Below, one piece after another: positions 1 through 64,000 of a stretch of DNA of 64,000 nucleotides. Each line of letters begins with the position of its first letter. Positions within the stretch are counted from its first letter, which is position 1. A program made the position numbers and the translations under genes. Source of the stretch: Cypionkella psychrotolerans (GTDB lineage Bacteria > Pseudomonadota > Alphaproteobacteria > Rhodobacterales > Rhodobacteraceae); the NCBI RefSeq assembly GCF_001294535.1, contig NZ_LGIC01000033.1, forward strand, positions 124,001 through 188,000, written 5' to 3'. The notes under the pieces are model-generated. The model searched no databases and was not told the origin of the DNA. It worked only from the letters and a program-made list of their open reading frames with translations.

Positions 1-240
1 ATCGGTGCGTTTGCCGTGTAGAAACTGCGGCGGCGTTGGCAGGCCCCAGCGGGCCATCGACAACTGCCAACCGCCAGTGGCAGCGGGGCGGAGGATTGGC
101 GCGGCATAGTCGGGGTAGATGCCTGACAGAGGCGGTAGATTGCCGGTAAAATCTTCGATCACGTCATCGTCTTCGGCGATCTCTTTGGAGGCTTGATGTA
201 CCTCGTCTTGGCTTTTGGTCTGCGAGTAGAGATTGCACAT
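1..240 (-). CDS. SOS response-associated peptidase (SRAP/YedK-HMCES family), N-terminal part
   Basis: The first 80 codons lie in the window and the gene runs off the left edge. The protein begins Met-Cys-Asn-Leu-Tyr, the hallmark of SRAP proteins. In this family, removal of Met exposes Cys2, which forms a covalent thiazolidine link with abasic sites in single-stranded DNA. The segment around residue 60 (GGWQLSMARWGLPTP) matches the conserved tryptophan-rich stretch of the family. No strong ribosome-binding site is seen before the ATG. The catalytic Glu and His regions are outside the window, so integrity cannot be judged. Confidence 0.85.
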   Translation of the reverse strand, partial: MCNLYSQTKSQDEVHQASKEIAEDDDVIEDFTGNLPPLSGIYPDYAAPILRPAATGGWQLSMARWGLPTPPQFLHGKRTD

Positions 241-329
241 TTGTGTTGCCGGGAATGAGAAGGCTGCCAAGGTGGGAGCACTTTGGCAGCTTGTCCAGTG
301 CTGGATGTGCTTTGAGAGTCTTTCCGGGG

Positions 330-743
330 TTACTCGGCAGCAATCCGTGTATCCGTGACGATCAGCGCGCAGGTGGCGCAGGCTTTCGGGCCGGTTTGAG
401 CGAACCAGCGGCAACTGGCGCGGATGGTGCAGGGGGGCAGGTCGGGAGTTGCATGGGCTTGCAGGGCTTCCATCGCGCGGTCGATCACGCCGCAGCGGCT
501 GCCTGTCCATTGGACGCACGCCGAGGTTTGGCAGGTGCCTGAGAAGCGCATGCGGGCTTCGGGTGGGCCTGCGGCTTTCGCGGCGTTCAGGAAATCTGCG
601 TCGACCGTCATCGGTGTACGCAGGTTGTGGATGCGACCGTCCGGGCCCAACACGCCGATGAGACCAGCGCCCGCGTTCGCGGGGGCGCTGGGGCAGGTGT
701 AGGGCGCGCGGGCGGTGGGGGGATCACCGCCCGCGGCACTCAT
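330..743 (-). CDS. Cys-rich protein of unknown function
   Basis: This 137-residue protein is not one I recognise. It has eight cysteines (about residues 17, 71, 76, 84, 105, 111, 122 and 125), clustered in the C-terminal half as C-x4-C-x7-C and C-x5-C-x10-C-x2-C. That spacing suggests a bound metal or Fe-S cluster; this is inference. There is no signal peptide or membrane segment. Its ATG overlaps the stop of the upstream 80-residue ORF by four bases (ATGA), so the two are almost certainly translationally coupled. Base composition resembles the neighbours. Confidence 0.6.
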   Translation of the reverse strand: MSAAGGDPPTARAPYTCPSAPANAGAGLIGVLGPDGRIHNLRTPMTVDADFLNAAKAAGPPEARMRFSGTCQTSACVQWTGSRCGVIDRAMEALQAHATPDLPPCTIRASCRWFAQTGPKACATCALIVTDTRIAAE

Positions 744-982
744 AATCCGGCCCTTGCGGTGACGAAGGCGCGGTTGAGTTGCTTTTCAGCGTCAAACAGC
801 ATGTCAAAATCATGCCGGGCAACCAGCCCCCACCAATCGCGGGGGAATTTGGTCACGAAGGGTTGGTCATACCGGATGCCCGCCAAATGGCCGAGCACCA
901 GCTTTTGCATGTCGCCACTGATGGCGGCCTGCGTCTCTTTCGACAGGGCAATATCGCCCAGATCAACCACAAAACGGGTCAT
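740..982 (-). CDS. small protein of unknown function coupled to the Cys-rich protein
   Basis: This 80-residue protein is first in a two-gene unit; its stop overlaps the start of the Cys-rich gene (ATGA). It begins MTRFVVDLGDIALSKE, has no signal peptide or membrane helix, and has an aromatic, basic C-terminal half. A GAGG ribosome-binding site lies just upstream of the ATG. I do not recognise the family. The coupling implies joint function with the Cys-rich partner, perhaps as a complex or as substrate and modifier; that is inference. Confidence 0.55.
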   Translation of the reverse strand: MTRFVVDLGDIALSKETQAAISGDMQKLVLGHLAGIRYDQPFVTKFPRDWWGLVARHDFDMLFDAEKQLNRAFVTARAGL

Positions 983-1100
983 GCGAGCCTCCTGAAAATC
1001 GCGATGCGCTTGAAATATGCGGCGCAGGGTCAGGCTAGCTGAGAATCGCCTTTAGGGCGAGTCTGTGGCAGGTATGGAATTCCGTAGGGTGTAAGGGGCG

Positions 1101-1889
1101 TCAGCGCTGGCTGGCCGCCAGCCATGCTTGCCAATCGCGGGCGTTGCCCGCGAAGGCGTTTAGGTCAACTTTGCCTGTGATACCGGGGACTTGACCGGTG
1201 CCGCTGTATTGCCAGAAGGTCCAGCGCTGGCCCGCGTAAAGGTCGCGCGGATGGGCTGCGACCGAGCGCAGCCAGAAATCGGCGCCTTGGACTTTCCACA
1301 TCTGGTTGTCTTCAAAGAAGTCGATGGCGGTGTAGACGATCGGGCGCTGGCCGTAGTGCGATTGCAGCGCACGGATGAAGATTTGCGCCTCGGCGCGGAT
1401 GTGTTCGGGGCTGTTGCGGATGCGGCAGGTGGGGGAAGTCGGGGTCCATTCCATGTCGAGGACCGGGGGAAGCGCTCCGGGCGTGCGGGGGACATGGGCG
1501 ATGAACCAGCGCGCCTGCTCGATGGCGGGGCGGCAGTGGTAGAAGAAATGGTAGGCGCCGCGTGGGATCCCAGCGCGGGCGGAGCCTTGCCAGTGTTGGG
1601 TGAACAGCGGATCGGCTTGGTCGCCGCCTTCGGTGGCTTTGATGAAGGCAAAGCTGACGCCATTGGCTTGCGCGGTTTGCCAATCAACGGCGGTCTGGAA
1701 TTTCGAGACGTCGATGCCGTGGATGCGGTGGTCTTGGGGGGCAACCGAACCGAAATCTTGCGGATGCCCATCGCCGAAATTGGCGCGGTTGGGGGTGGCT
1801 GTGTGCGAGGCGGTAGATTCGTGGGTTTCACGGCGACCGCCGCAAGCGGCGAGGGTGAGGATCAGGGCGAGGGTGAGGGCGTGGCGCAT
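1101..1889 (-). CDS. GH25-family lysozyme lipoprotein
   Basis: The 262-residue protein has a lipoprotein signal peptide with lipobox LAAC (acylated Cys16), then a low-complexity linker and a glycoside hydrolase 25 domain from about residue 56. GH25 marks are visible: the DVSKFQ motif (Asp60), 'FAFIKATEG', 'GAYHFF' and the catalytic Asp-x-Glu pair in 'VLDMEW' (about Asp145/Glu147). The family cleaves the MurNAc-GlcNAc bond of peptidoglycan. Membrane anchoring suggests a role in cell-wall remodelling rather than defence. It is single and unlinked to phage genes. The ATG lacks a clear Shine-Dalgarno sequence, so the exact start is slightly uncertain. Confidence 0.88.
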   Translation of the reverse strand: MRHALTLALILTLAACGGRRETHESTASHTATPNRANFGDGHPQDFGSVAPQDHRIHGIDVSKFQTAVDWQTAQANGVSFAFIKATEGGDQADPLFTQHWQGSARAGIPRGAYHFFYHCRPAIEQARWFIAHVPRTPGALPPVLDMEWTPTSPTCRIRNSPEHIRAEAQIFIRALQSHYGQRPIVYTAIDFFEDNQMWKVQGADFWLRSVAAHPRDLYAGQRWTFWQYSGTGQVPGITGKVDLNAFAGNARDWQAWLAASQR

Positions 1890-1995
1890 TAGGGCAAAAT
1901 GCCAGAGCCTGTGGGATTTGTCAGTGGGGGAAATTGTGAGATCGGCGGGATTCCCCGGCGGTTTTTCGGCGGCCTCATGCGGTGGGGATCAGGAG

Positions 1996-2015
1996 GCCCC
2001 GGCTTTCGCCGGGGC
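1996..2015. terminator. stem-loop at the 3' end of the FAD oxidoreductase gene
   Basis: An 8-bp perfect stem (GCCCCGGC/GCCGGGGC) closes a 4-base loop, reading GAAA on the minus strand, 17 bases after the oxidoreductase stop. No T-run follows, so it may act as an mRNA 3'-end hairpin or a weak terminator. Confidence 0.4.
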
Positions 2016-2031
2016 GCCTTGGCGGAGGGGG

Positions 2032-3108
2032 TTAGCCGAAGCGCGAGGGCGACAGCGATGCGATCAGCGTGGCGCTGGCGCTGGGTGGGGTGGCGGTGAT
2101 CAGATCGGCGGCGAGTTGGCTGGCTGCGGGGCTGGATTGAAAGCCGTAGCCGCCTTGGCCTGCGAGCCAGAAGAAGCTGGGATCGGTGGCGTCGGGGCCG
2201 ATCACCAGCACACGATCGGGCGAGAAAGTGCGCAGGCCGGCCCAGTTCGACAGCAGCTTGGTGACGGGTTCGGTGACAAATTCTTCGTAGCGCGCGAGGC
2301 CTTCGGCCAGCACCATATCGTCGGCCCAAGCGTCATGCGGCTCCATCGGGTGTTCTTCGGCGGGCGAGACGATCAGCGCGCCTGCGTCGGGCTTGGCATA
2401 CCATGTCTCACCACAGCCGAATATCATCGGCCAGTTTGTCACATCATGGCCGCCGGGGGCCGGGATACGGGCCATAGAGCGGCGGTTCGGTTGGAAGCCT
2501 AAGGGGGTGATGCCTGCCATCTGCGCGGTGTGATCGACCCAAGCACCGGAGGCGTTGATCAGGATGGCGGCTTCGTATTCGCCGTTCGCGGTGCTGACAC
2601 GCCAGCCTTTGGCGGTTTTGCTGATGGCGGTGGCGCGGGCGTTGAGGTGGAATTCTGCGCCGTTGGCTTTGGCTTCGCGGGCGAAGTTTTGCAGCAGGAG
2701 ATCGGTGTCGATGTCCCATGCGTGCGAGGCGAGGGCAGCACGGGTGACGGTTTCGGGGTTGAGGATGGGGACGATGGCGCGGGCTTGCTCAAAAGCGATT
2801 TCGGGCAGTTGCATGTCGGCGATGTCATGCTCGAAGGCTTTGTCTTCGCCGGGTCGGCCCAAGATCATGATGCCGCGGGGGGAGAGAACGTTGGCCTGCG
2901 CGCGGAAGAAATCGCCGGAGGCGATGGAGAGTTCGACGACGGGGGCGAGGCCGTAGCGGGGTTCATAGAGGGCGGCGGAGCGGCCCGATGCGTGGTGGGC
3001 GAGGTTCGATTCAGCTTCCAGCAAAGTGACTTTGCCGTGCTGTGACAGGCGCGCTGCGGCGGAAACGCCTGCGATGCCGCCGCCGATGATCAGGAAATCT
3101 GTCTGCAT
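2032..3108 (-). CDS. FAD-dependent oxidoreductase (DAO / glycine-D-amino-acid oxidase family)
   Basis: The 358-residue cytoplasmic flavoprotein starts MQTDFLIIGGGIAGVSAAARL, a dinucleotide-binding GxGxxG fold at residues 6-15. 'NASGAWVDH' near the middle and 'WLAGQGGYGFQSSPA' near the C terminus are typical of the DAO family, which oxidises secondary amines or D-amino acids with O2 or an electron-transfer partner. The substrate cannot be told. I chose the ATG at 3108 because GGGGGCGG precedes it at proper spacing; a longer frame to 3174 has no such site. It appears monocistronic. Confidence 0.8.
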   Translation of the reverse strand: MQTDFLIIGGGIAGVSAAARLSQHGKVTLLEAESNLAHHASGRSAALYEPRYGLAPVVELSIASGDFFRAQANVLSPRGIMILGRPGEDKAFEHDIADMQLPEIAFEQARAIVPILNPETVTRAALASHAWDIDTDLLLQNFAREAKANGAEFHLNARATAISKTAKGWRVSTANGEYEAAILINASGAWVDHTAQMAGITPLGFQPNRRSMARIPAPGGHDVTNWPMIFGCGETWYAKPDAGALIVSPAEEHPMEPHDAWADDMVLAEGLARYEEFVTEPVTKLLSNWAGLRTFSPDRVLVIGPDATDPSFFWLAGQGGYGFQSSPAASQLAADLITATPPSASATLIASLSPSRFG

Positions 3109-3252
3109 ATCCGCCCCCGTGATTTTGCGCGATTGGTTGGTATTGGGGGGCGGAATGCAAGGGGGCGGCGGCAAAATGGTGTGGGATTTCGGCGATATGG
3201 CGGGTGCGGCGAAGTGAGCTGTGGCGAAGTGCGGGTTGGGTCCGCGCAGTTT

Positions 3253-3276
3253 GAGTATTTGAGAAAGAGCAATTCT
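3253..3276 (+). repeat. dispersed intergenic repeat, GAGTATTT-type copy
   Basis: Twenty-two of 24 bases match the complement of 9631-9654. The common core is GAGTATTT followed by AAAGAGCAATTCT. It lies in the gap downstream of the VOC gene. It belongs to a loose family of (G)GGATATTT/GAGTATTT elements found at several gene 3' ends in this window. Confidence 0.5.
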
Positions 3277-3309
3277 GTGTTGGTTCGGTTTGGGGGCGGG
3301 GCGGAGCGG

Positions 3310-3792
3310 TCAGCCGCGTCGGGCGGCGTCGATTTTGGCGACATCGATCTTTTGCATCGTCATCATGGCGGCAAAGGCGCGCTGGGCTTCCGCGCCGCCT
3401 GCGGTCATCGCGTCGGTCAGGGTGCGCGGGGTGATTTGCCAGTTGATGCCCCATTTGTCTTTGCACCAGCCACATTCGCTGGTCTGGCCGCCATTGCCGA
3501 CAATGGCGTTCCAGTAGCGGTCGGTTTCGGCTTGGTCATCGGTGGCGATCTGCATGGAGAAGGCTTCGGTGTGTTTGAACGCAGGGCCGCCGTTCAGGCC
3601 GATGCAGGGGATGCCGCAGACGGTGAAATCGACAGTGAGGACATCGCCTTTTCGGCCCGAGGGGTAGTCGCCGGGGGCGTGGAAGACGGCGTTTACTTTG
3701 GTGTCGGGGAAGACGGAAGCGTAGAAGTTTGCGGCGGCTTCTGCGTCTTTGTCATACCAGATGCAGATAGTATTTTTGGCGATCTTTGCCAT
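3310..3792 (-). CDS. VOC-family (PhnB/glyoxalase-like) protein
   Basis: The 160-residue protein has the paired beta-alpha-beta-beta-beta fold of the vicinal oxygen chelate superfamily, in the '3-demethylubiquinone methyltransferase/PhnB' branch. Marks are 'ICIWYDKDAEAAANFYASVFPDTKV' near the N terminus and 'CGWCKDKWGINWQI' near residue 110. These proteins are usually small metalloenzymes or binding proteins, and the substrate is unknown. The ATG at 3792 has AAAGGA eight bases upstream; the 35-residue extension to 3897 looks non-coding and overlaps the BMP-gene terminator. It is probably transcribed separately. Confidence 0.78.
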   Translation of the reverse strand: MAKIAKNTICIWYDKDAEAAANFYASVFPDTKVNAVFHAPGDYPSGRKGDVLTVDFTVCGIPCIGLNGGPAFKHTEAFSMQIATDDQAETDRYWNAIVGNGGQTSECGWCKDKWGINWQITPRTLTDAMTAGGAEAQRAFAAMMTMQKIDVAKIDAARRG

Positions 3793-3852
3793 TGGGCGGT
3801 CCTTTCGGTCTGCGGGGATGGGCTTAGTTTTCCACCTGAACGGACGTGTGGC

Positions 3853-3884
3853 AAGCAAAAGGCCCGCGCTGGGTGCGCGGGCCT
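3853..3884 (-). terminator. Rho-independent terminator of the BMP transporter operon
   Basis: On the minus strand a 9-bp GC stem (GGCCCGCGC/GCGCGGGCC) with a 5-base loop is followed by TTTTGCTT. It starts 22 bases after the BMP-gene stop and separates that operon from the VOC gene. Confidence 0.75.
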
Positions 3885-3905
3885 CCTTTGGTGGCAACGA
3901 TTGGC

Positions 3906-4988
3906 TTAGGAAGCGCTTTCGACGCCTTTGACGAACCAGTCGATGCTGGCGAGTTGTTCCAGCGTCATGATCTCACCGGCTTTGACCTTTTCCACCCCGT
4001 CTTGGTCGAAAATCGGGCCAGTGAAGATGTCGTAGCTGCCGTCTTTGTAGCCCGCTTGCACGCCGTCGGCCAAGGCCACCACGTCGGCGGGAACGGCGGC
4101 GTTGTAGGGGGCGATCACCACGGTGCCCTCTTTCATGCCATCCCAAGTGTCGGTCGAAGTCCAGGTGCCGTCCACAATCGCCTGCGCGCGGGCGACGTAA
4201 TAGGGGCCCCAGATATCCTCAATCGCGGTCAGGTGGGCGGTGGGCGCGAAGGCCGACATATCGGCGCCTTGGCCAAAGCCGTAGAGGCCTTTCTGCTCAA
4301 GAATTTGCAGCGGGCCTGGGCTGTCGGTATGGGTGGTGACGATATCGCAGCCGAGGTTGATCAGGGTTTCGGTCGCGGCGGCTTCTTTCGGTGGGTCGAA
4401 CCAAGAGTCGATCAGCACCAGTTTCACGGTCGCAGCGGGGTTTTGCTTTTGCGCGGCGAGGGCGAAGGCGTTCACGCCCAAGACGACCTCGGGAACCTTG
4501 TAGGAGCCGAGATAGCCCAGAGTGCCGGATTTAGACATTTTGCCCGCGATGGTGCCCAGAACGGCGCGGCCTTCGTGGAATTTGGAGTTATAGGTCGCGA
4601 CGTTATCGGTGCGCTTGAAGCCCGTGCAATGTTCAAACTTCACATCGGGGAACTCGGCGGCGACGGCAAGGGTTTGGTCCATGTAGCCGTAAGAGCAGGT
4701 GAAGATCAGCTTGCAGCCTTGTTGGGCCAGATCGCGGATCAGCGGGATGGCAGAGGCGTCTTCCATGACGTTTTCGACATAGATCGTCTCGACCTTATCG
4801 CCAAGCGCGGCGTCCACCGCCTCGCGGCCTTTGTTGTGGGCCCATGTCCAGCCATAGTCGCCAATCGGACCAAGGAAGATGAAGCCGATTTTGATCTTGT
4901 CATCGGCACGGGCTGCGGTGCCGACCAGCGAAAGCGTGGCAGCAGCGCCTGCGGCTTTCATCAGGCTGCGACGGTTGAGTGTCGTCAT
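3906..4988 (-). CDS. BMP-family ABC transporter substrate-binding protein (purine nucleoside type)
   Basis: The 360-residue periplasmic protein opens with a twin-arginine-like signal (NRRSLMKAAGAAATLSLVGTAARA), unusual but known among binding proteins. The mature part matches the Bmp/PnrA-like family ('KIGFIFLGPIGDYGWTWAHNKG', 'TCSYGYMDQTLAVAAEFPDVKFEHCTG'). Family members bind purine nucleosides or related bases. It is the last gene of the four-gene transporter operon, 21 bases after the second permease, and has AGGGAG before its ATG. Its position next to deaminases and xanthine dehydrogenase supports a nucleobase or nucleoside ligand, but the exact ligand is inferred. Confidence 0.88.
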   Translation of the reverse strand: MTTLNRRSLMKAAGAAATLSLVGTAARADDKIKIGFIFLGPIGDYGWTWAHNKGREAVDAALGDKVETIYVENVMEDASAIPLIRDLAQQGCKLIFTCSYGYMDQTLAVAAEFPDVKFEHCTGFKRTDNVATYNSKFHEGRAVLGTIAGKMSKSGTLGYLGSYKVPEVVLGVNAFALAAQKQNPAATVKLVLIDSWFDPPKEAAATETLINLGCDIVTTHTDSPGPLQILEQKGLYGFGQGADMSAFAPTAHLTAIEDIWGPYYVARAQAIVDGTWTSTDTWDGMKEGTVVIAPYNAAVPADVVALADGVQAGYKDGSYDIFTGPIFDQDGVEKVKAGEIMTLEQLASIDWFVKGVESAS

Positions 4989-5009
4989 TTTAGTCTCCCT
5001 GTTGGTGTT

Positions 5010-5954
5010 TTAGGTAGAGGGTAGGAATGGTTTGCCGAGGCAGGCGGGGGCAGAGGCCCCGACATTGCCACGGGACGAAATCAGGGTCAGGGCCACCACT
5101 GTCATAACGTATGGCATAGCCGCCCAGAATTGCGAGGGAATCGCTTGGACAAACGGCAGGCTGTTACCAAAGCCATTGGCCTTGGCGAACAATTCCAGCC
5201 ACATCAAGAAGCCGAAGAAATACGCCCCCGCCAGCAAGCGCCCGGTGCGCCATCCGGCGAAGACCACCAGCGCCAGCGCGATCCAGCCACGCCCGGCGGT
5301 CATTTTCTCGGCCCACATTGGGGTGATCACCATGCTGAAGTATGCGCCGCCGATGCCTGCCATAGCACCACCGAAGGCGATGGCGGCGTAGCGCACGCCA
5401 GTGACGGAATAGCCGATAGAATGGGCGGAATGGTCGTTTTCGCCCACCGCGCGCAGGATCAGGCCGGCCCGGGTGGATTTGAGGAACCATGCGGTCAGTG
5501 GCACCATGGCAAGGGCGAAATAGACCAGCGGCGAGTAGCCGAAAAACAATTTCAGGATCGGGTCTTTCGCGAGCGCATCGGGGAAGATTGAGCCGAACTG
5601 CGGCACGATGCGGCCAGTGAACGAAACACCGATCAGCGAGGACAGGCCAGTGCCGAAGATCGACAGCGCAAGGCCGGTGGCGACTTGGTTGGAGTTGAGT
5701 TGCAGCACGAGGACGGCGAACAGCATCGACGAGAGCGCGCCACCTGCGGCGGCACCGATGACGCCAAGCCACGGATTGAACGTCAGGGCGGTGATGACGA
5801 AGCCCGAAATCGCCCCCATCAGCATCATGCCTTCGACGCCGAGGTTCAGCACACCGGACTTCTCGGTGATCAACTCGCCCAAGCCCGCCAGCAGGATCGG
5901 CGTGGTGAGGCCGATGATGGTGACAATGGAGGCGATGACGAATTCCGGGCTCAT
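5010..5954 (-). CDS. ABC transporter inner-membrane permease (nucleoside-type, second subunit)
   Basis: The 314-residue integral membrane protein has about 8-9 hydrophobic segments and the family motif 'GVLNLGVEGMMLMGA' near residue 37, as in BmpC/YufQ-type permeases of the branched-chain/ribose permease superfamily. It pairs with the larger permease upstream to form the translocation channel. Its ATG overlaps the upstream permease stop (ATGA, 5951-5954), indicating coupled translation and equal stoichiometry. The BMP binding-protein gene follows directly. Confidence 0.88.
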   Translation of the reverse strand: MSPEFVIASIVTIIGLTTPILLAGLGELITEKSGVLNLGVEGMMLMGAISGFVITALTFNPWLGVIGAAAGGALSSMLFAVLVLQLNSNQVATGLALSIFGTGLSSLIGVSFTGRIVPQFGSIFPDALAKDPILKLFFGYSPLVYFALAMVPLTAWFLKSTRAGLILRAVGENDHSAHSIGYSVTGVRYAAIAFGGAMAGIGGAYFSMVITPMWAEKMTAGRGWIALALVVFAGWRTGRLLAGAYFFGFLMWLELFAKANGFGNSLPFVQAIPSQFWAAMPYVMTVVALTLISSRGNVGASAPACLGKPFLPST

Positions 5955-7042
5955 GTGTGCGCTTCCGTTGAGTTGGCGGGTTTTTTGGCGATGAAGCGGA
6001 CGCGGTAGCGGATCAGGATGTCTGAGGCGAGGATGAAGAACAGCATCATGGCTTGGAAGATGCCCGCGGTGGAATTCGGGATATGCACGGTGGTTTGCGC
6101 GACTTGGCCGCCGACATAGGTGACGGCCAGCACAAAGCCTGCGATCAGGCAGCCGATGGGATTGAGGCGGCCGAGGAAGGCGACGATGATCGCGGTGAAG
6201 CCGTAGCCGGAGGGGAAGCCGAGGTTGATGGCTTTCAGGCTTCCGGTGAATTCTAAGGCTCCGGCAAGGCCTGCCATGCCGCCGCCGATCAAGAGGGCCA
6301 TCCAGATGGTTTGCTTGGCGTCAAAACCGCCGTGGCGGGCGGCGTGCGGGGCGGAGCCGACGACGCGGATCTGGAAGCCGAAGACGGATTTGGACATCAG
6401 CACCCAGAAGACGAAGGGCAGGATCAAAGCGATGGCGACGCCAAGGTGGACAGTGGTGCCGGGGAACAGGATCGGCAGAGTGAGGCTTTCAGGCAGGGGG
6501 GCGGTGGCGGGGAAGTTGCGGCCATTGGGGTCTTTCCACGGGCCGCCGACGAGATAGCCCAAGACTTGGAATGAGACGTAGGTGAGCATCAGCGAGGTGA
6601 GGATTTCGTTCACATCCCAGCGTGTTTTCAGAAACGCCGGGATGGCTGCCCAAGCCGCACCGCCGACGATGCCGGCGAGGATCATTAAGATCAGGGTGAA
6701 GGGGCCGCCCGTTGGGCCTGCGGCAATACCGACGCCCGCCGCAAACAGCGCGCCCAGCACATATTGGCCCTCGGCACCGATGTTCCAGATTTGCGCCCGG
6801 TTGCCGATGGAGAGGCCAAGCGCGATGATGATCAGGGGGGCGGCTTTGACGGCGACGTCCTGCCATTTGTAGCTGGCGAGGATCGGGGTCAGGAAAATGT
6901 CGATCACCGCACGTTCGCCCTCGATGCCAATGGCGTCGAACACGATGACGCCGATCAGCATGGTTAATAACACCGAAGCGATGGGCGTGGCGATCAGCAT
7001 GAAGGTGCTGGGGGCCGGGCGTTTTTCCAGCTTAATACGCAT
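5951..7042 (-). CDS. ABC transporter inner-membrane permease (nucleoside-type, first subunit)
   Basis: The 363-residue polytopic membrane protein has the conserved 'LSIGNRAQIWNIGAEGQYVLGALFAAG' region and 'NEILTSLMLTY', features of BmpB/YufP permeases. I chose the ATG at 7042, preceded by GAGG at six bases; it overlaps the end of the ATPase gene by 11 bases. A further in-frame start exists at 7075. It forms the membrane channel with the following permease. Confidence 0.87.
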   Translation of the reverse strand: MRIKLEKRPAPSTFMLIATPIASVLLTMLIGVIVFDAIGIEGERAVIDIFLTPILASYKWQDVAVKAAPLIIIALGLSIGNRAQIWNIGAEGQYVLGALFAAGVGIAAGPTGGPFTLILMILAGIVGGAAWAAIPAFLKTRWDVNEILTSLMLTYVSFQVLGYLVGGPWKDPNGRNFPATAPLPESLTLPILFPGTTVHLGVAIALILPFVFWVLMSKSVFGFQIRVVGSAPHAARHGGFDAKQTIWMALLIGGGMAGLAGALEFTGSLKAINLGFPSGYGFTAIIVAFLGRLNPIGCLIAGFVLAVTYVGGQVAQTTVHIPNSTAGIFQAMMLFFILASDILIRYRVRFIAKKPANSTEAHT

Positions 7043-8588
7043 GGGCGACCTCGCTGGAGATATGGGTGGGCGCATTGGGGTCGCCGTGGACGCCGCCCAT
7101 CAGCAGGCCGATTTCCTCGATATTGGCACCCGCGACAGGCATCGGTTTTGAGAGGTTGCCTTCGTTGATCACCGCGAGGGTATCGCAGAGCGAGAGCAGC
7201 TCATCCAGATCTTGGGAGATCACCACGATGGCCGATCCGGTGGCGGCAAGGTCTACCAGCGCCTGATGGATGGCGGCGGCAGCCCCGGCATCGACGCCCC
7301 AGGTCGGCTGGCTGACCACCAGAACCTGCGGCTTTTGCATGATCTCGCGGCCCATGATGAATTTTTGCAGATTGCCGCCGGAAAGGCTGTCGGCCATCGC
7401 ACCGGGGCCGGTGGCTTTGACTGAGAAGGCGGCGATCACCTCGCCTGCGTAGGTGCGGGCGGATCGGGCGTTGACCATACCGCCTGACACCATGCCCATG
7501 CGGTCGCGCGCGGTGAGGATGGCGTTGTCGGACAGGCTGAAATCGGGCACGGCGGCGTGGCCGTTGCGTTCCTCGGGGACAGACGCCATGCCAGCGAGGC
7601 GGCGTTGTTTGGCGGTGAGGGCGGCGATTTTGCTGCCGTCGATCTGGATGGCGTCGGGTTTTAGCGACGGGGTTTCACCTGAAAGAGCGAGCAGCAGGGC
7701 GTTCTGGCCATTGCCCGCGACGCCTGCGATGCCGAAGATTTCGCCTGCCTTCACCGAAAAGGAGATGTCTTTCAGCGCGATACCGAAGGGGCCGTCTTTC
7801 GGGATGCTGAGGTTTTGGACTGTTAGCTTGGCAGTCCCCAAGGCGCGACCTTCGCCGCGTTGAATGTCCTTCAGGCTGCCGCCGATCATTTTCTCTGCCA
7901 TCGAGCGGGAGGTTTCCTTCGCCGGATCGCAGGTATCGACCAATTTGCCGCCGCGCAGGATAGTGGCGGTGTCGCACAGGGCTTTGATTTCGTGGAGTTT
8001 ATGCGAGATATAAAGGATCGAGCAGCCTTCCTTGGCCAGTTGCCGCAAGACGACGAACAGCTGTTCGACCTCTTGCGGCGTCAGCACCGAGGTCGGCTCG
8101 TCCATGATCAGAAGGTTGGGGTTCAAGAGCAGGGCGCGGACGATCTCAATCCGTTGACGCTCACCTACGGAAAGCGTCGAAACGATGCGGTGAGGCTCAA
8201 GTTTCAGCCCATACTGCTGCATCACAGCGACGATTTTTGCCTCAAGATCGCGGGCGGGGATTTTGGCGTCCATGCCAAGCGCGATGTTTTCCAGCACCGT
8301 CATCGCCTCAAACAGCGAGAAATGCTGGAACACCATGCCGATGCCAAGTTTGCGGGCGGCTTTGGGGTTGGCGATGGTGATGCGCGCGCCGTTCCACGCG
8401 ATCTCGCCCGCGTCGGGCTGCATGATGCCGTAGATCATCTTTACCAGCGTCGACTTGCCCGCGCCATTTTCGCCGAGCAGCGCGTGAATTTCGCCGGGTT
8501 GCACCGCAAAGCTGACCTGATCATTGGCGAGCACGCCAGGGAAGCGTTTGGTGATGCCCGAAAGATCAAGGCGGGGCGGGGTTTGCAT
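7032..8588 (-). CDS. ABC transporter ATPase with two ABC domains (nucleoside/sugar type)
   Basis: The 518-residue protein carries two fused ATP-binding cassettes. The first has a full Walker A (GENGAGKST), the signature LSVGERQ and Walker B 'LLIMDEPT'. The second has a degenerate Walker A (GVAGNGQNAL) and the signature LSGGNLQ. This asymmetry is usual for RbsA/MglA- and Bmp-type importers, where only one site need hydrolyse ATP. It is the first gene of the operon ATPase-permease-permease-binding protein, so its promoter must lie in the 8589-9063 gap, divergent from the deaminase. Confidence 0.9.
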   Translation of the reverse strand: MQTPPRLDLSGITKRFPGVLANDQVSFAVQPGEIHALLGENGAGKSTLVKMIYGIMQPDAGEIAWNGARITIANPKAARKLGIGMVFQHFSLFEAMTVLENIALGMDAKIPARDLEAKIVAVMQQYGLKLEPHRIVSTLSVGERQRIEIVRALLLNPNLLIMDEPTSVLTPQEVEQLFVVLRQLAKEGCSILYISHKLHEIKALCDTATILRGGKLVDTCDPAKETSRSMAEKMIGGSLKDIQRGEGRALGTAKLTVQNLSIPKDGPFGIALKDISFSVKAGEIFGIAGVAGNGQNALLLALSGETPSLKPDAIQIDGSKIAALTAKQRRLAGMASVPEERNGHAAVPDFSLSDNAILTARDRMGMVSGGMVNARSARTYAGEVIAAFSVKATGPGAMADSLSGGNLQKFIMGREIMQKPQVLVVSQPTWGVDAGAAAAIHQALVDLAATGSAIVVISQDLDELLSLCDTLAVINEGNLSKPMPVAGANIEEIGLLMGGVHGDPNAPTHISSEVAHAY

Positions 8589-9063
8589 CGGGCGCTTGGT
8601 CCTTAAGGCTGGGACGTGGTGGCGTAGTGGACACTGTGACAGGCTTGGGTGGCTATGCGGATTGAGGTTGAAAGACTTTCAAGATTTCTCTGGGTAATGG
8701 CCTTGGTTTTTCTTGAAAGCGGCATGGTTTTTTGGGTTTCCCAACGGACGGCAGATGCCCGATTTTTGCGCAGATGGGCTGAGTGAGGTTAGACCGGATG
8801 CGCGCAGGCTCGCAAGCGTTGGCTCGGGGGATGGGTGAGAATTATGACAGAGGCGCAGGTAGAGATATTCGATATATATCAATGGTGTAGACGGTATTTT
8901 ATGCAGTTTCGGTCCGGGTGGACGCGAGGGCGCGCTTGATTATCAGGCGAAGACAGAAGCAGTTGCGGATTTTTGATGCAGTTTCAGGGTGAAACTTGGC
9001 TTGATTGACGGTTGGGATGGCGCGACTCTGTCGCCAACAGATTGGGCGGAAAAGGAGCAAGCG
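8589..9063. other. divergent intergenic region between transporter operon and deaminase
   Basis: This 475-base gap is visibly richer in A/T than its flanks. It must hold the promoters of both the minus-strand transporter operon and the plus-strand deaminase. I see no convincing gene: a 67-codon minus-strand ORF at 8679-8882 has no family resemblance. Notable motifs are a 10-bp palindrome GATATATATC at 8871-8880 and the inverted repeat at 8981-8995. Fragments beginning ATGCAGTTTC occur twice, near 8900 and 8977. Confidence 0.5.
8981..8995. promoter_or_regulatory. inverted repeat GTTTCA-GGG-TGAAAC, candidate operator
   Basis: This perfect 6-bp inverted repeat with a 3-base spacer lies about 70 bases before the deaminase ATG, within the divergent promoter region. 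The size fits a dimeric repressor half-site pair. Which regulator binds is unknown; a purine- or pyrimidine-responsive one would fit the neighbouring genes. Confidence 0.35.
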
Positions 9064-9540
9064 ATGGCGGAATTGGATCATGTGGCACTGCTGCGGCTGG
9101 CGATTGCGGAGTCGGAGAAAGCCAAACGGGCCGGGGTGCATCCGTTTGCGTCCATTTTGGTCGGGCCGGATGGCGCGGTGCTGATGACGCAGCACAACGC
9201 CTTCATGCCGGATCACGATATGACCGGCCATGCCGAGCGGGTTTTGATGACGCGGGCCTCGACATCGCTGCCGATCGCATTGCTGCGCGAGTGTACGATT
9301 TACACCTCGGCCGAACCCTGCGCGATGTGCGCGGGGGCAATTTATTGGACCGGGCTGAAGCGGGTTGTCTACGGCATGTCAGAGCATCAGTTGAAGCAGA
9401 TCACTGGCAATCACCCCGAGAATCCGACCTTGGATTTGCCTTGCCGGGTGGTGTTTGACGCCGGGCAGCGGCAGGTCGAGGTGATTGGGCCGATGCTAGA
9501 GGATGAAGCGGCTTTGGTGCATGAAGGGGTCTGGGGATAG
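9064..9540 (+). CDS. nucleoside/nucleobase deaminase (cytidine-deaminase superfamily, GuaD-like)
   Basis: The 158-residue cytoplasmic zinc hydrolase carries the superfamily zinc signatures: 'HAE' (in GHAERVLM) with catalytic Glu, and 'PCAMC' about 30 residues later. Layout and length match bacterial guanine deaminases and other nucleoside deaminases rather than tRNA adenosine deaminase. The ATG at 9064 has AAGGAG upstream; a longer frame to 8989 lacks one. It faces away from the Bmp-type transporter and lies next to cytosine deaminase and xanthine dehydrogenase. Guanine to xanthine conversion feeding Xdh is therefore an attractive inference. Confidence 0.82.
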   Translation: MAELDHVALLRLAIAESEKAKRAGVHPFASILVGPDGAVLMTQHNAFMPDHDMTGHAERVLMTRASTSLPIALLRECTIYTSAEPCAMCAGAIYWTGLKRVVYGMSEHQLKQITGNHPENPTLDLPCRVVFDAGQRQVEVIGPMLEDEAALVHEGVWG

Positions 9541-9612
9541 CGATTTATGAGGCCATAAATCGGAGGGGCTGTCAGCCCCCCCGGCTTCGCCTCACCCCTG
9601 CGCGTATTTCGG

Positions 9613-9645
9613 AAAGAGCAACTGCTTGAGAGAATTGCTCTTTTT
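9613..9645. terminator. bidirectional terminator between converging deaminase genes
   Basis: A 9-bp perfect inverted repeat (AAAGAGCAA/TTGCTCTTT) with a 13-base loop lies between the converging deaminase and codA. T-runs occur on both strands (TTTTTG on plus; TTT then CCG on minus). The right arm is part of a dispersed repeat (9631-9654, minus). Confidence 0.55.
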
Positions 9646-9654
9646 GAAATACTC
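9631..9654 (-). repeat. dispersed intergenic repeat, GAGTATTT-type copy
   Basis: On the minus strand this 24-base element differs from 3253-3276 at only two positions. It is preceded by CCTCCGGCGG, which is also seen at the 61.5-kb copy. Here it doubles as half of the terminator hairpin. Confidence 0.5.
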
Positions 9655-9690
9655 CCGCCGGAGGCTTGCATAGGCGGCGCAAGCGCGGCG

Positions 9691-10980
9691 CTAGTAATCT
9701 GGTGCGAAGTCAATCGCGGGGTCGATTGCAGACGGGCGACCTTCTAGGAACAGCGTTCCCACACGCGGGGCGGTGCGGGCGATGATTTTGCCCGCTTTGA
9801 TCACCAGCAGTTTAGTGGCTTTCAGGCGCAGGGCCTCGGCGGGATCGCGGGCTTGCAGCAGAATCAGGTCGGCGTTGCGGCCTTTCTCCAGCCCGTAGTT
9901 TTCCAAGCCCATGGTTTTGGCTGAGTTCACCGTCAGGGCGTTGAAGATCTTGGTTTTGTCTTCCAGAGAGGCCATCTGGGCACTGTGGATGGCCATATGG
10001 CCGACCTCCAGCATGTCGCCAGAACCCATCGCATACCACGGGTCCATCACGCAATCATGGCCGAACGAGACGTTGACACCAGCGGCCATCAGTTCCGGCA
10101 CCCGGGTCATGCCACGGCGCTTGGGGTAGCTGTCGTGGCGGCCTTGCAGCATGATGTTGATCAGCGGGTTGGGGATGACGTTCATCTGGGATTCCGCGAT
10201 CAGCGGGATCAGTTTTGAGACGTAGTAATTGTCCATCGAATGCATCGAGGTCAGGTGCGAGCCCGCAACGCGGCCTTGTAATCCGTGGCGGATGGTTTGC
10301 TGTGCGAGGGTTTCGACGTGGCGTGACATTGGGTCGTCGGTTTCGTCACAATGCATGTCGACCGGCAGGCCGCGCTCGGCGGCGAGGCGGCAGAGGGCTT
10401 CGACGCTGGCTTGGCCTTCGGCCATTGTGCGCTCGAAATGCGGGATGCCACCGACGATATCGACGCCCATGTCGAGGGCGCGGGTGAGGGATTTCACCCC
10501 TTCGGGCGCGCGGTGGTAGCCGTCTTGCGGGAAAGCCACCAGTTGCAGGTCGATGTAGGGGGCAACGCGGCGTTTGACCTCCAGCATCGCCTCAACGGTG
10601 GTGAGTTTGGGGTCAGAGGTGTCGACATGGGTGCGGATCGCCAGCAGGCCTTGGGTGACGGCGAGGTCACAGTAGCGCAGGGCGCGGGTGACGAGGGCGT
10701 CGATGGTCAGTGTCGGGCGGAGTTCGCCCCAAAGCGCAATGCCTTCTAGCAGGGTGCCAGAGCGGTTCATCCGGGGCAGGCCGAGCGACAGGGTGGCGTC
10801 CATATGGAAATGCGGGTCGACGAAGGGCGGCGAGGCGAGGCGGCCTGTGGCGTCGATGTCTTCACGGGCGCCGGCTTGGATGTGGGGGGCGATTTCGGCG
10901 ATTTTGTTGGCCAAGATGGCGATGTCTTGGCCTTTGCGGCCATCGGGGAGGTTGGCGTTTCTTAGGATCAGATCGAACAT
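9691..10980 (-). CDS. codA: cytosine deaminase (amidohydrolase family)
   Basis: The 429-residue cytoplasmic metalloenzyme has amidohydrolase metal ligands in 'VDPHFHMD' (His57/His59), 'VDMHCDETDD' (His near residue 214) and 'VSFGHDCVMDPWY' (Asp near residue 313). 'NPLINIMLQGRHDSYPKRRGMTRV' closely resembles CodA. CodA hydrolyses cytosine to uracil and ammonia. The frame opens with a GTG at 10986, but the ATG at 10980 has AAGGGG at five bases and is preferred. It lies 49 bases downstream of xdhC on the same strand and may be the last gene of the xdh operon. Confidence 0.86.
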   Translation of the reverse strand: MFDLILRNANLPDGRKGQDIAILANKIAEIAPHIQAGAREDIDATGRLASPPFVDPHFHMDATLSLGLPRMNRSGTLLEGIALWGELRPTLTIDALVTRALRYCDLAVTQGLLAIRTHVDTSDPKLTTVEAMLEVKRRVAPYIDLQLVAFPQDGYHRAPEGVKSLTRALDMGVDIVGGIPHFERTMAEGQASVEALCRLAAERGLPVDMHCDETDDPMSRHVETLAQQTIRHGLQGRVAGSHLTSMHSMDNYYVSKLIPLIAESQMNVIPNPLINIMLQGRHDSYPKRRGMTRVPELMAAGVNVSFGHDCVMDPWYAMGSGDMLEVGHMAIHSAQMASLEDKTKIFNALTVNSAKTMGLENYGLEKGRNADLILLQARDPAEALRLKATKLLVIKAGKIIARTAPRVGTLFLEGRPSAIDPAIDFAPDY

Positions 10981-11029
10981 GGGCACCCCTTGGAGGTTTG
11001 CGGCAGGGTTGAGGGTTTTCGCTTTGGCG

Positions 11030-11974
11030 TCAAGCGGTGCGGCTGGGGGCGGTTAGGCTGTAGCCAGCCTGTGCGGTGGGGCGCAACACGTGGGCGGCGA
11101 CGCCGATGGCGATGGCATTTGGGTGTTTGCCAAGGCTGGGGTCGCCGATCGGGCAGGTGATTTTGGCGATGGTTTGGGGGGCGTGGCCGAGGGCTTTCAG
11201 GCGGCTTTGGAAGCGGGCCCATTTGGTTTGTGATCCGATCAGGCCCAGCGATTGGAAGCCGTGCAGCAGCAGGCGGTGGCAGAGGTCTAAGTCCAGGGCG
11301 TGGGAATAGGTGAGGACCAGATGCTCGGCACCATGGGGGGCGAGGGCGACGGCGTTGGCGGGGTTTTCGACGGGGAGGGCGGTGGCGTTGTGGGGGACGG
11401 CGTCGGGGAAGCGGCTGGGGGCTACGTCGATCCAAGTGATGTGGAGGTCAGGCAGCGGGGCGAGGGTGTGGACGAGGGCGCGGCCGACATGGCCTGCGCC
11501 CCAGATCCAGAGTTCGCGCATCGGGCGGGCGAGGGGCTCGATCATCCAGCCTTGCAGCAGGTGGGGGCTGGGGAGTGTGCCTTGGTTACGGGCGTTTGCC
11601 AGCAGGCGTTTGACGGCGAGCGGCATCGGCTGGTCGGTGGTGGGGCGGGCGATCAGCGGGCTGGGTTCGGGCAGGGTTTCGCTGGTGAAGACTTCGGTGA
11701 ACAGGGTGACCGCGCCGCCGCAGCATTGGTTTAGTTTTGGGCCGAGGGCGGTGTGGGTGACGGATTTTTCTTGGGTTTGCAGCAGGGTGCGGGCGTGTTG
11801 GGTGGCTTGATGCTCTAGCGCGCCGCCGCCGACGGTGCCGGATTGGCCCGTGGACCAGACCAGCATGGATGCACCGACTTCGCGGGGGGAGGAGCCCTGA
11901 TGCGCGGCGATGACGATGCGGGCGGTGGGGCCGTGTTGGGTGACGGTTTGGCTGAGGCTGGCAAGGTCAAACAT
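11030..11974 (-). CDS. xdhC: xanthine dehydrogenase accessory protein XdhC
   Basis: The 314-residue protein has an N-terminal XdhC/CoxI domain ('VIAAHQGSSPREVGASMLV', 'GTVGGGALEHQA') and a C-terminal Rossmann-like domain beginning 'ELWIWGAGHVGRAL' near residue 150. XdhC binds molybdenum cofactor, supports its sulfuration and inserts it into XdhB. It sits downstream of xdhB on the same strand, separated by 192 bases that hold a short palindrome, so expression may be reduced relative to xdhAB. Confidence 0.92.
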   Translation of the reverse strand: MFDLASLSQTVTQHGPTARIVIAAHQGSSPREVGASMLVWSTGQSGTVGGGALEHQATQHARTLLQTQEKSVTHTALGPKLNQCCGGAVTLFTEVFTSETLPEPSPLIARPTTDQPMPLAVKRLLANARNQGTLPSPHLLQGWMIEPLARPMRELWIWGAGHVGRALVHTLAPLPDLHITWIDVAPSRFPDAVPHNATALPVENPANAVALAPHGAEHLVLTYSHALDLDLCHRLLLHGFQSLGLIGSQTKWARFQSRLKALGHAPQTIAKITCPIGDPSLGKHPNAIAIGVAAHVLRPTAQAGYSLTAPSRTA

Positions 11975-12135
11975 GGCGGGGCCGGGGGCAGGCGCGTGCA
12001 GCCGCCAAAGGGGTGGGGCGGTGGCTTGCGGTTATTGGTTTCGCGCAGTGGAAAAGATGTGATGCGGTGGCTGGGCCGTGACAAGCCGTGCTTTGCGACA
12101 GAGCGACGTGGCGCACAATCTGCAAGCCGGGGCCA

Positions 12136-12154
12136 CGATTTTTCTCAAAAATCG
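12136..12154. repeat. short palindrome CGATTTTT-CTC-AAAAATCG in the xdhB-xdhC gap
   Basis: This 8-bp perfect inverted repeat lies just after the xdhB stop (minus-strand transcription). A related element is at 28668-28689. On the minus strand both read roughly (C)GATTTT..AGAAAAATC(C)GTG, suggesting a repeated 3'-end hairpin. The A/T stem is weak as an RNA terminator. Confidence 0.45.
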
Positions 12155-12166
12155 GCTGCGGGCGGG

Positions 12167-14506
12167 TCATGCGCGTTGACCTTGCACGGCGGCGAGGATG
12201 CGTTCGGGGGTGGCGGGGGCGTCGAGGTTTGGGTAGCGCGTACCGTCTCCGCAGGCGGCTATCGCGTCGGATAGGGCGAGGAAGGCAGAAATGCCGAGGT
12301 TGAAGGGGGGTTCTCCGACGGCTTTGGATTTGCCGACGGTGTTTTCTCGGTTGGGGCTATCCCACAAAGCGACATTGAAGATTGGCGGGCGATCCGAGCA
12401 GGCGGGGATTTTGTAGGTGCTGGGGGCGTGGGTGGTGAGTGCGCCTTTGGCGTTCCAGACCAGTTCTTCGGTGGTCAGCCATCCGACACCTTGAACGTAA
12501 GCGCCTTCGACTTGGCCGATGTCGAGCGCGGGGTTCAGGCTGGTTCCGGCGTCGTGCAGAATGTCGGTGCGCAGGATGCGGTTTTCGCCGGTGAGGGTGT
12601 CGATGACGACTTCTGTGATGGCGGCTCCGTAGGCGAAATACAGGAAGGGGCGGCCTTTGCCTTTGACGCGGTCCCAGTTGATTTTGGGGGTGGCGTAGAA
12701 GCCGGTGGAGCTGAGGGAAATTCGGGCTTGGTAGGCCCATGCGACGACTTGGGCGAAGGGGTAGGATTCGCCGCCTGCGCGCACGGTTCCGTTCTCAAAC
12801 CGGACTTCGTTGGGGTGGGTGCCAAGCTTGTCGGCGAGGAAATCGGCCATGCGGGCGCGGATGATCTCGCAGGCGTTTTGCGCGGCCATGCCGTTCATAT
12901 CAGCCCCGGATGACGCGGCAGTGGCGGAGGTGTTGGGGACTTTTGCGGTATCGGTGGCGGTGATTTTTACTTGGGATGTGTCGACGCCGAACACCGAGGC
13001 TGCGACTTGCGCGACCTTTTGGTTCAGGCCCTGGCCCATCTCGGTGCCGCCGTGGTTGAGGTGGATCGAGCCGTCTTGATAGACATGCACCAAGGCTCCC
13101 GCTTGGTTCAGCCAAGTGAGGGTGAAGGAGATGCCGAATTTGACCGGGGTGAACGCGAGGCCACGTTTTAGGATCGGGTTTGTGCTATTCCAAGCGGTGA
13201 TTTCAGCACGGCGGGACTGGTAATTGCTTGATTTTTCTAAGGCATCGTGGATGTCTTGGCCGACGAAGTCTTCGACTTCCATGAAATAAGGGGTGGTTTG
13301 TGGGGCGGAGTTCGCGGGGGAATAGGTTGAACCAATCCGGTGGCCGGTGCCGGGTCCGGTGGGGCCAGCGGCGCGGTAATAGTTAAGTTTGCGGATATCG
13401 TTGGGGTCTTTTTTCAGCGTGTGGGCGATGTGGTCGATCACTCGCTCAATCCCGATGATGCCCTGCGGGCCGCCGAAGCCGCGGTAGGCGGTGGCGGATT
13501 GGGTGTTGGTTTTCAGGCGGTGTGACTCGATGCGAATGTCGGGCAAATGGTAGCAGTTGTCGGCGTGCAGCATGGCGCGGTCGGCAACGGCAAGCGACAG
13601 GTCTTGCGCCCAACCGCAGCGGACGAGATGGGTGAAATCCATGCCAAGGATGCGGCCTTCGGCGTCAATTCCGGCGCGATAGGTGATGCGCAGATCGTGG
13701 CGTTTGCCGGTGATCATCATATCGTCGTCGCGGTCGTAGCGCATTTTGCAGGGCTTGTTCAGGTCTCGGGCGGCGATGGCGCAGGCGATGGCGAGGGCGT
13801 TGCCTTGGCTTTCCTTACCGCCGAAACCGCCGCCCATGCGGCGGGTTTCTACGCGGACGGCAGACATCGGCAGGTGCAGGGCGTGCGCGACTTTGTGTTG
13901 GATTTCCGTGGGGTGCTGGGTGGAGGAATAGATATGTATGCCGTCTTCTTGCGGGACTGCGGCGGCTATTTGGCCTTCGAGGTAGAAGTGTTCTTGGCCG
14001 CCGACTTCTAGCGTGCCTTCGATGATCTGGGCGGCGGTGGCGATGGCTTTGGCGGCGTCGCCTTTGGCCCAGATGATCGGGCCTTGCTCGAAGCGGGAGT
14101 TGGCTTTGAGGGCGTCGTCTACCGTCAGCAGGGCGGGGAGGTCGGCGTAGGTGATTTGGCCCAAGCGCGCGGCTTTGCGGGCGTTGAGATGGGTGTCGGC
14201 GATGACGAGGAAAACGGGTTGGCCGAAGTAGTGGACTTTACCCACGGCGAGCAGGGGCTCGTCGTGGATGGAGGGCGAGCAATCCGGCATCTCGGCGAAG
14301 TCGGCAGTGCTATAGACTTTGATCACGCCGGGGGCGGCGCGGACTGCGGAAAGGTCGATGGCGGTGATGCTGCCGTGGGCGCAGATGGAGAGGCCGAAGG
14401 CGGCGTGCAGGGTGCCTGCGGGCAGCGGAATGTCGTCAAGATAGCGGGCTTGGCCTGTGACGTGCAGGGGGGCGGAGTCGTGTGGGAGGGGTTTGCCCAT
14501 GGTCAT
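12167..14506 (-). CDS. xdhB: xanthine dehydrogenase, molybdopterin-binding subunit
   Basis: The 779-residue protein spans the full large subunit. It has an N-terminal aldehyde oxidase/xanthine dehydrogenase a/b hammerhead domain ('GQARYLDDIPLP') and Mo-cofactor domains with 'RRMGGGFGGKE', 'AYRGFGGPQG' and, near the C terminus, 'VGEPPFNLG' carrying the catalytic Glu. It oxidises hypoxanthine and xanthine to urate, passing electrons to the XdhA Fe-S/FAD chain. It overlaps xdhA by four bases (ATGA, 14503-14506), consistent with a stable 1:1 complex. Confidence 0.95.
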   Translation of the reverse strand: MTMGKPLPHDSAPLHVTGQARYLDDIPLPAGTLHAAFGLSICAHGSITAIDLSAVRAAPGVIKVYSTADFAEMPDCSPSIHDEPLLAVGKVHYFGQPVFLVIADTHLNARKAARLGQITYADLPALLTVDDALKANSRFEQGPIIWAKGDAAKAIATAAQIIEGTLEVGGQEHFYLEGQIAAAVPQEDGIHIYSSTQHPTEIQHKVAHALHLPMSAVRVETRRMGGGFGGKESQGNALAIACAIAARDLNKPCKMRYDRDDDMMITGKRHDLRITYRAGIDAEGRILGMDFTHLVRCGWAQDLSLAVADRAMLHADNCYHLPDIRIESHRLKTNTQSATAYRGFGGPQGIIGIERVIDHIAHTLKKDPNDIRKLNYYRAAGPTGPGTGHRIGSTYSPANSAPQTTPYFMEVEDFVGQDIHDALEKSSNYQSRRAEITAWNSTNPILKRGLAFTPVKFGISFTLTWLNQAGALVHVYQDGSIHLNHGGTEMGQGLNQKVAQVAASVFGVDTSQVKITATDTAKVPNTSATAASSGADMNGMAAQNACEIIRARMADFLADKLGTHPNEVRFENGTVRAGGESYPFAQVVAWAYQARISLSSTGFYATPKINWDRVKGKGRPFLYFAYGAAITEVVIDTLTGENRILRTDILHDAGTSLNPALDIGQVEGAYVQGVGWLTTEELVWNAKGALTTHAPSTYKIPACSDRPPIFNVALWDSPNRENTVGKSKAVGEPPFNLGISAFLALSDAIAACGDGTRYPNLDAPATPERILAAVQGQRA

Positions 14507-15897
14507 AGCGCGACCTCCAAAACGTTTGTCGCGGTGCCGTTGAGGTCGTGGAAATAGCGGATCAGCAGGTTTTGTGCGGTGGTGAGGCGGTAGGTGGACG
14601 AAGCGCGCATGTCGGTGAGGGGTTGAAAATCTTTGACGAATTCGGGGAGGGCGGTTTGCAGGGTTTCTAGGGTGAAGGGTTTGTTTAGGACGGCGGTTTC
14701 GACATGGCTGGCGCGTTTGGGGATGCCTGCCATGCCGCCGAAGGCGATGCGGGCTTGGGTGATTTGGTTGGCCTCAACGGTGATGTTGAAGCAACCGAGC
14801 ACGGCGGAAATGTCTTGATCGAAGCGTTTGGTGAGTTTGTAGCAGCGTAGGGCGGGGGCGTTTGACGGGATGGATATGCCTGCGACGAACTCACCGGGGT
14901 GGCGGTCTTGTTTGCGGTATTCGATGAAGAAGGATTCGAGGGGGATCGAGCGGAGGTCGTGGCCTTTGCGCAGGTGCAGCGTGGCACCGAGGGCGATCAG
15001 GGCGGGCGGGCCGTCGCCGATCGGCGAGCCATTGGCGATGTTGCCGCCGATGGTGGCGGCGTTGCGGACTTGCTCGGAAGCATAGCGGCGCAGCAGTTCG
15101 GCGAAGGAGGGGTGGTGCGGCAGCAAGGCCTCGCGCAGCTGATTAACGGTGACGCCCGCGCCGATGTGGAGCTGGCCGGGGGAGTGTTCGATCTGTTGCA
15201 GGTCGGTGACGGCGTTCAGGAAGGCCACCGGGCCGAGGTCGCGCAGTTGTTTGGTAACCCAGAGACCGACATCGGTGGCCCCGGCGATCAGGGTGGCGTT
15301 GGGGTTTTGCTGATACCAGTCGGCGAGATCATCGCTGTTGGTGGGGCGGAACGCGCCGGGGAGGCTATGCGCCTCCCCCGTCCCCACCGTGTCGGGCAGG
15401 CTGTGTTGGTCGGTTTGCATCCAGTCGGGGATCGGGGCTGATTCGGCGGCTTTTGCGGCGCGGATGATCGGGGCGTAGCCGGTGCAGCGGCAGAGGTTTC
15501 CGGCGAGGGTGGTGTCGTGGTCGGTGCGGTTCAGGGTGTGGGCGATGGCCATTGAGGCGATAAAACCGGGGGTGCAGAAGCCGCATTGGCTGCCGTGGTG
15601 GGCGATCATCTCGGCTTGGACAGGATGGAGGGTGCCGTTCGGGCCAGAGATGCCCTCGACGGTGCGGACGGCTTTACCGTGCAGTTGTGGTAGGAACAGG
15701 ATGCAGGCGTTCAGGGCTTTCGGGCCATTGGCATCGGTGACCATGACAGTGCAGGCGCCGCAATCGCCTTCATTGCAACCCTCTTTGGTGCCGCAAAGGG
15801 ATTTATCTTCGCGCAGGTATTCCAGCAGGGTGCGCGTCGGACTGCCGCCTGCGATGCGCACCGGCGTTCCGTTCAAGAGAAACGCTGTCTCGGTCAT
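14503..15897 (-). CDS. xdhA: xanthine dehydrogenase, Fe-S/FAD subunit
   Basis: The 464-residue protein carries, in order, a plant-type [2Fe-2S] domain (Cys41, Cys46, Cys49 and Cys65 in 'GCNEGDCGACT...NAC'), a second [2Fe-2S] domain ('CGFC' at 104-107 and 'CRC' at 135-137), an FAD-binding domain ('NATIGGNIANGSPIGDGPP') and a CO-dehydrogenase flavoprotein C-terminal domain. Electrons pass from XdhB through these centres to NAD+. It is the first gene of xdhA-xdhB-xdhC and is divergent from dnaE. Confidence 0.95.
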   Translation of the reverse strand: MTETAFLLNGTPVRIAGGSPTRTLLEYLREDKSLCGTKEGCNEGDCGACTVMVTDANGPKALNACILFLPQLHGKAVRTVEGISGPNGTLHPVQAEMIAHHGSQCGFCTPGFIASMAIAHTLNRTDHDTTLAGNLCRCTGYAPIIRAAKAAESAPIPDWMQTDQHSLPDTVGTGEAHSLPGAFRPTNSDDLADWYQQNPNATLIAGATDVGLWVTKQLRDLGPVAFLNAVTDLQQIEHSPGQLHIGAGVTVNQLREALLPHHPSFAELLRRYASEQVRNAATIGGNIANGSPIGDGPPALIALGATLHLRKGHDLRSIPLESFFIEYRKQDRHPGEFVAGISIPSNAPALRCYKLTKRFDQDISAVLGCFNITVEANQITQARIAFGGMAGIPKRASHVETAVLNKPFTLETLQTALPEFVKDFQPLTDMRASSTYRLTTAQNLLIRYFHDLNGTATNVLEVAL

Positions 15898-16124
15898 GGT
15901 CTATCCTGCCGCTGTCTGTCTCAACTGGGCCTTGTGCGCGCCCGCCCGATGCGGCGTAAAGCGGGTCGCGCGACCTTAAGATTGGTCCGTGTCAGGATTT
16001 ATCAAGCCTGCACCGACATCGTTTGGCAAGCATTACCTTTTTGGCGCTGAGGATAGCAGTTTCAGGATTTGCCTGCGAATAGGGCGGGCTTTTGTTCCGG
16101 GCGCCGGTTGGTTAGGCTAGGCCC

Positions 16125-19100
16125 ATGTCAGCACCTCGATTCATCCATCTGCGCACCCATACCGAACATTCACTGTTGGAGGGTGCTGTGCCTGTGAAGG
16201 CGCTTTTGAAGCTTTGTGCCAAGCATGAGATGCCTGCGGTGGCGGTCACCGACAGCAATAACATGTTCGCGGCGCTGGAGTTTTCGGTTTACGCGAAAGA
16301 CGCCGGGGTGCAGCCGATTGTGGGCTGTCAGGTGTCTGTCGCTTATGATCCGGGGGCGGCGGGGGAGAAGGTGAAGGCGGCGGCTTCGGTTGTGCTGCTG
16401 GCGCAGAACGAAGCGGGTTACATGAACCTGATGAAGCTGAACTCTTGTCTTTATATCGACAAGGGCGGGGCTTTGCCGGAGGTGACGGTTGCGGAGTTGG
16501 AGCGGTATTCGGATGGGCTGATCTGTTTGACTGGCGGGGCGGATGGGCCTTTGGGGCGGTTGGTGCAGACGGCGCAGCTGCCGAAAGCGCGGGTGTTGTT
16601 GGAGCGGTTGGCGGCGGCTTATCCGGGGCGGCTTTATGTGGAATTGCAGCGGCATCCGGGCGAGGGTGGGCGGCTGACGGATGCCGAGGCGGGCACCGAG
16701 CGCTGGTTTATTGAGACGGCTTACGAGTTGGACCTACCTCTGGTGGCGACCAATGACGTCTATTTCCCGGCGGCGACGATGTATGAGGCGCATGACGCGC
16801 TGATTTGCATTGCCGAGGGGGCTTATGTGGATCAGCAGCAGCCTCGGCGGCGGCTGACGCCACAGCATTATTTCAAGACCGAGGCCGAGATGGTGACTTT
16901 GTTCGCCGATCTGCCGGAGGCGGTGGAGAATACGGTAGAGATCGCGCGGCGCTGTGCGTTTGCGGCGTTCAAGCGCGCGCCGATTTTGCCGAAGTTCGCC
17001 GATGATGAGGTGAATGAATTGCGGCGGCAGGCCAATGCGGGCTTGCAGGCGCGGCTGGCGATTATTCCGCATGCGGTGAGCGTCGAGGAATATCAGGCGC
17101 GGTTGGACTTTGAGCTGGGCATCATCGAGAAGATGGGGTTCCCCGGCTATTTTCTGATCGTCGCGGATTTCATCGGTTGGGCGAAGAAAGAGCATATTCC
17201 GGTGGGGCCGGGGCGGGGTTCTGGTGCGGGTAGCCTCGTGGCTTATGCGCTGACGATCACTGATTTGGACCCTTTGCGCTATGCTTTGCTGTTTGAGCGG
17301 TTTTTGAACCCCGAGCGGGTGTCGATGCCCGACTTCGATATCGACTTCTGCATGGATCGTCGGGGCGAGGTTATTCAATACGTTCAGGGCAAGTATGGCC
17401 GTGATAAGGTGGGGCAGATCATCACTTTCGGCGCTTTGCTGTCGAAGGCGGCGGTGCGCGACGTGGGGCGCGTGTTGCAGATGTCTTATGGGCAGGTGGA
17501 CCGGCTGTCGAAGATGATCCCGGTGGAGGGGGTTAAACCCGTCAGCATTACCAAGGCGTTGGCGGATGAGCCTCGGCTGCGCGAGGCGGCGAAGGAGGAG
17601 GTTGTCGCGCGGCTTTTGGACTATGGCGCGCAGATTGAGGGGCTGTATCGGAATGCGTCTACCCATGCCGCCGGGGTGGTGATTGGCGACCGTCCGTTGG
17701 ATGAGTTGGTGCCGCTGTATCAAGACCCGAAATCGGACATGCCTGCGACGCAGTTCAATATGAAATGGGTCGAGCAGGCCGGGCTGGTGAAGTTCGACTT
17801 TCTTGGGCTGAAGACGCTGACGGTGATCCAGAACGCGATTGACCAGATCAACAATGGCAAGCGGGCGCTCAATCAGTCGGCGGATGGCCGGGTGTTGTAT
17901 GAGGCGAAACCGGGGGCGGAGAACGACATCGGGCTGATCCCGTTGGACGATAAGGCGTCGTATGAGCTTTATGCGGCGGCGAAAACCGTGGCGGTGTTTC
18001 AGGTGGAATCCAGCGGCATGATGGATGCCTTGCGGCGGATGAAGCCGACCTGCATCGAGGATATCGTGGCGCTGGTGGCTTTGTATCGACCCGGCCCGAT
18101 GGAGAATATTCCGACCTATTGCGAGGTGAAGAACGGGCTGAAGGATCTGGAGTCTATCCATCCGACGATTGATCATATTCTGGCCGAGACGCAGGGGATT
18201 ATCGTTTACCAAGAGCAGGTTATGCAGATTGCTCAGGTGATGGCGGGGTATTCTTTGGGCGGCGCGGATTTGCTGCGCCGCGCCATGGGCAAGAAGATCG
18301 CCGAGGAGATGGCGAAGGAACGGCCGAAGTTCGTTGAGGGCGCGAAGAAGACCCATAATGTCGATGTGAAGAAGGCCGGGGAGGTGTTCGACCTGCTGGA
18401 GAAGTTTGCCAATTACGGTTTTAACAAATCGCATGCTGCGGCCTATGCGGTGGTCAGTTATCAGACCGCTTGGCTGAAGGCGAACCATCCGGTCGAGTTC
18501 ATGGCCGGGGTGATGAACTGCGATATTCATCTGACCGACAAGCTGGCGGTGTATAAGCGCGAAGTCGGCAAGCTGGGGATCAAGACGGTGGCGCCCTGTG
18601 TGAATGCGTCTTTGGCGACGTTCACGGTGCGGGATGGCGCTGTGGTCTATGCTTTGGGCGCGTTGAAGGGTGTGGGCGCGGACGCGATGGGGCTGATTGT
18701 CAGCGCGCGGGGCCAGAAACCGTTCGCGACTTTGTTCGATTTCGCCCGCCGTGTGGATATGAAGCGGGTGGGAAAACGCCCGTTAGAGATGCTGGCGCGG
18801 GCCGGGGCGTTTGACGTTTTGGACGGCAACCGGGCGCGGGTGTTTGAGGCTTTGGATGCGCTGGTGGCCTATTCGGCGGCGATCCATGAGGCGCAAAACT
18901 CCAATCAGGTCAGCCTGTTTGGCGAGGCTGGGGCGGATATTCCGGAGCCTCGGCTGGCGTACCGGGACGATTGGCTGCCGGTAGAGCGGTTGACGCAAGA
19001 GCATCTGGCGATTGGGTTTTATCTGTCGGGGCATCCGCTGGATGACTATATGTCGGCGTTGAAACGGCGGGACGTGTTGACCCTGACGGAAGTGACGCGG

Positions 19101-19607
19101 AAAGCCGAGCGGGGGATGTGCATTGCCAAGATTGCGGGCTCGGTGGCCAGCAAGCAGGAGCGCAAATCGGCGAAGGGCAACCGCTTTGCTTTCGTCTCGC
19201 TCTCCGATCCGACCGGGCTTTATGAGGTGACGGTGTTTTCCGACACGCTGGAAGCCGCGCGTGATCTGTTGGAACCGGGGATGAACGTGGTGCTGACGGT
19301 GAAGGCCGAGCTTGAGGGCGAGACGCTGAAGCTGCTGGCCAATGCGGTGCAGCCGATTGATCAGGTGGCGGATGCGGCAGGCGCGCAGGCGTTGCGGATC
19401 CATCTGAACCGGGCTGAGGCGGCGGTGTCGATAGCGATGCTTTTGGGCAAGGTTGAGGGGCGCAACAAGGCGCAGATCACGCTGTGTGTGCCGGATGATC
19501 AGGGCCGCGAGATTGATCTGACCCTGCCGCAAAGCTATCCGGTGACGGCGCAAATCAAGGGCGCGATCAAGGCGATGCAGGGCGTGGTGATGGTCGAGGA
19601 AGTGTGA
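16125..19607 (+). CDS. dnaE: DNA polymerase III alpha subunit
   Basis: The 1160-residue replicative polymerase has a PHP domain at the N terminus ('FIHLRTHTEHSLLEGAVPVKAL'), the polymerase core with catalytic aspartates in 'PDFDIDFC' (about residues 402-409), 'GPGRGSGAGSLVAY', 'YQEQVMQIAQ' and 'NYGFNKSHAAAYA'. A helix-hairpin-helix region and an OB-fold near residues 1000-1070 follow. Length fits DnaE1. It is monocistronic, transcribed away from xdhA. The 228-base upstream gap must hold the promoters of both. Long minus-strand frames under it are shadows. Confidence 0.97.
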   Translation: MSAPRFIHLRTHTEHSLLEGAVPVKALLKLCAKHEMPAVAVTDSNNMFAALEFSVYAKDAGVQPIVGCQVSVAYDPGAAGEKVKAAASVVLLAQNEAGYMNLMKLNSCLYIDKGGALPEVTVAELERYSDGLICLTGGADGPLGRLVQTAQLPKARVLLERLAAAYPGRLYVELQRHPGEGGRLTDAEAGTERWFIETAYELDLPLVATNDVYFPAATMYEAHDALICIAEGAYVDQQQPRRRLTPQHYFKTEAEMVTLFADLPEAVENTVEIARRCAFAAFKRAPILPKFADDEVNELRRQANAGLQARLAIIPHAVSVEEYQARLDFELGIIEKMGFPGYFLIVADFIGWAKKEHIPVGPGRGSGAGSLVAYALTITDLDPLRYALLFERFLNPERVSMPDFDIDFCMDRRGEVIQYVQGKYGRDKVGQIITFGALLSKAAVRDVGRVLQMSYGQVDRLSKMIPVEGVKPVSITKALADEPRLREAAKEEVVARLLDYGAQIEGLYRNASTHAAGVVIGDRPLDELVPLYQDPKSDMPATQFNMKWVEQAGLVKFDFLGLKTLTVIQNAIDQINNGKRALNQSADGRVLYEAKPGAENDIGLIPLDDKASYELYAAAKTVAVFQVESSGMMDALRRMKPTCIEDIVALVALYRPGPMENIPTYCEVKNGLKDLESIHPTIDHILAETQGIIVYQEQVMQIAQVMAGYSLGGADLLRRAMGKKIAEEMAKERPKFVEGAKKTHNVDVKKAGEVFDLLEKFANYGFNKSHAAAYAVVSYQTAWLKANHPVEFMAGVMNCDIHLTDKLAVYKREVGKLGIKTVAPCVNASLATFTVRDGAVVYALGALKGVGADAMGLIVSARGQKPFATLFDFARRVDMKRVGKRPLEMLARAGAFDVLDGNRARVFEALDALVAYSAAIHEAQNSNQVSLFGEAGADIPEPRLAYRDDWLPVERLTQEHLAIGFYLSGHPLDDYMSALKRRDVLTLTEVTRKAERGMCIAKIAGSVASKQERKSAKGNRFAFVSLSDPTGLYEVTVFSDTLEAARDLLEPGMNVVLTVKAELEGETLKLLANAVQPIDQVADAAGAQALRIHLNRAEAAVSIAMLLGKVEGRNKAQITLCVPDDQGREIDLTLPQSYPVTAQIKGAIKAMQGVVMVEEV

Positions 19608-19794
19608 CGCCGCCACGTCTAGCCACCGACAACCCCCGCCCTAGGTTGTGCGAAACCTCGCCGATGATGACGCTTTTGTGAGCAGAAGGGTCGAATCTCT
19701 GCCAAATTCCTGCAAAAGAGAAAAAAATAGTTGTTTGCTGGGCTTAATCAGTAAATATCTACGGGAATTGTCGTAATTAAGGGGCGAAATCTGC

Positions 19795-20556
19795 ATGGAC
19801 AGCATCTGGGATTACATGCTCATCGGGTTTATTGCGCAGTTGATTGATGGATCATTGGGCATGGGCTTTGGGGTGATCTCGTCCGCCGTGCTGCTGGCGC
19901 AAGGTGTGCCGCCGCCGTTGGTCTCTGCCTCGGTCAATGCCGCGAAGCTGCCGACGGGGGGGACGGCGGCGCTGTCGAACCTCTATCATCGCAATATTGA
20001 CTGGCGGATTGTGGGGGCTTTGGCGCTGTTTGGCTCGATTGGCGGCATCCTTGGGGCTACCCTGCTGTCGGGGCTGAAGGGCCATGCTTTGCAATATCTG
20101 GTGAACGGCTATCTGGTTCTGATGGGCAGCTATATCGTTTATCGCGGCATCTATGGCATCGCCGTCAAAGTGGTGAAAACCCGGCGGTTTCAGGCGATTG
20201 GCTTTGCGGGCGGGGTGATTGAAGGCATCGGCGGATCGTGGGGGCCGATTGTGAACACCGGGCTGTTGGGCTCGGGCGTGGAGTCGCGCTATGCGATTGG
20301 ATCGACGAATTTCTCGGAATTTATCGTCAGTTTTGTGGTGTTTACCGCGCTGGGCGTGGCCTATTATTTCGGCTGGTGGGGCGAGGAAACCGACTGGAGC
20401 CAAGTGCGGATGACGGTGTTTGGTCTGGCCTTGGGCGGCTTGCCTGCGGCGTTTTTTGGCGGCTATCTGGCCAAGATGGCCCCACGCAGGCCGCTGACGA
20501 TTGCGGTCGGGCTGTTTGCGCTGGGCGTGGCGGTTTACCGTTTGGTGAATATGTAG
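19795..20556 (+). CDS. TauE/SafE-family sulfite/organosulfonate exporter-like permease
   Basis: The 253-residue integral membrane protein has about 7-8 hydrophobic helices. The N-terminal 'FIAQLIDGSLGMGFGVISSAVLL' and a second-half repeat 'GFAGGVIEGIGGSWGPIVNTGLLGSG' are typical of the TauE/SafE (DUF81) family, which moves sulfite, sulfonates or sulfoacetate. The substrate is not evident. AAGGGG lies before the ATG. The stop codon directly abuts the stop codon of slyX on the other strand, with no room for a terminator. Confidence 0.85.
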   Translation: MDSIWDYMLIGFIAQLIDGSLGMGFGVISSAVLLAQGVPPPLVSASVNAAKLPTGGTAALSNLYHRNIDWRIVGALALFGSIGGILGATLLSGLKGHALQYLVNGYLVLMGSYIVYRGIYGIAVKVVKTRRFQAIGFAGGVIEGIGGSWGPIVNTGLLGSGVESRYAIGSTNFSEFIVSFVVFTALGVAYYFGWWGEETDWSQVRMTVFGLALGGLPAAFFGGYLAKMAPRRPLTIAVGLFALGVAVYRLVNM

Positions 20557-20754
20557 TTACCAGTGGGGGGGGCGGACGTTGGCTTCGGGCGCTTGGCCGG
20601 GGCCTTCGCGTTCCGCCTCTCGTTCGGCCAGAAGTTGCGTCAGGCGCAGCAGGCGGTCTAGGTCTTTTGACTGGCGCGCGACCACGTCCGACAGGTCTTC
20701 GACGGCGCGGGTCAGATGGGCGATGCGTTCTTCAAGGGCTTCGGTGCGGTCCAT
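20557..20754 (-). CDS. slyX: SlyX family protein
   Basis: This 65-residue coiled-coil protein starts 'MDRTEALEERIAHLTRAVEDLSDVVARQ' and ends with the SlyX hallmark 'RPPHW'. Function is not established; the family is short and widely conserved in proteobacteria. The ATG at 20754 has GGGGACGAAG upstream. A much longer in-frame reading extending through hisS on the antisense strand is a shadow. Confidence 0.88.
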   Translation of the reverse strand: MDRTEALEERIAHLTRAVEDLSDVVARQSKDLDRLLRLTQLLAEREAEREGPGQAPEANVRPPHW

Positions 20755-20826
20755 CTTCGTCCCCTGCTTGCTGCGGATGCCCCCATCCGTTACACGGAGC
20801 GCGAGAAAAAGCGAAGGCTGTAAGCT

Positions 20827-22317
20827 ATGGCAAATGATAAAACCCAAGGCGCAAAAGTGGCACGTCGCCCGCGCGCGGAGACCCCCAAGGGCTTTCGCGA
20901 TTACTTTGGCGCGGAAGTGACCGCCCGCAAGGCGATGCTGGACAAGATTGCCGAGGTTTACCATCGCTATGGCTTTGATCCGCTGGAGACTTCGGCTGTG
21001 GAAACGGTTGAGGCTTTGGGCAAGTTTCTGCCCGATGTGGATCGCCCGAATGAAGGCGTGTTCGGCTGGCAGGATGAAGACGCCGACTGGCTGGCGCTGC
21101 GCTATGACCTGACAGCGCCACTGGCGCGGGTGGCGGCGCAGTATCGCAACGATCTGCCGTCGCCGTATCGGCGGTATGCGATGGGTCCGGTTTGGCGCAA
21201 TGAGAAACCGGGGCCGGGGCGGTTCCGGCAGTTTTATCAATGCGACGCCGATACGGTGGGGTCGGCTTCGGTGGCGGCGGATGCCGAGATTTGCGCGATG
21301 TTGTCGGATGCGCTGGAGATCGTTGGCATCCCGCGCGGCGATTATGTGGTCAAGGTCAACAACCGCAAAGTGCTGAACGGGGTGATGGAAGTCGCCGGTT
21401 TGGCGGGCGACGACAAGGAAGCCGAGCGCGGGATTGTGCTGCGGACGATTGATAAGATTGATCGCTTGGGCGACGCGGGTGTGCGGGCCTTGCTGGGTGC
21501 TGGCCGCAAGGATGAGAGCGGCGATTTCACCAAGGGCGCGGGGCTGAGTGATGCGCAGGCGGATGTGGTGATGGGGTTCACCTCGGCCAAGCGCGACACT
21601 GGGGCTGCGACGGTCGCGCGATTGCGCGAATTGGTGGGCGGTTCGGTGATCGGCGCTGAGGGTGTGGACGAGTTGGAAAGCATCGCGGCGTTGTTGGATG
21701 CGCAGGGCTATGGCGCGGATCGGATCGTGCTTGACCCGGGCGTGGTGCGGGGTTTGGGCTACTACACTGGCCCGGTCTATGAGGCGGAACTGACCTTTGA
21801 AATCCTCGACGAGAAGGGCCGCAAGCGGTCTTTTGGCTCGGTGGCGGGCGGGGGGCGCTATGATGATTTGGTCAAGCGCTTCACGGGCCAAGCGGTGCCT
21901 GCGACGGGGGTTTCCATCGGGGTGGATCGGTTGCTCGCGGCTTTGGCTGCCAAGGGGCGGCTGGCTGCGGATACGGCGGGGCCTGTCGTGGTGACCGTGA
22001 TGGATCGCGACCGGATGGCGGATTATATGGGGATGGTGGGGGAGTTGCGTCAGGCTGGTATCCGGGCGGAGGTTTATCTCGGCAACCCCAAGCAATTCGG
22101 CAACCAGTTGAAATATGCGGATAAACGCCAGTCTCCGATTGCGGTTATTCAGGGTGGGAATGAGGCTGAGAAGGGCGTTGTGATCCTGAAAGACCTGATC
22201 CTCGGCGCGAAGATTGCGCAATCTGCGACGCTGGAGGAATGGAAGGATCAGCCTGCGCAGGTGGAAGTGCCGCGCGGTGATCTGGTGGCGGCAGTGCGGA
22301 AGATGTTGGGGCAATGA
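20827..22317 (+). CDS. hisS: histidyl-tRNA synthetase
   Basis: The 496-residue class II synthetase shows motif 1 ('PKGFRDYFG', '[12 protein letters not shown]'), motif 2 ('[27 protein letters not shown]'), the histidine-binding '[18 protein letters not shown]' and motif 3 ('GGGRYDDL', then '[13 protein letters not shown]'), plus a C-terminal anticodon-binding domain. It charges tRNA-His. It is cotranscribed with hisZ and hisG: its stop overlaps the hisZ ATG (ATGA). This links charging to histidine synthesis. I saw no His-rich leader peptide upstream. Confidence 0.96.
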
Positions 22318-23417
22318 GCCAGCCCGTTAACAAAGCTGCAATCCGGGCCGAGGCTTCGCTGCTGTTTGCAGCGTTTCAGGCGGCGGGGGCTGTGGCGGTT
22401 GAGGCGGATTTGCTGCTGCCGGCGGAAACTCTGCTGGATTTGTATGGCGAGGATATTCGGGCGCGGGCTTATGTCACCACCGACCCGTTGCGCGGCGAGA
22501 TGATGCTGCGGCCTGACTTCACCGTGCCGGTGGTGCAGGCGCATATGGCGGATGGGGCGGACCCGGCGCGCTATTGCTACATGGGCGAGGTGTTTCGCAA
22601 GCAGGAGCATTTGGGCAACCGGGCCAGCGAATATTTGCAGGTGGGGTTTGAGGTGTTTGATCGTGCGGCACCCGAGGCGGCCGATGCCGAGGTGTTCGCG
22701 TTGTTCGCGGGGCTGGTCAGCGGACTGGGCTTGCGGGCGGTGACGGGCGACATCGGCATTCTGATGGCGGCGGTGCGGGGGTTGGAGACGACCGAGCGGC
22801 GGCGGGCGGCGTTGTTGCGGCATATCTGGCGGCCGAAGCGGTTCCGGGCGCTGCTGGATCGGTTTGCCGGGCGGGCGGCGGTTTCAGCGGGGCGGCTGGC
22901 TTTGCTGGAGCGGTTGGCGGGCGGTGCGCCGGAGGCATTGATTGCGGCGGCGGGGGCGTTCATCGGGCTGCGTGCGCCGGAAGATATTGCGGCGCGGGCC
23001 GAGGCGTTGATTGAAGATGCGCAGGCTGCGCCGATCAAGGCGCCTGAGGCGGCGTTACTGTATGATCTTTTGGGGTTGCAGGCCCCAGCTGAGGCGGCTT
23101 TGGGGCATTTGAGTGGGATTACGCCCTTGTTGCCTGCGATTGCGCCTGCGGTGGATCGGTTTGCGACTCGGTTGGACGCGCTGCGTGCGCGTGGGGTGGC
23201 GGTAGATACGCTGGCGTTTGAGGCGAGCCTTGGGCGGACCTCGATGGAATATTACGACGGCTTCGTGTTCTCGTTTCATGCCGAGGGGATGCCTGCGGTG
23301 GCGACGGGCGGGCGGTATGATGCGCTGACGGCGGTGCTGGGGGCTGGGCGGTCTATTCCGGCGGTGGGGGGGATCATTCGCCCCCACTTGGTGGCGGCAT
23401 TGAAGGGGGCGATCTGA
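22314..23417 (+). CDS. hisZ: ATP phosphoribosyltransferase regulatory subunit
   Basis: The 367-residue HisS-like paralogue has class II synthetase core features ('[13 protein letters not shown]', '[10 protein letters not shown]', '[13 protein letters not shown]', '[14 protein letters not shown]') but lacks the anticodon-binding domain. With the short-form HisG it forms the hetero-octameric first enzyme of histidine synthesis, giving feedback control by histidine. It overlaps hisS by four bases and hisG by one base. It is rich in Ala and Arg, as usual for this lineage. Confidence 0.92.
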
Positions 23418-24118
23418 TGTTGAAGATCGGGGTGCCCTCGAAGGGCCGGTTGATGGAAAAGACCTTTGAATGGTTCGGACGCCGCGGTGTGGTGATGCGG
23501 CAAACCGGGGCGGAGCGGGAGTATTCCGGCGCTGTCGAGGGCATTGACGGGGTGGAATTGGTGATGCTGTCGGCGGGGGAAATTCCGCGCGAATTGGCGG
23601 CGGGGCGGATTCATCTCGGGGTCACCGGCAGCGATTTGGTGCGGGATAAGCTGGCGGATTGGGATGTGCAGGTGGCGGAACTTGCCGCCTTGGGCTTTGG
23701 CCATGCCGATCTGATCATCGCGGTGCCTGCGTGCTGGATTGATGTCGATACTGTCGATGATCTCGACGCGGCGGCGGCGGCGTTTCGCGCGGCGCATGGC
23801 TTTCGGTTGCGGATTGCGACGAAATATCATCGCTTGGTGCGTGAGTTTCTGACCGCGCAGGGCGTGGCGGATTATCAGCTGGTCGACAGTCAGGGCGCGA
23901 CTGAGGGCACGGTGAAGAACCTGACGGCTGAAGCGATTGCAGACATTACGTCGTCGGGCGAGACCCTGCGGGCGAACCATTTGAAAGTCCTGTCGGATTC
24001 GGTGATTTTGCAAAGTCAGGCGGTGCTATTCGCCAGCCGTGGGGCCGATTGGTCGCATGCGCGCGGCGTGCTAGAGCGGTTGGCGATGAAGCTGGGGCTG
24101 ACGCTGCCCGCGATCTGA
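23417..24118 (+). CDS. hisG: ATP phosphoribosyltransferase, short form
   Basis: The 233-residue catalytic subunit starts '[20 protein letters not shown]' and carries the PRPP-binding region 'DSQGATEGTVKNLTAEAIADITSSGETLRAN'. It condenses ATP and PRPP in the first step of histidine biosynthesis. Lacking the C-terminal regulatory domain of long HisG, it needs HisZ, encoded directly upstream with a TGATG overlap. It is the last gene of hisS-hisZ-hisG. Confidence 0.95.
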   Translation: MLKIGVPSKGRLMEKTFEWFGRRGVVMRQTGAEREYSGAVEGIDGVELVMLSAGEIPRELAAGRIHLGVTGSDLVRDKLADWDVQVAELAALGFGHADLIIAVPACWIDVDTVDDLDAAAAAFRAAHGFRLRIATKYHRLVREFLTAQGVADYQLVDSQGATEGTVKNLTAEAIADITSSGETLRANHLKVLSDSVILQSQAVLFASRGADWSHARGVLERLAMKLGLTLPAI

Positions 24119-24186
24119 CGGCGCTTGAAGCGGCTTGACCTTGCGGGGCGAAGAGTTAACTCTGGCGGCAACCGAGGAGGCCTGCC

Positions 24187-24528
24187 GTGCGCTATATTCT
24201 GCCGCTGATGCTGCTCGCGACGCCCGTTGTGGCGGCCGATCTGGCGACGGGTGATGCGATTCGTTCTGCACTGGTTGGCAATACCGTGACCGGCAGCATG
24301 GCGGCCTCGGGCGCTTATGCCGAGTTTTATGCCCCCGATGGCAGTTTGCACGCGGCAGATTACACCGGGGCCTGGGCGGTGAAGGGCAATAAGATGTGCT
24401 TCACCTATGGCCAAGACCCGGAAGTGTGCTGGTCGGTTGCGATCAGTGGCGCGCAAGTGGTTTGGATGAGCGAAGCTGGCGAAGAAGGCCATGGCAAGAT
24501 AAAATCGGGCAATCCGGGCGGCTGGTGA
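24187..24528 (+). CDS. small exported protein of unknown function
   Basis: This 113-residue protein starts at GTG behind a strong GAGGAGG. A signal peptide (about residues 1-17, cleavage near VVAA) precedes a small domain with two cysteines ('NKMCFTYGQDPEVCWSV') that could form a disulfide in the periplasm. The pattern 'G.Y.EFYAPDGSLHAADYTGAWAVKGNKMCF' resembles small periplasmic proteins often seen in Rhodobacteraceae, but no function is known to me. A possible promoter (TTGACC near 24137) lies in the hisG gap. It converges on the EamA gene with no spacer. Confidence 0.72.
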   Translation: MRYILPLMLLATPVVAADLATGDAIRSALVGNTVTGSMAASGAYAEFYAPDGSLHAADYTGAWAVKGNKMCFTYGQDPEVCWSVAISGAQVVWMSEAGEEGHGKIKSGNPGGW

Positions 24529-25413
24529 TCAGGGTTTTGCAGCGGGTTTTCGGCTCACCAAAGCCACCCCCAGACCCGCCAATGCCATGCCTGCCCATGC
24601 CAAGGGCGGCATTGCCTCGCCCAGCAGCGGCCATGCGAACAGGGCTGACAGGGCTGGGACAAGGTAGAACAGCGCCGAGACGCGGGCGACTTCGCCGACG
24701 CGGATCATTGCCAGCAAAAGGCTGATCGCGAGGATGGAGTTGCCGATCACCAAATAGCCCAAGATCAGCAGGAATGCGGGCGACCAGTGCACCGCCATGC
24801 CTTCGGTCAGGTAGGCGGCGGGTAGGGTGAAGATGGCTCCAGTGGCGTATTGGATCAGGTTGGCGGTGATCGGGTGCTGATGGGTGCCGAAGCGCTTTTC
24901 GTAGAGCGTGCCGCTGGTGATCCCCAACAATCCGCCGAACGCCAGCAGGATGCCCCATGGGTTTTCGGCCTGTAGGCTGGAGCGCGACAGGATGGCGATG
25001 GCAGCCCCGGCGAGGCCGAGGGCGAGGCCGATCCAGCCGAGGCGGGAAGTGGCCTCACCCACGGTATAGGGCGCGGCGAGGGCGACGAGAATCGGTTGCA
25101 GGCAGACGATAATCGCGACGCCACCAGCCGAGACTCCGGCTTTGAAGGCGATGTAGCAGAGGCCGAAATAGACGACTTGGATCAGAAAGCCGGTGATGGC
25201 GATGTCGGCCCAAGCGCGTTTGGTTTTCGGCATTGGGGGTCGGATGATCAGGGCGAGCGGCAGCAACAGCGCCAAGACGCAGGTGTAGCGCAGTGCCAGC
25301 AGGGTGAGCGGTTCGGCGTGTTGCAGGCCAAGTTTGGCGATGCCAAAGCCCGCCGACCACAGCAGCAGGAAGATCACGGGGGCGGCGGCGAGCCAGAGCG
25401 GACGTTTGATCAT
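24529..25413 (-). CDS. EamA/DMT-family transporter
   Basis: The 294-residue membrane protein has ten predicted helices formed by two EamA repeats (about residues 7-140 and 150-285). Hallmarks are 'FLLLWSAGFGIAKLGLQHAEPLTLLALRY' and, in the second half, 'ALFYLVPALSALFAWPLLGE'. Family members export metabolites such as amino acids or nucleobases; the substrate is not inferable here. It stands alone: the next upstream gene on this strand has its own site, and the downstream neighbour converges. Confidence 0.86.
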   Translation of the reverse strand: MIKRPLWLAAAPVIFLLLWSAGFGIAKLGLQHAEPLTLLALRYTCVLALLLPLALIIRPPMPKTKRAWADIAITGFLIQVVYFGLCYIAFKAGVSAGGVAIIVCLQPILVALAAPYTVGEATSRLGWIGLALGLAGAAIAILSRSSLQAENPWGILLAFGGLLGITSGTLYEKRFGTHQHPITANLIQYATGAIFTLPAAYLTEGMAVHWSPAFLLILGYLVIGNSILAISLLLAMIRVGEVARVSALFYLVPALSALFAWPLLGEAMPPLAWAGMALAGLGVALVSRKPAAKP

Positions 25414-25483
25414 ATCTGGGTTGTGGCGCGGATTTTAGGCGAAGGGAAGGGTGGATGCCGCGCATTGGGGGCTCGCCCCCAAA

Positions 25484-25512
25484 CCCCGAGGATATTTGAG
25501 CACAGAGGATGA
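25484..25512 (+). repeat. dispersed intergenic repeat, GGATATTT-type copy
   Basis: The core CCCCGAGGATATTTGAGC followed by CAGAGGATG matches the complement of 37123-37150 at 26 of 28 positions. It lies between two minus-strand genes, just 3' of the DUF1489 gene. Confidence 0.55.
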
Positions 25513-25535
25513 CAATTTTAGACAAGTTTTGGCGG

Positions 25536-25961
25536 TTAGCGCAGGCCGATTTCTGCCAGGGCTGCGGCGAGGGCCGGGGGGAGGGTGTCGTCCTGCGCGC
25601 GGGTTTTTGGCAGATCGCGTGGCGATTCGGCGGGATCGAGGTAGCGCCAGCCTTGGAACGGGCGGCGCAGGGCGTTTTCGGTGCGGATGACTTCGGCATC
25701 CAGCACAAGGGCGCAGCGCAGAATGCCGTCTTGGCCGCGCCGCTCGGCGAGGCCCAGCAGGCGCTGGCGGGCTTGGATCACGCCTTTGATCACCCAATAG
25801 AGCGAGCCACCGTTGAGAATTTCGTCTTCACGCTTCGGCCACATCCGGGTGACATGTTCGGTGGTGCCGGGGGCCCAGACATGCGCATGGGCGCGGTGCC
25901 ATTGGGTGAGGTCATCGACCGATTCCGTCCCGACGCTGAGTTTTAGGATATTGAGCGTCAT
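25536..25961 (-). CDS. DUF1489 family protein
   Basis: This 141-residue cytoplasmic protein belongs to the alphaproteobacterial DUF1489 family by its conserved 'TLNILKLSVGTESVDDL' start and 'GGSLYWVIKGVIQARQRLL' core, followed by 'FQGWRYLDP'. Function is unknown. The ATG at 25961 has GAGGG upstream; the frame continues to 26015 without support. It is divergent from nrdJ, sharing about 160 bases of promoter region. Confidence 0.85.
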   Translation of the reverse strand: MTLNILKLSVGTESVDDLTQWHRAHAHVWAPGTTEHVTRMWPKREDEILNGGSLYWVIKGVIQARQRLLGLAERRGQDGILRCALVLDAEVIRTENALRRPFQGWRYLDPAESPRDLPKTRAQDDTLPPALAAALAEIGLR

Positions 25962-26124
25962 TGAGTCCCTCGTGGCATAGAGGACATAGAATAGACCTAA
26001 ATCTGGTATGCTCAAGGGTTGCTCGCGCAGGAAGTTGCGCGTATCCTGTCGACCTGCCCGTGGCCGCTTTTGCTGTCGTGGGCTTTTGCATTTTGCCCCC
26101 TATCAAGATAAGTGAGAACGCCTA

Positions 26125-28401
26125 ATGTCGCGCTTCGCCGCCCCTATCGCCGAGCAAATCTGGGACATGAAATACCGCCTGAAGGCGCAGGATGGCACGC
26201 CGATTGATGGCTCGGTCGAAGACAGCTGGCGGCGAATCGCGCGGGCTTTGGCTGAGGTCGAGGCCGAGCCTGCGGTTTGGGAGGAGCGATTCTACAAGGC
26301 GCTCGAAGGCTTCAAGTATCTGCCTGCGGGTCGGATCACGGCGGGCGCTGGCACGGGCCGCAACGTCACGATGTTCAACTGCTTTGTCATGGGCACTGTG
26401 CCTGATTCGATGGGCGGGATTTTTGATGCGCTGAAAGAAGCCGCGCTGACGATGCAGCAGGGTGGCGGCATTGGCTATGATTTCTCGACCATTCGCCCGC
26501 GTGGCGCCGAAGTGAAGGGTGTGGCGGCGGATGCCTCGGGGCCTTTGAGCTTCATGGATGTGTGGGATGCGATGTGCCGCACCATCATGTCGGCGGGGTC
26601 GCGTCGCGGGGCGATGATGGCGACGATGCGCTGCGATCACCCGGATGTGGAAGCGTTTATCGAGGCCAAGAAGGATGCAGCCCGGCTGCGGATGTTCAAC
26701 CTTTCGGTGCTGATCACTGATCCGTTCATGGATGCGGTGAAGGCCGATGCGTCTTGGGATCTGGTGTTTGAGGGCAGGGTGTTCCGCACCCTGCAAGCGC
26801 GCGATCTGTGGAACAAGATCATGCGCAACACCTATGATTTTGCCGAGCCGGGGGTGATTTTCATCGATCGGATCAACAAGGCCAACAACCTGGGCTATTG
26901 CGAGACGATTGCCGCGACCAATCCTTGCGGCGAGCAGCCCTTGCCGCCTTACGGGGCATGTCTGCTGGGGTCGATCAACATGCCGACGCTGGTGGCGGGG
27001 GCGTTTACCAAGGGCGCGAAGCTGGATCTGGTGGCACTGGATGATCTGGTGCGGCTGGCCGTGCGGATGATGGACAACGTGGTGGATGCCTCGCGCTTCC
27101 CGTTGCCGGAGCAGCAAGCTGAGGCGAAGGCGAAGCGGCGGATCGGGCTGGGCGTGACCGGGCTGGCGGATGCGTTGCTGATGGTGGGCCTCCGCTACGG
27201 CTCGGTTGAGGCCGCCCGCCAGACCGAGGATTGGATGCATGCGATCGCGCGGGCATCTTACTTGGCGTCGGTTGATCTGGCGAAGGAAAAGGGCGCGTTT
27301 CCGTTGTTTGAGGCGGAGGGGTATCTGGCTTCGGGCAATATGATGCAGATGGATGATGATGTGCGCGACGCGATCCGCACGCATGGGATTCGCAATGCGT
27401 TGCTGACCTCGATTGCGCCAACGGGGACGATTTCTTTGTATGCGGGGAACGTGTCTTCGGGCATTGAGCCGGTGTTTGCTTATGCCTACACCCGGAAAGT
27501 GCTGCAAAAGGATGGCTCGCGGACCGAGGAAGAAGTTGTTGATTATGCGGTGCGGCTGTGGCGTGAATTGAAGGGCGATGCGGCACTGCCGGATTACTTT
27601 GTGAATGCGCAGACTTTGCCTCCGCTGGACCATGTGCGGATGCAGGCGGCGGCGCAGAAGTGGATTGATAGTTCCATTTCCAAGACCATCAACTGCCCCG
27701 AGGATATCAGCTTTGAGGCGTTCAAAGAGGTCTATATGGCCGCTTGGGATCAAGGTTGCAAAGGCTGCACCACCTACCGGCCCAATGCGGTGACCGGCTC
27801 GGTGCTGACGGTTTCGGAAAGCACGGATAAGGTTCCGGCGGAAGCCCCGGCAATGGTGGCGGGGGGCGAGGTGGTCTACCTGACCGATCCGCTCGACCGC
27901 CCTGCGGCGCTGGAGGGGCAGACCTATAAGGTCAAATGGCCGGGCAGCGAACACGCGCTCTATATCACCATCAATGACATCATCATTGCTGGGCATCGGC
28001 GGCCGTTTGAAGTGTTCATCAACTCGAAAAACATGGAGCATTTCGCCTGGACCGTGGCGCTGACCCGGATGATCTCGGCGGTGTTCCGGCGTGGTGGGGA
28101 TATCTCGTTTGTCGTCGAGGAGTTGAAAGCGGTGTTCGATCCGCGCGGCGGGGCCTGGATGGAGGGGCGGTATATTCCCTCGATCCTGGCCGCGATTGGC
28201 GGGGTGATTGAGCGGCATCTTGTCTCCATCGGCTTTATCGCGGGCGAGGGGATGGGGCTGAAATCTGACCCTCATGCGCAGGTGATGGCGGTGGGCGAGG
28301 CTCCGCGGGGCAAGGCTTGTCCCTCTTGCGGCAGCTATGCGTTGCAGATGAAAGAGGGCTGCATGACCTGCAATGATTGCGGGCATTCTAAATGTGGGTG
28401 A
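26125..28401 (+). CDS. nrdJ: adenosylcobalamin-dependent (class II) ribonucleotide reductase
   Basis: The 758-residue protein has the RNR barrel with 'MFNCFVMGTVPDSMGGIFDALKEAALTMQQGGGIGYDFS', the active-site loop 'NPCGEQPLPPYGACLLGSIN' (N-x-C-x-E, thiyl-radical Cys) and 'TGTISLYAGNVSSGIEP'. The C-terminal region ends in two CxxC pairs ('CPSCGS...CMTCNDCGHSKCG') for zinc or redox transfer. It reduces ribonucleotides to deoxynucleotides using B12 and needs no oxygen or second subunit. About 110 bases upstream I found no recognisable cobalamin riboswitch or NrdR box. The long antisense frame is a shadow. Confidence 0.95.
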   Translation: MSRFAAPIAEQIWDMKYRLKAQDGTPIDGSVEDSWRRIARALAEVEAEPAVWEERFYKALEGFKYLPAGRITAGAGTGRNVTMFNCFVMGTVPDSMGGIFDALKEAALTMQQGGGIGYDFSTIRPRGAEVKGVAADASGPLSFMDVWDAMCRTIMSAGSRRGAMMATMRCDHPDVEAFIEAKKDAARLRMFNLSVLITDPFMDAVKADASWDLVFEGRVFRTLQARDLWNKIMRNTYDFAEPGVIFIDRINKANNLGYCETIAATNPCGEQPLPPYGACLLGSINMPTLVAGAFTKGAKLDLVALDDLVRLAVRMMDNVVDASRFPLPEQQAEAKAKRRIGLGVTGLADALLMVGLRYGSVEAARQTEDWMHAIARASYLASVDLAKEKGAFPLFEAEGYLASGNMMQMDDDVRDAIRTHGIRNALLTSIAPTGTISLYAGNVSSGIEPVFAYAYTRKVLQKDGSRTEEEVVDYAVRLWRELKGDAALPDYFVNAQTLPPLDHVRMQAAAQKWIDSSISKTINCPEDISFEAFKEVYMAAWDQGCKGCTTYRPNAVTGSVLTVSESTDKVPAEAPAMVAGGEVVYLTDPLDRPAALEGQTYKVKWPGSEHALYITINDIIIAGHRRPFEVFINSKNMEHFAWTVALTRMISAVFRRGGDISFVVEELKAVFDPRGGAWMEGRYIPSILAAIGGVIERHLVSIGFIAGEGMGLKSDPHAQVMAVGEAPRGKACPSCGSYALQMKEGCMTCNDCGHSKCG

Positions 28402-28444
28402 GGGGTGTTGAGCCTGCCTTCCAGCGGTGCTAGAAGGCAGCTGC

Positions 28445-28518
28445 GCGGGCGTTGTGTAATGGTAAGACCTTAGCCTTCCAAGCTAAAGACGCGGGTTCGA
28501 TTCCCGCCGCCCGCTCCA
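28445..28518 (+). tRNA. tRNA-Gly (anticodon TCC)
   Basis: The sequence folds as a cloverleaf. The acceptor stem is GCGGGCG/CGCCCGC, followed by discriminator T and encoded CCA. The anticodon arm is TTAGC-CTTCCAA-GCTAA with TCC at 34-36. The T arm is GCGGG-TTCGATT-CCCGC. It closely resembles E. coli glyT. It lies 43 bases after nrdJ and has its own terminator. No integrase or duplicated 3' end is nearby, so it is not an obvious attachment site. Confidence 0.97.
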
Positions 28519-28541
28519 AAAATTCTGGATTGAAAAGTGAG

Positions 28542-28567
28542 GGTCCCAACTCGGGACCTTTTTATTT
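28542..28567 (+). terminator. Rho-independent terminator after tRNA-Gly
   Basis: GGTCCC-AACTC-GGGACC forms a 6-bp stem with a 5-base loop, followed directly by TTTTTATTTT. It lies 24 bases after the tRNA CCA end and probably ends nrdJ readthrough as well. Confidence 0.85.
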
Positions 28568-28598
28568 TGTGCGTTTCCAAGGGCTTGGGGGTACGCCG

Positions 28599-28614
28599 TT
28601 AAGGGGAATTTAAC
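28599..28614. promoter_or_regulatory. TTAA-N7-TTAAC motif (CtrA-box-like), orphan position
   Basis: An exact match to the alphaproteobacterial CtrA consensus TTAA-N7-TTAAC lies between the tRNA terminator and the 3' end of the protease gene. No gene starts just downstream, so it may be coincidental. Confidence 0.3.
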
Positions 28615-28644
28615 GATTTGGCGCGATGCGCGGCGCCGGGGCTG

Positions 28645-28689
28645 AATTTCTGTTCCAGAAATTTGCACGGATTTTTTCTGCAAAATCCG
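28645..28689. repeat. two adjacent short palindromes at the 3' end of the protease gene
   Basis: AATTTCTG-TTC-CAGAAATT (28645-28663) and CGGATTTT-TTCTGC-AAAATCCG (28668-28689) are perfect 8-bp inverted repeats lying 13 and 39 bases beyond the protease stop. The second resembles the palindrome at 12136-12154. They may be 3'-end processing or termination hairpins for the minus-strand fab operon. Confidence 0.45.
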
Positions 28690-28701
28690 GTTTCGCTGAC
28701 G

Positions 28702-29481
28702 CTAAAACAGGCTTTGCACGAACTGAGCGGCACCCAAATACAGCGCGCCTGCAGTGGAGAGGTAAGCGGCCAGCGCCACCCATGCGGTGGATTTGCGCAT
28801 CGGGCGTTGCAGTTCGATCAGTTGTTCGGATTGGATCAGGCCTTGCCAGCCCAGAAGCACGAAGAACAACAGGATGTAGGAATGGGTTGCTACACAGAGC
28901 GCGGCGGCGGCGGCGGACATCAGGATCGACACCGTGCGGGTGGCTTTGGGGAAGAAGGTGTAGGTCAGCAATCGCACGATTTTACCGCCGTCCAACGGCC
29001 AGAACGGCAGCAGGTTGAACAGGTTAAGGCCGCCGAGGACGAGGCCTTGGATGTAGAGAAAGCTTGCCACAGCGGGGGCTTGTGGGAAGATCAACTGCGC
29101 CACCGCAAAGCATAGGGCCATTGGGCCGAGGCAGATCGCTGGGCCCATCAGGCTGATGAACAGGTCACGGTCATGGCTGGCGGGCAGGCTGCGGGATACT
29201 GCGACGCCGCCGAACAATGGGATCAGCCGGAACTGCGCGTCTTTGTGGCCGCAGACCCGGAAGGCGGCTACATGGCCGATCTCGTGGATCATGATGGCTG
29301 CGATGAAGGCCGCGCCATATTGCCAACCGAAAAACCAGATCGCGGCGGCGACAGCGACGGCGGACAGGCCCAAAGCGTTGACATCAAAGCCGACGCGATT
29401 CCAGCCCGCGCCCGCAAAGCCGCCGCGCAGGGCAAGGCCGGTGACGGCGATCAGGCCGAGGGAGAGGACAAGGGCAAGCAC
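28702..29481 (-). CDS. site-2 protease family (M50) membrane metalloprotease
   Basis: The 259-residue polytopic protein carries the zinc-binding HExxH ('IHEIGHVAAF') near residue 66 within a helix. The second M50 motif is 'LNLFNLLPFWPLDGGK' near residue 157, with Asp as third ligand. It is a shorter protease without a PDZ domain, unlike RseP. It starts at GTG seven bases after the fabI stop with a weak ribosome-binding site, so translation is probably coupled to fabI. The substrate is unknown. Placement at the end of the fab operon suggests a membrane-homeostasis role, which is inference. Confidence 0.85.
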   Translation of the reverse strand: MLALVLSLGLIAVTGLALRGGFAGAGWNRVGFDVNALGLSAVAVAAAIWFFGWQYGAAFIAAIMIHEIGHVAAFRVCGHKDAQFRLIPLFGGVAVSRSLPASHDRDLFISLMGPAICLGPMALCFAVAQLIFPQAPAVASFLYIQGLVLGGLNLFNLLPFWPLDGGKIVRLLTYTFFPKATRTVSILMSAAAAALCVATHSYILLFFVLLGWQGLIQSEQLIELQRPMRKSTAWVALAAYLSTAGALYLGAAQFVQSLF

Positions 29482-29487
29482 CTGAGC

Positions 29488-30276
29488 TTACAGGTTTTCC
29501 TGCTGCGGCATCCCCAGCACATGATAGCCGGAATCGACGTGGATGATCTCGCCAGAGGTGCAAGCGCCGAAGTCGGAGCAGAGGTAGACGGCGGTGCCGC
29601 CGATGGCCTCTAGGGTCGCGTTGGTGCGCATCGGGGCGTTGGCCTCGGTATGGCGGAAGGTGGCGCGGGCGCCACCGATGGCTGCGCCGGCGAGGGTTTT
29701 CATCGGGCCGGGGCTGATGGCGTTGACGCGGATTTGCTGCGGGCCAAGGTCATTCGCCAGATAGCGGGTGGCGGATTCGAGGGCGGCTTTGGCGACGCCC
29801 ATCACGTTGTAATTCGGCGTCACGCGGTTGGAGCCGCCATAGGTCAGGGTGATCAGGCTGCCGCCGTTTGGCATCAACTCCGAAGCGCGGCCTGCGACGT
29901 CGATGAAGCTATAGCAAGAGATGCACATCGAGTTTTTGAAATTCTCGCGGCTGGTGTTGATGAAACGCCCGGTCAACTCGTTCTTGTCAGAGAAGGCGAT
30001 GGCGTGGATCAGGAAATCCATCGTGCCCCATTTTTCCTTCAGCGTGGCAAAGCAGGCATCCAAGGAGTCGTCGTTGGTGACATCAACATCGACCATCACA
30101 TCGCTGTTCACGGTGGCGGCGAGGGGGGCAAGGCGTTTGCCGAAAGCGTCGCCTTGGTAGGAAAATGCCAGTTCGGCCCCTTCAGCGGCCAGCGCTTTGG
30201 CGATACCCCAAGCGATGGACCGCTCATTCGCTACGCCCATGACAAGCCCGCGCTTGCCCTTCATCAGATCAGCCAT
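29488..30276 (-). CDS. fabI: enoyl-ACP reductase (NADH)
   Basis: The 262-residue short-chain dehydrogenase-type enzyme begins 'MKGKRGLVMGVANERSIAWGIAKALA' (cofactor loop) and has the catalytic Tyr-x6-Lys in 'YNVMGVAKAALE'. It reduces trans-2-enoyl-ACP in the last step of fatty acid elongation and is the triclosan/diazaborine target in other bacteria. It lies 24 bases after fabB in a fabA-fabB-fabI operon. AGGAGT lies before its ATG. Confidence 0.95.
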   Translation of the reverse strand: MADLMKGKRGLVMGVANERSIAWGIAKALAAEGAELAFSYQGDAFGKRLAPLAATVNSDVMVDVDVTNDDSLDACFATLKEKWGTMDFLIHAIAFSDKNELTGRFINTSRENFKNSMCISCYSFIDVAGRASELMPNGGSLITLTYGGSNRVTPNYNVMGVAKAALESATRYLANDLGPQQIRVNAISPGPMKTLAGAAIGGARATFRHTEANAPMRTNATLEAIGGTAVYLCSDFGACTSGEIIHVDSGYHVLGMPQQENL

Positions 30277-30300
30277 ACTGGCACTCCTTTTAGTGGCGGA

Positions 30301-31530
30301 TTAGGCCAGATACTTGCTCATCAGAAGGGTCGCATTGGTGCCGCCGAAGCCGAAAGAGTTCGACAGGACGGAGTCGAGTTTGACGCCCTCGCGCAGGGTC
30401 ATCACGATTTCGGATGGGTCTAGGGCAGGGTCTAGGGTGGTGATGTTGGCGGAAGCGGCGATGAAATCACCGTTCATCATGAGCAGGCTGTAGATCGCTT
30501 CGTGGACGCCGGTGGCACCGAGGCTGTGGCCGGTCAGCGATTTGGTCGAGGCGACGGGCGGGGTGTGGCCTTTGCCCCAGACGCGGCGGATCGCTTCCAT
30601 CTCGGTCACATCACCCACCACGGTCGAGGTGCCGTGGGAGTTGATGTAATCCACGCTGCGGCCTTCGGGTAGGGTGGCGATGGCGAGTTTCATCGAGCGT
30701 TCACCGCCTTCGCCGGAGGGGGCGACCATGTCGTAGCCATCCGAGGTGGCACCATATCCGGTGACTTCGCCGTAGATTTTCGCACCGCGCGCGAGGGCGT
30801 GGGAGAGTTCTTCCAGCACGACAACACCGCCGCCACCTGCGATGACAAAGCCGTCACGGGTAGCGTCATAGGTGCGCGAGGCGGTTTCCGGGGTGTCGTT
30901 ATACTTGCTGCTCATCGCGCCCATCGCGTCGAACAGGCAGGACAGCGTCCAGTCGAGTTCTTCGCCGCCGCCTGCGAACACCACGTCTTGCTTGCCCATC
31001 TGGATCAGTTCCACGCCATTGCCGATGCAATGCGCCGAGGTCGAGCAGGCCGAGGTGATCGAATAGTTCACGCCCTTGATCTTGAACGGGGTGGCGAGGC
31101 AGGCGGAGTTGGTCGAGGACATGCAGCGGGTGACCATGAATGGACCCATCTTTTTGGGCGCGCCCTTGTTGATCACCGCATCAAATGCGAGGAAGAAGTT
31201 TGAGGTCGAGGGGCCGCCGGACCCCATGATCAGGCCGGAGCGTTCGTTGGATACGTCGCTTTCTTCCAGACCGGAATCGGCGATGGCCTGCTGCATGGCG
31301 AGGAAGTTGTAGGCGGCACCGGGGCCCATGAAGCGCAGATCGCGCTTGTCGATGTGATCGGCAAGGTTGATCTGCGGCATGCCGTGGACTTGGCTGCGGA
31401 AACCATGCTCGGCATATTCGGGCGCGAACACGATGCCGGATTTGCCTGCGCGCAACGATGCTTCGACCTCGGCGGCATTGTTGCCGATCGAGGAAATGAT
31501 GCCGATCCCGGTGATGACGACGCGACGCAT
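30301..31530 (-). CDS. fabB: 3-oxoacyl-ACP synthase I
   Basis: The 409-residue thiolase-fold condensing enzyme has catalytic Cys in '[14 protein letters not shown]' and the two His residues in '[11 protein letters not shown]' and '[12 protein letters not shown]'. Length and its partnership with fabA identify it as FabB, needed to elongate the unsaturated branch made by FabA. It lies 64 bases after fabA. GGAGAT precedes the ATG. Confidence 0.95.
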
Positions 31531-31594
31531 GGGCTATCTCCTTTGGTGTCGTAAGCGCCATCAGACAACGAATCTGAGGGCCGATTTTGTCAGA

Positions 31595-32104
31595 TTAATT
31601 CTCTGACAGGGCAACTTTCATATCTTTGACAAGGTAGATGGTTTCGCCATCAGCCTCGACCCGGCCATCTGCGACGCCCATAGTCAGGCGGCGGGTTTGG
31701 ATGGCTTTGGTGAAATCAACATAATAGGTCAGGCGCTTGCGGTCAGGGCGGACCATGCCGGTCAGCTTAACTTCGCCGACGCCCAGAGCATAGCCGCGCC
31801 CCTGCCAGCCGCGCCAGCCGAGGTTGAAGCCGGTGAGCTGCCAGAGGCCGTCAAGGCCAAGGCAGCCGGGCATGATCGGGTTGCCGGGGAAGTGGCATTC
31901 GAAGAACCACAGGTCAGGCGTGATGTCGAACTCAGCGACGATATGGCCCTTGCCATGTGCGCCGCCATCGGCGGAGACTTCGGTGATGCGGTCCATCATC
32001 AGCATCGGCGGGGCGGGCAGTTGTGCGTTGCCGGGGCCGAACAGCTCTCCGCGCGCGCATTTCAGCAGGTCGTCCTTGTCGAACGAAGTTGGAAAACCGC
32101 TCAT
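31595..32104 (-). CDS. fabA: 3-hydroxydecanoyl-ACP dehydratase/isomerase
   Basis: The hot-dog-fold enzyme has '[36 protein letters not shown]', catalytic His in '[15 protein letters not shown]' and Asp in 'GLDGLWQL'. It dehydrates 3-hydroxydecanoyl-ACP and isomerises the product to cis-3, founding anaerobic unsaturated fatty acid synthesis. I favour the ATG at 32104 (169 residues, matching usual FabA length). An in-frame ATG at 32143 would add 13 residues; neither start has an ideal ribosome-binding site. It is first in fabA-fabB-fabI and divergent from irr. Confidence 0.93.
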
Positions 32105-32212
32105 GCCCTCGAAATCCCCCCAGTGGCTGGCCTTTTTCCCCATGTAACACCCAGCGAGAGGGCGAACAAGTGTGGGGCGGCGGGGCTGGGCAGGGGAGTT
32201 TGGGGTTTTCGT

Positions 32213-32242
32213 TTGAAACGCACGGCTTTTACACTCTATATA
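32213..32242 (+). promoter_or_regulatory. probable promoter of irr
   Basis: TTGAAA (32213-32218) and TATATA (32237-32242) are separated by 18 bases, a good sigma-70-type match. The predicted start near 32249 leaves almost no leader for an ATG at 32253. This supports the later ATG at 32289 as the irr start. Confidence 0.55.
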
Positions 32243-32288
32243 GGGGGCTAGGATGGATGCGGGCTATGGCCTGCCTTGGAAAGTGGCG

Positions 32289-32705
32289 ATGGGTTTGAGC
32301 GAACAACAGCGCAGCACGACATGGTTGGCGAGGGGCGGATTGCGCCCGACGCGGCAGCGGTTGGCTTTGGCGGGGTTGTTGGTCGGCGATGGCATGAACC
32401 GGCATGTCACGGCGGAGAGCCTCTACGCGGCGGTCGGGGTGTCTGGCGCGAAGGTGAGTTTGGCCACGGTCTACAACACGCTCAGGGCGTTTTGTGAGGC
32501 GGGGTTGCTGAACGAGGTCGTGGTGGACGGCGCACGCAGCTATTTCGACACACGGTTGGATGATCACCCGCATTTCTACTGGGAAGACACGCACGCCTTG
32601 ACCGATGCGCCTGCGGAGGAGTTGATGATTGCGGGGCTGCCAGAGGCACCCGAGGGCATGGCGGTGAGCCGTGTCGATGTGGTGATCCGGTTGAAGCGGG
32701 CTTGA
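32289..32705 (+). CDS. irr: iron response regulator Irr (Fur superfamily)
   Basis: The 138-residue Fur-like regulator has a winged helix 'LRPTRQRLALAGLLV...AKVSLATVYNTLRAFCEAGLL' and the Irr-type dimerisation/metal region 'DDHPHFYWED' with its His-x-His. In alphaproteobacteria Irr senses haem or iron and represses or activates iron genes at ICE boxes. An in-frame ATG at 32253 exists, but the promoter position and GGAAAG before 32289 favour this start. The divergent irr/fabA arrangement is characteristic of Rhodobacterales. No clear N-terminal haem-regulatory Cys-Pro motif is present. Confidence 0.9.
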   Translation: MGLSEQQRSTTWLARGGLRPTRQRLALAGLLVGDGMNRHVTAESLYAAVGVSGAKVSLATVYNTLRAFCEAGLLNEVVVDGARSYFDTRLDDHPHFYWEDTHALTDAPAEELMIAGLPEAPEGMAVSRVDVVIRLKRA

Positions 32706-32849
32706 GCCTGCCCCGACTGATCTTGTCAGCCTGATCCTGCCACCAGCGGTTTTCAAATTGCGCGGCAAGCACCGCATTATTTTAGGTCGCCTGCGCGGCG
32801 TGCCGCCGCTTGTCTCCGCCGGGATGTGGCACGAGGCTCGGTTTTGCAT

Positions 32850-32920
32850 AACAAAAGGCGCGATCTACCTGGGGGCAGACCGCGCCATATGGCCAGCACG
32901 GGAGGAGAATTGTGCTGGCC
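32850..32920 (-). ncRNA. candidate 'cuckoo'-type (CUCCUCCC-loop) small RNA in the fasciclin 3' UTR
   Basis: On the minus strand, 29 bases after the fasciclin stop, a 9-bp perfect stem GGCCAGCAC/GTGCTGGCC presents the loop AATTCTCCTCCC. A second hairpin follows (GGCGCGGTCT/AGATCGCGCC, one mismatch), then TTTTGTT, an intrinsic terminator. CUCCUCCC displayed in a loop is the defining motif of the Rhodobacter cuckoo/CcsR sRNAs, where it can act as an anti-Shine-Dalgarno element. Processing from the fasciclin mRNA would give an RNA of about 70-80 bases. This is inferred from structure only. Confidence 0.6.
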
Positions 32921-32949
32921 TGTCACTGGTTACAAACTTGTGCGACTGG

Positions 32950-33504
32950 TTACTTCGGTAGCAAAACTTTGTTCACGACTTGGATCACGCCATTCGACTG
33001 TTCCACGTCGGAAATGGTGACTTTGCCCGCGGTGCCGGATTCGTCGTAGATATAGAGACTACCGCCCTTCATCTTGGCCGAGAGATGATCCCCCGACAGG
33101 GTGGTCATGTTGAAATAGCCGTCTTTCGAGGCTTTGGCTTTCTTCGCCATCTGCGCGGTGGTGAAGTGGCCAGCAACGACATGTGCGGTGAGGATCTTGG
33201 TCAACATGTCTTTGTTTTCGGGCTTCAACAGCGTGTCAACCGTGCCTGCGGGAAGCGCTGCGAAGGCGTCATTGACCGGGGCGAACACTGTGAACGGACC
33301 AGCCCCTTGCAGCGCATCGACCAGACCTGCGGCTTTGACGGCGGCGACGAGGGTGGTGTGATCTTTTGAGTTCACCGCATTTTCGACGATGTTTTTATTT
33401 TCATACATCGCAGCGCCGCCGACCATCGGGTTTTCGGCGAGTGCTGGGCCAGAGATCAACGCGAAGGCAAGGACGAGAGCAGAGGTTTTCCCAGAGGTTT
33501 TCAT
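32950..33504 (-). CDS. exported fasciclin (FAS1) domain protein
   Basis: The 184-residue protein has a signal peptide (about residues 1-23, cleavage after GPALA) and one FAS1 domain with both conserved boxes: 'GPFTVFAPVNDAFAALPAGTVDTLLKPENKDMLTKILTAHVV' and the C-terminal 'SNGVIQVVNKVLLPK'. Periplasmic FAS1 proteins are linked to adhesion or envelope stress, with no defined enzymatic role. The ATG at 33504 has AGGGA at seven bases. That ribosome-binding site lies in a perfect inverted repeat, and the 3' UTR carries a cuckoo-like hairpin, so post-transcriptional control is likely. Confidence 0.88.
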   Translation of the reverse strand: MKTSGKTSALVLAFALISGPALAENPMVGGAAMYENKNIVENAVNSKDHTTLVAAVKAAGLVDALQGAGPFTVFAPVNDAFAALPAGTVDTLLKPENKDMLTKILTAHVVAGHFTTAQMAKKAKASKDGYFNMTTLSGDHLSAKMKGGSLYIYDESGTAGKVTISDVEQSNGVIQVVNKVLLPK

Positions 33505-33510
33505 GGCAGC

Positions 33511-33555
33511 TTCCCTTTCAATCGGCCGGTTGATTCCGTGCCGTATGAAAGGGAA
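33511..33555 (-). promoter_or_regulatory. inverted repeat burying the fasciclin ribosome-binding site
   Basis: In the fasciclin mRNA leader, TTCCCTTTCA and TGAAAGGGAA are exact 10-bp complements separated by 25 bases. The downstream arm contains the Shine-Dalgarno AGGGA and ends six bases before the ATG. The loop itself can pair (CGG/CCG). This would occlude the ribosome site until melted or rearranged, as in an RNA thermometer, an sRNA-activated leader or a protein-binding site. Confidence 0.55.
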
Positions 33556-33628
33556 ACGAGGTTGTGGGCCGGGAAGTTTCAGCCGTCCCGGTGCGTTCAC
33601 GCTTTCGTGATCTTGGTTAGCCCCGGCC

Positions 33629-35137
33629 TTACTGGCCGAGCTTCTTGATGCGGCCCTCGACTACGGGTTTCACCGTGCCGAGTTTTTCGACATAGCGCAT
33701 GACATCGGTTGCGACGAGATTGCCCGCCCCGGTGTCGGTGATCAGACGACCCCCACCTAGGCTGCTGTAGCCATCGCCACCGCCCAGAATGTAGTCGTTG
33801 ACCGCGACTTTGTAGAGCGCATCGGGGTTCAGGGCGGTGCCATTCACCATCACCTCAGAGACCCGGGCACCGGGTTCGGCGGAGGCGTCATAGCTGAAGG
33901 TCACGCCCGAGACCTGCGCAAAACGGCCTGCGCCTTTTTCGACCTGTGACACGGCATTTTCCAGCGCACCAAGCAACTGGCTGCCCGGCAGCTCGGTCAG
34001 CACGGTGACATTGCCGAACGGCAGTTCGGTCAGAATGTCGCGGCGGGTCAGTTTGCTGCCTGCGTCATAGGTGCGATCAGCCCGAATGCCGCCGCCGTTC
34101 ATGATCGCTACATCTGCGCCGGTGGCGTCGCGCATCGCATCGGCGATCAGGTTGCCCATCGCGGATTCCTCGGCCCGCACCACGTTGCGGCGGCTGTCGA
34201 GCGGGGTTTCGGTGGTGCCGATCTCGACGTTCAGGGTTTCATCAAGGCCAGCGGAGAGTTTATCGACCATGGCCTGCGTCTCGGGATCAGGGGCGACGGT
34301 GGCGGTGTCGATGAAGCGGAAGGCCGGGGTCCAGGCGATGGTGCGCTTGCCGTCTTTCTCGCCCACCTCAACCGTCAGATCGACGGGGCTTAGGAACTGG
34401 CCGTCCAGTGAGGTTTCGACATAGACGGTGACGCCATCATAGGCGGTGGCATAGGAATGGTCGTCGCCCGACAGGATCACATCGAAGACGTGCGATTTCA
34501 GCAGCTTGCGGTCATTGTCCATATCTGTCTGCACCACACCGACCACGATATCGGCCCCATCCGCGCGGGCGGCTTTGGCGGCTTTGATCGCGGTATCGAC
34601 GGTGGGCAGGAATTTCAGATCCTCGGTTGAGGCGACCGAGGGCGAGGTGTCTTGCGCCACCGGGATCAGGGCGACTTTCAGCCCTGCGATATCCTTGACC
34701 GTCACCCCGCCGACGCCTTCCAAGCCTGAGCCATCCGCATTGGTGATGTTAATCGCGGCCCAAGGGTATTTCGAGGCTTTGACCTTTTCAAGGAAGTTCG
34801 CCGGGCCAAAGTCAAATTCATGATTGCCGGGAACCGCCAGATCGAAGGGCACGATATTGGTCAGATCAATGGTGTTTTGGCCCTTATCGAAGCCCGACAG
34901 CAAGGAGGGCGACAGCATATCGCCGTCAAAAAGGTAAAGCGTGTTGGGGTTGGCGGCGCGCTCGGCCTTTGCCACCGCGTTCAGGCGGGCAAAGCCGCCC
35001 CGACCGTCTTCCTCGGTGAAGTTATAGACATCGCCGACACCCAGCAGGGTGAGTTTCACGGTTTCGGCGTGTGCGCTCAGCGGCAACAAGGCGGTGGCGG
35101 ACAACAGGGCGGCACGGATGCTTTGCGACAGGGGCAT
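33629..35137 (-). CDS. periplasmic 5'-nucleotidase / metallophosphatase family protein
   Basis: The 502-residue exported protein has a signal peptide (cleavage near AHA, residue 24), an N-terminal metallophosphoesterase domain and a C-terminal 5_nucleotid_C domain ('NVEIGTTETPLDSRRNVVRAEESAMGNLIADAM', 'NGGGIRADR', 'NDYILGGGDGYSSL'). Such enzymes release nucleosides from nucleotides. Classical metal ligands are partly altered: Asp-x-His is Asp-Val-Tyr ('VGDVYNF') and GHxH is 'SGDDH', while 'GNHEFD' is intact. That may be a subfamily trait. The ATG at 35137 has GGAGAT upstream; longer frames are unsupported. Confidence 0.85.
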   Translation of the reverse strand: MPLSQSIRAALLSATALLPLSAHAETVKLTLLGVGDVYNFTEEDGRGGFARLNAVAKAERAANPNTLYLFDGDMLSPSLLSGFDKGQNTIDLTNIVPFDLAVPGNHEFDFGPANFLEKVKASKYPWAAINITNADGSGLEGVGGVTVKDIAGLKVALIPVAQDTSPSVASTEDLKFLPTVDTAIKAAKAARADGADIVVGVVQTDMDNDRKLLKSHVFDVILSGDDHSYATAYDGVTVYVETSLDGQFLSPVDLTVEVGEKDGKRTIAWTPAFRFIDTATVAPDPETQAMVDKLSAGLDETLNVEIGTTETPLDSRRNVVRAEESAMGNLIADAMRDATGADVAIMNGGGIRADRTYDAGSKLTRRDILTELPFGNVTVLTELPGSQLLGALENAVSQVEKGAGRFAQVSGVTFSYDASAEPGARVSEVMVNGTALNPDALYKVAVNDYILGGGDGYSSLGGGRLITDTGAGNLVATDVMRYVEKLGTVKPVVEGRIKKLGQ

Positions 35138-35285
35138 GGCGATCTCCACTTCGGGATTGGATGCGGGTACAGTGCAACCTGAGCTTGAGTCTGTCAAAGC
35201 CCGGATTTCTGGAGCATTGGGCTTGGCGGTGACGCGCTGATGACAGATGCTTGACCGAAAGCTTAGGGCAGGGCATGAGGCGGTC

Positions 35286-35624
35286 ATGCTGATTTACAAG
35301 ATATTCCTGCGCGTCGAATGGGACGCTTTTCGCGAAGCTGGCGAGACGGCGGGTGCGCCTGTTGATCTGGCGGATGGCTTTGTGCATTTCTCGGCCGCCC
35401 CGCAACTGGCCGAGACGGCAGCGAAGTATTTCGCGGATGTGTCTGATCTGGTGCTGGTGGCTTGTGATGCCGACCGGCTGGGGGCGACGCTGAAATGGGA
35501 AGCGTCTCGCGGCGGAGCGCTGTTTCCGCATCTCTATCGGCATTTGGTTTTGGCCGATGTGGTGTGGGACAAATCGCTGCCTTTGGGGGCGGCGGGGCAT
35601 ATCTTCCCGGAGGGCGTGTTTTGA
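35286..35624 (+). CDS. DUF952 family protein
   Basis: This 112-residue cytoplasmic protein starts '[15 protein letters not shown]' and has the DUF952 core '[27 protein letters not shown]' and '[22 protein letters not shown]'. Function is unknown. GAGG lies five bases before the ATG at 35286. Its stop overlaps the likely TTG start of pyrD (TTGA), so it is the first gene of DUF952-pyrD-GNAT. Confidence 0.87.
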
Positions 35625-36682
35625 GCGTGATTGAGGCTTTGGGGCTGGCGGTTTTGCATCGGTTTGACCCCGAGCGCGCGCATGGGTTGTCGTTGAAAGC
35701 ACTGTCGGCGGGGCTGGTGCCTTTGCCGGGAGTGATTACGTCGGATCGGTTGCGGACGACGGTTGCGGGGTTGGATTTGCCCAATCCGGTCGGGCTGGCG
35801 GCGGGGTTTGACAAGAATGCGACGGTGGTGGGGCCTTTGTCCCGCGCGGGGTTCGGCTTTGTCGAGGTGGGGGCTGCGACGCCGCGCCCGCAGCCGGGCA
35901 ATTCGCGGCCCCGGTTGTTTCGGCTGACCGAGGATAGGGCGGCGATCAATCGGTTTGGCTTTAACAATGAGGGAGCCGAGGCGATTGGGGCGCGGCTTTC
36001 CGCAAGGGTGCGGGGGCCGGTTCCGGTGGGGCTGAACCTAGGGGCGAATAAGGATTCGGCGGATAGGGCGCAGGATTTCGCGCGGGTGCTGGCGGTGTGC
36101 GGGCCGCATGTCGATTTCGCGACGGTGAATGTCAGTTCGCCGAATACCGAGAAATTGCGCGATTTGCAGGGGCGGGCGGCGTTGTCGGCACTGCTCGCGG
36201 GGGTGATGGAAACGCGGGCGGCTTTGGCGCAGCCGATCCCGGTGTTCCTGAAGATCGCGCCGGATTTGAATGAGGATGAACTGGCCGAGATTGCCGAGGT
36301 TGCGCTGGCGTCGGGGGTGGCGGGGATCATTGCCACCAATACGACTTTGTCGCGCGAAGGTTTGGTAAGCGCTGATAAGGCCCAGATGGGCGGACTTTCG
36401 GGGGCGCCGTTGTTTGAAAAGTCGACGCGGGTGCTGGCGCAACTCTCGGTTTTGACCGAAGGCAAGCTGCCGCTGATCGGGGTCGGCGGCATTGCCAGCG
36501 CCGAGGAGGCGTTTGTGAAGCTCCTTGTGGGGGCCTCGGCTGTACAGTTCTATACGGCGATGGTGTATCAGGGGATTTCCTTGGCGGCAAAGATCGCGCG
36601 GGGCTTGGATGTGCTGCTGGAGCGTGAAGGCTATGCCTCGGTCGCCGATGCGGTGGGCAAGGGGCGGGCGCAATGGCTGTAA
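35621..36682 (+). CDS. pyrD: dihydroorotate dehydrogenase (quinone), class 2
   Basis: The 353-residue flavoenzyme oxidises dihydroorotate to orotate at the membrane, passing electrons to quinone. Class 2 marks are the amphipathic N terminus '[17 protein letters not shown]', '[16 protein letters not shown]', '[24 protein letters not shown]', '[14 protein letters not shown]' with catalytic Ser, and '[10 protein letters not shown]'. I place the start at TTG 35621, with GGAGGG six bases upstream and a TTGA overlap with the DUF952 stop. GTG at 35627 is an alternative. The GNAT gene overlaps its end by 10 bases. Confidence 0.94.
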
Positions 36683-37119
36683 GCTTTCGCGACGCCATTC
36701 GTGCAGATGTGGCGGCTGTGGTGGCGCTGCTGGCCGATGATCCACTGGGGCAGGCGCGGGAGAGCGGTGATCTTGCGCCTTACCTTTCGGCGTTTGATGA
36801 GATCGCGGCCAATCCGATGCATCAGCTGATCGTGGGGGAGAGCGACGGGCGGATTGTGGCGACCTGCCAGCTGACCATTTTGGCGGGGCTGTCGCGGCAA
36901 GGGGCGAAGCGGGCGCTGGTGGAAGCGGTGCGGGTGGTGGCCGATCTGCGCGGGCAACGCATTGGCGAGGCGTTGATGGCGGAATGTGAGATGCGGGCAC
37001 GGGCGGCGGGGGCGAATGTGATCCAGCTGACCACCGACAAAACCCGGCTGCGGGCGCATGCGTTTTATGATCGGCTTGGGTTTTTGCCCTCTCATATCGG
37101 CTACAAAAAGACACTCTAA
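36673..37119 (+). CDS. GNAT-family N-acetyltransferase
   Basis: The 148-residue single-domain acetyltransferase has motif A '[23 protein letters not shown]' (acetyl-CoA-binding R/Q-x-x-G-x-G/A) near residue 80 and motif B '[23 protein letters not shown]'. The acceptor is unknown. It overlaps pyrD by 10 bases and ends the operon, followed by a dispersed repeat and a terminator. Confidence 0.88.
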
Positions 37120-37122
37120 GCC

Positions 37123-37150
37123 CATCCTCTGCGCTCAAATCTCCTCGGGG
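37123..37150 (-). repeat. dispersed intergenic repeat, GGATATTT-type copy
   Basis: The minus-strand reading begins CCCCGAGGAGATTTGAGC and ends CAGAGGATG, matching 25484-25511 at 26 of 28 positions. It starts four bases after the GNAT stop. Confidence 0.55.
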
Positions 37151-37169
37151 GTGAGCCCGATAGGGCGAG

Positions 37170-37189
37170 GGGGCCGGAAGGCCCCTTTT
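37170..37189 (+). terminator. Rho-independent terminator after the pyrD operon
   Basis: GGGGCC-GGAA-GGCCCC forms a 6-bp stem with a GGAA loop, followed by TTTTC. It separates the GNAT gene from trpB. Confidence 0.7.
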
Positions 37190-37240
37190 CCCCGGCGATC
37201 AAGGGCGCTACACCCTTTGCAACAAACGGGGAGATCAGCG

Positions 37241-38470
37241 ATGGAAGACGGCATCAACAGCTTTATGACCGGGCCGGATGAGCAAGGCCGCTTTGGCAAG
37301 TTCGGCGGGCGGTTCGTGTCGGAAACGCTGATGCCGCTGATCCTTGATCTGGAAGAACGCTACGAATTCGCCAAGACCGATCCGACGTTTTGGGCAGAGA
37401 TGGATGATCTGTGGAAGCACTATGTCGGTCGCCCAAGCCCGCTGTATTTCGCGCCACGGCTGACCGCGCATCTTGGCGGGGCCAAGGTTTACATGAAGCG
37501 CGACGAGCTGAACCACACCGGCGCGCATAAGATCAACAACGTGCTGGGGCAGATCATTCTGGCGCGGCGGATGGGGAAAACCCGGATCATTGCAGAGACG
37601 GGCGCGGGGCAGCATGGCGTGGCGACAGCGACGGTTTGCGCGAAGTTCGGGCTGAAATGCGTGGTCTATATGGGCGCGCATGATGTCGAACGGCAGGCGC
37701 CGAACGTGTTTCGGATGCGGCTGCTCGGGGCGGAGGTTATTCCGGTGACTTCGGGCCGTGGCACGCTGAAGGATGCGATGAACGATGCGCTGCGCGATTG
37801 GGTGACCAATGTGCGCGACACGTTCTATTGCATCGGCACGGTGGCGGGGCCGCATCCCTATCCGGCGATGGTGCGGGATTTCCAAAGCATCATCGGCAAG
37901 GAAGTGCGTTGGCAGTTGGCGGAACAAGAGGGCGAAGGCCGTTTGCCTGATACTCTGGTGGCGGCGATTGGTGGTGGTTCGAACGCGATGGGGCTGTTCT
38001 TCCCGTTCTTGGACGATCCGTCGGTGAATATCATTGGCGTCGAGGCGGGCGGCAAAGGGGTTGACGACCGGATGCAGCATTGCGCTTCACTGACGGGCGG
38101 TCGCCCCGGTGTGCTGCATGGCAACCGCACCTATCTGTTGCAGGACAATGACGGGCAGATTCTGGAAGGCTTCTCGATCTCGGCGGGGTTGGATTATCCG
38201 GGGATCGGGCCGGAGCATTCTTGGCTGCATGACATGGGTCGGGCGCAATATGTCAGCATCACCGATGCCGAGGCTTTGGAGGCGTTTCAGCTGTCCTGCA
38301 AGCTGGAGGGTATCATCCCGGCGTTGGAGCCGAGCCATGCCCTCGCGCATGTGATGAAGATCGCGCCGACGCTGCCGAAGGACCATATCATTGTGATGAA
38401 CATGTGTGGGCGCGGCGACAAGGATATCTTCACCGTCGCCAAGCACCTTGGCTTTGATATGAAGATCTGA
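37241..38470 (+). CDS. trpB: tryptophan synthase beta subunit
   Basis: The 409-residue PLP enzyme has '[38 protein letters not shown]' (Schiff-base Lys in HTGAHK), '[12 protein letters not shown]' and '[10 protein letters not shown]' (phosphate loop). It condenses indole and serine to tryptophan. The ATG at 37241 has GGGGAG upstream. Neither trpF nor trpA is adjacent here, so it is an isolated trp gene behind a terminator, with its own promoter presumably in 37190-37240. Confidence 0.96.
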
Positions 38471-38491
38471 AGCCGGATTGAACGTTGAAGG

Positions 38492-38523
38492 GCCGCGGCG
38501 ATGCAGATTGGCGCGGCTTTTCG
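38492..38523 (+). terminator. probable terminator after trpB
   Basis: GCCGCG and CGCGGC (6-bp stem, 14-base loop) are followed by TTTTCGTT, 22 bases after the trpB stop. Confidence 0.6.
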
Positions 38524-38852
38524 TTGTGCTGCCCGAATCACTCTGCTGCCCGGTCAGACCATGGTCTTAGCATGGGCGCGGAAGCTTCAGACCAATGTCT
38601 TAAGCATTTGATATAGGCTTATTTTTCTGGATTTTCGAGGATAGTTTCCCGCTATGCTTCTGGCGCTGCCTTTCGCCATAACCCGCGCTTACGTCGGGTT
38701 TTGCCTAAACTGCGGTTTATATCCGCAAACTCTGGGCTGATCTGATCGGGCTAAACTCTGCGCCAATAGGCAGCGGCGGTTTGGGCTGTCATCGCTGAAC
38801 CTGTCGCCGGATGCGGCTTCGTTTGGCAGTTCAGCAAAGTTAGGAACACAGG
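38524..38852. other. intergenic region upstream of the PepSY/LuxR cluster
   Basis: These 329 bases hold no gene I can support. They contain the paired palindromes at 38556-38600, then an A/T-rich stretch (about 38605-38640) that may hold a promoter. The remaining 200 bases or so before the first PepSY-like gene would be an unusually long leader if transcription starts there. Confidence 0.5.
38556..38600. promoter_or_regulatory. paired palindromes AGACCATGGTCT and AGACCAATGTCT
   Basis: A perfect 12-bp palindrome (38556-38567) and a near copy (38589-38600) are spaced 33 bases start to start, about three helical turns. The similarity extends to CAGACCAnnGTCTTA(A)GCAT in both. This geometry suits two dimers bound on one DNA face. 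The adjacent membrane LuxR regulator is the obvious candidate binder, but that is inference. Confidence 0.4.
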
Positions 38853-39296
38853 ATGATACGGACAGCGAAACCCTTGATTTTCACGGTCATACTCGGCTTT
38901 TCCGCCAGCATGGCGCAGGCGATCACCGTGGCGGATGTGGTGAAAACCTATCAGGACCAAGCCTATTCGGGCATCGAGGTCAAGGAAAGCCCGAACCAGA
39001 TCAAGGTTGAGGCCGCCAAAGATGGCGTCAAGGTCGAGGTGGTTTATGACAAAGCCACGGGTGAGGTGATCAAACACGAATCCCAAACCGTTGGGGCGGG
39101 TGAGACGAATAGCGGTTTGGAAGTATCGAGCACCGATCACGATTTTACGGGTGACGACAGTGCCGATGACAACAGCGCGTCGGATGATGGCCCGGATCAT
39201 GATGCAGGCGACGACAATGGCGGCACCGGCCACGACGACAGCGGCCATGACGACAGCGGCCATGATGGTGGCGGCGAGGGCAGCTCAGACGATTGA
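38853..39296 (+). CDS. exported PepSY-like protein with acidic Asp/Gly/Ser/His tail
   Basis: This 147-residue protein has a signal peptide (about residues 1-23, AMAQA) and a short PepSY-like domain (24-80; 'VVKTYQDQAYSGIEVKESPNQIKVEAAKDGVKVEVVYDKATGEVIKHE'). A disordered tail (95-147) of repeated D-D-S-G-H units follows, strongly acidic and His-containing, so it could bind Ca or transition metals. Function is unknown. It is the first of three same-strand genes; a second PepSY-like protein with a similar tail and a membrane LuxR regulator follow. AGGAACACAGG precedes the ATG. Confidence 0.75.
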   Translation: MIRTAKPLIFTVILGFSASMAQAITVADVVKTYQDQAYSGIEVKESPNQIKVEAAKDGVKVEVVYDKATGEVIKHESQTVGAGETNSGLEVSSTDHDFTGDDSADDNSASDDGPDHDAGDDNGGTGHDDSGHDDSGHDGGGEGSSDD

Positions 39297-39400
39297 GACC
39301 GGTTTTGCAAGGACTAAGCACCCCGGCCTTGCCGGGGGGCTTGGCATGGGTGATAATGTGGGTGCAGCCGGGGCAGGTTTAGGCCTCGAAGGGAAACGGG

Positions 39401-39922
39401 ATGAACCGCAGAGTTTTCTTAGGGCGCAGAGCTTTCTTGGGGCAGTGCGCTGGCGGCGTACTTGGCGCTGTCTTTATGGCCAGCGCCGCGCGCGCGGACA
39501 GCTTTCAAAGCTCGGTGGTGGCGCAGTTGCGCGGCCAAGGTTATCGCGAGATCAATGTGGAAACCACGATGTTGGGGCGGGTGCGGATTGTCGCCGCGCG
39601 CGGTGGGGCCTCACGCGAGATCATCCTGAACCCGCGCACAGGTGAGATTTTGCGCGATGTTTTGCTTGCCGAGGATGGTCGGGTGCTGCCGGAGATTGCG
39701 GGCGGCGATAATTCGGGCAAAGGCAGCTCGCAGGGTGATGGGTCGGATAGCAGCGGATCAGGAGATGACGGGTCAGATGATAATGGCTCTGACAGCAGCG
39801 GGTCAGGCGATAACGGATCAGGTGACAATGGCTCGGAGGATCATGACTCGGGCGATGATGGTTCGGAGGATCACGGCGATTCCGATAACAGCGGTTCGGG
39901 CAAAGGCGGCAACGAGAACTAA
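39401..39922 (+). CDS. second exported PepSY-like protein with Ser/Gly/Asp repeat tail
   Basis: The 173-residue protein begins with an RR-rich leader (NRRVFLGRRAFLGQ), suggesting a twin-arginine signal, then a signal core to about residue 33 (AARA). A PepSY-like domain follows ('FQSSVVAQLRGQGYREINVETTMLGRVRIVAARGGASREIILNPRTGEILRD'), then a tail from about residue 100 of GSGDNGS/DSSGSGDDGS units. It is clearly a relative of the protein at 38853 despite low identity. Different export routes (Sec versus Tat) for two related proteins would be unusual. Function is unknown. Confidence 0.72.
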   Translation: MNRRVFLGRRAFLGQCAGGVLGAVFMASAARADSFQSSVVAQLRGQGYREINVETTMLGRVRIVAARGGASREIILNPRTGEILRDVLLAEDGRVLPEIAGGDNSGKGSSQGDGSDSSGSGDDGSDDNGSDSSGSGDNGSGDNGSEDHDSGDDGSEDHGDSDNSGSGKGGNEN

Positions 39923-39983
39923 GATGCGCGGCTCGGTGACGGGGCCGCGCAGAATAATTTATCGTGGAAAATTTGGAGCGTAA

Positions 39984-40505
39984 GTGAGACATCCGGCTTT
40001 CGTCTTTGCGATCTTTCTGTTGCAGGCGGCTTGCGCGATCTTTTTCGTGTCGGATATTTTGTCGTCTTTTGTTGGCATCACCACCACGCCTCTGCCGTGG
40101 GAGCTGCGCGAGATCATGGAGATCTGGGCAGCGTTCGGCCTGATTGTTGGCGTGGTTTTGGGGGCAATCCTGTTGCGTCGGGCGATTGTGGATCGGCGTG
40201 AGGCTGAAACCCGGCTGCGGCGGGCCTCGGGCGCGTTCATGGTGCTATTGGCCGAGCGGTTTGCCGAATGGGGGCTGACGCCTGCGGAAAAGGATGTGGC
40301 TTTGTTCGCGATCAAGGGCATGTCTACTGGCGAGATTGCGGCTTTGCGCAGCACGTCTGAGGGCACGGTGAAAGCACAGACCAATGCGATTTACCGCAAG
40401 GCGGGGGTCAGCGGGCGCTCGCAACTTCTGTCGCTGTTCATCGAGGATCTGATGCGGGATGAAGATGGCACCTTGCGGCTGCCAGTACCGCAAACCGCCG
40501 CGTGA
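39984..40505 (+). CDS. membrane-anchored LuxR-family transcriptional regulator
   Basis: The 173-residue protein has two N-terminal membrane helices (about 5-30 and 45-66) joined by a short extracytoplasmic loop. A coiled segment and a C-terminal LuxR/FixJ-type HTH follow ('LTPAEKDVALFAIKGMSTGEIAALRSTSEGTVKAQTNAIYRKAGVSGRSQLLSLFIEDL'). There is no receiver or ligand domain, so signalling would pass through the membrane segment. It starts at GTG with GGAG at five bases, 61 bases after the second PepSY-like gene. It is the probable regulator of that pair. Confidence 0.82.
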   Translation: MRHPAFVFAIFLLQAACAIFFVSDILSSFVGITTTPLPWELREIMEIWAAFGLIVGVVLGAILLRRAIVDRREAETRLRRASGAFMVLLAERFAEWGLTPAEKDVALFAIKGMSTGEIAALRSTSEGTVKAQTNAIYRKAGVSGRSQLLSLFIEDLMRDEDGTLRLPVPQTAA

Positions 40506-40521
40506 TCAGTCGGCAGGCCAA

Positions 40522-40890
40522 TCAGTCGGCGGCGTAGGTTTGCAGGATTTGCAAGGCCACCACATCCAGCGTGCGGTGGTGGGTGGATTTCAGCAAGATT
40601 TGCGGGGCGACGCCTTCTTCATGTGCTTGCAGGAAGCGGCCCGCGCACAGGCACCATTGATCGCCCGGCTTGAGGCCCGCAAAGCCGTATTCGGGGCGCG
40701 GGGTGGACAGATCATTGCCTAAGTATTTGGAATAGGCCAGAAACTCTGCCGTCATCAGCGCGCAAACGGTGTGCAGGCCTTGGTCCATCGGTCCGGTGTT
40801 ACAGCAGCCATCGCGGAAAAACCCGGTGATGGGGGCAGTGGAGCAGCTTTCCAAAACGCTGCCAAGCACGTTGAGAGAGGGGTCACGCAT
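40522..40890 (-). CDS. DUF2237 family protein
   Basis: This 122-residue cytoplasmic protein matches DUF2237 by 'NVLGSVLESCSTAPITGFFRDGCCNTGPMDQGLHTVCALMTAEFLAYSKYLGNDLSTP' and 'LKPGDQWCLCAGRFLQA'. Several cysteines and 'HTVCA' are conserved in the family; function is unknown. It lies 21 bases downstream of the FAD monooxygenase on the same strand and may be cotranscribed. Confidence 0.88.
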   Translation of the reverse strand: MRDPSLNVLGSVLESCSTAPITGFFRDGCCNTGPMDQGLHTVCALMTAEFLAYSKYLGNDLSTPRPEYGFAGLKPGDQWCLCAGRFLQAHEEGVAPQILLKSTHHRTLDVVALQILQTYAAD

Positions 40891-40911
40891 CGGGTTTCCT
40901 TTGTCTGTAGC

Positions 40912-42123
40912 CTAGCGCGCTGGCTGCTGCTGTCCAGCGGTTTGCGGCCAGTGCATCCCGGCGACGGCGGGTAGCATGGTGCCTGAGACCAGCGCCGTCA
41001 GCATCCGGTTGATCGGCCACAGCGTCGCCATTGGGGCCAGCAGGTGATCGCGCAGTAGCGGCAGGGTGGTGCTGGCGGATTGATACATCGGCGTGAAGGC
41101 GGCGGACATGGCTTGATAAGCGCGGACATGCCAGCGGCGCATTTGGGCGTAGCGGGGCAGGGCCTCGCTCAGCGGCAGGCGCAGGGCTTCGCGCAGCGCG
41201 AAGGCATCCAGCAGCGCCATATTGGCCCCTTGGCCAAGTTGAGGGCTGGCGCGGTGGGCGGAATCGCCGATGAACGCCAGCGCTTCGCCGTAGGGGCGGC
41301 GCAGGGTGCCGTGGCTGTAGCGGGCGGGGGTGAGGTCGGCGGGGGAGCGCAGGGTGGTGAGGAACGGGGCCATTTGCGGCCAAAGCTGGGTAACTTCGGC
41401 TTTCCATTGTCTCAGGTCTTGGCTGGGCCAATCGTCCAGCTTGGCGCGGGGCAGTGACCAGAACACGGCGGCATGCGGCGTCGGGTTGCCGGGAAGTTGG
41501 CCGATCGGCAGCACGCCAGCCATGTGGCGGGCGGCTTGGTAGCGTTGCGTCAGCTGATCGCGCGGCAGGTCGGTGTCTGTCGGCCAAGGTACGGTGCCCC
41601 AGACCGCGCCGAAGCTCAGTGGGCGGGCCTGCATCGGCGAGAGTGTCGAGCCCGCACCTGAGGCGTCGATCACCAGATCGAACGGGCCGAGCGGGTCGGC
41701 ATTATCCCGCAGGATCAGGCGTTTGCCTTTGGATAGAGGGGCATCAATGCAGGCCGCACCGGTTTGCAGGGTGATGCCTGCGGCGGTGGCGGCGTGCCAG
41801 AGCAGCGAGAACAGGCTGGCGCGGTGGATGGCAAGGCCGGGGGCATCGGGTTTGTAGGCGACATCGAGGATTTTGCGTTTTCCGGCGTGGCCCAGCATTT
41901 GGGTGATGGATGCTCCGAACGCGCGCGCGTCTGCGCCGATTGTCTCCAGCACCGCAAGGCCTACGGGTTGCAGCACGAGGCCGGAGCCGAGCGGCTGGGG
42001 GGTGGCAAAACGCTCCGCCAGCGTGACGCGGTGGCCGGATTGGGCGCAAAGGGCGGCTGCGGCCAAACCGCCGATGCCTGCGCCGACGATGCCGATGGTT
42101 AGCGGGGGGAATTGGCTGCTCAT
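40912..42123 (-). CDS. FAD-dependent aromatic-type monooxygenase
   Basis: The 403-residue flavoprotein hydroxylase has an N-terminal Rossmann GxGxxG ('IGIVGAGIGGLAAAALCAQSGH'), a central region 'DLVIDASGAGS' and the second FAD motif 'ALAFIGDSAHRASPQLGQGANMALLDAF'. This layout matches class A monooxygenases such as salicylate hydroxylase; the substrate is unknown. It is divergent from the DUF2339 gene. The C terminus is long and hydrophobic-rich, with no clear transmembrane helix. Confidence 0.83.
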   Translation of the reverse strand: MSSQFPPLTIGIVGAGIGGLAAAALCAQSGHRVTLAERFATPQPLGSGLVLQPVGLAVLETIGADARAFGASITQMLGHAGKRKILDVAYKPDAPGLAIHRASLFSLLWHAATAAGITLQTGAACIDAPLSKGKRLILRDNADPLGPFDLVIDASGAGSTLSPMQARPLSFGAVWGTVPWPTDTDLPRDQLTQRYQAARHMAGVLPIGQLPGNPTPHAAVFWSLPRAKLDDWPSQDLRQWKAEVTQLWPQMAPFLTTLRSPADLTPARYSHGTLRRPYGEALAFIGDSAHRASPQLGQGANMALLDAFALREALRLPLSEALPRYAQMRRWHVRAYQAMSAAFTPMYQSASTTLPLLRDHLLAPMATLWPINRMLTALVSGTMLPAVAGMHWPQTAGQQQPAR

Positions 42124-42240
42124 AGCCGCATTTGTGCGGGTTATTTCAGCGGCGGCAAGGCCTTATCGGGTGGGATATTCCCCACTGTGCAGAGCGGTTG
42201 GCTGCGGCTAGTGTACCCCAAAACGTGTGGGAGATCGCGG

Positions 42241-45060
42241 ATGGATGGGTTGCTGGTTCTGCTGGCCTTGGTGGCGCTTGCCATTCCGGTGCTGATCATC
42301 GTGCTGCTGATCGGGCAAAGCGGCTTGCGCAGGCGGGTCGGTGATTTGGAACGGCAGTTGGCTGCGCAAGGTGCTCGGTTGCATGCAATGCTGGGTGCGG
42401 TGGATGTGGCGCAAGCGCCTGTGCCGGACCGGCTTGCCCCCACGGGGGGTGCGGCGACGGTGATAGCTGAGGCGGCGCCAGTTGATTCGGTTCTGAATGA
42501 AGCGGGGCCGGTTGAGGGTGACGCGGCTGCGCCTGTTGTCGAAGCCAAAACTGGCGAGCCTGCGCGTGTGGAAGCTGCGCGACCGATGACGCCGTGGGAG
42601 CGGGCGGCGGCGGCGCGTGGCGCGGCCGCGACACCTGCCGCACCTGCGCCTGTGGCGGCGCGGCTGCCTGCGGGGCCGAGTGTGGTCTCGCGCTTGGCGG
42701 ATTGGTTAAAGGCGAATTGGGTTTACGCGGTGTCTGCCGCCTCGCTGGCGTTGGCGGGGGTCTTTTTCGTGCAATATGGCATTGAAAACGGGCTGTTGCC
42801 GCCGGGGCTGCGCGTGTTGGCGGGGATTGCGTTTGGGCTGTGCCTGATTGCGGCGGGCGAATGGCTGCGGCGCAGGTCTGGTGACGGCGAGGATGTTTCG
42901 ACCGCCTATCTGCCGTCGGTTTTCGCGGGGGCGGGGCTGGTGTCGGTGTTTGCTGCCGTGCTGTCGGCGCGGCTGATGTATGGGTTGATCGGGCCGCAGA
43001 TGGCGTTTGCCGGGTTGGTGGCAACGGCGGTGTTGGCGCTGGTGTTGGGTTGGTTCTATGGGCCGCTGCTGATCGCAGTGGGGCTGTTGGGGGCGTTTGC
43101 CGCACCCTTTGTGGTGGGGGGCGGGGCAGAGGCCGCGCCTTGGCTTTATGGTTATTTCGCTCTGATCGCGGCGTTGGGCTTGGGCGTCGATACGATGCGG
43201 CGCTGGGCTTGGGTTTCCGTGCTGGCGCTGGTGTTGGGCTATGCGGGCGGCTGGCTTTCTATGGCGGCGGGCGCGGGGGTTTTGGGCTGGGTTGCGCTGT
43301 TGCTGGGGCTAGCACTGCTGGCGGTGGCTATTCCTGAGCGCGGCTTGGTGCCCCGGCAAAACGGGCCGTCTGTGCTGCTGGCGGGGATGCTGGGCAAAGT
43401 CAGGCCGCCGTTCCCGGTGCTGCTTGCGGCGGGGGGCGCTTTGGCCTCGACACTGGGGCTGGTGCTGTTGGCGGGGGCTGCGGGGGCCGAGGCGATGCTG
43501 GCATTGGGCGGGCTTGCGCTGTTGGCGCTGGCTTATGTTTTGTGGGCAGAGCGGGCCGAGGGGCTGGCCGATCTGGGCTTTGCCCCGGCGGTGGGGTTCT
43601 GGCTGATGCTGGTGCAGATCGGCTCGGCGCAGATGCCGCTGTTCTGGGAGTTTCTGGACGCGGCGGATCGGGCACCCGAGGTGGCGGCGCCAATGACGAT
43701 CACGCTGCTGGTCGGGATGGCGGCGCTGATCTCGGGCGCGTTTGCGTGGCGATCAAGGCAGGAGGGCGTGTTGGCGCTGCTGCACGGGGCGGCCGCGGCT
43801 TTGGTCGCGCCTGTGGCGGTGGCGATTTTGGCGCTGCTGTGGATACCGGAGCGGGTGATCGGGGCCTATCCTTGGGCGCTGCATGTGATGGCGGTGGCGG
43901 TGGGGATGGTCGGGCTGGCGGTAATGTTCGCGCGCGGGCCGGATCGCCGCCGCCCCGCCTATGCCACGCTGTCGGCGCTGTCGCTGATCGCCTTGGCGCT
44001 GTTCTTGGTCACCACGCATACCGCGCTGACCCTAGCCTTGGCGCTGCTGGCGCTGGTCGCGGCGGGCTTGGATCGGCGGTTCAAGCTGCCGGAAATGGGC
44101 TGGTTCATTCAGGTCGCGGTGGCGGTGTTGGGTTACCGCTTGCTGGCCGATCCGGGGTTGGATTGGGCATTTGAGGCCCCGCTTGGGCAGGTGCTGCTGG
44201 CATTTGTTGGGGTAATCATGGCCCTGCTGGCGGCGTTGCGGACACTGCCAGAGGGGCGGATTCTGCCGAAAGGTGTGCTGGAATCGGCGGCGGCGGGGCT
44301 GGGGGCGATCTTGGCTACCCTATTGATTTCAAGCCTGATTTTGCGCGCCGGTGTGCAGGAGGATGGTGACACATTCTCGCATTGGGGCATGAGCCTGCAA
44401 GCCCTGCCGTGGCTGGTGCTGATGCTGATGCAGATCTATCGGGCGCGGTTGGGTGGGCCGCTTGTGCGCTTGCGTCAAGGCGTTGCGGTGGTCGCAGGCG
44501 GCTTGGCTGCGGCCGGGTTGGCGCTGGCTATCGCCCTTAATCCGATGTTTTTCTACAGCCCAACCACGCCGGGGGCTTTGGTGCTGGGGCCGCGGGTGCT
44601 GGATACGCTACTTCTGGCCTACGGTGTGCCGGGGCTGATGCTGCTGGCGGCGGTGTGGAAGCTGCCGGGGCTGGGGCGGCGCTTGCGGCTGGGGTTCCTT
44701 GTGGTGGGGCTGGCCTTGCTGGCGCTTTATCTTGGGCTGGAGATCCGGCGGTTCTGGCAGGGCGATTGGCTGGGCGCTTCGGGCGTCGTGCAGGGCGAGC
44801 TTTACAGCTACACCCTCGCGCTGATGCTGCTGGGGGCGGGGCTTTTGTATCAGGCGATTGCGCGGCGCTCGGGTCTGCTGCGGCGGGTGGCGATGGCGGT
44901 GATTGGGTTGACGATTGCCAAGGTGTTCCTGCTGGATGCAGCGGGCCTGACGGGCCTGACACGGGTGGTCAGCTTCCTTGGGTTGGGGCTGTGTTTGGCG
45001 GGGCTGGCGTGGCTGAACCGCTGGGCGGGCGAGGTTTCAACGCAGAAGCGGGACGCCTGA
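42241..45060 (+). CDS. DUF2339 large polytopic membrane protein
   Basis: This 939-residue protein has an N-terminal helix, a short coiled segment ('LRRRVGDLERQLAAQGARLHAML') and an Ala/Pro-rich linker to about residue 150. The remainder, over 750 residues, is almost entirely hydrophobic, with some 24 or more helices, as in DUF2339 proteins. Function is unknown; a transport or envelope role is possible. I start at ATG 42241 (GGGAG upstream); the frame extends to 42112 without support. Its 3' end overlaps the converging hemoglobin gene by 24 bases. Confidence 0.87.
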   Translation: MDGLLVLLALVALAIPVLIIVLLIGQSGLRRRVGDLERQLAAQGARLHAMLGAVDVAQAPVPDRLAPTGGAATVIAEAAPVDSVLNEAGPVEGDAAAPVVEAKTGEPARVEAARPMTPWERAAAARGAAATPAAPAPVAARLPAGPSVVSRLADWLKANWVYAVSAASLALAGVFFVQYGIENGLLPPGLRVLAGIAFGLCLIAAGEWLRRRSGDGEDVSTAYLPSVFAGAGLVSVFAAVLSARLMYGLIGPQMAFAGLVATAVLALVLGWFYGPLLIAVGLLGAFAAPFVVGGGAEAAPWLYGYFALIAALGLGVDTMRRWAWVSVLALVLGYAGGWLSMAAGAGVLGWVALLLGLALLAVAIPERGLVPRQNGPSVLLAGMLGKVRPPFPVLLAAGGALASTLGLVLLAGAAGAEAMLALGGLALLALAYVLWAERAEGLADLGFAPAVGFWLMLVQIGSAQMPLFWEFLDAADRAPEVAAPMTITLLVGMAALISGAFAWRSRQEGVLALLHGAAAALVAPVAVAILALLWIPERVIGAYPWALHVMAVAVGMVGLAVMFARGPDRRRPAYATLSALSLIALALFLVTTHTALTLALALLALVAAGLDRRFKLPEMGWFIQVAVAVLGYRLLADPGLDWAFEAPLGQVLLAFVGVIMALLAALRTLPEGRILPKGVLESAAAGLGAILATLLISSLILRAGVQEDGDTFSHWGMSLQALPWLVLMLMQIYRARLGGPLVRLRQGVAVVAGGLAAAGLALAIALNPMFFYSPTTPGALVLGPRVLDTLLLAYGVPGLMLLAAVWKLPGLGRRLRLGFLVVGLALLALYLGLEIRRFWQGDWLGASGVVQGELYSYTLALMLLGAGLLYQAIARRSGLLRRVAMAVIGLTIAKVFLLDAAGLTGLTRVVSFLGLGLCLAGLAWLNRWAGEVSTQKRDA

Positions 45061-45441
45061 GTCGGTCTTGGCGCTATCGACCAGCCCATAGCGCAGGCCC
45101 CGGCCAATGCGATGGGCAAGGGTGGACCATGCTTTGGCGGTTTCGGGCGGCAGTTCGCGCGTAAGGGTGGCATCGAACAGCGCCAGCCAGGGATCAAACA
45201 TGCCGGGGCGGACGTTGCCCGCGGCCTTATGCACGGCCATCGGATTGCCGTCATAGCCGCCCTCTAGCAGAATGGCGTTGCGCCAAAAACGGGCGATTTT
45301 CGCCTCATGTGCCGGCCAGTCGGTGATGTGAGAGGCGAAAACCGGGGCCAAGGTCGGGTGGCTGCGGACGGCTGCATAAAACGCCGATACAACGGCGTCG
45401 ATCTGGGCGGGCGTGATCGGAAAGCGGGCGAGGGGGGACAT
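45037..45441 (-). CDS. group III truncated hemoglobin
   Basis: The 134-residue globin has the B-helix 'VSAFYAAVRSHPTLAPVF', the E-helix 'HEAKIARFWRNAILLEGGYDGNP' and the proximal His in 'PMAVHKAAGN', matching group III truncated hemoglobins. These bind O2 or NO; physiological roles are unsettled. AGGAG lies before the ATG. It overlaps the end of the DUF2339 gene tail to tail. Confidence 0.9.
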   Translation of the reverse strand: MSPLARFPITPAQIDAVVSAFYAAVRSHPTLAPVFASHITDWPAHEAKIARFWRNAILLEGGYDGNPMAVHKAAGNVRPGMFDPWLALFDATLTRELPPETAKAWSTLAHRIGRGLRYGLVDSAKTDSGVPLLR

Positions 45442-45512
45442 ATCAGGCTCCTATCCGTCTAGGGTGCGGGTTTTCCCGGCGCGCTGCAACAGGGCGCGCT
45501 GACGCAGGGGCT

Positions 45513-45541
45513 TTGACCTTTCCGCGCGAGGTTTCTATAAG
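45513..45541 (+). promoter_or_regulatory. strong promoter of the ileS leader
   Basis: TTGACC (45513-45518) and TATAAG (45536-45541) are separated by exactly 17 bases, close to sigma-70 consensus and the best promoter seen in the window. The predicted start, about seven bases after the -10 box, falls at 45548, the A of the leader-peptide ATG. Confidence 0.7.
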
Positions 45542-45547
45542 GCCCGC

Positions 45548-45598
45548 ATGGACCGCATATTCGTGAGCATAATCCGAATTATCGGCCCGGCGCTCTGA
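45548..45598 (+). CDS. candidate isoleucine-rich leader peptide of ileS (ileL-like)
   Basis: The ORF encodes MDRIFVSIIRIIGPAL and a stop: 16 residues with five Ile, two of them ATA codons, which are rare in this genome. The predicted transcription start coincides with its ATG, so it would be translated leaderless. It lies 94 bases upstream of ileS, and its last codons and stop fall inside a strong hairpin. Position and composition fit ribosome-mediated control by charged tRNA-Ile. There is no experimental evidence; a random short ORF is possible but unlikely. Confidence 0.55.
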   Translation: MDRIFVSIIRIIGPAL

Positions 45599-45614
45599 CG
45601 TTTCAGACGCCGGG
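45586..45614 (+). promoter_or_regulatory. leader hairpin overlapping the ileS leader-peptide stop
   Basis: CCCGGCG pairs with CGCCGGG and TCTGA with TCAGA, with one bulged C and a CGTT loop, giving a 12-bp stem. The leader-peptide TGA lies in its 5' arm, so a ribosome stalled earlier or terminating there would affect folding. ATTCT follows rather than a T-run, so it is not a standard terminator. Downstream CCTT/AAGG pairs (45647-45683) could involve the ileS Shine-Dalgarno AAGGA. Confidence 0.45.
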
Positions 45615-45692
45615 ATTCTGGTGCATTGCACCCCTCCGATACCCTCCTTCCTAAGGCCTGCGACCAAGGCCCACCTTCCAAGGACTGCCGCG

Positions 45693-48635
45693 ATGTGCGC
45701 TGATACGACTGACTATTCCAACACCGTTTTTCTGCCCGAAACCGATTTCCCGATGCGGGCGGGCCTGCCTGCCCGCGAGCCTGATTGGCTGGCGCGTTGG
45801 GAGAAGATAGGGGTTTACGACCGCCTGCGCGAAAAGGCCGTGGCGGATGCCCGCACGCCGTTCACCCTGCATGACGGCCCGCCCTACGCCAACGGCCATC
45901 TGCACATCGGCCATGCGCTGAACAAAATCCTGAAGGATATGGTGGTGCGCTCGCAGCAGATGATGGGCAAAGACGCCCGTTATGTGCCGGGTTGGGATTG
46001 CCACGGCCTGCCGATTGAGTGGAAGATCGAAGAACAATACCGCGCCAAGGGTCTGAACAAGGACGACGTGGATGTGGTGGCCTTCCGTCAGGAATGCCGC
46101 AAGTTTGCCGAGGGCTGGATCGACGTGCAACGCTCGGAATTCAAGCGGCTGGGCGTGACGGGGAAGTGGGAAAAGCCATATCTCACGATGGATTACCACG
46201 CCGAGGCGGTGATCGCGGATGAGTTTATGAAATTCGTGAGCAACGGGTCTTTGTATCAGGGGTCGAAGCCTGTGATGTGGTCGCCAGTGGAGAAAACGGC
46301 CTTGGCCGAGGCGGAGATCGAGTATCACGATCATACCAGCCACACGATCTGGGTGCGGTTTAAGCCGCATTCAGTTCCACAGCACAATGACACCGACTTG
46401 CGGACGCACGAAGATTTGCGTCAGGCATCTGTCGTGATCTGGACGACGACTCCTTGGACCATCCCTCAGAACCGGGCTATCGCGTTTAATCCTACCATTC
46501 AATATGGCCTTTACGAGGTTGCCGAAGTTGCCGAAAACTCGACGGCCAAAGCTGGAGAACTTTTAGTTCTCGCAAATAAACTTGCTGAAGGCGTGATGTC
46601 GGCTGCAAAAGTTACGCAATTTGTTAAGCGTCGGGACGTTCCAGCAGTTCAATTGGAGCAGATGGACTTTGCCCATCCCTATCGCGGCATTGAAGGCGGA
46701 GATAGCGAGTGGGATTATAATGTCCCGATGATCGCTGGCGATCATGTCACTGACGACGCAGGCACGGGCTTTGTTCACACCGCCCCCAGCCACGGCGATG
46801 ACGACTATCAGATGGGCCTCAAGTTCCAGCTGCCGATGACCTATAACGTCGAAGCCGATGGATCATATCGCGCCGATCTGCCGCTGTTCGGCGGCCAGTT
46901 CATCATCAATGCCGAGGGCAAAGAGGGTGCGGCCAACGTCAGCAATATCAAGGCCCTGCACGCGCAAGGGGCGCTGCTGGCCAAGGGTAAGGTCAAGCAC
47001 TCCTACCCGCATTCCTGGCGATCGAAGGCTCCGGTGATCTACCGCAACACGCCGCAGTGGTTTGTTGCCATCGACAAGCCGCTCGACGATGGCATGTCGA
47101 CCTATGGCGAGACGATCCGCCAGCGCGCGCTGAATTCCATCAACCAACTGGTGACTTGGACGCCGATTGCGGGGCGCAACCGGCTGCATTCGATGATCGA
47201 AGCGCGGCCGGATTGGGTTCTCAGCCGTCAACGCGCTTGGGGTGTGCCGCTGACTTGTTTCACCAAAGTGGGTGCGAAGCCGACCGATGCGGACTTCCTG
47301 TTGCGCAACCAAGACGTGAATGCGCGGATCAAGGAAGCGTTCGAGGCTGAAGGCGCGGATGTTTGGTATGTGCAAGGATTCAAGGAAAAGATGCTGCATG
47401 GCATCGTTGATCCGTCGCAATATAACCAAGTCTTCGACGTGCTGGACGTGTGGTTTGATAGCGGCTCGACCCATGCTTTCGTGCTGCGCGACCGCGAGGA
47501 TGGCAGCAGCGACGGCATTGCCGATCTTTACTTGGAAGGCACCGACCAGCATCGCGGCTGGTTCCATAGCTCGATGCTGCAAGCCTGTGGCACCAAGGGC
47601 CGCGCGCCGTATCGCGGCGTGCTGACGCATGGGTTCACGCTGGACGAGAAGGGCATGAAAATGTCCAAATCGGTCGGCAATACCGTCGCCCCGCAAGCGG
47701 TAATTGATGAGTATGGCGCGGATATTCTGCGGCTTTGGGTGGCGTTGTCGGATTACACCGTCGATCTGCGCATCGGCAAGGAAATCCTGAAAGGCGTCGC
47801 CGACAGTTATCGCCGTTTGCGCAATACGATGCGGTTTTTGCTGGGGAATTTGGCGGGGTTTAGCGAGGCAGAAAAGGTCGCCCATGCCGATATGCCAGAA
47901 CTGGAGCAGTGGGTTTTGCACCGTCTGGCGGAACTTGACGCCGAGGTGCGGGCCGGTTATGCGCGCTACGATTTCCAAGGCGTGTTCCAGAAACTGTTCA
48001 CCTTTGCCACCACCGATCTGTCGGCGATCTACTTCGATATCCGCAAGGATTGCCTGTATTGCGACCCGGCAGACAGCCAACGCCGCCGCGCCGCGCGCAC
48101 GGTGTTGGACATCGTGTTCCACCGTTTGACCACTTGGCTCGCCCCAGTGCTGGTGTTCACGATGGAGGAGGTTTGGCTGTGCCGCTTCCCCAGTGAGGAC
48201 TCGTCGGTGCATCTGGTCGATATGTCGGAAACCCCTGCGGAGTGGTTGAACCCTGACTTGGGTGCCATGATGGATTATAAGCGCTTGGTCCGAAAAGATG
48301 TGACAGAGGCTATTGAAGTTTATCGCGTCAAGAAGGAAATTGGGTCTAGTCTTGAGGCTAGTCCGATTGTCTATTTTGCTGGTGACTCAGCTATGCCGGA
48401 TCAGTTTGGTGGTCTTGAGGCGTTTGGCAAAGACTTTGCGGAATTCTGCATTACTTCAGGAATTGAACTGAAGATTGGACAGCCGCCGGGTGTCGAATAC
48501 GCAGGAATGGCCCGATACATACAGTACCGCGCCGCTCCCGGTGAGAAATGTCAACGTTGCTGGCGGATTTTGCCAGACGTGGGCAGCCACAAACACCCCG
48601 GCACCTGCAAACGGTGCAACGACGCGCTGGGCTAA
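45693..48635 (+). CDS. ileS: isoleucyl-tRNA synthetase
   Basis: The 980-residue class Ia enzyme has HIGH (residues 71-74), 'WDCHGLPIEWKIE', the CP1 editing domain with 'TTTPWTIP' near residue 253, 'VDVWFDSGSTHAFVL' and KMSKS near 656-660. An anticodon-binding domain and a C-terminal zinc module with CxxC pairs ('CQRCW...CKRC') follow. The ATG at 45693 has AAGGA at eight bases. Two internal stretches (about 46485-46652 and 48291-48521) use far more A/T-ending codons than the rest, hinting at recombination. Expression is probably controlled by the upstream leader. Confidence 0.96.
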   Translation: MCADTTDYSNTVFLPETDFPMRAGLPAREPDWLARWEKIGVYDRLREKAVADARTPFTLHDGPPYANGHLHIGHALNKILKDMVVRSQQMMGKDARYVPGWDCHGLPIEWKIEEQYRAKGLNKDDVDVVAFRQECRKFAEGWIDVQRSEFKRLGVTGKWEKPYLTMDYHAEAVIADEFMKFVSNGSLYQGSKPVMWSPVEKTALAEAEIEYHDHTSHTIWVRFKPHSVPQHNDTDLRTHEDLRQASVVIWTTTPWTIPQNRAIAFNPTIQYGLYEVAEVAENSTAKAGELLVLANKLAEGVMSAAKVTQFVKRRDVPAVQLEQMDFAHPYRGIEGGDSEWDYNVPMIAGDHVTDDAGTGFVHTAPSHGDDDYQMGLKFQLPMTYNVEADGSYRADLPLFGGQFIINAEGKEGAANVSNIKALHAQGALLAKGKVKHSYPHSWRSKAPVIYRNTPQWFVAIDKPLDDGMSTYGETIRQRALNSINQLVTWTPIAGRNRLHSMIEARPDWVLSRQRAWGVPLTCFTKVGAKPTDADFLLRNQDVNARIKEAFEAEGADVWYVQGFKEKMLHGIVDPSQYNQVFDVLDVWFDSGSTHAFVLRDREDGSSDGIADLYLEGTDQHRGWFHSSMLQACGTKGRAPYRGVLTHGFTLDEKGMKMSKSVGNTVAPQAVIDEYGADILRLWVALSDYTVDLRIGKEILKGVADSYRRLRNTMRFLLGNLAGFSEAEKVAHADMPELEQWVLHRLAELDAEVRAGYARYDFQGVFQKLFTFATTDLSAIYFDIRKDCLYCDPADSQRRRAARTVLDIVFHRLTTWLAPVLVFTMEEVWLCRFPSEDSSVHLVDMSETPAEWLNPDLGAMMDYKRLVRKDVTEAIEVYRVKKEIGSSLEASPIVYFAGDSAMPDQFGGLEAFGKDFAEFCITSGIELKIGQPPGVEYAGMARYIQYRAAPGEKCQRCWRILPDVGSHKHPGTCKRCNDALG

Positions 48636-48700
48636 GCAAACCGCCGCCGCCTTGGACTTGATCCGGGGCGGTGTGGGTTTTGGGGTTGAACACTTGATGC

Positions 48701-48734
48701 AAAAAAACGGGCAGAGGTGGTGCCTCTGCCCGTT
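48701..48734 (-). terminator. strong terminator of the DUF1127 gene
   Basis: On the minus strand AACGGGCAGAGG-CACCA-CCTCTGCCCGTT, a 12-bp perfect stem with a 5-base loop, is followed by a run of T. It begins 23 bases after the DUF1127 stop. On the plus strand it may also end ileS mRNA, though no T-run follows there. Confidence 0.85.
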
Positions 48735-48757
48735 CAAGTTGCCAGGGTAGGGAAATC

Positions 48758-48949
48758 TTAGGCGTGAAACGGCGCGAAATAGCCGGATTTCGGCTGGGCA
48801 GGCGCGCTGCCAGCGATCAAACCCTGCACTTCACAACGGGTCAGTCCGATATCCTCCAGCAAATGATCATCGGCGCGGCGCAGCAGGCTGCCGATGGACT
48901 GACGCAAAGCATGGCGCTGGCGCAGGGTGGCGAGGGTGGAACGGATCAT
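48758..48949 (-). CDS. small DUF1127 protein
   Basis: This 63-residue protein has the DUF1127 core 'SIGSLLRRADDHLLEDIGLTRCEVQGLIAG'. In Rhodobacter, DUF1127 proteins are stress-linked and some bind RNA or influence RNA turnover (CcaF1-type); the role here is not shown. AAGGAGT lies at proper spacing before the ATG. It is divergent from a LysR regulator, which may control it. Confidence 0.85.
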   Translation of the reverse strand: MIRSTLATLRQRHALRQSIGSLLRRADDHLLEDIGLTRCEVQGLIAGSAPAQPKSGYFAPFHA

Positions 48950-49081
48950 GGCGGACTCCTTCATGGCGCGGTTTTGATCGGACGGCTTCGTTTCGGATAA
49001 GCCTGTTTTGCCCGAATCCTTGACATAAGACAAACGAATAGAAATGATGCCAGCCATCGGTTTCATAGATGGCGATGCGCA

Positions 49082-49957
49082 ATGGTCCCCCTTGATAGCG
49101 ATTTGATGCGGGCGTTTCTGGCGGTGGTGGATACGGGCTCGGTGACGGCGGCGGCAGACCGGGTTGGGCGCACGCAATCGGCGGTGTCGATGCAAATTCG
49201 CAAGCTGGAGGAGAGCCTTGGTCAGCCGCTGTTCACCCGGCTGCCGCGCGGCGTAGCGCTGACGCCTAGGGGGGCGCAACTGCTGCCCTATGCGCGCCGC
49301 GTCACCAGTCTGCTGGAGGAAGCGGCGACGGCTTTGCGGGAAAAACCGCTGCAAGGCCCAGTGCGGATCGGCATCCCGGATGAATATGCGGAAACCATCC
49401 TGCCCCGCGCTTTGGCTGCGTTTTCCGAGCGTCATCCGGGCGTGGAAGTCACCGTGCGCTGCGATTTCACCGCACCCCAGCAGGCGGCTCTGGACGAGGA
49501 TCATCTTGATCTGGCAGTGATTTATGACAGCAGCCATACCTCGGGTGATGAGGTGTTGTGTCTGGACCCGACGGTTTGGGTGACTTCCATCGCTCATGCC
49601 CAACACCTGCAACAGCCGGTGCCGGTGGGGGTGTATTTCCGCTCTGACTGGTGCCGGGATTTCGCGTTGCGGTCCCTGGATCAGCAAAGCATCCCGTGGC
49701 GGGCGGCGTTTGAATGTGACACCTCGGCCAGCCTGCGGGTGGCGGCGCGCACGGGGCTTGCGATCTCACCCCTCTCACGCAGCACGATCCCACCGGGGTG
49801 TCGCGAGTTAACTAATGCAGATGGCTTCCCCATCGTGGATCGCGCCCGCGTCGTGCTGAAACGCAACCCGCGCGGCGGATCGGCGGCGATTGAGGGGCTG
49901 GCCGACATGCTGCGCGAGGCGTTTCGGCCTTTGGCTTCAGGGGGGGCGGTGGCGTGA
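49082..49957 (+). CDS. LysR-family transcriptional regulator
   Basis: The 291-residue protein has an N-terminal winged HTH ('LMRAFLAVVDTGSVTAAADRVGRTQSAVSMQIRKLEESLGQPLFTR') and a substrate-binding-like effector domain from about residue 93 ('GPVRIGIPDEYAETILPRALAAF'). It lies head to head with a DUF1127 gene and overlaps ogt by one base, so it may regulate one or both. The effector is unknown. Confidence 0.9.
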   Translation: MVPLDSDLMRAFLAVVDTGSVTAAADRVGRTQSAVSMQIRKLEESLGQPLFTRLPRGVALTPRGAQLLPYARRVTSLLEEAATALREKPLQGPVRIGIPDEYAETILPRALAAFSERHPGVEVTVRCDFTAPQQAALDEDHLDLAVIYDSSHTSGDEVLCLDPTVWVTSIAHAQHLQQPVPVGVYFRSDWCRDFALRSLDQQSIPWRAAFECDTSASLRVAARTGLAISPLSRSTIPPGCRELTNADGFPIVDRARVVLKRNPRGGSAAIEGLADMLREAFRPLASGGAVA

Positions 49958-50403
49958 TGCAGGCGGGGATGCAAAGCCCGCTGGGGCCGATCAGTGTGAC
50001 GGAAACGGACGGTGTGATCACGGCACTGCAGTGGCACGCGGGGCCTGCGCCCGAGACGCCGCTGCTGATCGAGGCGATCCATCAACTGACCGCCTATTTT
50101 GACCGCCGCCTGACCACGTTTGATCTGCCCTTGGACTTTGGCAGAGGTTTCGCCGAGCAGGTCCGCCGCGCGATGGCAGCGATTCCTTATGGCGAGACGC
50201 GGCAGTATGGTGATCTTGCGCGGGAAATCGGGGCACCTGCGCAGGCGATTGGGCAGGCTTGCGGGGCAAATCCGATCCCGGTGCTGATCCCCTGCCACCG
50301 GATTCTGGCCGCCAAAGGCTTGGGTGGATTCTCGGCGAAGGGCGGGGTGGAGAGCAAAGTGTTCTTGCTCAAATTGGAAGGCGCGGCCAGTCTTTTAATT
50401 TGA
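49957..50403 (+). CDS. ogt: methylated-DNA-protein-cysteine methyltransferase
   Basis: The 148-residue suicide enzyme repairs O6-alkylguanine. The C-terminal domain has 'IPYGETRQYGDLAREIGAPAQAIGQACGANPIPVLIPCHRILAAKGLGGFSAKGG' with the acceptor Cys in PCHR. The N-terminal domain is short, and no Ada regulatory domain is fused. The ATG at 49957 overlaps the LysR stop (TGATG); a GTG at 49954 is an alternative. Cotranscription with the LysR gene is likely. Confidence 0.92.
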   Translation: MQAGMQSPLGPISVTETDGVITALQWHAGPAPETPLLIEAIHQLTAYFDRRLTTFDLPLDFGRGFAEQVRRAMAAIPYGETRQYGDLAREIGAPAQAIGQACGANPIPVLIPCHRILAAKGLGGFSAKGGVESKVFLLKLEGAASLLI

Positions 50404-50513
50404 TCGGGCCTGCTGATTTGAGCGGTCAAATGGCCAGAGGTGTCTGTTGTACAGGGCAAAAATTGCACCTAGTCTCTGGTGAAAGTTCAGCTCTGCAGTG
50501 GAGAGACGCGACG

Positions 50514-51386
50514 ATGGATGACGAGAAACAGCGCGTCAAACTGTTTGCAAAGCCGGGGCATTACTACAGCCCGGTTGGCAATCAGGCGGAATTGCAGGCC
50601 TTTTGGCAGTCAGACCATCACGCCCGGCAATATGACCGCGTGGATGCGCTGTTGGACTATGACGCAATGCGAGCGCTGTACGAAAAGATTGCGCCGCTGG
50701 TCGTGGCGTTTCCCTTTAAACCCACCGAAGGTTTTCGGTACTATGGCCGCAACACACAGTTTATGTATTACGATGCCTCTATCCTGTCCGCGATGCTGCG
50801 CTGGCTGAACCCACGCCAGATCATTGAAATCGGTGCGGGCTATTCCTCGGCGGTGATGTTTGACACGCTGGATCGGATGACCGATGCCAAGTTGGAAAAA
50901 TTCACCACGATCGACATCGACTTGACGCGCATCAAGGGACTGAACCCGCCCGACAGCTCTTGTCTGATCGAAGCGCCTGTTCAATCCTTGCCGCTCGAAA
51001 CCTTCACGGCATTGGAGGCGGGTGACATCCTGTTCATCGACTCGTCCCATGTTTTGAAGACCGGTAGCGATGTGCATTACGAATATATGCATATCCTGCC
51101 GGCGCTGAAATCCGGCGTGATCGTGCATATTCATGATATATTTTACCCGTTCGAGTATCCCGAGCGTTGGGTGTTTAACGACAACAGATCGTGGAACGAG
51201 GTCTATCTGGTGGATGCCATGCTGACCCATGGCAACGCTTTTGAGGTGCTGTTCTTCAACGATGCCGTGCTGCAAAAGCTTGGGCCCAGCCTGAAAGCTA
51301 AGGGCGACATGTTTGAGCGGTTTGAGCGGATGAAAACCAATCAGATGGTGCGCAACAACGGCTCGATCTGGCTGAGAAAGCGGTAA
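50514..51386 (+). CDS. class I SAM-dependent methyltransferase-like protein
   Basis: The 290-residue protein has motif I 'IIEIGAGYSSAVMFDTLDRM' near residue 103, an acidic post-I 'FTTIDIDLTRI' and 'GDILFIDSSHVLKTGSDVHYEYMHILPALKSGVIVHIHDIFYPFEYP', a layout seen in Methyltransf_24-type enzymes. The substrate is unknown; such genes often modify glycans or secondary metabolites. ATG 50514 has GGAGAG upstream. Codon use is somewhat less GC-biased than the neighbours, and no partner genes are adjacent. Confidence 0.75.
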   Translation: MDDEKQRVKLFAKPGHYYSPVGNQAELQAFWQSDHHARQYDRVDALLDYDAMRALYEKIAPLVVAFPFKPTEGFRYYGRNTQFMYYDASILSAMLRWLNPRQIIEIGAGYSSAVMFDTLDRMTDAKLEKFTTIDIDLTRIKGLNPPDSSCLIEAPVQSLPLETFTALEAGDILFIDSSHVLKTGSDVHYEYMHILPALKSGVIVHIHDIFYPFEYPERWVFNDNRSWNEVYLVDAMLTHGNAFEVLFFNDAVLQKLGPSLKAKGDMFERFERMKTNQMVRNNGSIWLRKR

Positions 51387-51462
51387 GTCCAGTTTGCGCC
51401 GGACCTTGCCTATTCAAGGCCGCTCTGTAACAGTTTGGTAACACTTACAGGCGGGATTGATC

Positions 51463-52323
51463 TTGAGCTTTGCTATTCTGCTGGCCGTCCTCGGCTCGGC
51501 CTTCCTGCACGCCCTCTGGAACGCGCTGATCAAAACCGGAACCTCTCGGATGGGGGCGATGATCATCCTGTCGATTGGCGAGGTGCCGATTGGCCTTGCG
51601 GTTGCCAGTTTCTGCCCGCTGCCCGCGCCCGAGGTGTGGAAATGGGTGCTGATGGCGGGCTGCGCGCATTTCTTCTACAAATCCTTCCTGACCTATGCAT
51701 ATGAGCACGGCGATCTTTCGCGCGTCTACCCGATTGCGCGCGGATCGGCCCCTTTGATCGTGGCGCTGTTGGGGCCGGTACTGGCGATGCTGTGGCCAAG
51801 TGCGATGCCTGCGGATGCGCTGAGCTTGCATGAATATGCCGGGATTTTCGTGCTGGGCTGCGGGATTTTGCTGATGGCGCAGGGGATTTTCTCGAATGGT
51901 GAAAGCCGCAAGATGCTGCCGTTTGCGCTGGGATCAGCTTGCGCGACGGCGAGCTACACGCTGCTGGACGGTCACGGCGCGCGGGTGGCGGGCGACGCGA
52001 TTGCCTATGTGGCGTGGGTTTTCGTCGCCGATGGGTTGATGTTTGCGACGGGCATGCTGGCTTATCGGGGCCTTGACGTGCTGCCGCGCGACCGCAAGGC
52101 CTGGGGCGTTGGCATGATTGCGGCGGCGGCGTCTTATGGGGCTTATGGCGTGTCGGTCTGGGCGATGACGAAAGCGCCGATTGCGGTGGTGGCGGCGGTG
52201 CGCGAAACCTCGATCCTGTTCGCAGTGCTGATCGGCTGGCTGGCGTTTGGCGAGCGGATGACGAAGGGCAAGGCTATAGCCTCGGCGGTGATCGTGGCTG
52301 GGGTCATCCTGACACGGCTTTGA
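51463..52323 (+). CDS. EamA/DMT-family transporter
   Basis: The 286-residue membrane protein has ten predicted helices in two EamA repeats ('FLHALWNALIKTGTSRMGAMIILSIGEVP', 'TYAYEHGDLSRVYPIARGSAPLIVALLGPVL', and in the second half 'VAAVRETSILFAVLIGWLAFGERMTKGK'). The substrate is unknown. I place the start at TTG 51463, with GGCGGG at seven bases; a TTG at 51457 is too close to that site. It converges on pcs with a dispersed repeat between. Confidence 0.83.
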   Translation: MSFAILLAVLGSAFLHALWNALIKTGTSRMGAMIILSIGEVPIGLAVASFCPLPAPEVWKWVLMAGCAHFFYKSFLTYAYEHGDLSRVYPIARGSAPLIVALLGPVLAMLWPSAMPADALSLHEYAGIFVLGCGILLMAQGIFSNGESRKMLPFALGSACATASYTLLDGHGARVAGDAIAYVAWVFVADGLMFATGMLAYRGLDVLPRDRKAWGVGMIAAAASYGAYGVSVWAMTKAPIAVVAAVRETSILFAVLIGWLAFGERMTKGKAIASAVIVAGVILTRL

Positions 52324-52350
52324 CCGCTACAATTTGACTAAAATTTGTTT

Positions 52351-52374
52351 CATCTTGGCAAAAATATCCCGGGG
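52351..52374 (-). repeat. dispersed intergenic repeat, GGATATTT-type copy
   Basis: On the minus strand the element reads CCCCGGGATATTTTTGCC then AAGATG. It lies between the converging EamA and pcs genes and shares the (G)GGATATTT...ATG plan of the other copies. Confidence 0.45.
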
Positions 52375-52420
52375 TCCGGGGCTGGCCCCGGCTTGGCCTG
52401 ACCAAAACGCCACGCCAGAC

Positions 52421-53119
52421 TTAGTGCGCCGAGCGATCCGGCACGATCTGCTGCACGATCCCGGCCAAACACAGATACAGCGAGGTGATCACCAAGCCCC
52501 AATGCGCCAATGATCCTTCGGCGAAGTTCATCCAAGCCGCCCATCCGGCGAAGATCACCCAAGCCAGTGACATCGGCAGGGTGATCCAACGCCAGCGTTT
52601 GGTGCGGGTGGGGTGGACGAATTTCAACCGCAGGAACATCGCCACGGTCAGCAGGATCACCGCGATCAGGATCACCCATTGCGAGGGTGCGACGGCGAAC
52701 AGCACCAGCACCACCATGTTCCAGCAGGCAGGAAAGCCCGAGAACGACTTATCCTTGGTTTTCATCCGGGTATCGGCGAAATAGATCACCGAGCCATAGC
52801 AGATCGCGATGATCGCCAGCCAGCCGGTCCAGCCATCCAGCATGCCGGATTTGAACAAAGCATAGGCCGGAATGAACACATAGGTCAGGTAATCGACGAT
52901 CAGATCCATCAACACGCCGTCGTAGATCGGAAAGTTGTTCGGCGTGTCGTAGCGCCGCGCGAGGGGGCCGTCGATGCCATCGACGAACAACGCCACCACC
53001 AACCAGAGGAACATCACGCGCCAGTTGCCTTCAACCGCCGCGAGCATCGCGAACATCGAAAGCACCGCGCCAGAGGCGGTCAGCAGGTGGACGGAAAGGG
53101 CTTTAAGGCGAATATCCAT
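52421..53119 (-). CDS. pcs: phosphatidylcholine synthase
   Basis: The 232-residue membrane enzyme of the CDP-alcohol phosphatidyltransferase family has the modified signature 'VDGIDGPLARRYDTPNNFPIYDGVLMDLIVDYLTYVFIPA' (residues 46-86), characteristic of Pcs, and about 7-8 membrane helices. Pcs condenses CDP-diacylglycerol with choline to make phosphatidylcholine in one step, a pathway typical of alphaproteobacteria and needing external choline. It appears monocistronic and is transcribed away from the 53-kb edge towards EamA. Confidence 0.93.
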   Translation of the reverse strand: MDIRLKALSVHLLTASGAVLSMFAMLAAVEGNWRVMFLWLVVALFVDGIDGPLARRYDTPNNFPIYDGVLMDLIVDYLTYVFIPAYALFKSGMLDGWTGWLAIIAICYGSVIYFADTRMKTKDKSFSGFPACWNMVVLVLFAVAPSQWVILIAVILLTVAMFLRLKFVHPTRTKRWRWITLPMSLAWVIFAGWAAWMNFAEGSLAHWGLVITSLYLCLAGIVQQIVPDRSAH

Positions 53120-53168
53120 GCGTTGTGATCGCTCAAATTGGGATTCGGGGCAAGGCTTGGGGCGTAAA

Positions 53169-54095
53169 TCAGGCGCGGGGATGGGCTTTTTCGTAAACTT
53201 CCATCAGGCGGGCGGCATCTACCGCCGTATAGGCTTGGGTTGTCGACAGCGAGGCATGGCCAAGCAATTCCTGAATGGCGCGCAGATCGCCGCCCGCCGA
53301 CAGCAGATGGGTGGCAAAGCTGTGGCGCATCGCGTGCGGGGTGGCCGATGAGGGCAGGCCAAGTTGCATCCGGGCTTTCTCCATCACCAAGGCGATCAGG
53401 CGGGGGTTCAAGGCACCGCCGCGCGCGCCCCGGAACAGCGGTTCGGTGCGGGTCAGATCGTAGGGGCAGAGCCGGGCATATGCGGCCACGGCATCACGCG
53501 CGGCGGGGAGGGTCGGGACTAAGCGCTCTTTGCCGCCTTTGCCCAAGATGCGTAGGGTGTCGGACAAAGGGTGTGCGGCTCCGGTCAGGCCCAAAGCCTC
53601 GGATATCCGCAAGCCGCAGCCGTAGAGCAACGTCACCACGGCGATATCGCGGGCGGCGATCCAGTCTTCACGGGCTTGCTCGCCGACTTGGGCGATCATA
53701 TCGCGCGCACCATCGACGGTCAGCGGGCGCGGCAGTTTGCGGCGGAATTTTGGGCCACGCAGGGAGAGGACGGCGGTTGCGTCTATGTTTTCACGATCGG
53801 CGACCCAGGCAATGAAGTTCTTCACCGCAGAGAGTTCGCGGGCCAGACTGCGCGACGAGAGTTTGCGCTCACGCTCATACGCCATCCAGGCGCGCAGGTC
53901 GGACTGATCGATCTGCGCGATGACTTTCAGGCCTTCGGATTCGCCGTGATGGATAGCGAGGAAGCCTAGAAATCCTGTCACATCATGCGCGTAGGCGGTG
54001 AGGGTGTTCACTGCCACCGCATCCAAAGCCCGCAGATGATCCAGCCAGCGCGCGAGCGCGTCGCGTTGCGCGGGCGGGATGGCGAGGCTGTTCAA
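53169..54095 (-). CDS. xerC: tyrosine recombinase XerC
   Basis: The 308-residue recombinase has an N-terminal SAM-like core-binding domain and a catalytic domain with the full set R ('GCGLRISEAL'), K ('GKGGKERLV'), H-x-x-R ('HAMRHSFATHLL'), H ('GHASLSTTQ') and Tyr ('QAYTAVD'). With XerD it resolves chromosome dimers at dif. It overlaps the DUF484 gene by four bases (ATGA), the usual partner order dapF/DUF484/xerC in proteobacteria. No dif-like site is seen here. Confidence 0.92.
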   Translation of the reverse strand: MNSLAIPPAQRDALARWLDHLRALDAVAVNTLTAYAHDVTGFLGFLAIHHGESEGLKVIAQIDQSDLRAWMAYERERKLSSRSLARELSAVKNFIAWVADRENIDATAVLSLRGPKFRRKLPRPLTVDGARDMIAQVGEQAREDWIAARDIAVVTLLYGCGLRISEALGLTGAAHPLSDTLRILGKGGKERLVPTLPAARDAVAAYARLCPYDLTRTEPLFRGARGGALNPRLIALVMEKARMQLGLPSSATPHAMRHSFATHLLSAGGDLRAIQELLGHASLSTTQAYTAVDAARLMEVYEKAHPRA

Positions 54096-54784
54096 GACAG
54101 CCAGCGGCGCATCGTCCGCTCAAACACACCTGCGAAGAAGGCCAAAAGGTCGGTGCCATGCGTCGGTTTGAACTGATGCGGGTCTTCAGCGCCCAACACC
54201 AACATGCCGGGCAGGCGGCCTTTACCGAAATCGAGTTTCATCAGGGCTTCTGACCTAACCCAGCCCGCGCGTTCGCCATAAAGCGCGTCCGATTGTGGCA
54301 GCACCTGCCGCAGCACGACCGGGCGCAGCGGTACATTGCGCCCGCCTGAAATATATTCGCCGACGAAGCCCGGCTCGGCCACATAAAGCACGTCGCCCAG
54401 TTTGCGCAGGGCGGGGTCTTCGGCGTCTTGCACCGATTCCAGCACCAAGCGCACGCAATCCACCCGCAAGGTGCCCGCCACGTCCGAAGCCAAAGTCTTG
54501 AGAAACTCCTCAAAACTCAGCGGGTCCATCATCTGCAAAATTGCGCGATGCACCTGATTGGTGCCCGCGAGATTTTCATAGGCCGCCGCGATCACGGTGC
54601 GATGAGTGTCTTCCAAACGGTCCAGCCGTCCCTCAAGACGCTCCATCGCGATGCCGCGCAGATCGACGATATTGCTGCCCATCAACCGCTCATTCGCGCC
54701 GATCAGCGCGTTCATCACATCGCGGTCTTCCAGCAGAACCTCGGGTTCCGCGAGGATTTTGTCGCGCAGCTCTTGGTCGATCAT
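54092..54784 (-). CDS. DUF484 family protein
   Basis: This 230-residue cytoplasmic protein has a GAF-like fold typical of DUF484: an N-terminal helical part ('IDQELRDKILAEPEVLLEDRDVMNALI', coiled 'MERLEGRLDRLEDTHRTVI') and a sensory-like core ending 'GMLVLGAEDPHQFKPTHGTDLLAFFAGVFERTMRRWL'. Function is unknown, but genomic coupling to xerC is widely conserved. The start at 54784 matches family length; an upstream extension across the priA promoter is a shadow. Confidence 0.87.
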   Translation of the reverse strand: MIDQELRDKILAEPEVLLEDRDVMNALIGANERLMGSNIVDLRGIAMERLEGRLDRLEDTHRTVIAAAYENLAGTNQVHRAILQMMDPLSFEEFLKTLASDVAGTLRVDCVRLVLESVQDAEDPALRKLGDVLYVAEPGFVGEYISGGRNVPLRPVVLRQVLPQSDALYGERAGWVRSEALMKLDFGKGRLPGMLVLGAEDPHQFKPTHGTDLLAFFAGVFERTMRRWLS

Positions 54785-54885
54785 GCTTGGCCTATCTTGG
54801 TTTTTTGTAACTATAGCAGATTGGGGTGGGTTGCGGTGGCTTGGGTGGGGGTTTACCTCAAAACCACATAACAAGGAAAGAGTGG

Positions 54886-57078
54886 ATGCTGGTCGAGCGG
54901 GTCTATCAGGCGGGTGATTTGGTTGGCGTGCTGACCACCGAGCCTTTGGGCCGCATGCTGGATTACAAGGCGCCCGAGGGCGGCTGCGGCGATGGCGATT
55001 TCGTCGAGGTGCCACTTGGGCCGCGCAAAGTCATTGGCGTCGTTTGGGGCAAGGGTGAGGGCAAGTTTGATCCAGCGCGTATTCGCAGCGTCTACCGCGT
55101 GCTGGATGCCGCCCCGATGCGGGCTGAGTTGCGCTCGTTTTTGACCCGCGCCGCCGAATACACCCTGACGCCGATGGCCGCGATGCTGCGCTTGGCGACC
55201 CGCGCGCCGGGGTTGGGTGACCCGCCGTCGATGAAGAAGACCTATGTTTTGGGGCCAGTGATTCCGAACCAGATGACCGAAGCGCGGTTTCGAGTGGTTG
55301 AGGCTTTGCGGCGGTTTGGTAGCGCCCCGGTGACTTTGGGCGAATTGGCCGAAGAAGCGGCTTGTGGGCCTGCGGTGGTCAAGGGCCTTGTCAAGCTGGG
55401 CGTGGTGTTGGAGCAGGATGCGCCCCGTGATCTGCCCTATCCGGCCCTCAACCCGGTAACGAATACGCGGCTGGCGGGGGATCAGGTTGTTGCCGGGGAT
55501 GCGCTGGTCGCTTTGGTCGCCCAAGGGGGGTATTCGGGGACGTTGTTGAAGGGCGTCACGGGGTCGGGAAAGACGGAAGTGTATCTCGAGGCGGTGGCGG
55601 AATGTCTGCGCAAGGGGCGGCAGGCACTGGTGCTGCTGCCCGAGATTTCGCTGACGGCGGATTTCCTGACCCGCGTGCAGGCGCGGTTTGGCGCGCGGCC
55701 CGCGGAGTGGCACTCGGGTGTCACGATGACCGAGCGGCGTCGGTTGTGGCGAATGGTGGGGCAGGGCGAGGCTTCATTTGTAGTGGGCGCGCGGTCGGCT
55801 TTGTTCCTGCCGTTCCGCGATCTGGGGTTGATCGTGGTCGATGAGGAACACGACACGTCCTATAAGCAGGAAGAAGGCGTGTTCTATAATGCCCGCGATA
55901 TGGCGGTGCTGCGGGCGGCGATTGTCGGCGCGCCGATTGTGTTGGCGAGTGCTACTCCGTGTTTGGAGACTTGGGCGAATGTCGAGGCGGGCAAGTATGG
56001 CCGCTTGGATCTGGGCGCGCGGTTTGGCGTGGCGGAGCTGCCGGATATGCAGGCGATTGACATGCGGGCGCAGAAACTGGCGTCAAATACGTGGATTTCG
56101 CCGAAGCTGGCGGCGGAAGTGAAGGTGCGGATCGCGCGCAAAGAGCAATCCTTGCTGTTCCTGAACCGTCGCGGCTTTGCGCCGATCACTTTGTGCCGTG
56201 CTTGTGGGCATCAGGTTGGCTGCGACGATTGCGATGCGCGGATGGTGGAGCATCGGTTTTTGAAGCGGCTGCAATGCCATCAATGCGGCGCGACCAAGCC
56301 GATCCCGACCGAATGTCCGGCGTGCAAGGTCGAGGGCAAGATGGCTCCGGTTGGTCCCGGCGTTGAAAGGCTGGCCGAGGAAGTGGTGGCTTTGTTCCCG
56401 GATGCCCGTGTGGCGGTGCTGTCGTCGGACCTGTTTGGCTCCGCCCGCGCGCTGAAAGAGCAGATCGTGGCGATTGCCGAGGGGGCTGCGGATATCATCA
56501 TCGGCACGCAGATTGTGGCGAAGGGGCATAACTTTCCGCTGCTGACTTTGGTGGGGGTGATTGACGCTGACCTTGGCTTGCAAGGCTCAGACCTGCGCGC
56601 CGCCGAGCGGACGTTTCAACTGATGCGGCAGGTTGCGGGGCGGGCGGGGCGTGCGGATAAACCGGGCACCGCGCTGTTGCAGACATTTCAGCCCGAGCAT
56701 CCGGTGATCCGCGCTATCCTTGGTGGCGATGAGGAAGCCTTCTGGCGGGCCGAGGCCACCGAGCGGAGGATGGCGGGCGTGCCTCCCTATGGCCGGATGG
56801 CGGGGATTATTCTATCGTCGCCCGATGTAGCGCAGGTGTTTGATTTCGGCGCTGAACTCGCTCGCCGCGATGGGCCCTTGCGCAAGGTTGGCGCGCAGGT
56901 TTACGGGCCGGCGCCTGCACCGGTTGCGCGGGTGCGCGGGCGGCATCGTGTGCGGCTGCTGATCAAGGCCGAGAAAACCGCCCCGCTGCAGGCTGCGATT
57001 GCCGAATGGGTGGGCCAGTTCAAACTGCCGAACAATCTGCGGCTTTCCATCGACATTGACCCGCAAAGCTTTTACTAG
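54886..57078 (+). CDS. priA: primosomal replication-restart helicase PriA
   Basis: The 730-residue SF2 helicase has an N-terminal 3'-DNA-binding domain, Walker A 'GVTGSGKTE' near residue 222, DEEH near 319, 'RRGFAPITLC' and paired zinc motifs ('CRACGHQVGCDDCDARM', 'CHQCGATKPIPTECPACK'). The C-terminal helicase motifs include 'GTQIVAKGHNFPLLTLVGVIDAD' and 'QVAGRAGR'. It reloads the replisome at stalled forks. ATG 54886 has AAGGA upstream; the frame extends 20 codons further without support. It is divergent from DUF484-xerC. Confidence 0.96.
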   Translation: MLVERVYQAGDLVGVLTTEPLGRMLDYKAPEGGCGDGDFVEVPLGPRKVIGVVWGKGEGKFDPARIRSVYRVLDAAPMRAELRSFLTRAAEYTLTPMAAMLRLATRAPGLGDPPSMKKTYVLGPVIPNQMTEARFRVVEALRRFGSAPVTLGELAEEAACGPAVVKGLVKLGVVLEQDAPRDLPYPALNPVTNTRLAGDQVVAGDALVALVAQGGYSGTLLKGVTGSGKTEVYLEAVAECLRKGRQALVLLPEISLTADFLTRVQARFGARPAEWHSGVTMTERRRLWRMVGQGEASFVVGARSALFLPFRDLGLIVVDEEHDTSYKQEEGVFYNARDMAVLRAAIVGAPIVLASATPCLETWANVEAGKYGRLDLGARFGVAELPDMQAIDMRAQKLASNTWISPKLAAEVKVRIARKEQSLLFLNRRGFAPITLCRACGHQVGCDDCDARMVEHRFLKRLQCHQCGATKPIPTECPACKVEGKMAPVGPGVERLAEEVVALFPDARVAVLSSDLFGSARALKEQIVAIAEGAADIIIGTQIVAKGHNFPLLTLVGVIDADLGLQGSDLRAAERTFQLMRQVAGRAGRADKPGTALLQTFQPEHPVIRAILGGDEEAFWRAEATERRMAGVPPYGRMAGIILSSPDVAQVFDFGAELARRDGPLRKVGAQVYGPAPAPVARVRGRHRVRLLIKAEKTAPLQAAIAEWVGQFKLPNNLRLSIDIDPQSFY

Positions 57079-57105
57079 GCGCGCAACCCTAGAACGGATC
57101 ATCCC

Positions 57106-57978
57106 ATGCCCACCTACACCGCTTTGACCACCCTGATGGGCGAAGACGCCGCCAATGCGCTCGCCGAGGCCATTGAGAAGATGGAGCCAGAGCCCACCGG
57201 GGTTGGCGTCTTTGAGATCGAGGACGACTCGGGGCTGTGGGAGGTTGGCGCTTATTTCCTTGAGGCTCCGTCCGAGGCGGTGTTGGAACTGCTGGCGATG
57301 GCGTTTGATGCCAAGCCCTTCGCGCTGTCGGAATTGCCGGAAATCGACTGGGTCGCCAAAGTGCGCCGCGAACTCTCGCCTGTCGAGGCGGGTCGGTTTT
57401 TCGTCTTTGGCTCGCACGACGCCGACAAAATCCCCGCTGACAAGATCGCGCTGCAAATTGAGGCGACCGTCGCCTTTGGCACTGGCCATCACGGCACCAC
57501 CTTGGGATGTCTGCGGGCCTTTGATCGGCTCTATGGTGAAGGCTTCCGCCCCGCTAAGGTCGCCGATATCGGTTGCGGCACCGCCGTTCTGGCGCTGGCC
57601 GCCGCTGCCGTGCTGCCCGATGCCTTGGTCATTGCCAGCGATATTGACGAAGTCGCGGTGGACGTCGCCGAAGCCAATGTTGCCATCAACCATATGGAAG
57701 GCCGGATTGAGACGATGGAGGCCGCAGGTTTCGCGCATCCGCGTCTCGCCGAGGCTGCGCCCTATGATCTGGTGTTCGCCAATATCCTCAAAGGCCCGCT
57801 GGTCGAACTTGCCCCGGATATGGCCAAGCATCTGGCGCACAACGGCCTGATTATCCTGTCAGGGCTGCTGGTGGTGCAGGCCGAAGCGATCACCGCCGCC
57901 TATGTCGCCAACGGCTTCACACCGGAAGCCCGCGAAGACCTGGGTGAGTGGTCCTGTCTGATGATGCGGCGGAACTAA
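57106..57978 (+). CDS. prmA: ribosomal protein L11 methyltransferase
   Basis: The 290-residue SAM-dependent enzyme has an N-terminal substrate-recognition domain and a catalytic domain with 'AFGTGHHGTTLGCLRAFDRL', motif I 'VADIGCGTAVLALAAA' and 'PYDLVFANILKGPLVELAPDM' (N-I-L-x-x-P-L). It trimethylates Lys and the N terminus of L11. It follows priA by 27 bases and is probably cotranscribed. Confidence 0.94.
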   Translation: MPTYTALTTLMGEDAANALAEAIEKMEPEPTGVGVFEIEDDSGLWEVGAYFLEAPSEAVLELLAMAFDAKPFALSELPEIDWVAKVRRELSPVEAGRFFVFGSHDADKIPADKIALQIEATVAFGTGHHGTTLGCLRAFDRLYGEGFRPAKVADIGCGTAVLALAAAAVLPDALVIASDIDEVAVDVAEANVAINHMEGRIETMEAAGFAHPRLAEAAPYDLVFANILKGPLVELAPDMAKHLAHNGLIILSGLLVVQAEAITAAYVANGFTPEAREDLGEWSCLMMRRN

Positions 57979-57983
57979 GACGC

Positions 57984-57999
57984 TTAACACAAGATTAAC
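57984..57999. promoter_or_regulatory. candidate CtrA-binding site
   Basis: TTAA-N7-TTAAC matches the full alphaproteobacterial CtrA consensus exactly. It lies about 100 bases before the small membrane-protein gene at 58098, a plausible promoter position. In Rhodobacteraceae CtrA controls motility and gene-transfer-agent-related genes rather than the cell cycle. Confidence 0.45.
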
Positions 58000-58097
58000 G
58001 GCGAAATGACGGCAGCTTTTACACATTGCCCAAATTTTGCCATAATCTGTGGGTAAAAGGTGCGAAGGCGGGGGCAAGTGAATACGGAGTTATTCGG

Positions 58098-58448
58098 ATG
58101 GCCGACCCGAATCTGGTAGATTTCTACAACAATGTTGCGCGCTTTGAGAAAAAGCGCGCCAAAGGCTATGGCTTTGATGCCGCCGGAACGCTCGGGCGTT
58201 CCTATTTCAACCCTCCTGCCCGCAAACGCCGCTCTTGGCTGGTGCCGATGATCATGGTGCTTTGCGCAGGCATCGGTCTGAAAGGCATGATTTATCAATC
58301 GGTTGGCGCGAAAGCCTATGATCAACGCGTGCAGGCGTTACAGGTCGGCGAAGGCTTTGACCGCTTGGGTGGTTGGCTGATGCAGGCTGATCCGGCGACG
58401 GTGTTCGTGGCAGGCAAAATCAGCGAAGGCCTGAAGGCATTCAAATAA
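58098..58448 (+). CDS. small single-pass membrane protein of unknown function
   Basis: This 116-residue protein has a basic cytoplasmic N terminus ('FEKKRAKGYGFDAAGTLGRSYFNPPARKRRS'), one membrane helix at about residues 47-66 ('WLVPMIMVLCAGIGLKGMIY') and a C-terminal periplasmic part of about 50 residues. I do not recognise a named family. The ATG at 58098 has CGGAG at eight bases; longer frames lack a site. A perfect CtrA-like box lies about 100 bases upstream, and a terminator follows. Confidence 0.75.
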   Translation: MADPNLVDFYNNVARFEKKRAKGYGFDAAGTLGRSYFNPPARKRRSWLVPMIMVLCAGIGLKGMIYQSVGAKAYDQRVQALQVGEGFDRLGGWLMQADPATVFVAGKISEGLKAFK

Positions 58449-58477
58449 TCCATTTTCATGTGGACGATTTCTAGCAG

Positions 58478-58517
58478 AACGCAGGCGGGCCACGGCGGCC
58501 TTGCCTGCGTTTCTATT
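58478..58517 (+). terminator. terminator after the small membrane-protein gene
   Basis: ACGCAGGC and GCCTGCGT form an 8-bp stem around a G/C-rich loop that can itself pair (GGCC/GGCC), followed by TTCTATTTGTT. It lies 30 bases after the stop. Confidence 0.65.
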
Positions 58518-58536
58518 TGTTCAACACCACAAACGC

Positions 58537-58570
58537 AAAGGGCCGATGCCACGCGGCACCGACCCTTTTT
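58537..58570. terminator. bidirectional hairpin between the membrane-protein and DUF1127 genes
   Basis: AAAGGGCCGATGCC and GGCACCGACCCTTT form a 14-bp stem with two mismatches on the plus strand (GU-pairable on the minus strand) and a 4-base loop. On plus it is followed by a T-run (CCCTTTTTAC); on minus it serves the DUF1127 transcript. Confidence 0.65.
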
Positions 58571-58603
58571 ACATCCGATAAGATCAGGCGCCTGCGTATG
58601 AAC

Positions 58604-58621
58604 TGATCTGATTTCAGATCA
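58604..58621. repeat. palindrome TGATCTGA-TT-TCAGATCA after a DUF1127 gene
   Basis: This perfect 8-bp inverted repeat with a 2-base centre lies 12 bases beyond the DUF1127 stop. It could be a protein site or a small mRNA-end hairpin; no T-run follows. Confidence 0.4.
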
Positions 58622-58633
58622 ATTCAAAAGCAG

Positions 58634-58837
58634 TTAGCGACCGATCAATTCCACATCACCACGGCACAGACCGATATCATCAAGCTCACGGTCAGACAGT
58701 TTGCCCAGAGCGCGACGCGTGATGCGTGCATCATTCCAAGCAGCGAAGCCGTTCGCGAACGTCGAAACGAACTGAACAGAGCGGAAAATCGAGATGGCAC
58801 CAAACGGCGCCGCGCGGGACGACTCATAGGCGGCCAT
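58634..58837 (-). CDS. small DUF1127 protein
   Basis: This 67-residue protein has the DUF1127 core 'WNDARITRRALGKLSDRELDDIGLCRGDVELI'. It is longer and more canonical at its C-terminal half than the copy at 48758. Roles proposed for the family include RNA-related stress functions; none is shown here. AAAGGA lies nine bases before the ATG, and a promoter is visible upstream. Confidence 0.87.
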   Translation of the reverse strand: MAAYESSRAAPFGAISIFRSVQFVSTFANGFAAWNDARITRRALGKLSDRELDDIGLCRGDVELIGR

Positions 58838-58893
58838 AGCGGTTATCCTTTACAAACTTTATCTCCGGCAAGCCCCTTGCTTCCGGTGAGGCC

Positions 58894-58922
58894 TATCTAG
58901 CTATGCTGCAAGTGCGAAGCAA
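58894..58922 (-). promoter_or_regulatory. probable promoter of the DUF1127 gene
   Basis: On the minus strand TTGCTT (58922-58917) and TAGATA (58899-58894) are 17 bases apart, predicting a start near 58887 and a leader of about 50 bases. The -35 box lies in one arm of an inverted repeat. Confidence 0.5.
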
Positions 58923-59108
58923 TGGGTGCGCTAGCATGTCTGCATTGCGCCCATTGCATAGCCATCCGGCACCGATATTTCGTTAATTTATAGGCGATTT
59001 GAAAACAACGACGGGATTGGTCGTTTTTCATGCGCCGGATGTCGCTTTGCTGCGTCTGCATAGTCTCGGGTTGCATCTGCGGCAAGATTCAATTGCCCCT
59101 TGGCGGAT

Positions 59109-59123
59109 GTTCTCTTTTCGTGC
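59109..59123. promoter_or_regulatory. LexA-box-like sequence upstream of ruvCAB
   Basis: GTTC-N7-GTGC differs by one base from the alphaproteobacterial SOS box GTTC-N7-GTTC and lies 54 bases before the ruvC ATG. SOS control of ruv genes is common, so it is plausible but imperfect. Confidence 0.35.
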
Positions 59124-59177
59124 TAATTCTGGGGGAAGCAGAAAATCTGCGTAAAAACAAAAGAAAAAGGGGCGGGG

Positions 59178-59696
59178 ATGCGGGTTTTGGGAATCGACCC
59201 CGGTTTGCGCAACCTCGGCTGGGGGGTGATTGATGTGGTGGGCTCGAAACTCACCCATGTTGCCAATGGCATTTGCCACTCGGCCCCCGGCGAGGGGGAG
59301 GGTGATTTGGCGCAAAGATTGTTCTCCTTGCACGGCCAGTTGACGGAAGTTCTGCGACAATATGGCCCCGATGCGGCAGCGGTCGAACATACGTTTGTCA
59401 ACAAAGACGCGGTGGCGACGCTAAAGCTGGGCCAAGCGCGCGGCATCGCCTTGCTGGTGCCCGCGCAATTTGGCCTGACGGTGGGCGAATATGCCCCGAA
59501 CGCGGTGAAGAAAACCGTGGTGGGTGTGGGCCACGCCGACAAGGGCCAAGTGGATCATATGGTGCGGGTGCAACTGCCCGGCGTGAAAATTGCCGGCCCC
59601 GATGCGGCGGATGCGCTGGCCATCGCGATCTGTCACGCGCATCATCTGCAAAGCGCGGGCCGTTTGCAGGCGGCGATGAAAAGGGCGGTTGGATGA
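59178..59696 (+). CDS. ruvC: Holliday junction endonuclease RuvC
   Basis: The 172-residue resolvase has catalytic acids in '[12 protein letters not shown]' (Asp7), '[23 protein letters not shown]' (Glu) and '[17 protein letters not shown]' (Asp pair). It cleaves four-way junctions in concert with RuvAB. AAGGGG precedes the ATG. It overlaps ruvA by four bases (ATGA) in a ruvC-ruvA-ruvB operon. Confidence 0.96.
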
Positions 59697-60373
59697 TCGG
59701 GAAGCTTTCGGGGCGGCTGGATTGGCGCGGGTCGGATCAGGTGTTGATCGACGTGCGCGGCGTGGGCTATATCGTCTATGTCAACGAACGCACTTTGGCT
59801 GCGATGCCTGCGGTGGGCGAGGCGGTGTCTTTGTATACCGATCTGCTGGTGCGCGAGGATCTGTTGCAACTCTTTGGTTTCGCAACACTTCTGGATAAGG
59901 AATGGCACAAGCTGCTGACCACGGTGCAAGGGGTTGGCGCAAAGGCCGCAATGGCCATCATGGGCACTCTGGGTGCCGATGGTGTGGCCCGCGCGCTGAC
60001 TTTGGGCGACCAACGGGCGATACAGGCGGCTCCGGGCGTGGGGCCGAAATTGGCACAGCGGGTGATACTGGAGTTGAAATCGAAGGCACCCGGCATCATG
60101 GCGATGGGGGCCAATTTGGCGGTGGCGGCTGTGGCGGATGATAGTGTGTTGGAGCCTGTGACGCCGATGGCCCCGCGCAAAGCAGTCGCGCCAACCGCTG
60201 CGCAAAACCGCGCTGGGTTCACGGCGGATGCTCTGTCGGCGCTGGTGAATTTGGGCTATGCGCATGGCGAGGCCGCGCAGGCGATCTCCACCATCGCGAT
60301 GGATCAGCCCGAGGCTGACACCGCTACGCTGATACGGGCGGCGTTGAAACTGCTGGCTCCGAAGGCGCGCTGA
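59693..60373 (+). CDS. ruvA: Holliday junction branch-migration protein RuvA
   Basis: The 226-residue protein has an N-terminal OB fold ('[30 protein letters not shown]'), tandem helix-hairpin-helix motifs ('[21 protein letters not shown]', '[26 protein letters not shown]') and, after a flexible linker, the RuvB-contacting domain ('[20 protein letters not shown]'). The tetramer holds the junction and loads RuvB. Its stop overlaps the ruvB ATG by one base. Confidence 0.96.
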
Positions 60374-61398
60374 TGCAACCTGACCCCGATCTGCGCCCCG
60401 AAGCTTTGCCGGAAGACCTTGACCGTGCCCTGCGCCCGCAGGTGTTGGAGGATTTTGTCGGCCAGCAAGAAGCCCGTGCGAACCTGCGGGTGTTCATCGA
60501 AAGCGCGAAAATCCGTGGCGAGTCGATGGATCACACGCTGTTTCATGGGCCGCCGGGTCTGGGCAAGACCACCCTCGCGCAGATCATGGCGCGCGAATTG
60601 GGGGTCGGGTTTCGGATGACCTCTGGCCCGGTGCTGGCGAAACCCGGCGATCTGGCGGCGATCCTGACCAATCTTGAGCCGCGCGATGTGCTGTTCATCG
60701 ATGAGATTCATCGGCTGTCTCCGGTGGTGGAAGAAGTGTTGTATCCGGCGATGGAAGATTTCGCGCTGGATCTGGTGATCGGCGAAGGCCCTGCGGCGCG
60801 GACGGTGCGGATTGAGTTACAGCCGTTCACGCTGGTGGGGGCGACGACGCGGTTGGGGCTGCTGACCACGCCGCTCAGGGATCGGTTTGGCATTCCCACG
60901 CGCTTGCAGTTTTATACCGAGGATGAGCTGGATTTGATCGTGACCCGTGGTGCGCGACTGCTGGGGATCCCGTCCGATCCTGAAGGCACCCGAGAGATCG
61001 CCAAGCGGGCGCGGGGGACGCCTCGGATCGCGGGGCGGTTGTTGCGGCGGGTGGTGGATTTCGTGACCGTTGAGGGCGACGGGCGGCTGACGCGGGCGAT
61101 TGCGGACCGGGCGCTGACGCGGCTGGGGGTGGATGAGATCGGGCTGGATGGCGCGGATCGGCGGTATTTGATGCTGCTGGCCGAGCATTATGGAGGCGGG
61201 CCTGTCGGGGTGGAGACGATCGCGGCGGCGCTTTCAGAGGCAAGGGATGCGGTGGAGGAGGTGATCGAGCCTTATTTGCTGCAACAGGGATTGCTTCAGC
61301 GGACCCCGAGGGGGCGGATGTTGGCAGCTCGGGCTTGGCGGCATTTGGGGTTGGATGCGCCGAAGCCACCGGGGCAACAGGATTTGTTTGAGGGCTAG
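60373..61398 (+). CDS. ruvB: Holliday junction branch-migration ATPase RuvB
   Basis: The 341-residue AAA+ motor has '[22 protein letters not shown]', Walker A '[10 protein letters not shown]' near residue 60, Walker B '[11 protein letters not shown]', sensor 1 '[18 protein letters not shown]' and a C-terminal winged helix ('[25 protein letters not shown]'). Hexameric rings pump DNA through the RuvA-bound junction. It ends the operon and is followed by a repeat-rich gap. Confidence 0.97.
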
Positions 61399-61497
61399 TG
61401 TCCACGCGTGGACAGGCTGTTGGTTTATATGAAATCAAGGGGTTATGGGGGCCTTGTTCATAGATTATTAAGGTTTGATGCGGGGCGTTTGTTGATC

Positions 61498-61589
61498 CCT
61501 AAGAGCCTCCGGCGGGGATATTTAGGCCAATGTGAACTGGGCAGGCGGAGGCTCTTAGGTCATCCTCTGCGCTAAAATATCCCCGTCGG
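61498..61589. repeat. MITE-like inverted repeat plus second dispersed repeat copy
   Basis: CCTAAGAGCCTCCG (61498-61511) and CGGAGGCTCTTAGG (61546-61559) are perfect 14-bp inverted repeats around 34 bases. The left arm runs into CCTCCGGCGGGGATATTT, one copy of the dispersed repeat (61506-61527). Directly after the right arm a second copy lies inverted (61561-61589, minus, with GGGGATATTT and CAGAGGATG). No transposase or clear target duplication is seen. Confidence 0.55.
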
Positions 61590-61675
61590 AGACGCAGCTT
61601 TCCACGGGATCCGCGCCACATGGTTGAGCCTGCACCAAAGCCGCGCTATCGGAGGGGCGCAAGAGGGAGGCCCGC

Positions 61676-62287
61676 ATGACGCCGGAACAGGTTCAGACGT
61701 TTTTCACCCGCTCGGATGGCAGCTATCTGTTCGCGCGCTGGGGGCGGCCGATTGTGCCGGTAGTATTTGGGGTCGAGGACGCGACGTTAAGCGTGGTCAA
61801 GGGCGCGATTGAGGCGGTTGTGACTCTGGCGGATCACAAGATGGCCGAGCATGACCCGGAACTGGGCGCGAACCTGATGGTGTTTTTCTTCCGCGATTGG
61901 GCGGAGTTGCCGCAGGTTCCTAATCTGGAACGCTTGGTGCCGGATTTGGGGCCGCTTTGCGCGCGGCTGGAGCAAGCGGGGGCAAATCAGTATCGGTTTT
62001 TCCGTTTTGATCCCGACGGCGCGATCAAGGCGGGTTTCGTGTTTTTGCGGATGGATGAGCATTTACAGGCGATTGCGGCGGCGGATTTGGCGCTTGCGCA
62101 GGCGGCGCAGGTGATTTGCTTGTGGTCGGATAGGGCGTTTGCCGAGGTGTCGCCGCTGGCGTTGATCGACGGTCAGGTGATTTTGCGGCCCGATGTGGCG
62201 GGGCTGATCCGGGCGGGCTATGCGCGGCATATGCCAGTGGTGGCGCGGGATGCGTCCCACGCGTTCCGTTTGGCGGCGCGGCTGTGA
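61676..62287 (+). CDS. conserved-looking protein of unknown function
   Basis: This 203-residue soluble protein starts 'MTPEQVQTFFTRSDGSYLFARWGRPIVPVVFGVED'. It has alternating strands and helices and no signal peptide or membrane helix. I do not recognise the family. Its stop overlaps the GTG start of the DUF2161 gene (GTGA), so the two are translationally coupled. GGGAGG lies before the ATG. It is probably first in a unit running to ybgC. Confidence 0.72.
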   Translation: MTPEQVQTFFTRSDGSYLFARWGRPIVPVVFGVEDATLSVVKGAIEAVVTLADHKMAEHDPELGANLMVFFFRDWAELPQVPNLERLVPDLGPLCARLEQAGANQYRFFRFDPDGAIKAGFVFLRMDEHLQAIAAADLALAQAAQVICLWSDRAFAEVSPLALIDGQVILRPDVAGLIRAGYARHMPVVARDASHAFRLAARL

Positions 62288-62964
62288 AAGAAGCCGATCT
62301 TTACCCGGACCTGAAGGCCTATCTGGAGGCGCAGGGTTATGTGGTGAAGGGCGAGGTTGGCGCTTGCGATATTCTGGCGCGGCGGGGAGATGAACCTGCG
62401 GTGGTGGTCGAGATGAAACTGTCCTTCAGCCTCGCTTTGGTGATGCAGGGTGTGGCGCGGCAGGCTCTGTTTGACGATGTCTATCTGGCGGTTCCGGTGA
62501 CGGAAAAAGGTTGGAGGCTGCGCTATAAGGATATTGTGGCTTTGTGTCGGCGCTTGGGGTTGGGGCTGCTCGCGGTGAAGCCGGGGCTGGTTGAGGCGCA
62601 TCTGGACCCCGGCCCGTATAGCCCGCGCAAGAACACCCTGCGGGCGGGGCGGTTGTTGCGCGAGTTTGAGCGGCGGGTGGGCGATCCGAATTTGGGTGGC
62701 ACCACTGGGATCAAGCGGGTGACGGCGTATCGGCAGGATGCGTTGCGGTGTTTGCTGGCACTGCAGGCGGGGGCAGTGAAACCCGCCGCCATCGCCAAAG
62801 TTGCAGGTGTTGCACGGGCAGGCGATATTTTGCGCGCGGATCATTATGGCTGGTTTGAGCGCGTCTCGGTGGGGATTTACGCTTTGACGCCGCAGGGGCA
62901 GGCGGCGATTGTCTCTGAGGCTGCCGAGATCGCGCGGCTTGGGGGGCAAGATGCATCAGTTTGA
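62284..62964 (+). CDS. DUF2161 family putative phosphodiesterase/nuclease-like protein
   Basis: The 226-residue protein has 'EADLYPDLKAYLEAQGYVVKGEVGACDILARRGDEPAVVVEMKLSFSLALVMQGVARQAL', a PD-(D/E)xK-like core with Asp in 'CDIL' and E-x-K in 'VEMKL', as in DUF2161. The C-terminal third looks like a winged helix ('LLALQAGAVKPAAIAKVAGVARAGDILRADHYGWFERV'). Nuclease-like activity is inferred from the fold only. It starts at GTG in a GTGA overlap and overlaps ybgC by 14 bases. Confidence 0.82.
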   Translation: MKEADLYPDLKAYLEAQGYVVKGEVGACDILARRGDEPAVVVEMKLSFSLALVMQGVARQALFDDVYLAVPVTEKGWRLRYKDIVALCRRLGLGLLAVKPGLVEAHLDPGPYSPRKNTLRAGRLLREFERRVGDPNLGGTTGIKRVTAYRQDALRCLLALQAGAVKPAAIAKVAGVARAGDILRADHYGWFERVSVGIYALTPQGQAAIVSEAAEIARLGGQDASV

Positions 62965-63349
62965 TTTGCGGGTGTATTATGAGGACACCGATCTGGCGGG
63001 CATCGTCTATTACGCCAATTACCTGAAATTCATCGAGCGTGGGCGGTCTGAATGGGTGCGGGCTTTGGGGGTGGATCAGGTCGCGCTGAAAGCCGCACAG
63101 GGCTTGGTGTTTGCGGTGCGCAGGGTCGAGGCCGATTATCTGCGGCCCGCGAAGTTTGACGATGCGTTGCAGGTGACGACGGAATGTTTGGCCGTTTCCG
63201 GTGCGCGCATTGAGCTCAGTCAAGCGGTTTTGCGCGCGGGTGAGCGGCTGTTTGTGGCGTTGGTTACATTGGTGTGTCTGACGGAAACGGGCCAGCCTGC
63301 GCGGATTCCCGTGGATATCCGCGCTAAGCTGTTGCCAAAGCGGCATTAA
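62951..63349 (+). CDS. ybgC: tol-pal-associated acyl-CoA thioesterase
   Basis: The 132-residue hot-dog enzyme has the hallmark 'YYEDTDLAGIVYYANYLKFIERGRSEWVRALG' with catalytic Asp. It hydrolyses short acyl-CoA or acyl-ACP esters and sits at the head of the tol-pal cluster, as here before tolQ. The ATG at 62951 lies within the end of the DUF2161 gene; an upstream in-frame start is unsupported. Confidence 0.93.
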   Translation: MHQFDLRVYYEDTDLAGIVYYANYLKFIERGRSEWVRALGVDQVALKAAQGLVFAVRRVEADYLRPAKFDDALQVTTECLAVSGARIELSQAVLRAGERLFVALVTLVCLTETGQPARIPVDIRAKLLPKRH

Positions 63350-63503
63350 AGCCGCGCGGCAAATTTAAGCACCTGTTCACGCAATCGAACTTTGGGGGCG
63401 GTTTGTTGCTTGGATCGCGCCATTGTGTTGGCAATAGGGTTCAATTCTTGTTAAGATTAGGGCAATAAGCGGCCAAAGAGCCCCGATAACAAGAGCAGGC
63501 ATA

Positions 63504-64000
63504 ATGAACACGGAAGCCGTCGGCATGGCGCAAGAGATTGATTTCTCTATGCTCGCCCTATTTTTTCGCGCAACCCTCACGGTGAAGCTGGTGATGATGT
63601 GCTTGATTATCATGTCGTTTTGGTCATGGTCGATCATCATCCAGAAACACATCCTGTTCCGCAAATCGCGCGGCGAAGCGACGGTGTTTGACCGCGAGTT
63701 CTGGTCGGGAGAGCCTTTGGATGGTCTGTTCGAGAAGATCGGTGGCGATCCGCAGGGTCCGTCCGAGAAGATTTTCGCTGCCGGGATGCTGGAGTGGCGA
63801 CGCTCACACCGGCAGGATGGCGGCTTGATCGCGGGGGCGCAGGCGCGGATTGACCGGGCGATGGATGTGGCGATTGCGCGCGAGGCCGGGGTGTTGAACA
63901 AAGGCCTGTCGTTCTTGGCCACCGTGGGGGCGACAGCGCCGTTCATCGGGCTGTTCGGCACGGTCTACGGCATCATGCACGCCTTTACCCAGATTGCGGC
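63504..64000 (+). CDS. tolQ: TolQ proton-channel protein, N-terminal part
   Basis: The first 165 codons lie in the window and the gene runs off the right edge. The N-terminal membrane helix ('LVMMCLIIMSFWSWSIIIQKHILF') and the start of the conserved MotA/TolQ/ExbB region ('NKGLSFLATVGATAPFIGLFGTVYGIMHAF') are visible. TolQ with TolR uses proton motive force to energise TolA for outer-membrane constriction at division. It follows ybgC by 154 bases, so it probably has its own promoter. AAGAGCAGG precedes the ATG. Confidence 0.95.
   Translation, partial: MNTEAVGMAQEIDFSMLALFFRATLTVKLVMMCLIIMSFWSWSIIIQKHILFRKSRGEATVFDREFWSGEPLDGLFEKIGGDPQGPSEKIFAAGMLEWRRSHRQDGGLIAGAQARIDRAMDVAIAREAGVLNKGLSFLATVGATAPFIGLFGTVYGIMHAFTQIA

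Follow-up and report, generated by a model that had tools for sequence, protein, structure and literature searches.

A candidate isoleucine-sensing leader upstream of ileS in Cypionkella psychrotolerans and other alphaproteobacteria

The isoleucyl-tRNA synthetase gene (ileS) of C. psychrotolerans is preceded by a short isoleucine-rich ORF with its own predicted promoter and by two predicted hairpins (Table 1). The locus lies within the stretch of 64,000 nucleotides that was analyzed, called the window here. The ileS start was placed where the protein conserved in relatives begins, and the frame stays open further 5'. The isoleucine codons of the leader ORF are, in order, ATA, ATA, ATC, ATT, and ATC. 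The first hairpin, H1, pairs CCCGGCG-(C)-TCTGA with TCAGA-CGCCGGG, giving 12 base pairs with one bulged C, and its 5' arm contains the leader stop codon. A 16-codon isoleucine-rich ORF, a promoter, and a 12-bp hairpin with the stop inside it had been proposed from a first inspection of the sequence (the original prediction), and all of them were confirmed on rereading. Further upstream is a gene for a DUF2339 predicted membrane protein (42112-45060, + strand). A divergent ORF (45037-45441, - strand) adjoins the leader promoter and looks by eye like a truncated haemoglobin; its Pfam globin matches are weak and below the cut-off (E 0.01-0.05).

Table 1. Features of the ileS leader region, in coordinates of the window
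Feature	Coordinates	Strand	Remarks
-35 element TTGACC	45513..45518	+	read from the sequence
-10 element TATAAG	45536..45541	+	read from the sequence; 17-nt spacer from the -35 element
Leader ORF MDRIFVSIIRIIGPAL and stop	45548..45598	+	16 codons; probably leaderless, transcription start predicted at the A of the ATG
Core CGA-AUU-A (in frame, Arg-Ile-)	45575..45581	+	peptide-chosen loci (see text)
Hairpin H1	45586..45614	+	opens 11 nt past the C of CGA; holds the leader stop codon
Hairpin H2, GGTGC ATT GCACC	45620..45632	+	short; absent from the original prediction
C-rich, G-poor stretch, H2 to Shine-Dalgarno	45633..45679	+	possible Rho loading region
ileS Shine-Dalgarno AAGGA	45680..45684	+	8 nt before the ileS ATG
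ileS, isoleucyl-tRNA synthetase	45693..48635	+	Pfam tRNA-synt_1, Anticodon_1, zf-FPG_IleRS

The position of the promoter suggests that the leader ORF is probably leaderless, with transcription beginning at or beside its AUG. The -10 element keeps its distance to the ATG in relatives: the distance from its end to the ATG is 6 nt here, 5-10 nt in all 54 Rhodobacterales loci measured, and 6-7 nt in 43 of them. The TATA of the -10 element is invariant in 48 aligned relatives. The best hexamer 16-19 nt 5' of the -10 element fits TTGACA at four or five of the six positions in 51 of the 54 Rhodobacterales loci. A -10 element scoring at least 4/6 lies 4-11 nt before the ATG at 78 of 97 ileS sites, compared with about 10.5 in shuffles. 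The same is true of 14 of 33 sites located before genes for a small ACT-fold protein (about 3.1 in shuffles), which are described below. A generic promoter scan does not list the leader promoter, and its rule demands T as the last base of the -10 element, which is G here.

The reading frame of the leader is maintained among relatives, and it is enriched in isoleucine codons. Before the most conserved sequence of the leader, the core CGA-AUU-A, an in-frame ATG is found within 22 codons at 102 of the 103 ileS-class sites, versus 8 and 12 for the other two frames; the 103 were picked by DNA pattern and include two sites inside ileS (L081 and L204) that are chance matches. At the ACT sites the corresponding counts are 34 of 35, with 1 and 2 in the other frames. 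The length from ATG to CGA takes 13 values among the 98 ileS sites with H1, all of them whole codons, and in 92 of these sites the distance from CGA to the stop codon is 7, 8, or 10 codons. Between the outermost in-frame ATG and the core, 102 of 437 codons (23.3%) in 54 Rhodobacterales leaders are isoleucine codons, versus 32 of 766 (4.2%) in the other frames. The 43 leaders from other orders have 54 of 501 (10.8%), versus 34 of 916 (3.7%) in the other frames, and ACT leaders are also enriched (36 of 330 codons, 0.109 versus 0.029). The rare codon ATA makes up 26 of the 102 isoleucine codons in Rhodobacterales leaders, versus 15 of 717 in 30 mechanically chosen ORFs of the window. It had been predicted that relatives would keep a short isoleucine-rich ORF despite drift in other codons, and they do. 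The in-frame enrichment holds overall, but it is not universal: isoleucine codons are wholly absent between ATG and core in 8 of the 54 distinct Rhodobacterales leaders. Sites before neither ileS nor ACT genes have no enrichment (4 of 103 codons in 10 leaders, a few of which are likely to be chance matches). Judging from these alignments, the universal part of the element is CGA-AUU-A plus H1, not richness in isoleucine.

Among the aligned loci, the most conserved part of the element is a pair of in-frame codons, CGA and AUU, with invariant third positions and an A directly after them; H1 begins 11 nt from the C of CGA. This feature was missed by the original prediction. The conservation was measured in 110 ileS-bearing loci, consisting of 30 relatives and 80 further records. 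A peptide search of the region 60-190 nt before ileS found the frame R-[IV]-x-x-P-[ATV]...stop in 79 of the 110. Three loci were removed before codons were counted: L086 is spurious and lacks CGA-ATT, L017 has the core with AAA as the next codon, and L054 has CGA-ATT followed by C. In the 74 distinct loci that were left, CGA is present in 73, and ATT, the following A, and the C that opens H1 are present in all 74. Because the peptide pattern itself fixes the spacing, a free test was run on the 450 nt before ileS in the 110 loci. CCC[GA][GA] was found within 0-15 nt of CGAATTA in 77 of 77 cases, and the gap is 10 nt in one case and 4 nt in the other 76; CGAATTA is absent from these 450 nt in the other 33 loci. 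A larger set of 169 sites was picked by DNA pattern, and so invariance is claimed from the 74 peptide-chosen loci only and spacing from the free test.

A scan of 101 genomes gave 69 occurrences of CGAATTA-N4-CCCGGC, a single one of them in C. psychrotolerans, against two of a reversed control pattern, so the core is not a chance sequence. If any codon is permitted after CGA, there are 45 matches in 41 genomes; ATT accounts for 19 of them, and every other codon for three or fewer. The possibility that the same device serves other amino acids was rejected, as the reversed control gave 13 matches and the non-ATT matches therefore look like chance. CGA is rare, with 23 of the 789 arginine codons in the window. 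Among 44 tRNA places in the draft genome, there is no tRNA-Arg with anticodon TCG, and the draft also has no tRNA-Ile GAU. The tRNA-Arg anticodons are CCT, CCG, ACG, and TCT; the ACG tRNA, through inosine, is the probable reader of CGA. The first pair of H1 is 11 nt from CGA, and with CGA in the P site of the ribosome this pair would lie approximately at the mRNA entry.

The distribution of the element before ileS extends over several alphaproteobacterial orders. Among the 80 further records, assigned to groups by their titles, the frame is present in 26 of 26 Rhodobacterales (L054 is a variant) and in 22 of 54 others, excluding the spurious L086; it was found in none of 12 sphingomonad-type loci. 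In the family to which C. psychrotolerans belongs, 61 genomes were sampled, 57 of which have a clear ileS, and the element is present in 53 of these 57. CGAATTA-N4-CCCGGC lies 72-202 nt from the ileS match in 48 genomes, and five more carry the core with a changed stem (L009, L011, L012, L023, L258). No element was found in the four remaining ileS-bearing genomes (G028, G043, G044, G047). Second copies of the core are located away from ileS in two places in the family (G024:C9:68571 and G019:C4:343159), where the hairpin is short and of the CCCGGCCTGA type. A sample of 289 genomes from the class, 247 of which gave an ileS match (E up to 1e-35), was searched for the core with CCCGGY. By coordinates, 49 genomes have the core on the ileS strand and upstream of the gene, at a distance of 49-249 nt in 45, 371-483 nt in three, and a doubtful 1214 nt in one. 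There are 63 matches away from ileS and 16 for which the place of ileS is not listed, and only part of these were fetched. Four of the 16 precede ileS (L152, L153, L207, L208), giving at least 53 of the 289 genomes, one doubtful, with the core before ileS. Several of the fetched matches sit in coding sequence or lack a leader and look like chance. In a sample of 90 genomes from the phylum, a match is present in 11 of 23 alphaproteobacteria and in 2 of 67 others, where the reversed control matched 3 of the 67.

The same core is found before genes other than ileS, as identified by a model search and the DNA pattern. A small protein with an ACT fold follows 35 distinct core sites (L117, L121, L122, L126, L132, L133, and L135 are examples). 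In sequence comparisons, 5 of 20 members match the acetolactate synthase small subunit, with a best E of 0.0005, below the cut-off. Against PDB sequences the top match is a leucine-rich-repeat protein (0.0045), followed by acetolactate synthase small subunits (0.33 and 0.78). In the predicted structure (mean pLDDT 91.5), strands and helices follow one another as in an ACT fold. Among PDB structures this model matches valine-bound IlvN best (E 9.6e-6), and other ACT and PII-like folds score only slightly worse. By predicted fold, this is a family of ACT proteins resembling IlvN. The gene order at L147 and L148 is core, ACT, ileS, while at L122 ilvA follows the ACT gene. At L171 the core is just before a threonine ammonia-lyase gene, with a second copy about 200 nt upstream, and at L190 two tandem cores about 200 nt apart precede an ACT gene. 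One genome (G111) has the core at three genes: ileS, an ACT gene, and a threonine ammonia-lyase. Five sites precede an AAA_33 protein (L120, L123, L127, L184, L202; Pfam was run on L120, L184, and L202), and the leader stop codon is just within H1 at these sites. Three others precede an NTF2-like protein (L134, L156, L157); two of these, L134 and L157, have a DUF6841 match that is weak and does not reach the cut-off.

The group holding the AAA_33 and NTF2-like sites has no isoleucine enrichment, and the core is invariant down to the third base. Both observations would fit a constitutive arrest peptide or a binding motif that is not specific for isoleucine, with the exit tunnel or some protein recognizing R-I-x-x-P-A or CGAAUUA plus H1. 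However, the reading frame is strict at many different lengths, isoleucine is enriched in frame at ileS and ACT sites, and the targets are ileS, ilvA, and IlvN-like genes. Synonymous codons would also be tolerated if the signal were in the peptide only. An isoleucine-independent motif is thus improbable. The invariant third positions could nevertheless be an RNA signal unrelated to isoleucine decoding.

The original prediction looked to covariation in the stem for support, and this was found for H1; H2 covaries too. An alignment of 25 sequences has 96.0% of H1 and H2 cells paired, with both sides altered in 5 of the 15 pairs. Four of five covariation measures are above all 500 shuffles, and the fifth was equalled by 8 shuffles. 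As many as 5 doubly altered pairs also arise when the structure is slid by -2 columns, but with 6 cells rather than 14 and 41.7% rather than 96.0% paired. For H1 at 97 distinct sites, taking only sites where it is predicted to fold, 638 of 679 cells are paired (the maximum of 1000 shuffles is 610) and 47 cells are doubly changed (maximum 26). The sequences are related, so the shuffles overstate the significance of the covariation.

Two hairpins in series are also what a transcription attenuator of the trp type would have. A 2:3 antiterminator would then be the competitor of H1 (1:2) and H2 (3:4), one or other of which would act as an intrinsic terminator. The Caulobacter ilvBN leader is described as such in the accessible portion of one paper (PMC4117421). 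The CGCC/GGCG pairing between the 3' arm of H1 and H2 is possible in 95% of cells, but it has no covariation beyond shuffles, and folding with the 5' arm of H1 blocked predicts it for 3 of 52 sequences. Close relatives such as L002, L003, L005, and L006 have AUUUU after H1, yet four or more T occur in the 8 nt after H1 in just 7 of 55 Rhodobacterales and 9 of 43 other ileS sites, a count that covers these 8 nt and not the tail of H2. An intrinsic terminator was rejected for want of a consistent U-run after H1. Attenuation of the trp type therefore seems quite unlikely.

It had also been suggested that CCTT/AAGG pairs near the Shine-Dalgarno sequence offer an alternative fold. This part of the original prediction is not supported. 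Blocking the 5' arm of H1 in 52 sequences barely shifts the mean predicted accessibility of the Shine-Dalgarno sequence (0.445 versus 0.460), which rises by more than 0.1 in 9 and falls by more than 0.1 in 4. This near-unchanged accessibility lends no support to a translational switch that sequesters the Shine-Dalgarno sequence. The same result argues against purely translational control by an upstream ORF, in which leader translation would occlude downstream initiation or be coupled to it. In addition, the distance of 49-249 nt between core and ileS in 45 of the 49 class genomes means that the leader does not overlap ileS there. The ACT class is different: with start codons set by rule, 21 of 36 rows have a leader that continues through H1 and ends past the presumed start codon of the ACT gene, overlapping it by 14-74 nt. 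As an account of the element, purely translational control appears unlikely. The apparent overlap of leader and gene start at many ACT genes points to translational control there, and translational control or interference is our best guess for the ACT genes with overlapping leaders.

For ileS, the best guess for the readout is premature termination of the Rho type, controlled by the ribosome, in the C-rich and G-poor stretch after H2. The mean composition of this stretch in 44 relatives is 0.355 C and 0.158 G, versus 0.329 and 0.258 in control regions before 23 ORFs of the window. This composition would suit Rho and is weakly suggestive of it.

Overall the comparison of genomes shows a conserved leader ORF kept in frame, in-frame isoleucine enrichment with rare ATA codons, an invariant CGA-AUU-A core at constant spacing from a covarying hairpin, and a conserved promoter beside the ATG, together with an association of the core with ileS, ilvA, and IlvN-like ACT proteins. 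At the level of sequence, the constant frame, the enrichment in cognate codons, and a conserved hairpin overlapping the end of the ORF support control by a leader peptide, as first proposed. It is likely that the element is a cis-acting isoleucine sensor that is read by the ribosome and controls ileS. Transcription would begin at or beside the AUG of the 16-codon leader, and a ribosome would translate the leader while ileS transcription is under way. With charged tRNA-Ile in short supply, the ribosome would stall at isoleucine codons, chiefly the AUU right after the rare CGA, and a stall at this AUU would put H1 at the mouth of the ribosome. Stalling there and running into H1 to end at its stop codon would lead to different fates of the RNA before ileS, so that low charged Ile-tRNA would cause IleRS to rise. 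Translation of the leader in this species, stalling, the direction of the response, and the readout are what we infer from this arrangement.

A broader and more tentative proposal is that the element may be a class-wide sensor of isoleucine charging based on a single codon. CGA read by inosine in the P site, AUU read by wobble in the A site, and a hairpin 11 nt from CGA would together set up a stall in advance, to be resolved only by well-charged tRNA-Ile. The isoleucine regulon would then include ileS, ilvA, and the IlvN-like ACT, AAA_33 kinase, and NTF2-like families. We consider this possible, but short of probable.

To our knowledge, little is known about the control of ileS in Gram-negative bacteria. 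In Gram-positives, the T-box riboswitch controls ileS by tRNA charging. Unlike the ileS element described here, the T-box works without an ORF, and a search of 44500-46500 at E up to 1 matched neither a T-box nor any other Rfam 15 family. Proteobacteria do have leader-peptide control of synthetase genes; the E. coli pheST leader is similar to the ileS element in this respect but uses Phe codons and an intrinsic terminator.

Leader-peptide control is itself classical, and the accessible parts of earlier papers name the ilv operons and treat the choice of control codons (PMC1183508) and describe uORF motifs associated with ilvB, including the Corynebacterium ilvB-II motif (PMC10272879). As described in these parts, the Ile/Val/Leu attenuators (enteric ilvGMEDA and ilvBN, PMC1183508; Caulobacter ilvBN, PMC4117421; ilvB-II, PMC10272879) share with the ileS element a short ORF rich in cognate codons and an RNA structure before a gene for the same amino acid. 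The ileS element differs from them in having a synthetase as its target, a fixed CGA-AUU pair at a constant distance from a hairpin, no consistent U-run, and a probably leaderless start. A leaderless leader-peptide ORF is also known from the alphaproteobacterium S. meliloti, according to the accessible part of one report (PMC10117765); that leader, trpL (rnTrpL), is a tryptophan attenuator and differs from the ileS leader in responding to Trp and in also being a small RNA.

The original prediction knew of no established case for ileS in this group, a statement that calls for some qualification. In the accessible portion of a ribosome profiling study of Caulobacter (Schrader et al. 2014, PMC4117421), an 'ileS leader CDS (CCNA_03934)' and a trpS leader CDS are named, and to that extent an ileS leader is already on record. 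As in C. psychrotolerans, these are small coding sequences before a synthetase gene in an alphaproteobacterium (C. crescentus). CCNA_03934 served there as a plasmid-expressed negative control, and that portion of the paper gives its name without sequence, mechanism, or conservation and reports no measurement of its regulation. As a named feature, the Caulobacter leader counts as independent support for a leader at ileS (PMC4117421). A literature search with many subscription papers and all supplements outside its scope found no paper describing a class-wide element with a fixed codon pair and gene set.

The element probably allows the ribosome to sense isoleucine shortage and adjust ileS. It is a concrete element that can be tested in several alphaproteobacterial orders, and in the absence of an Rfam match at the locus it could become a new family. 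It ties ileS, ilvA, and an uncharacterised family of ACT proteins to one signal. It also appears to be a natural example of sensing by a fixed codon pair, and not just by a series of control codons.
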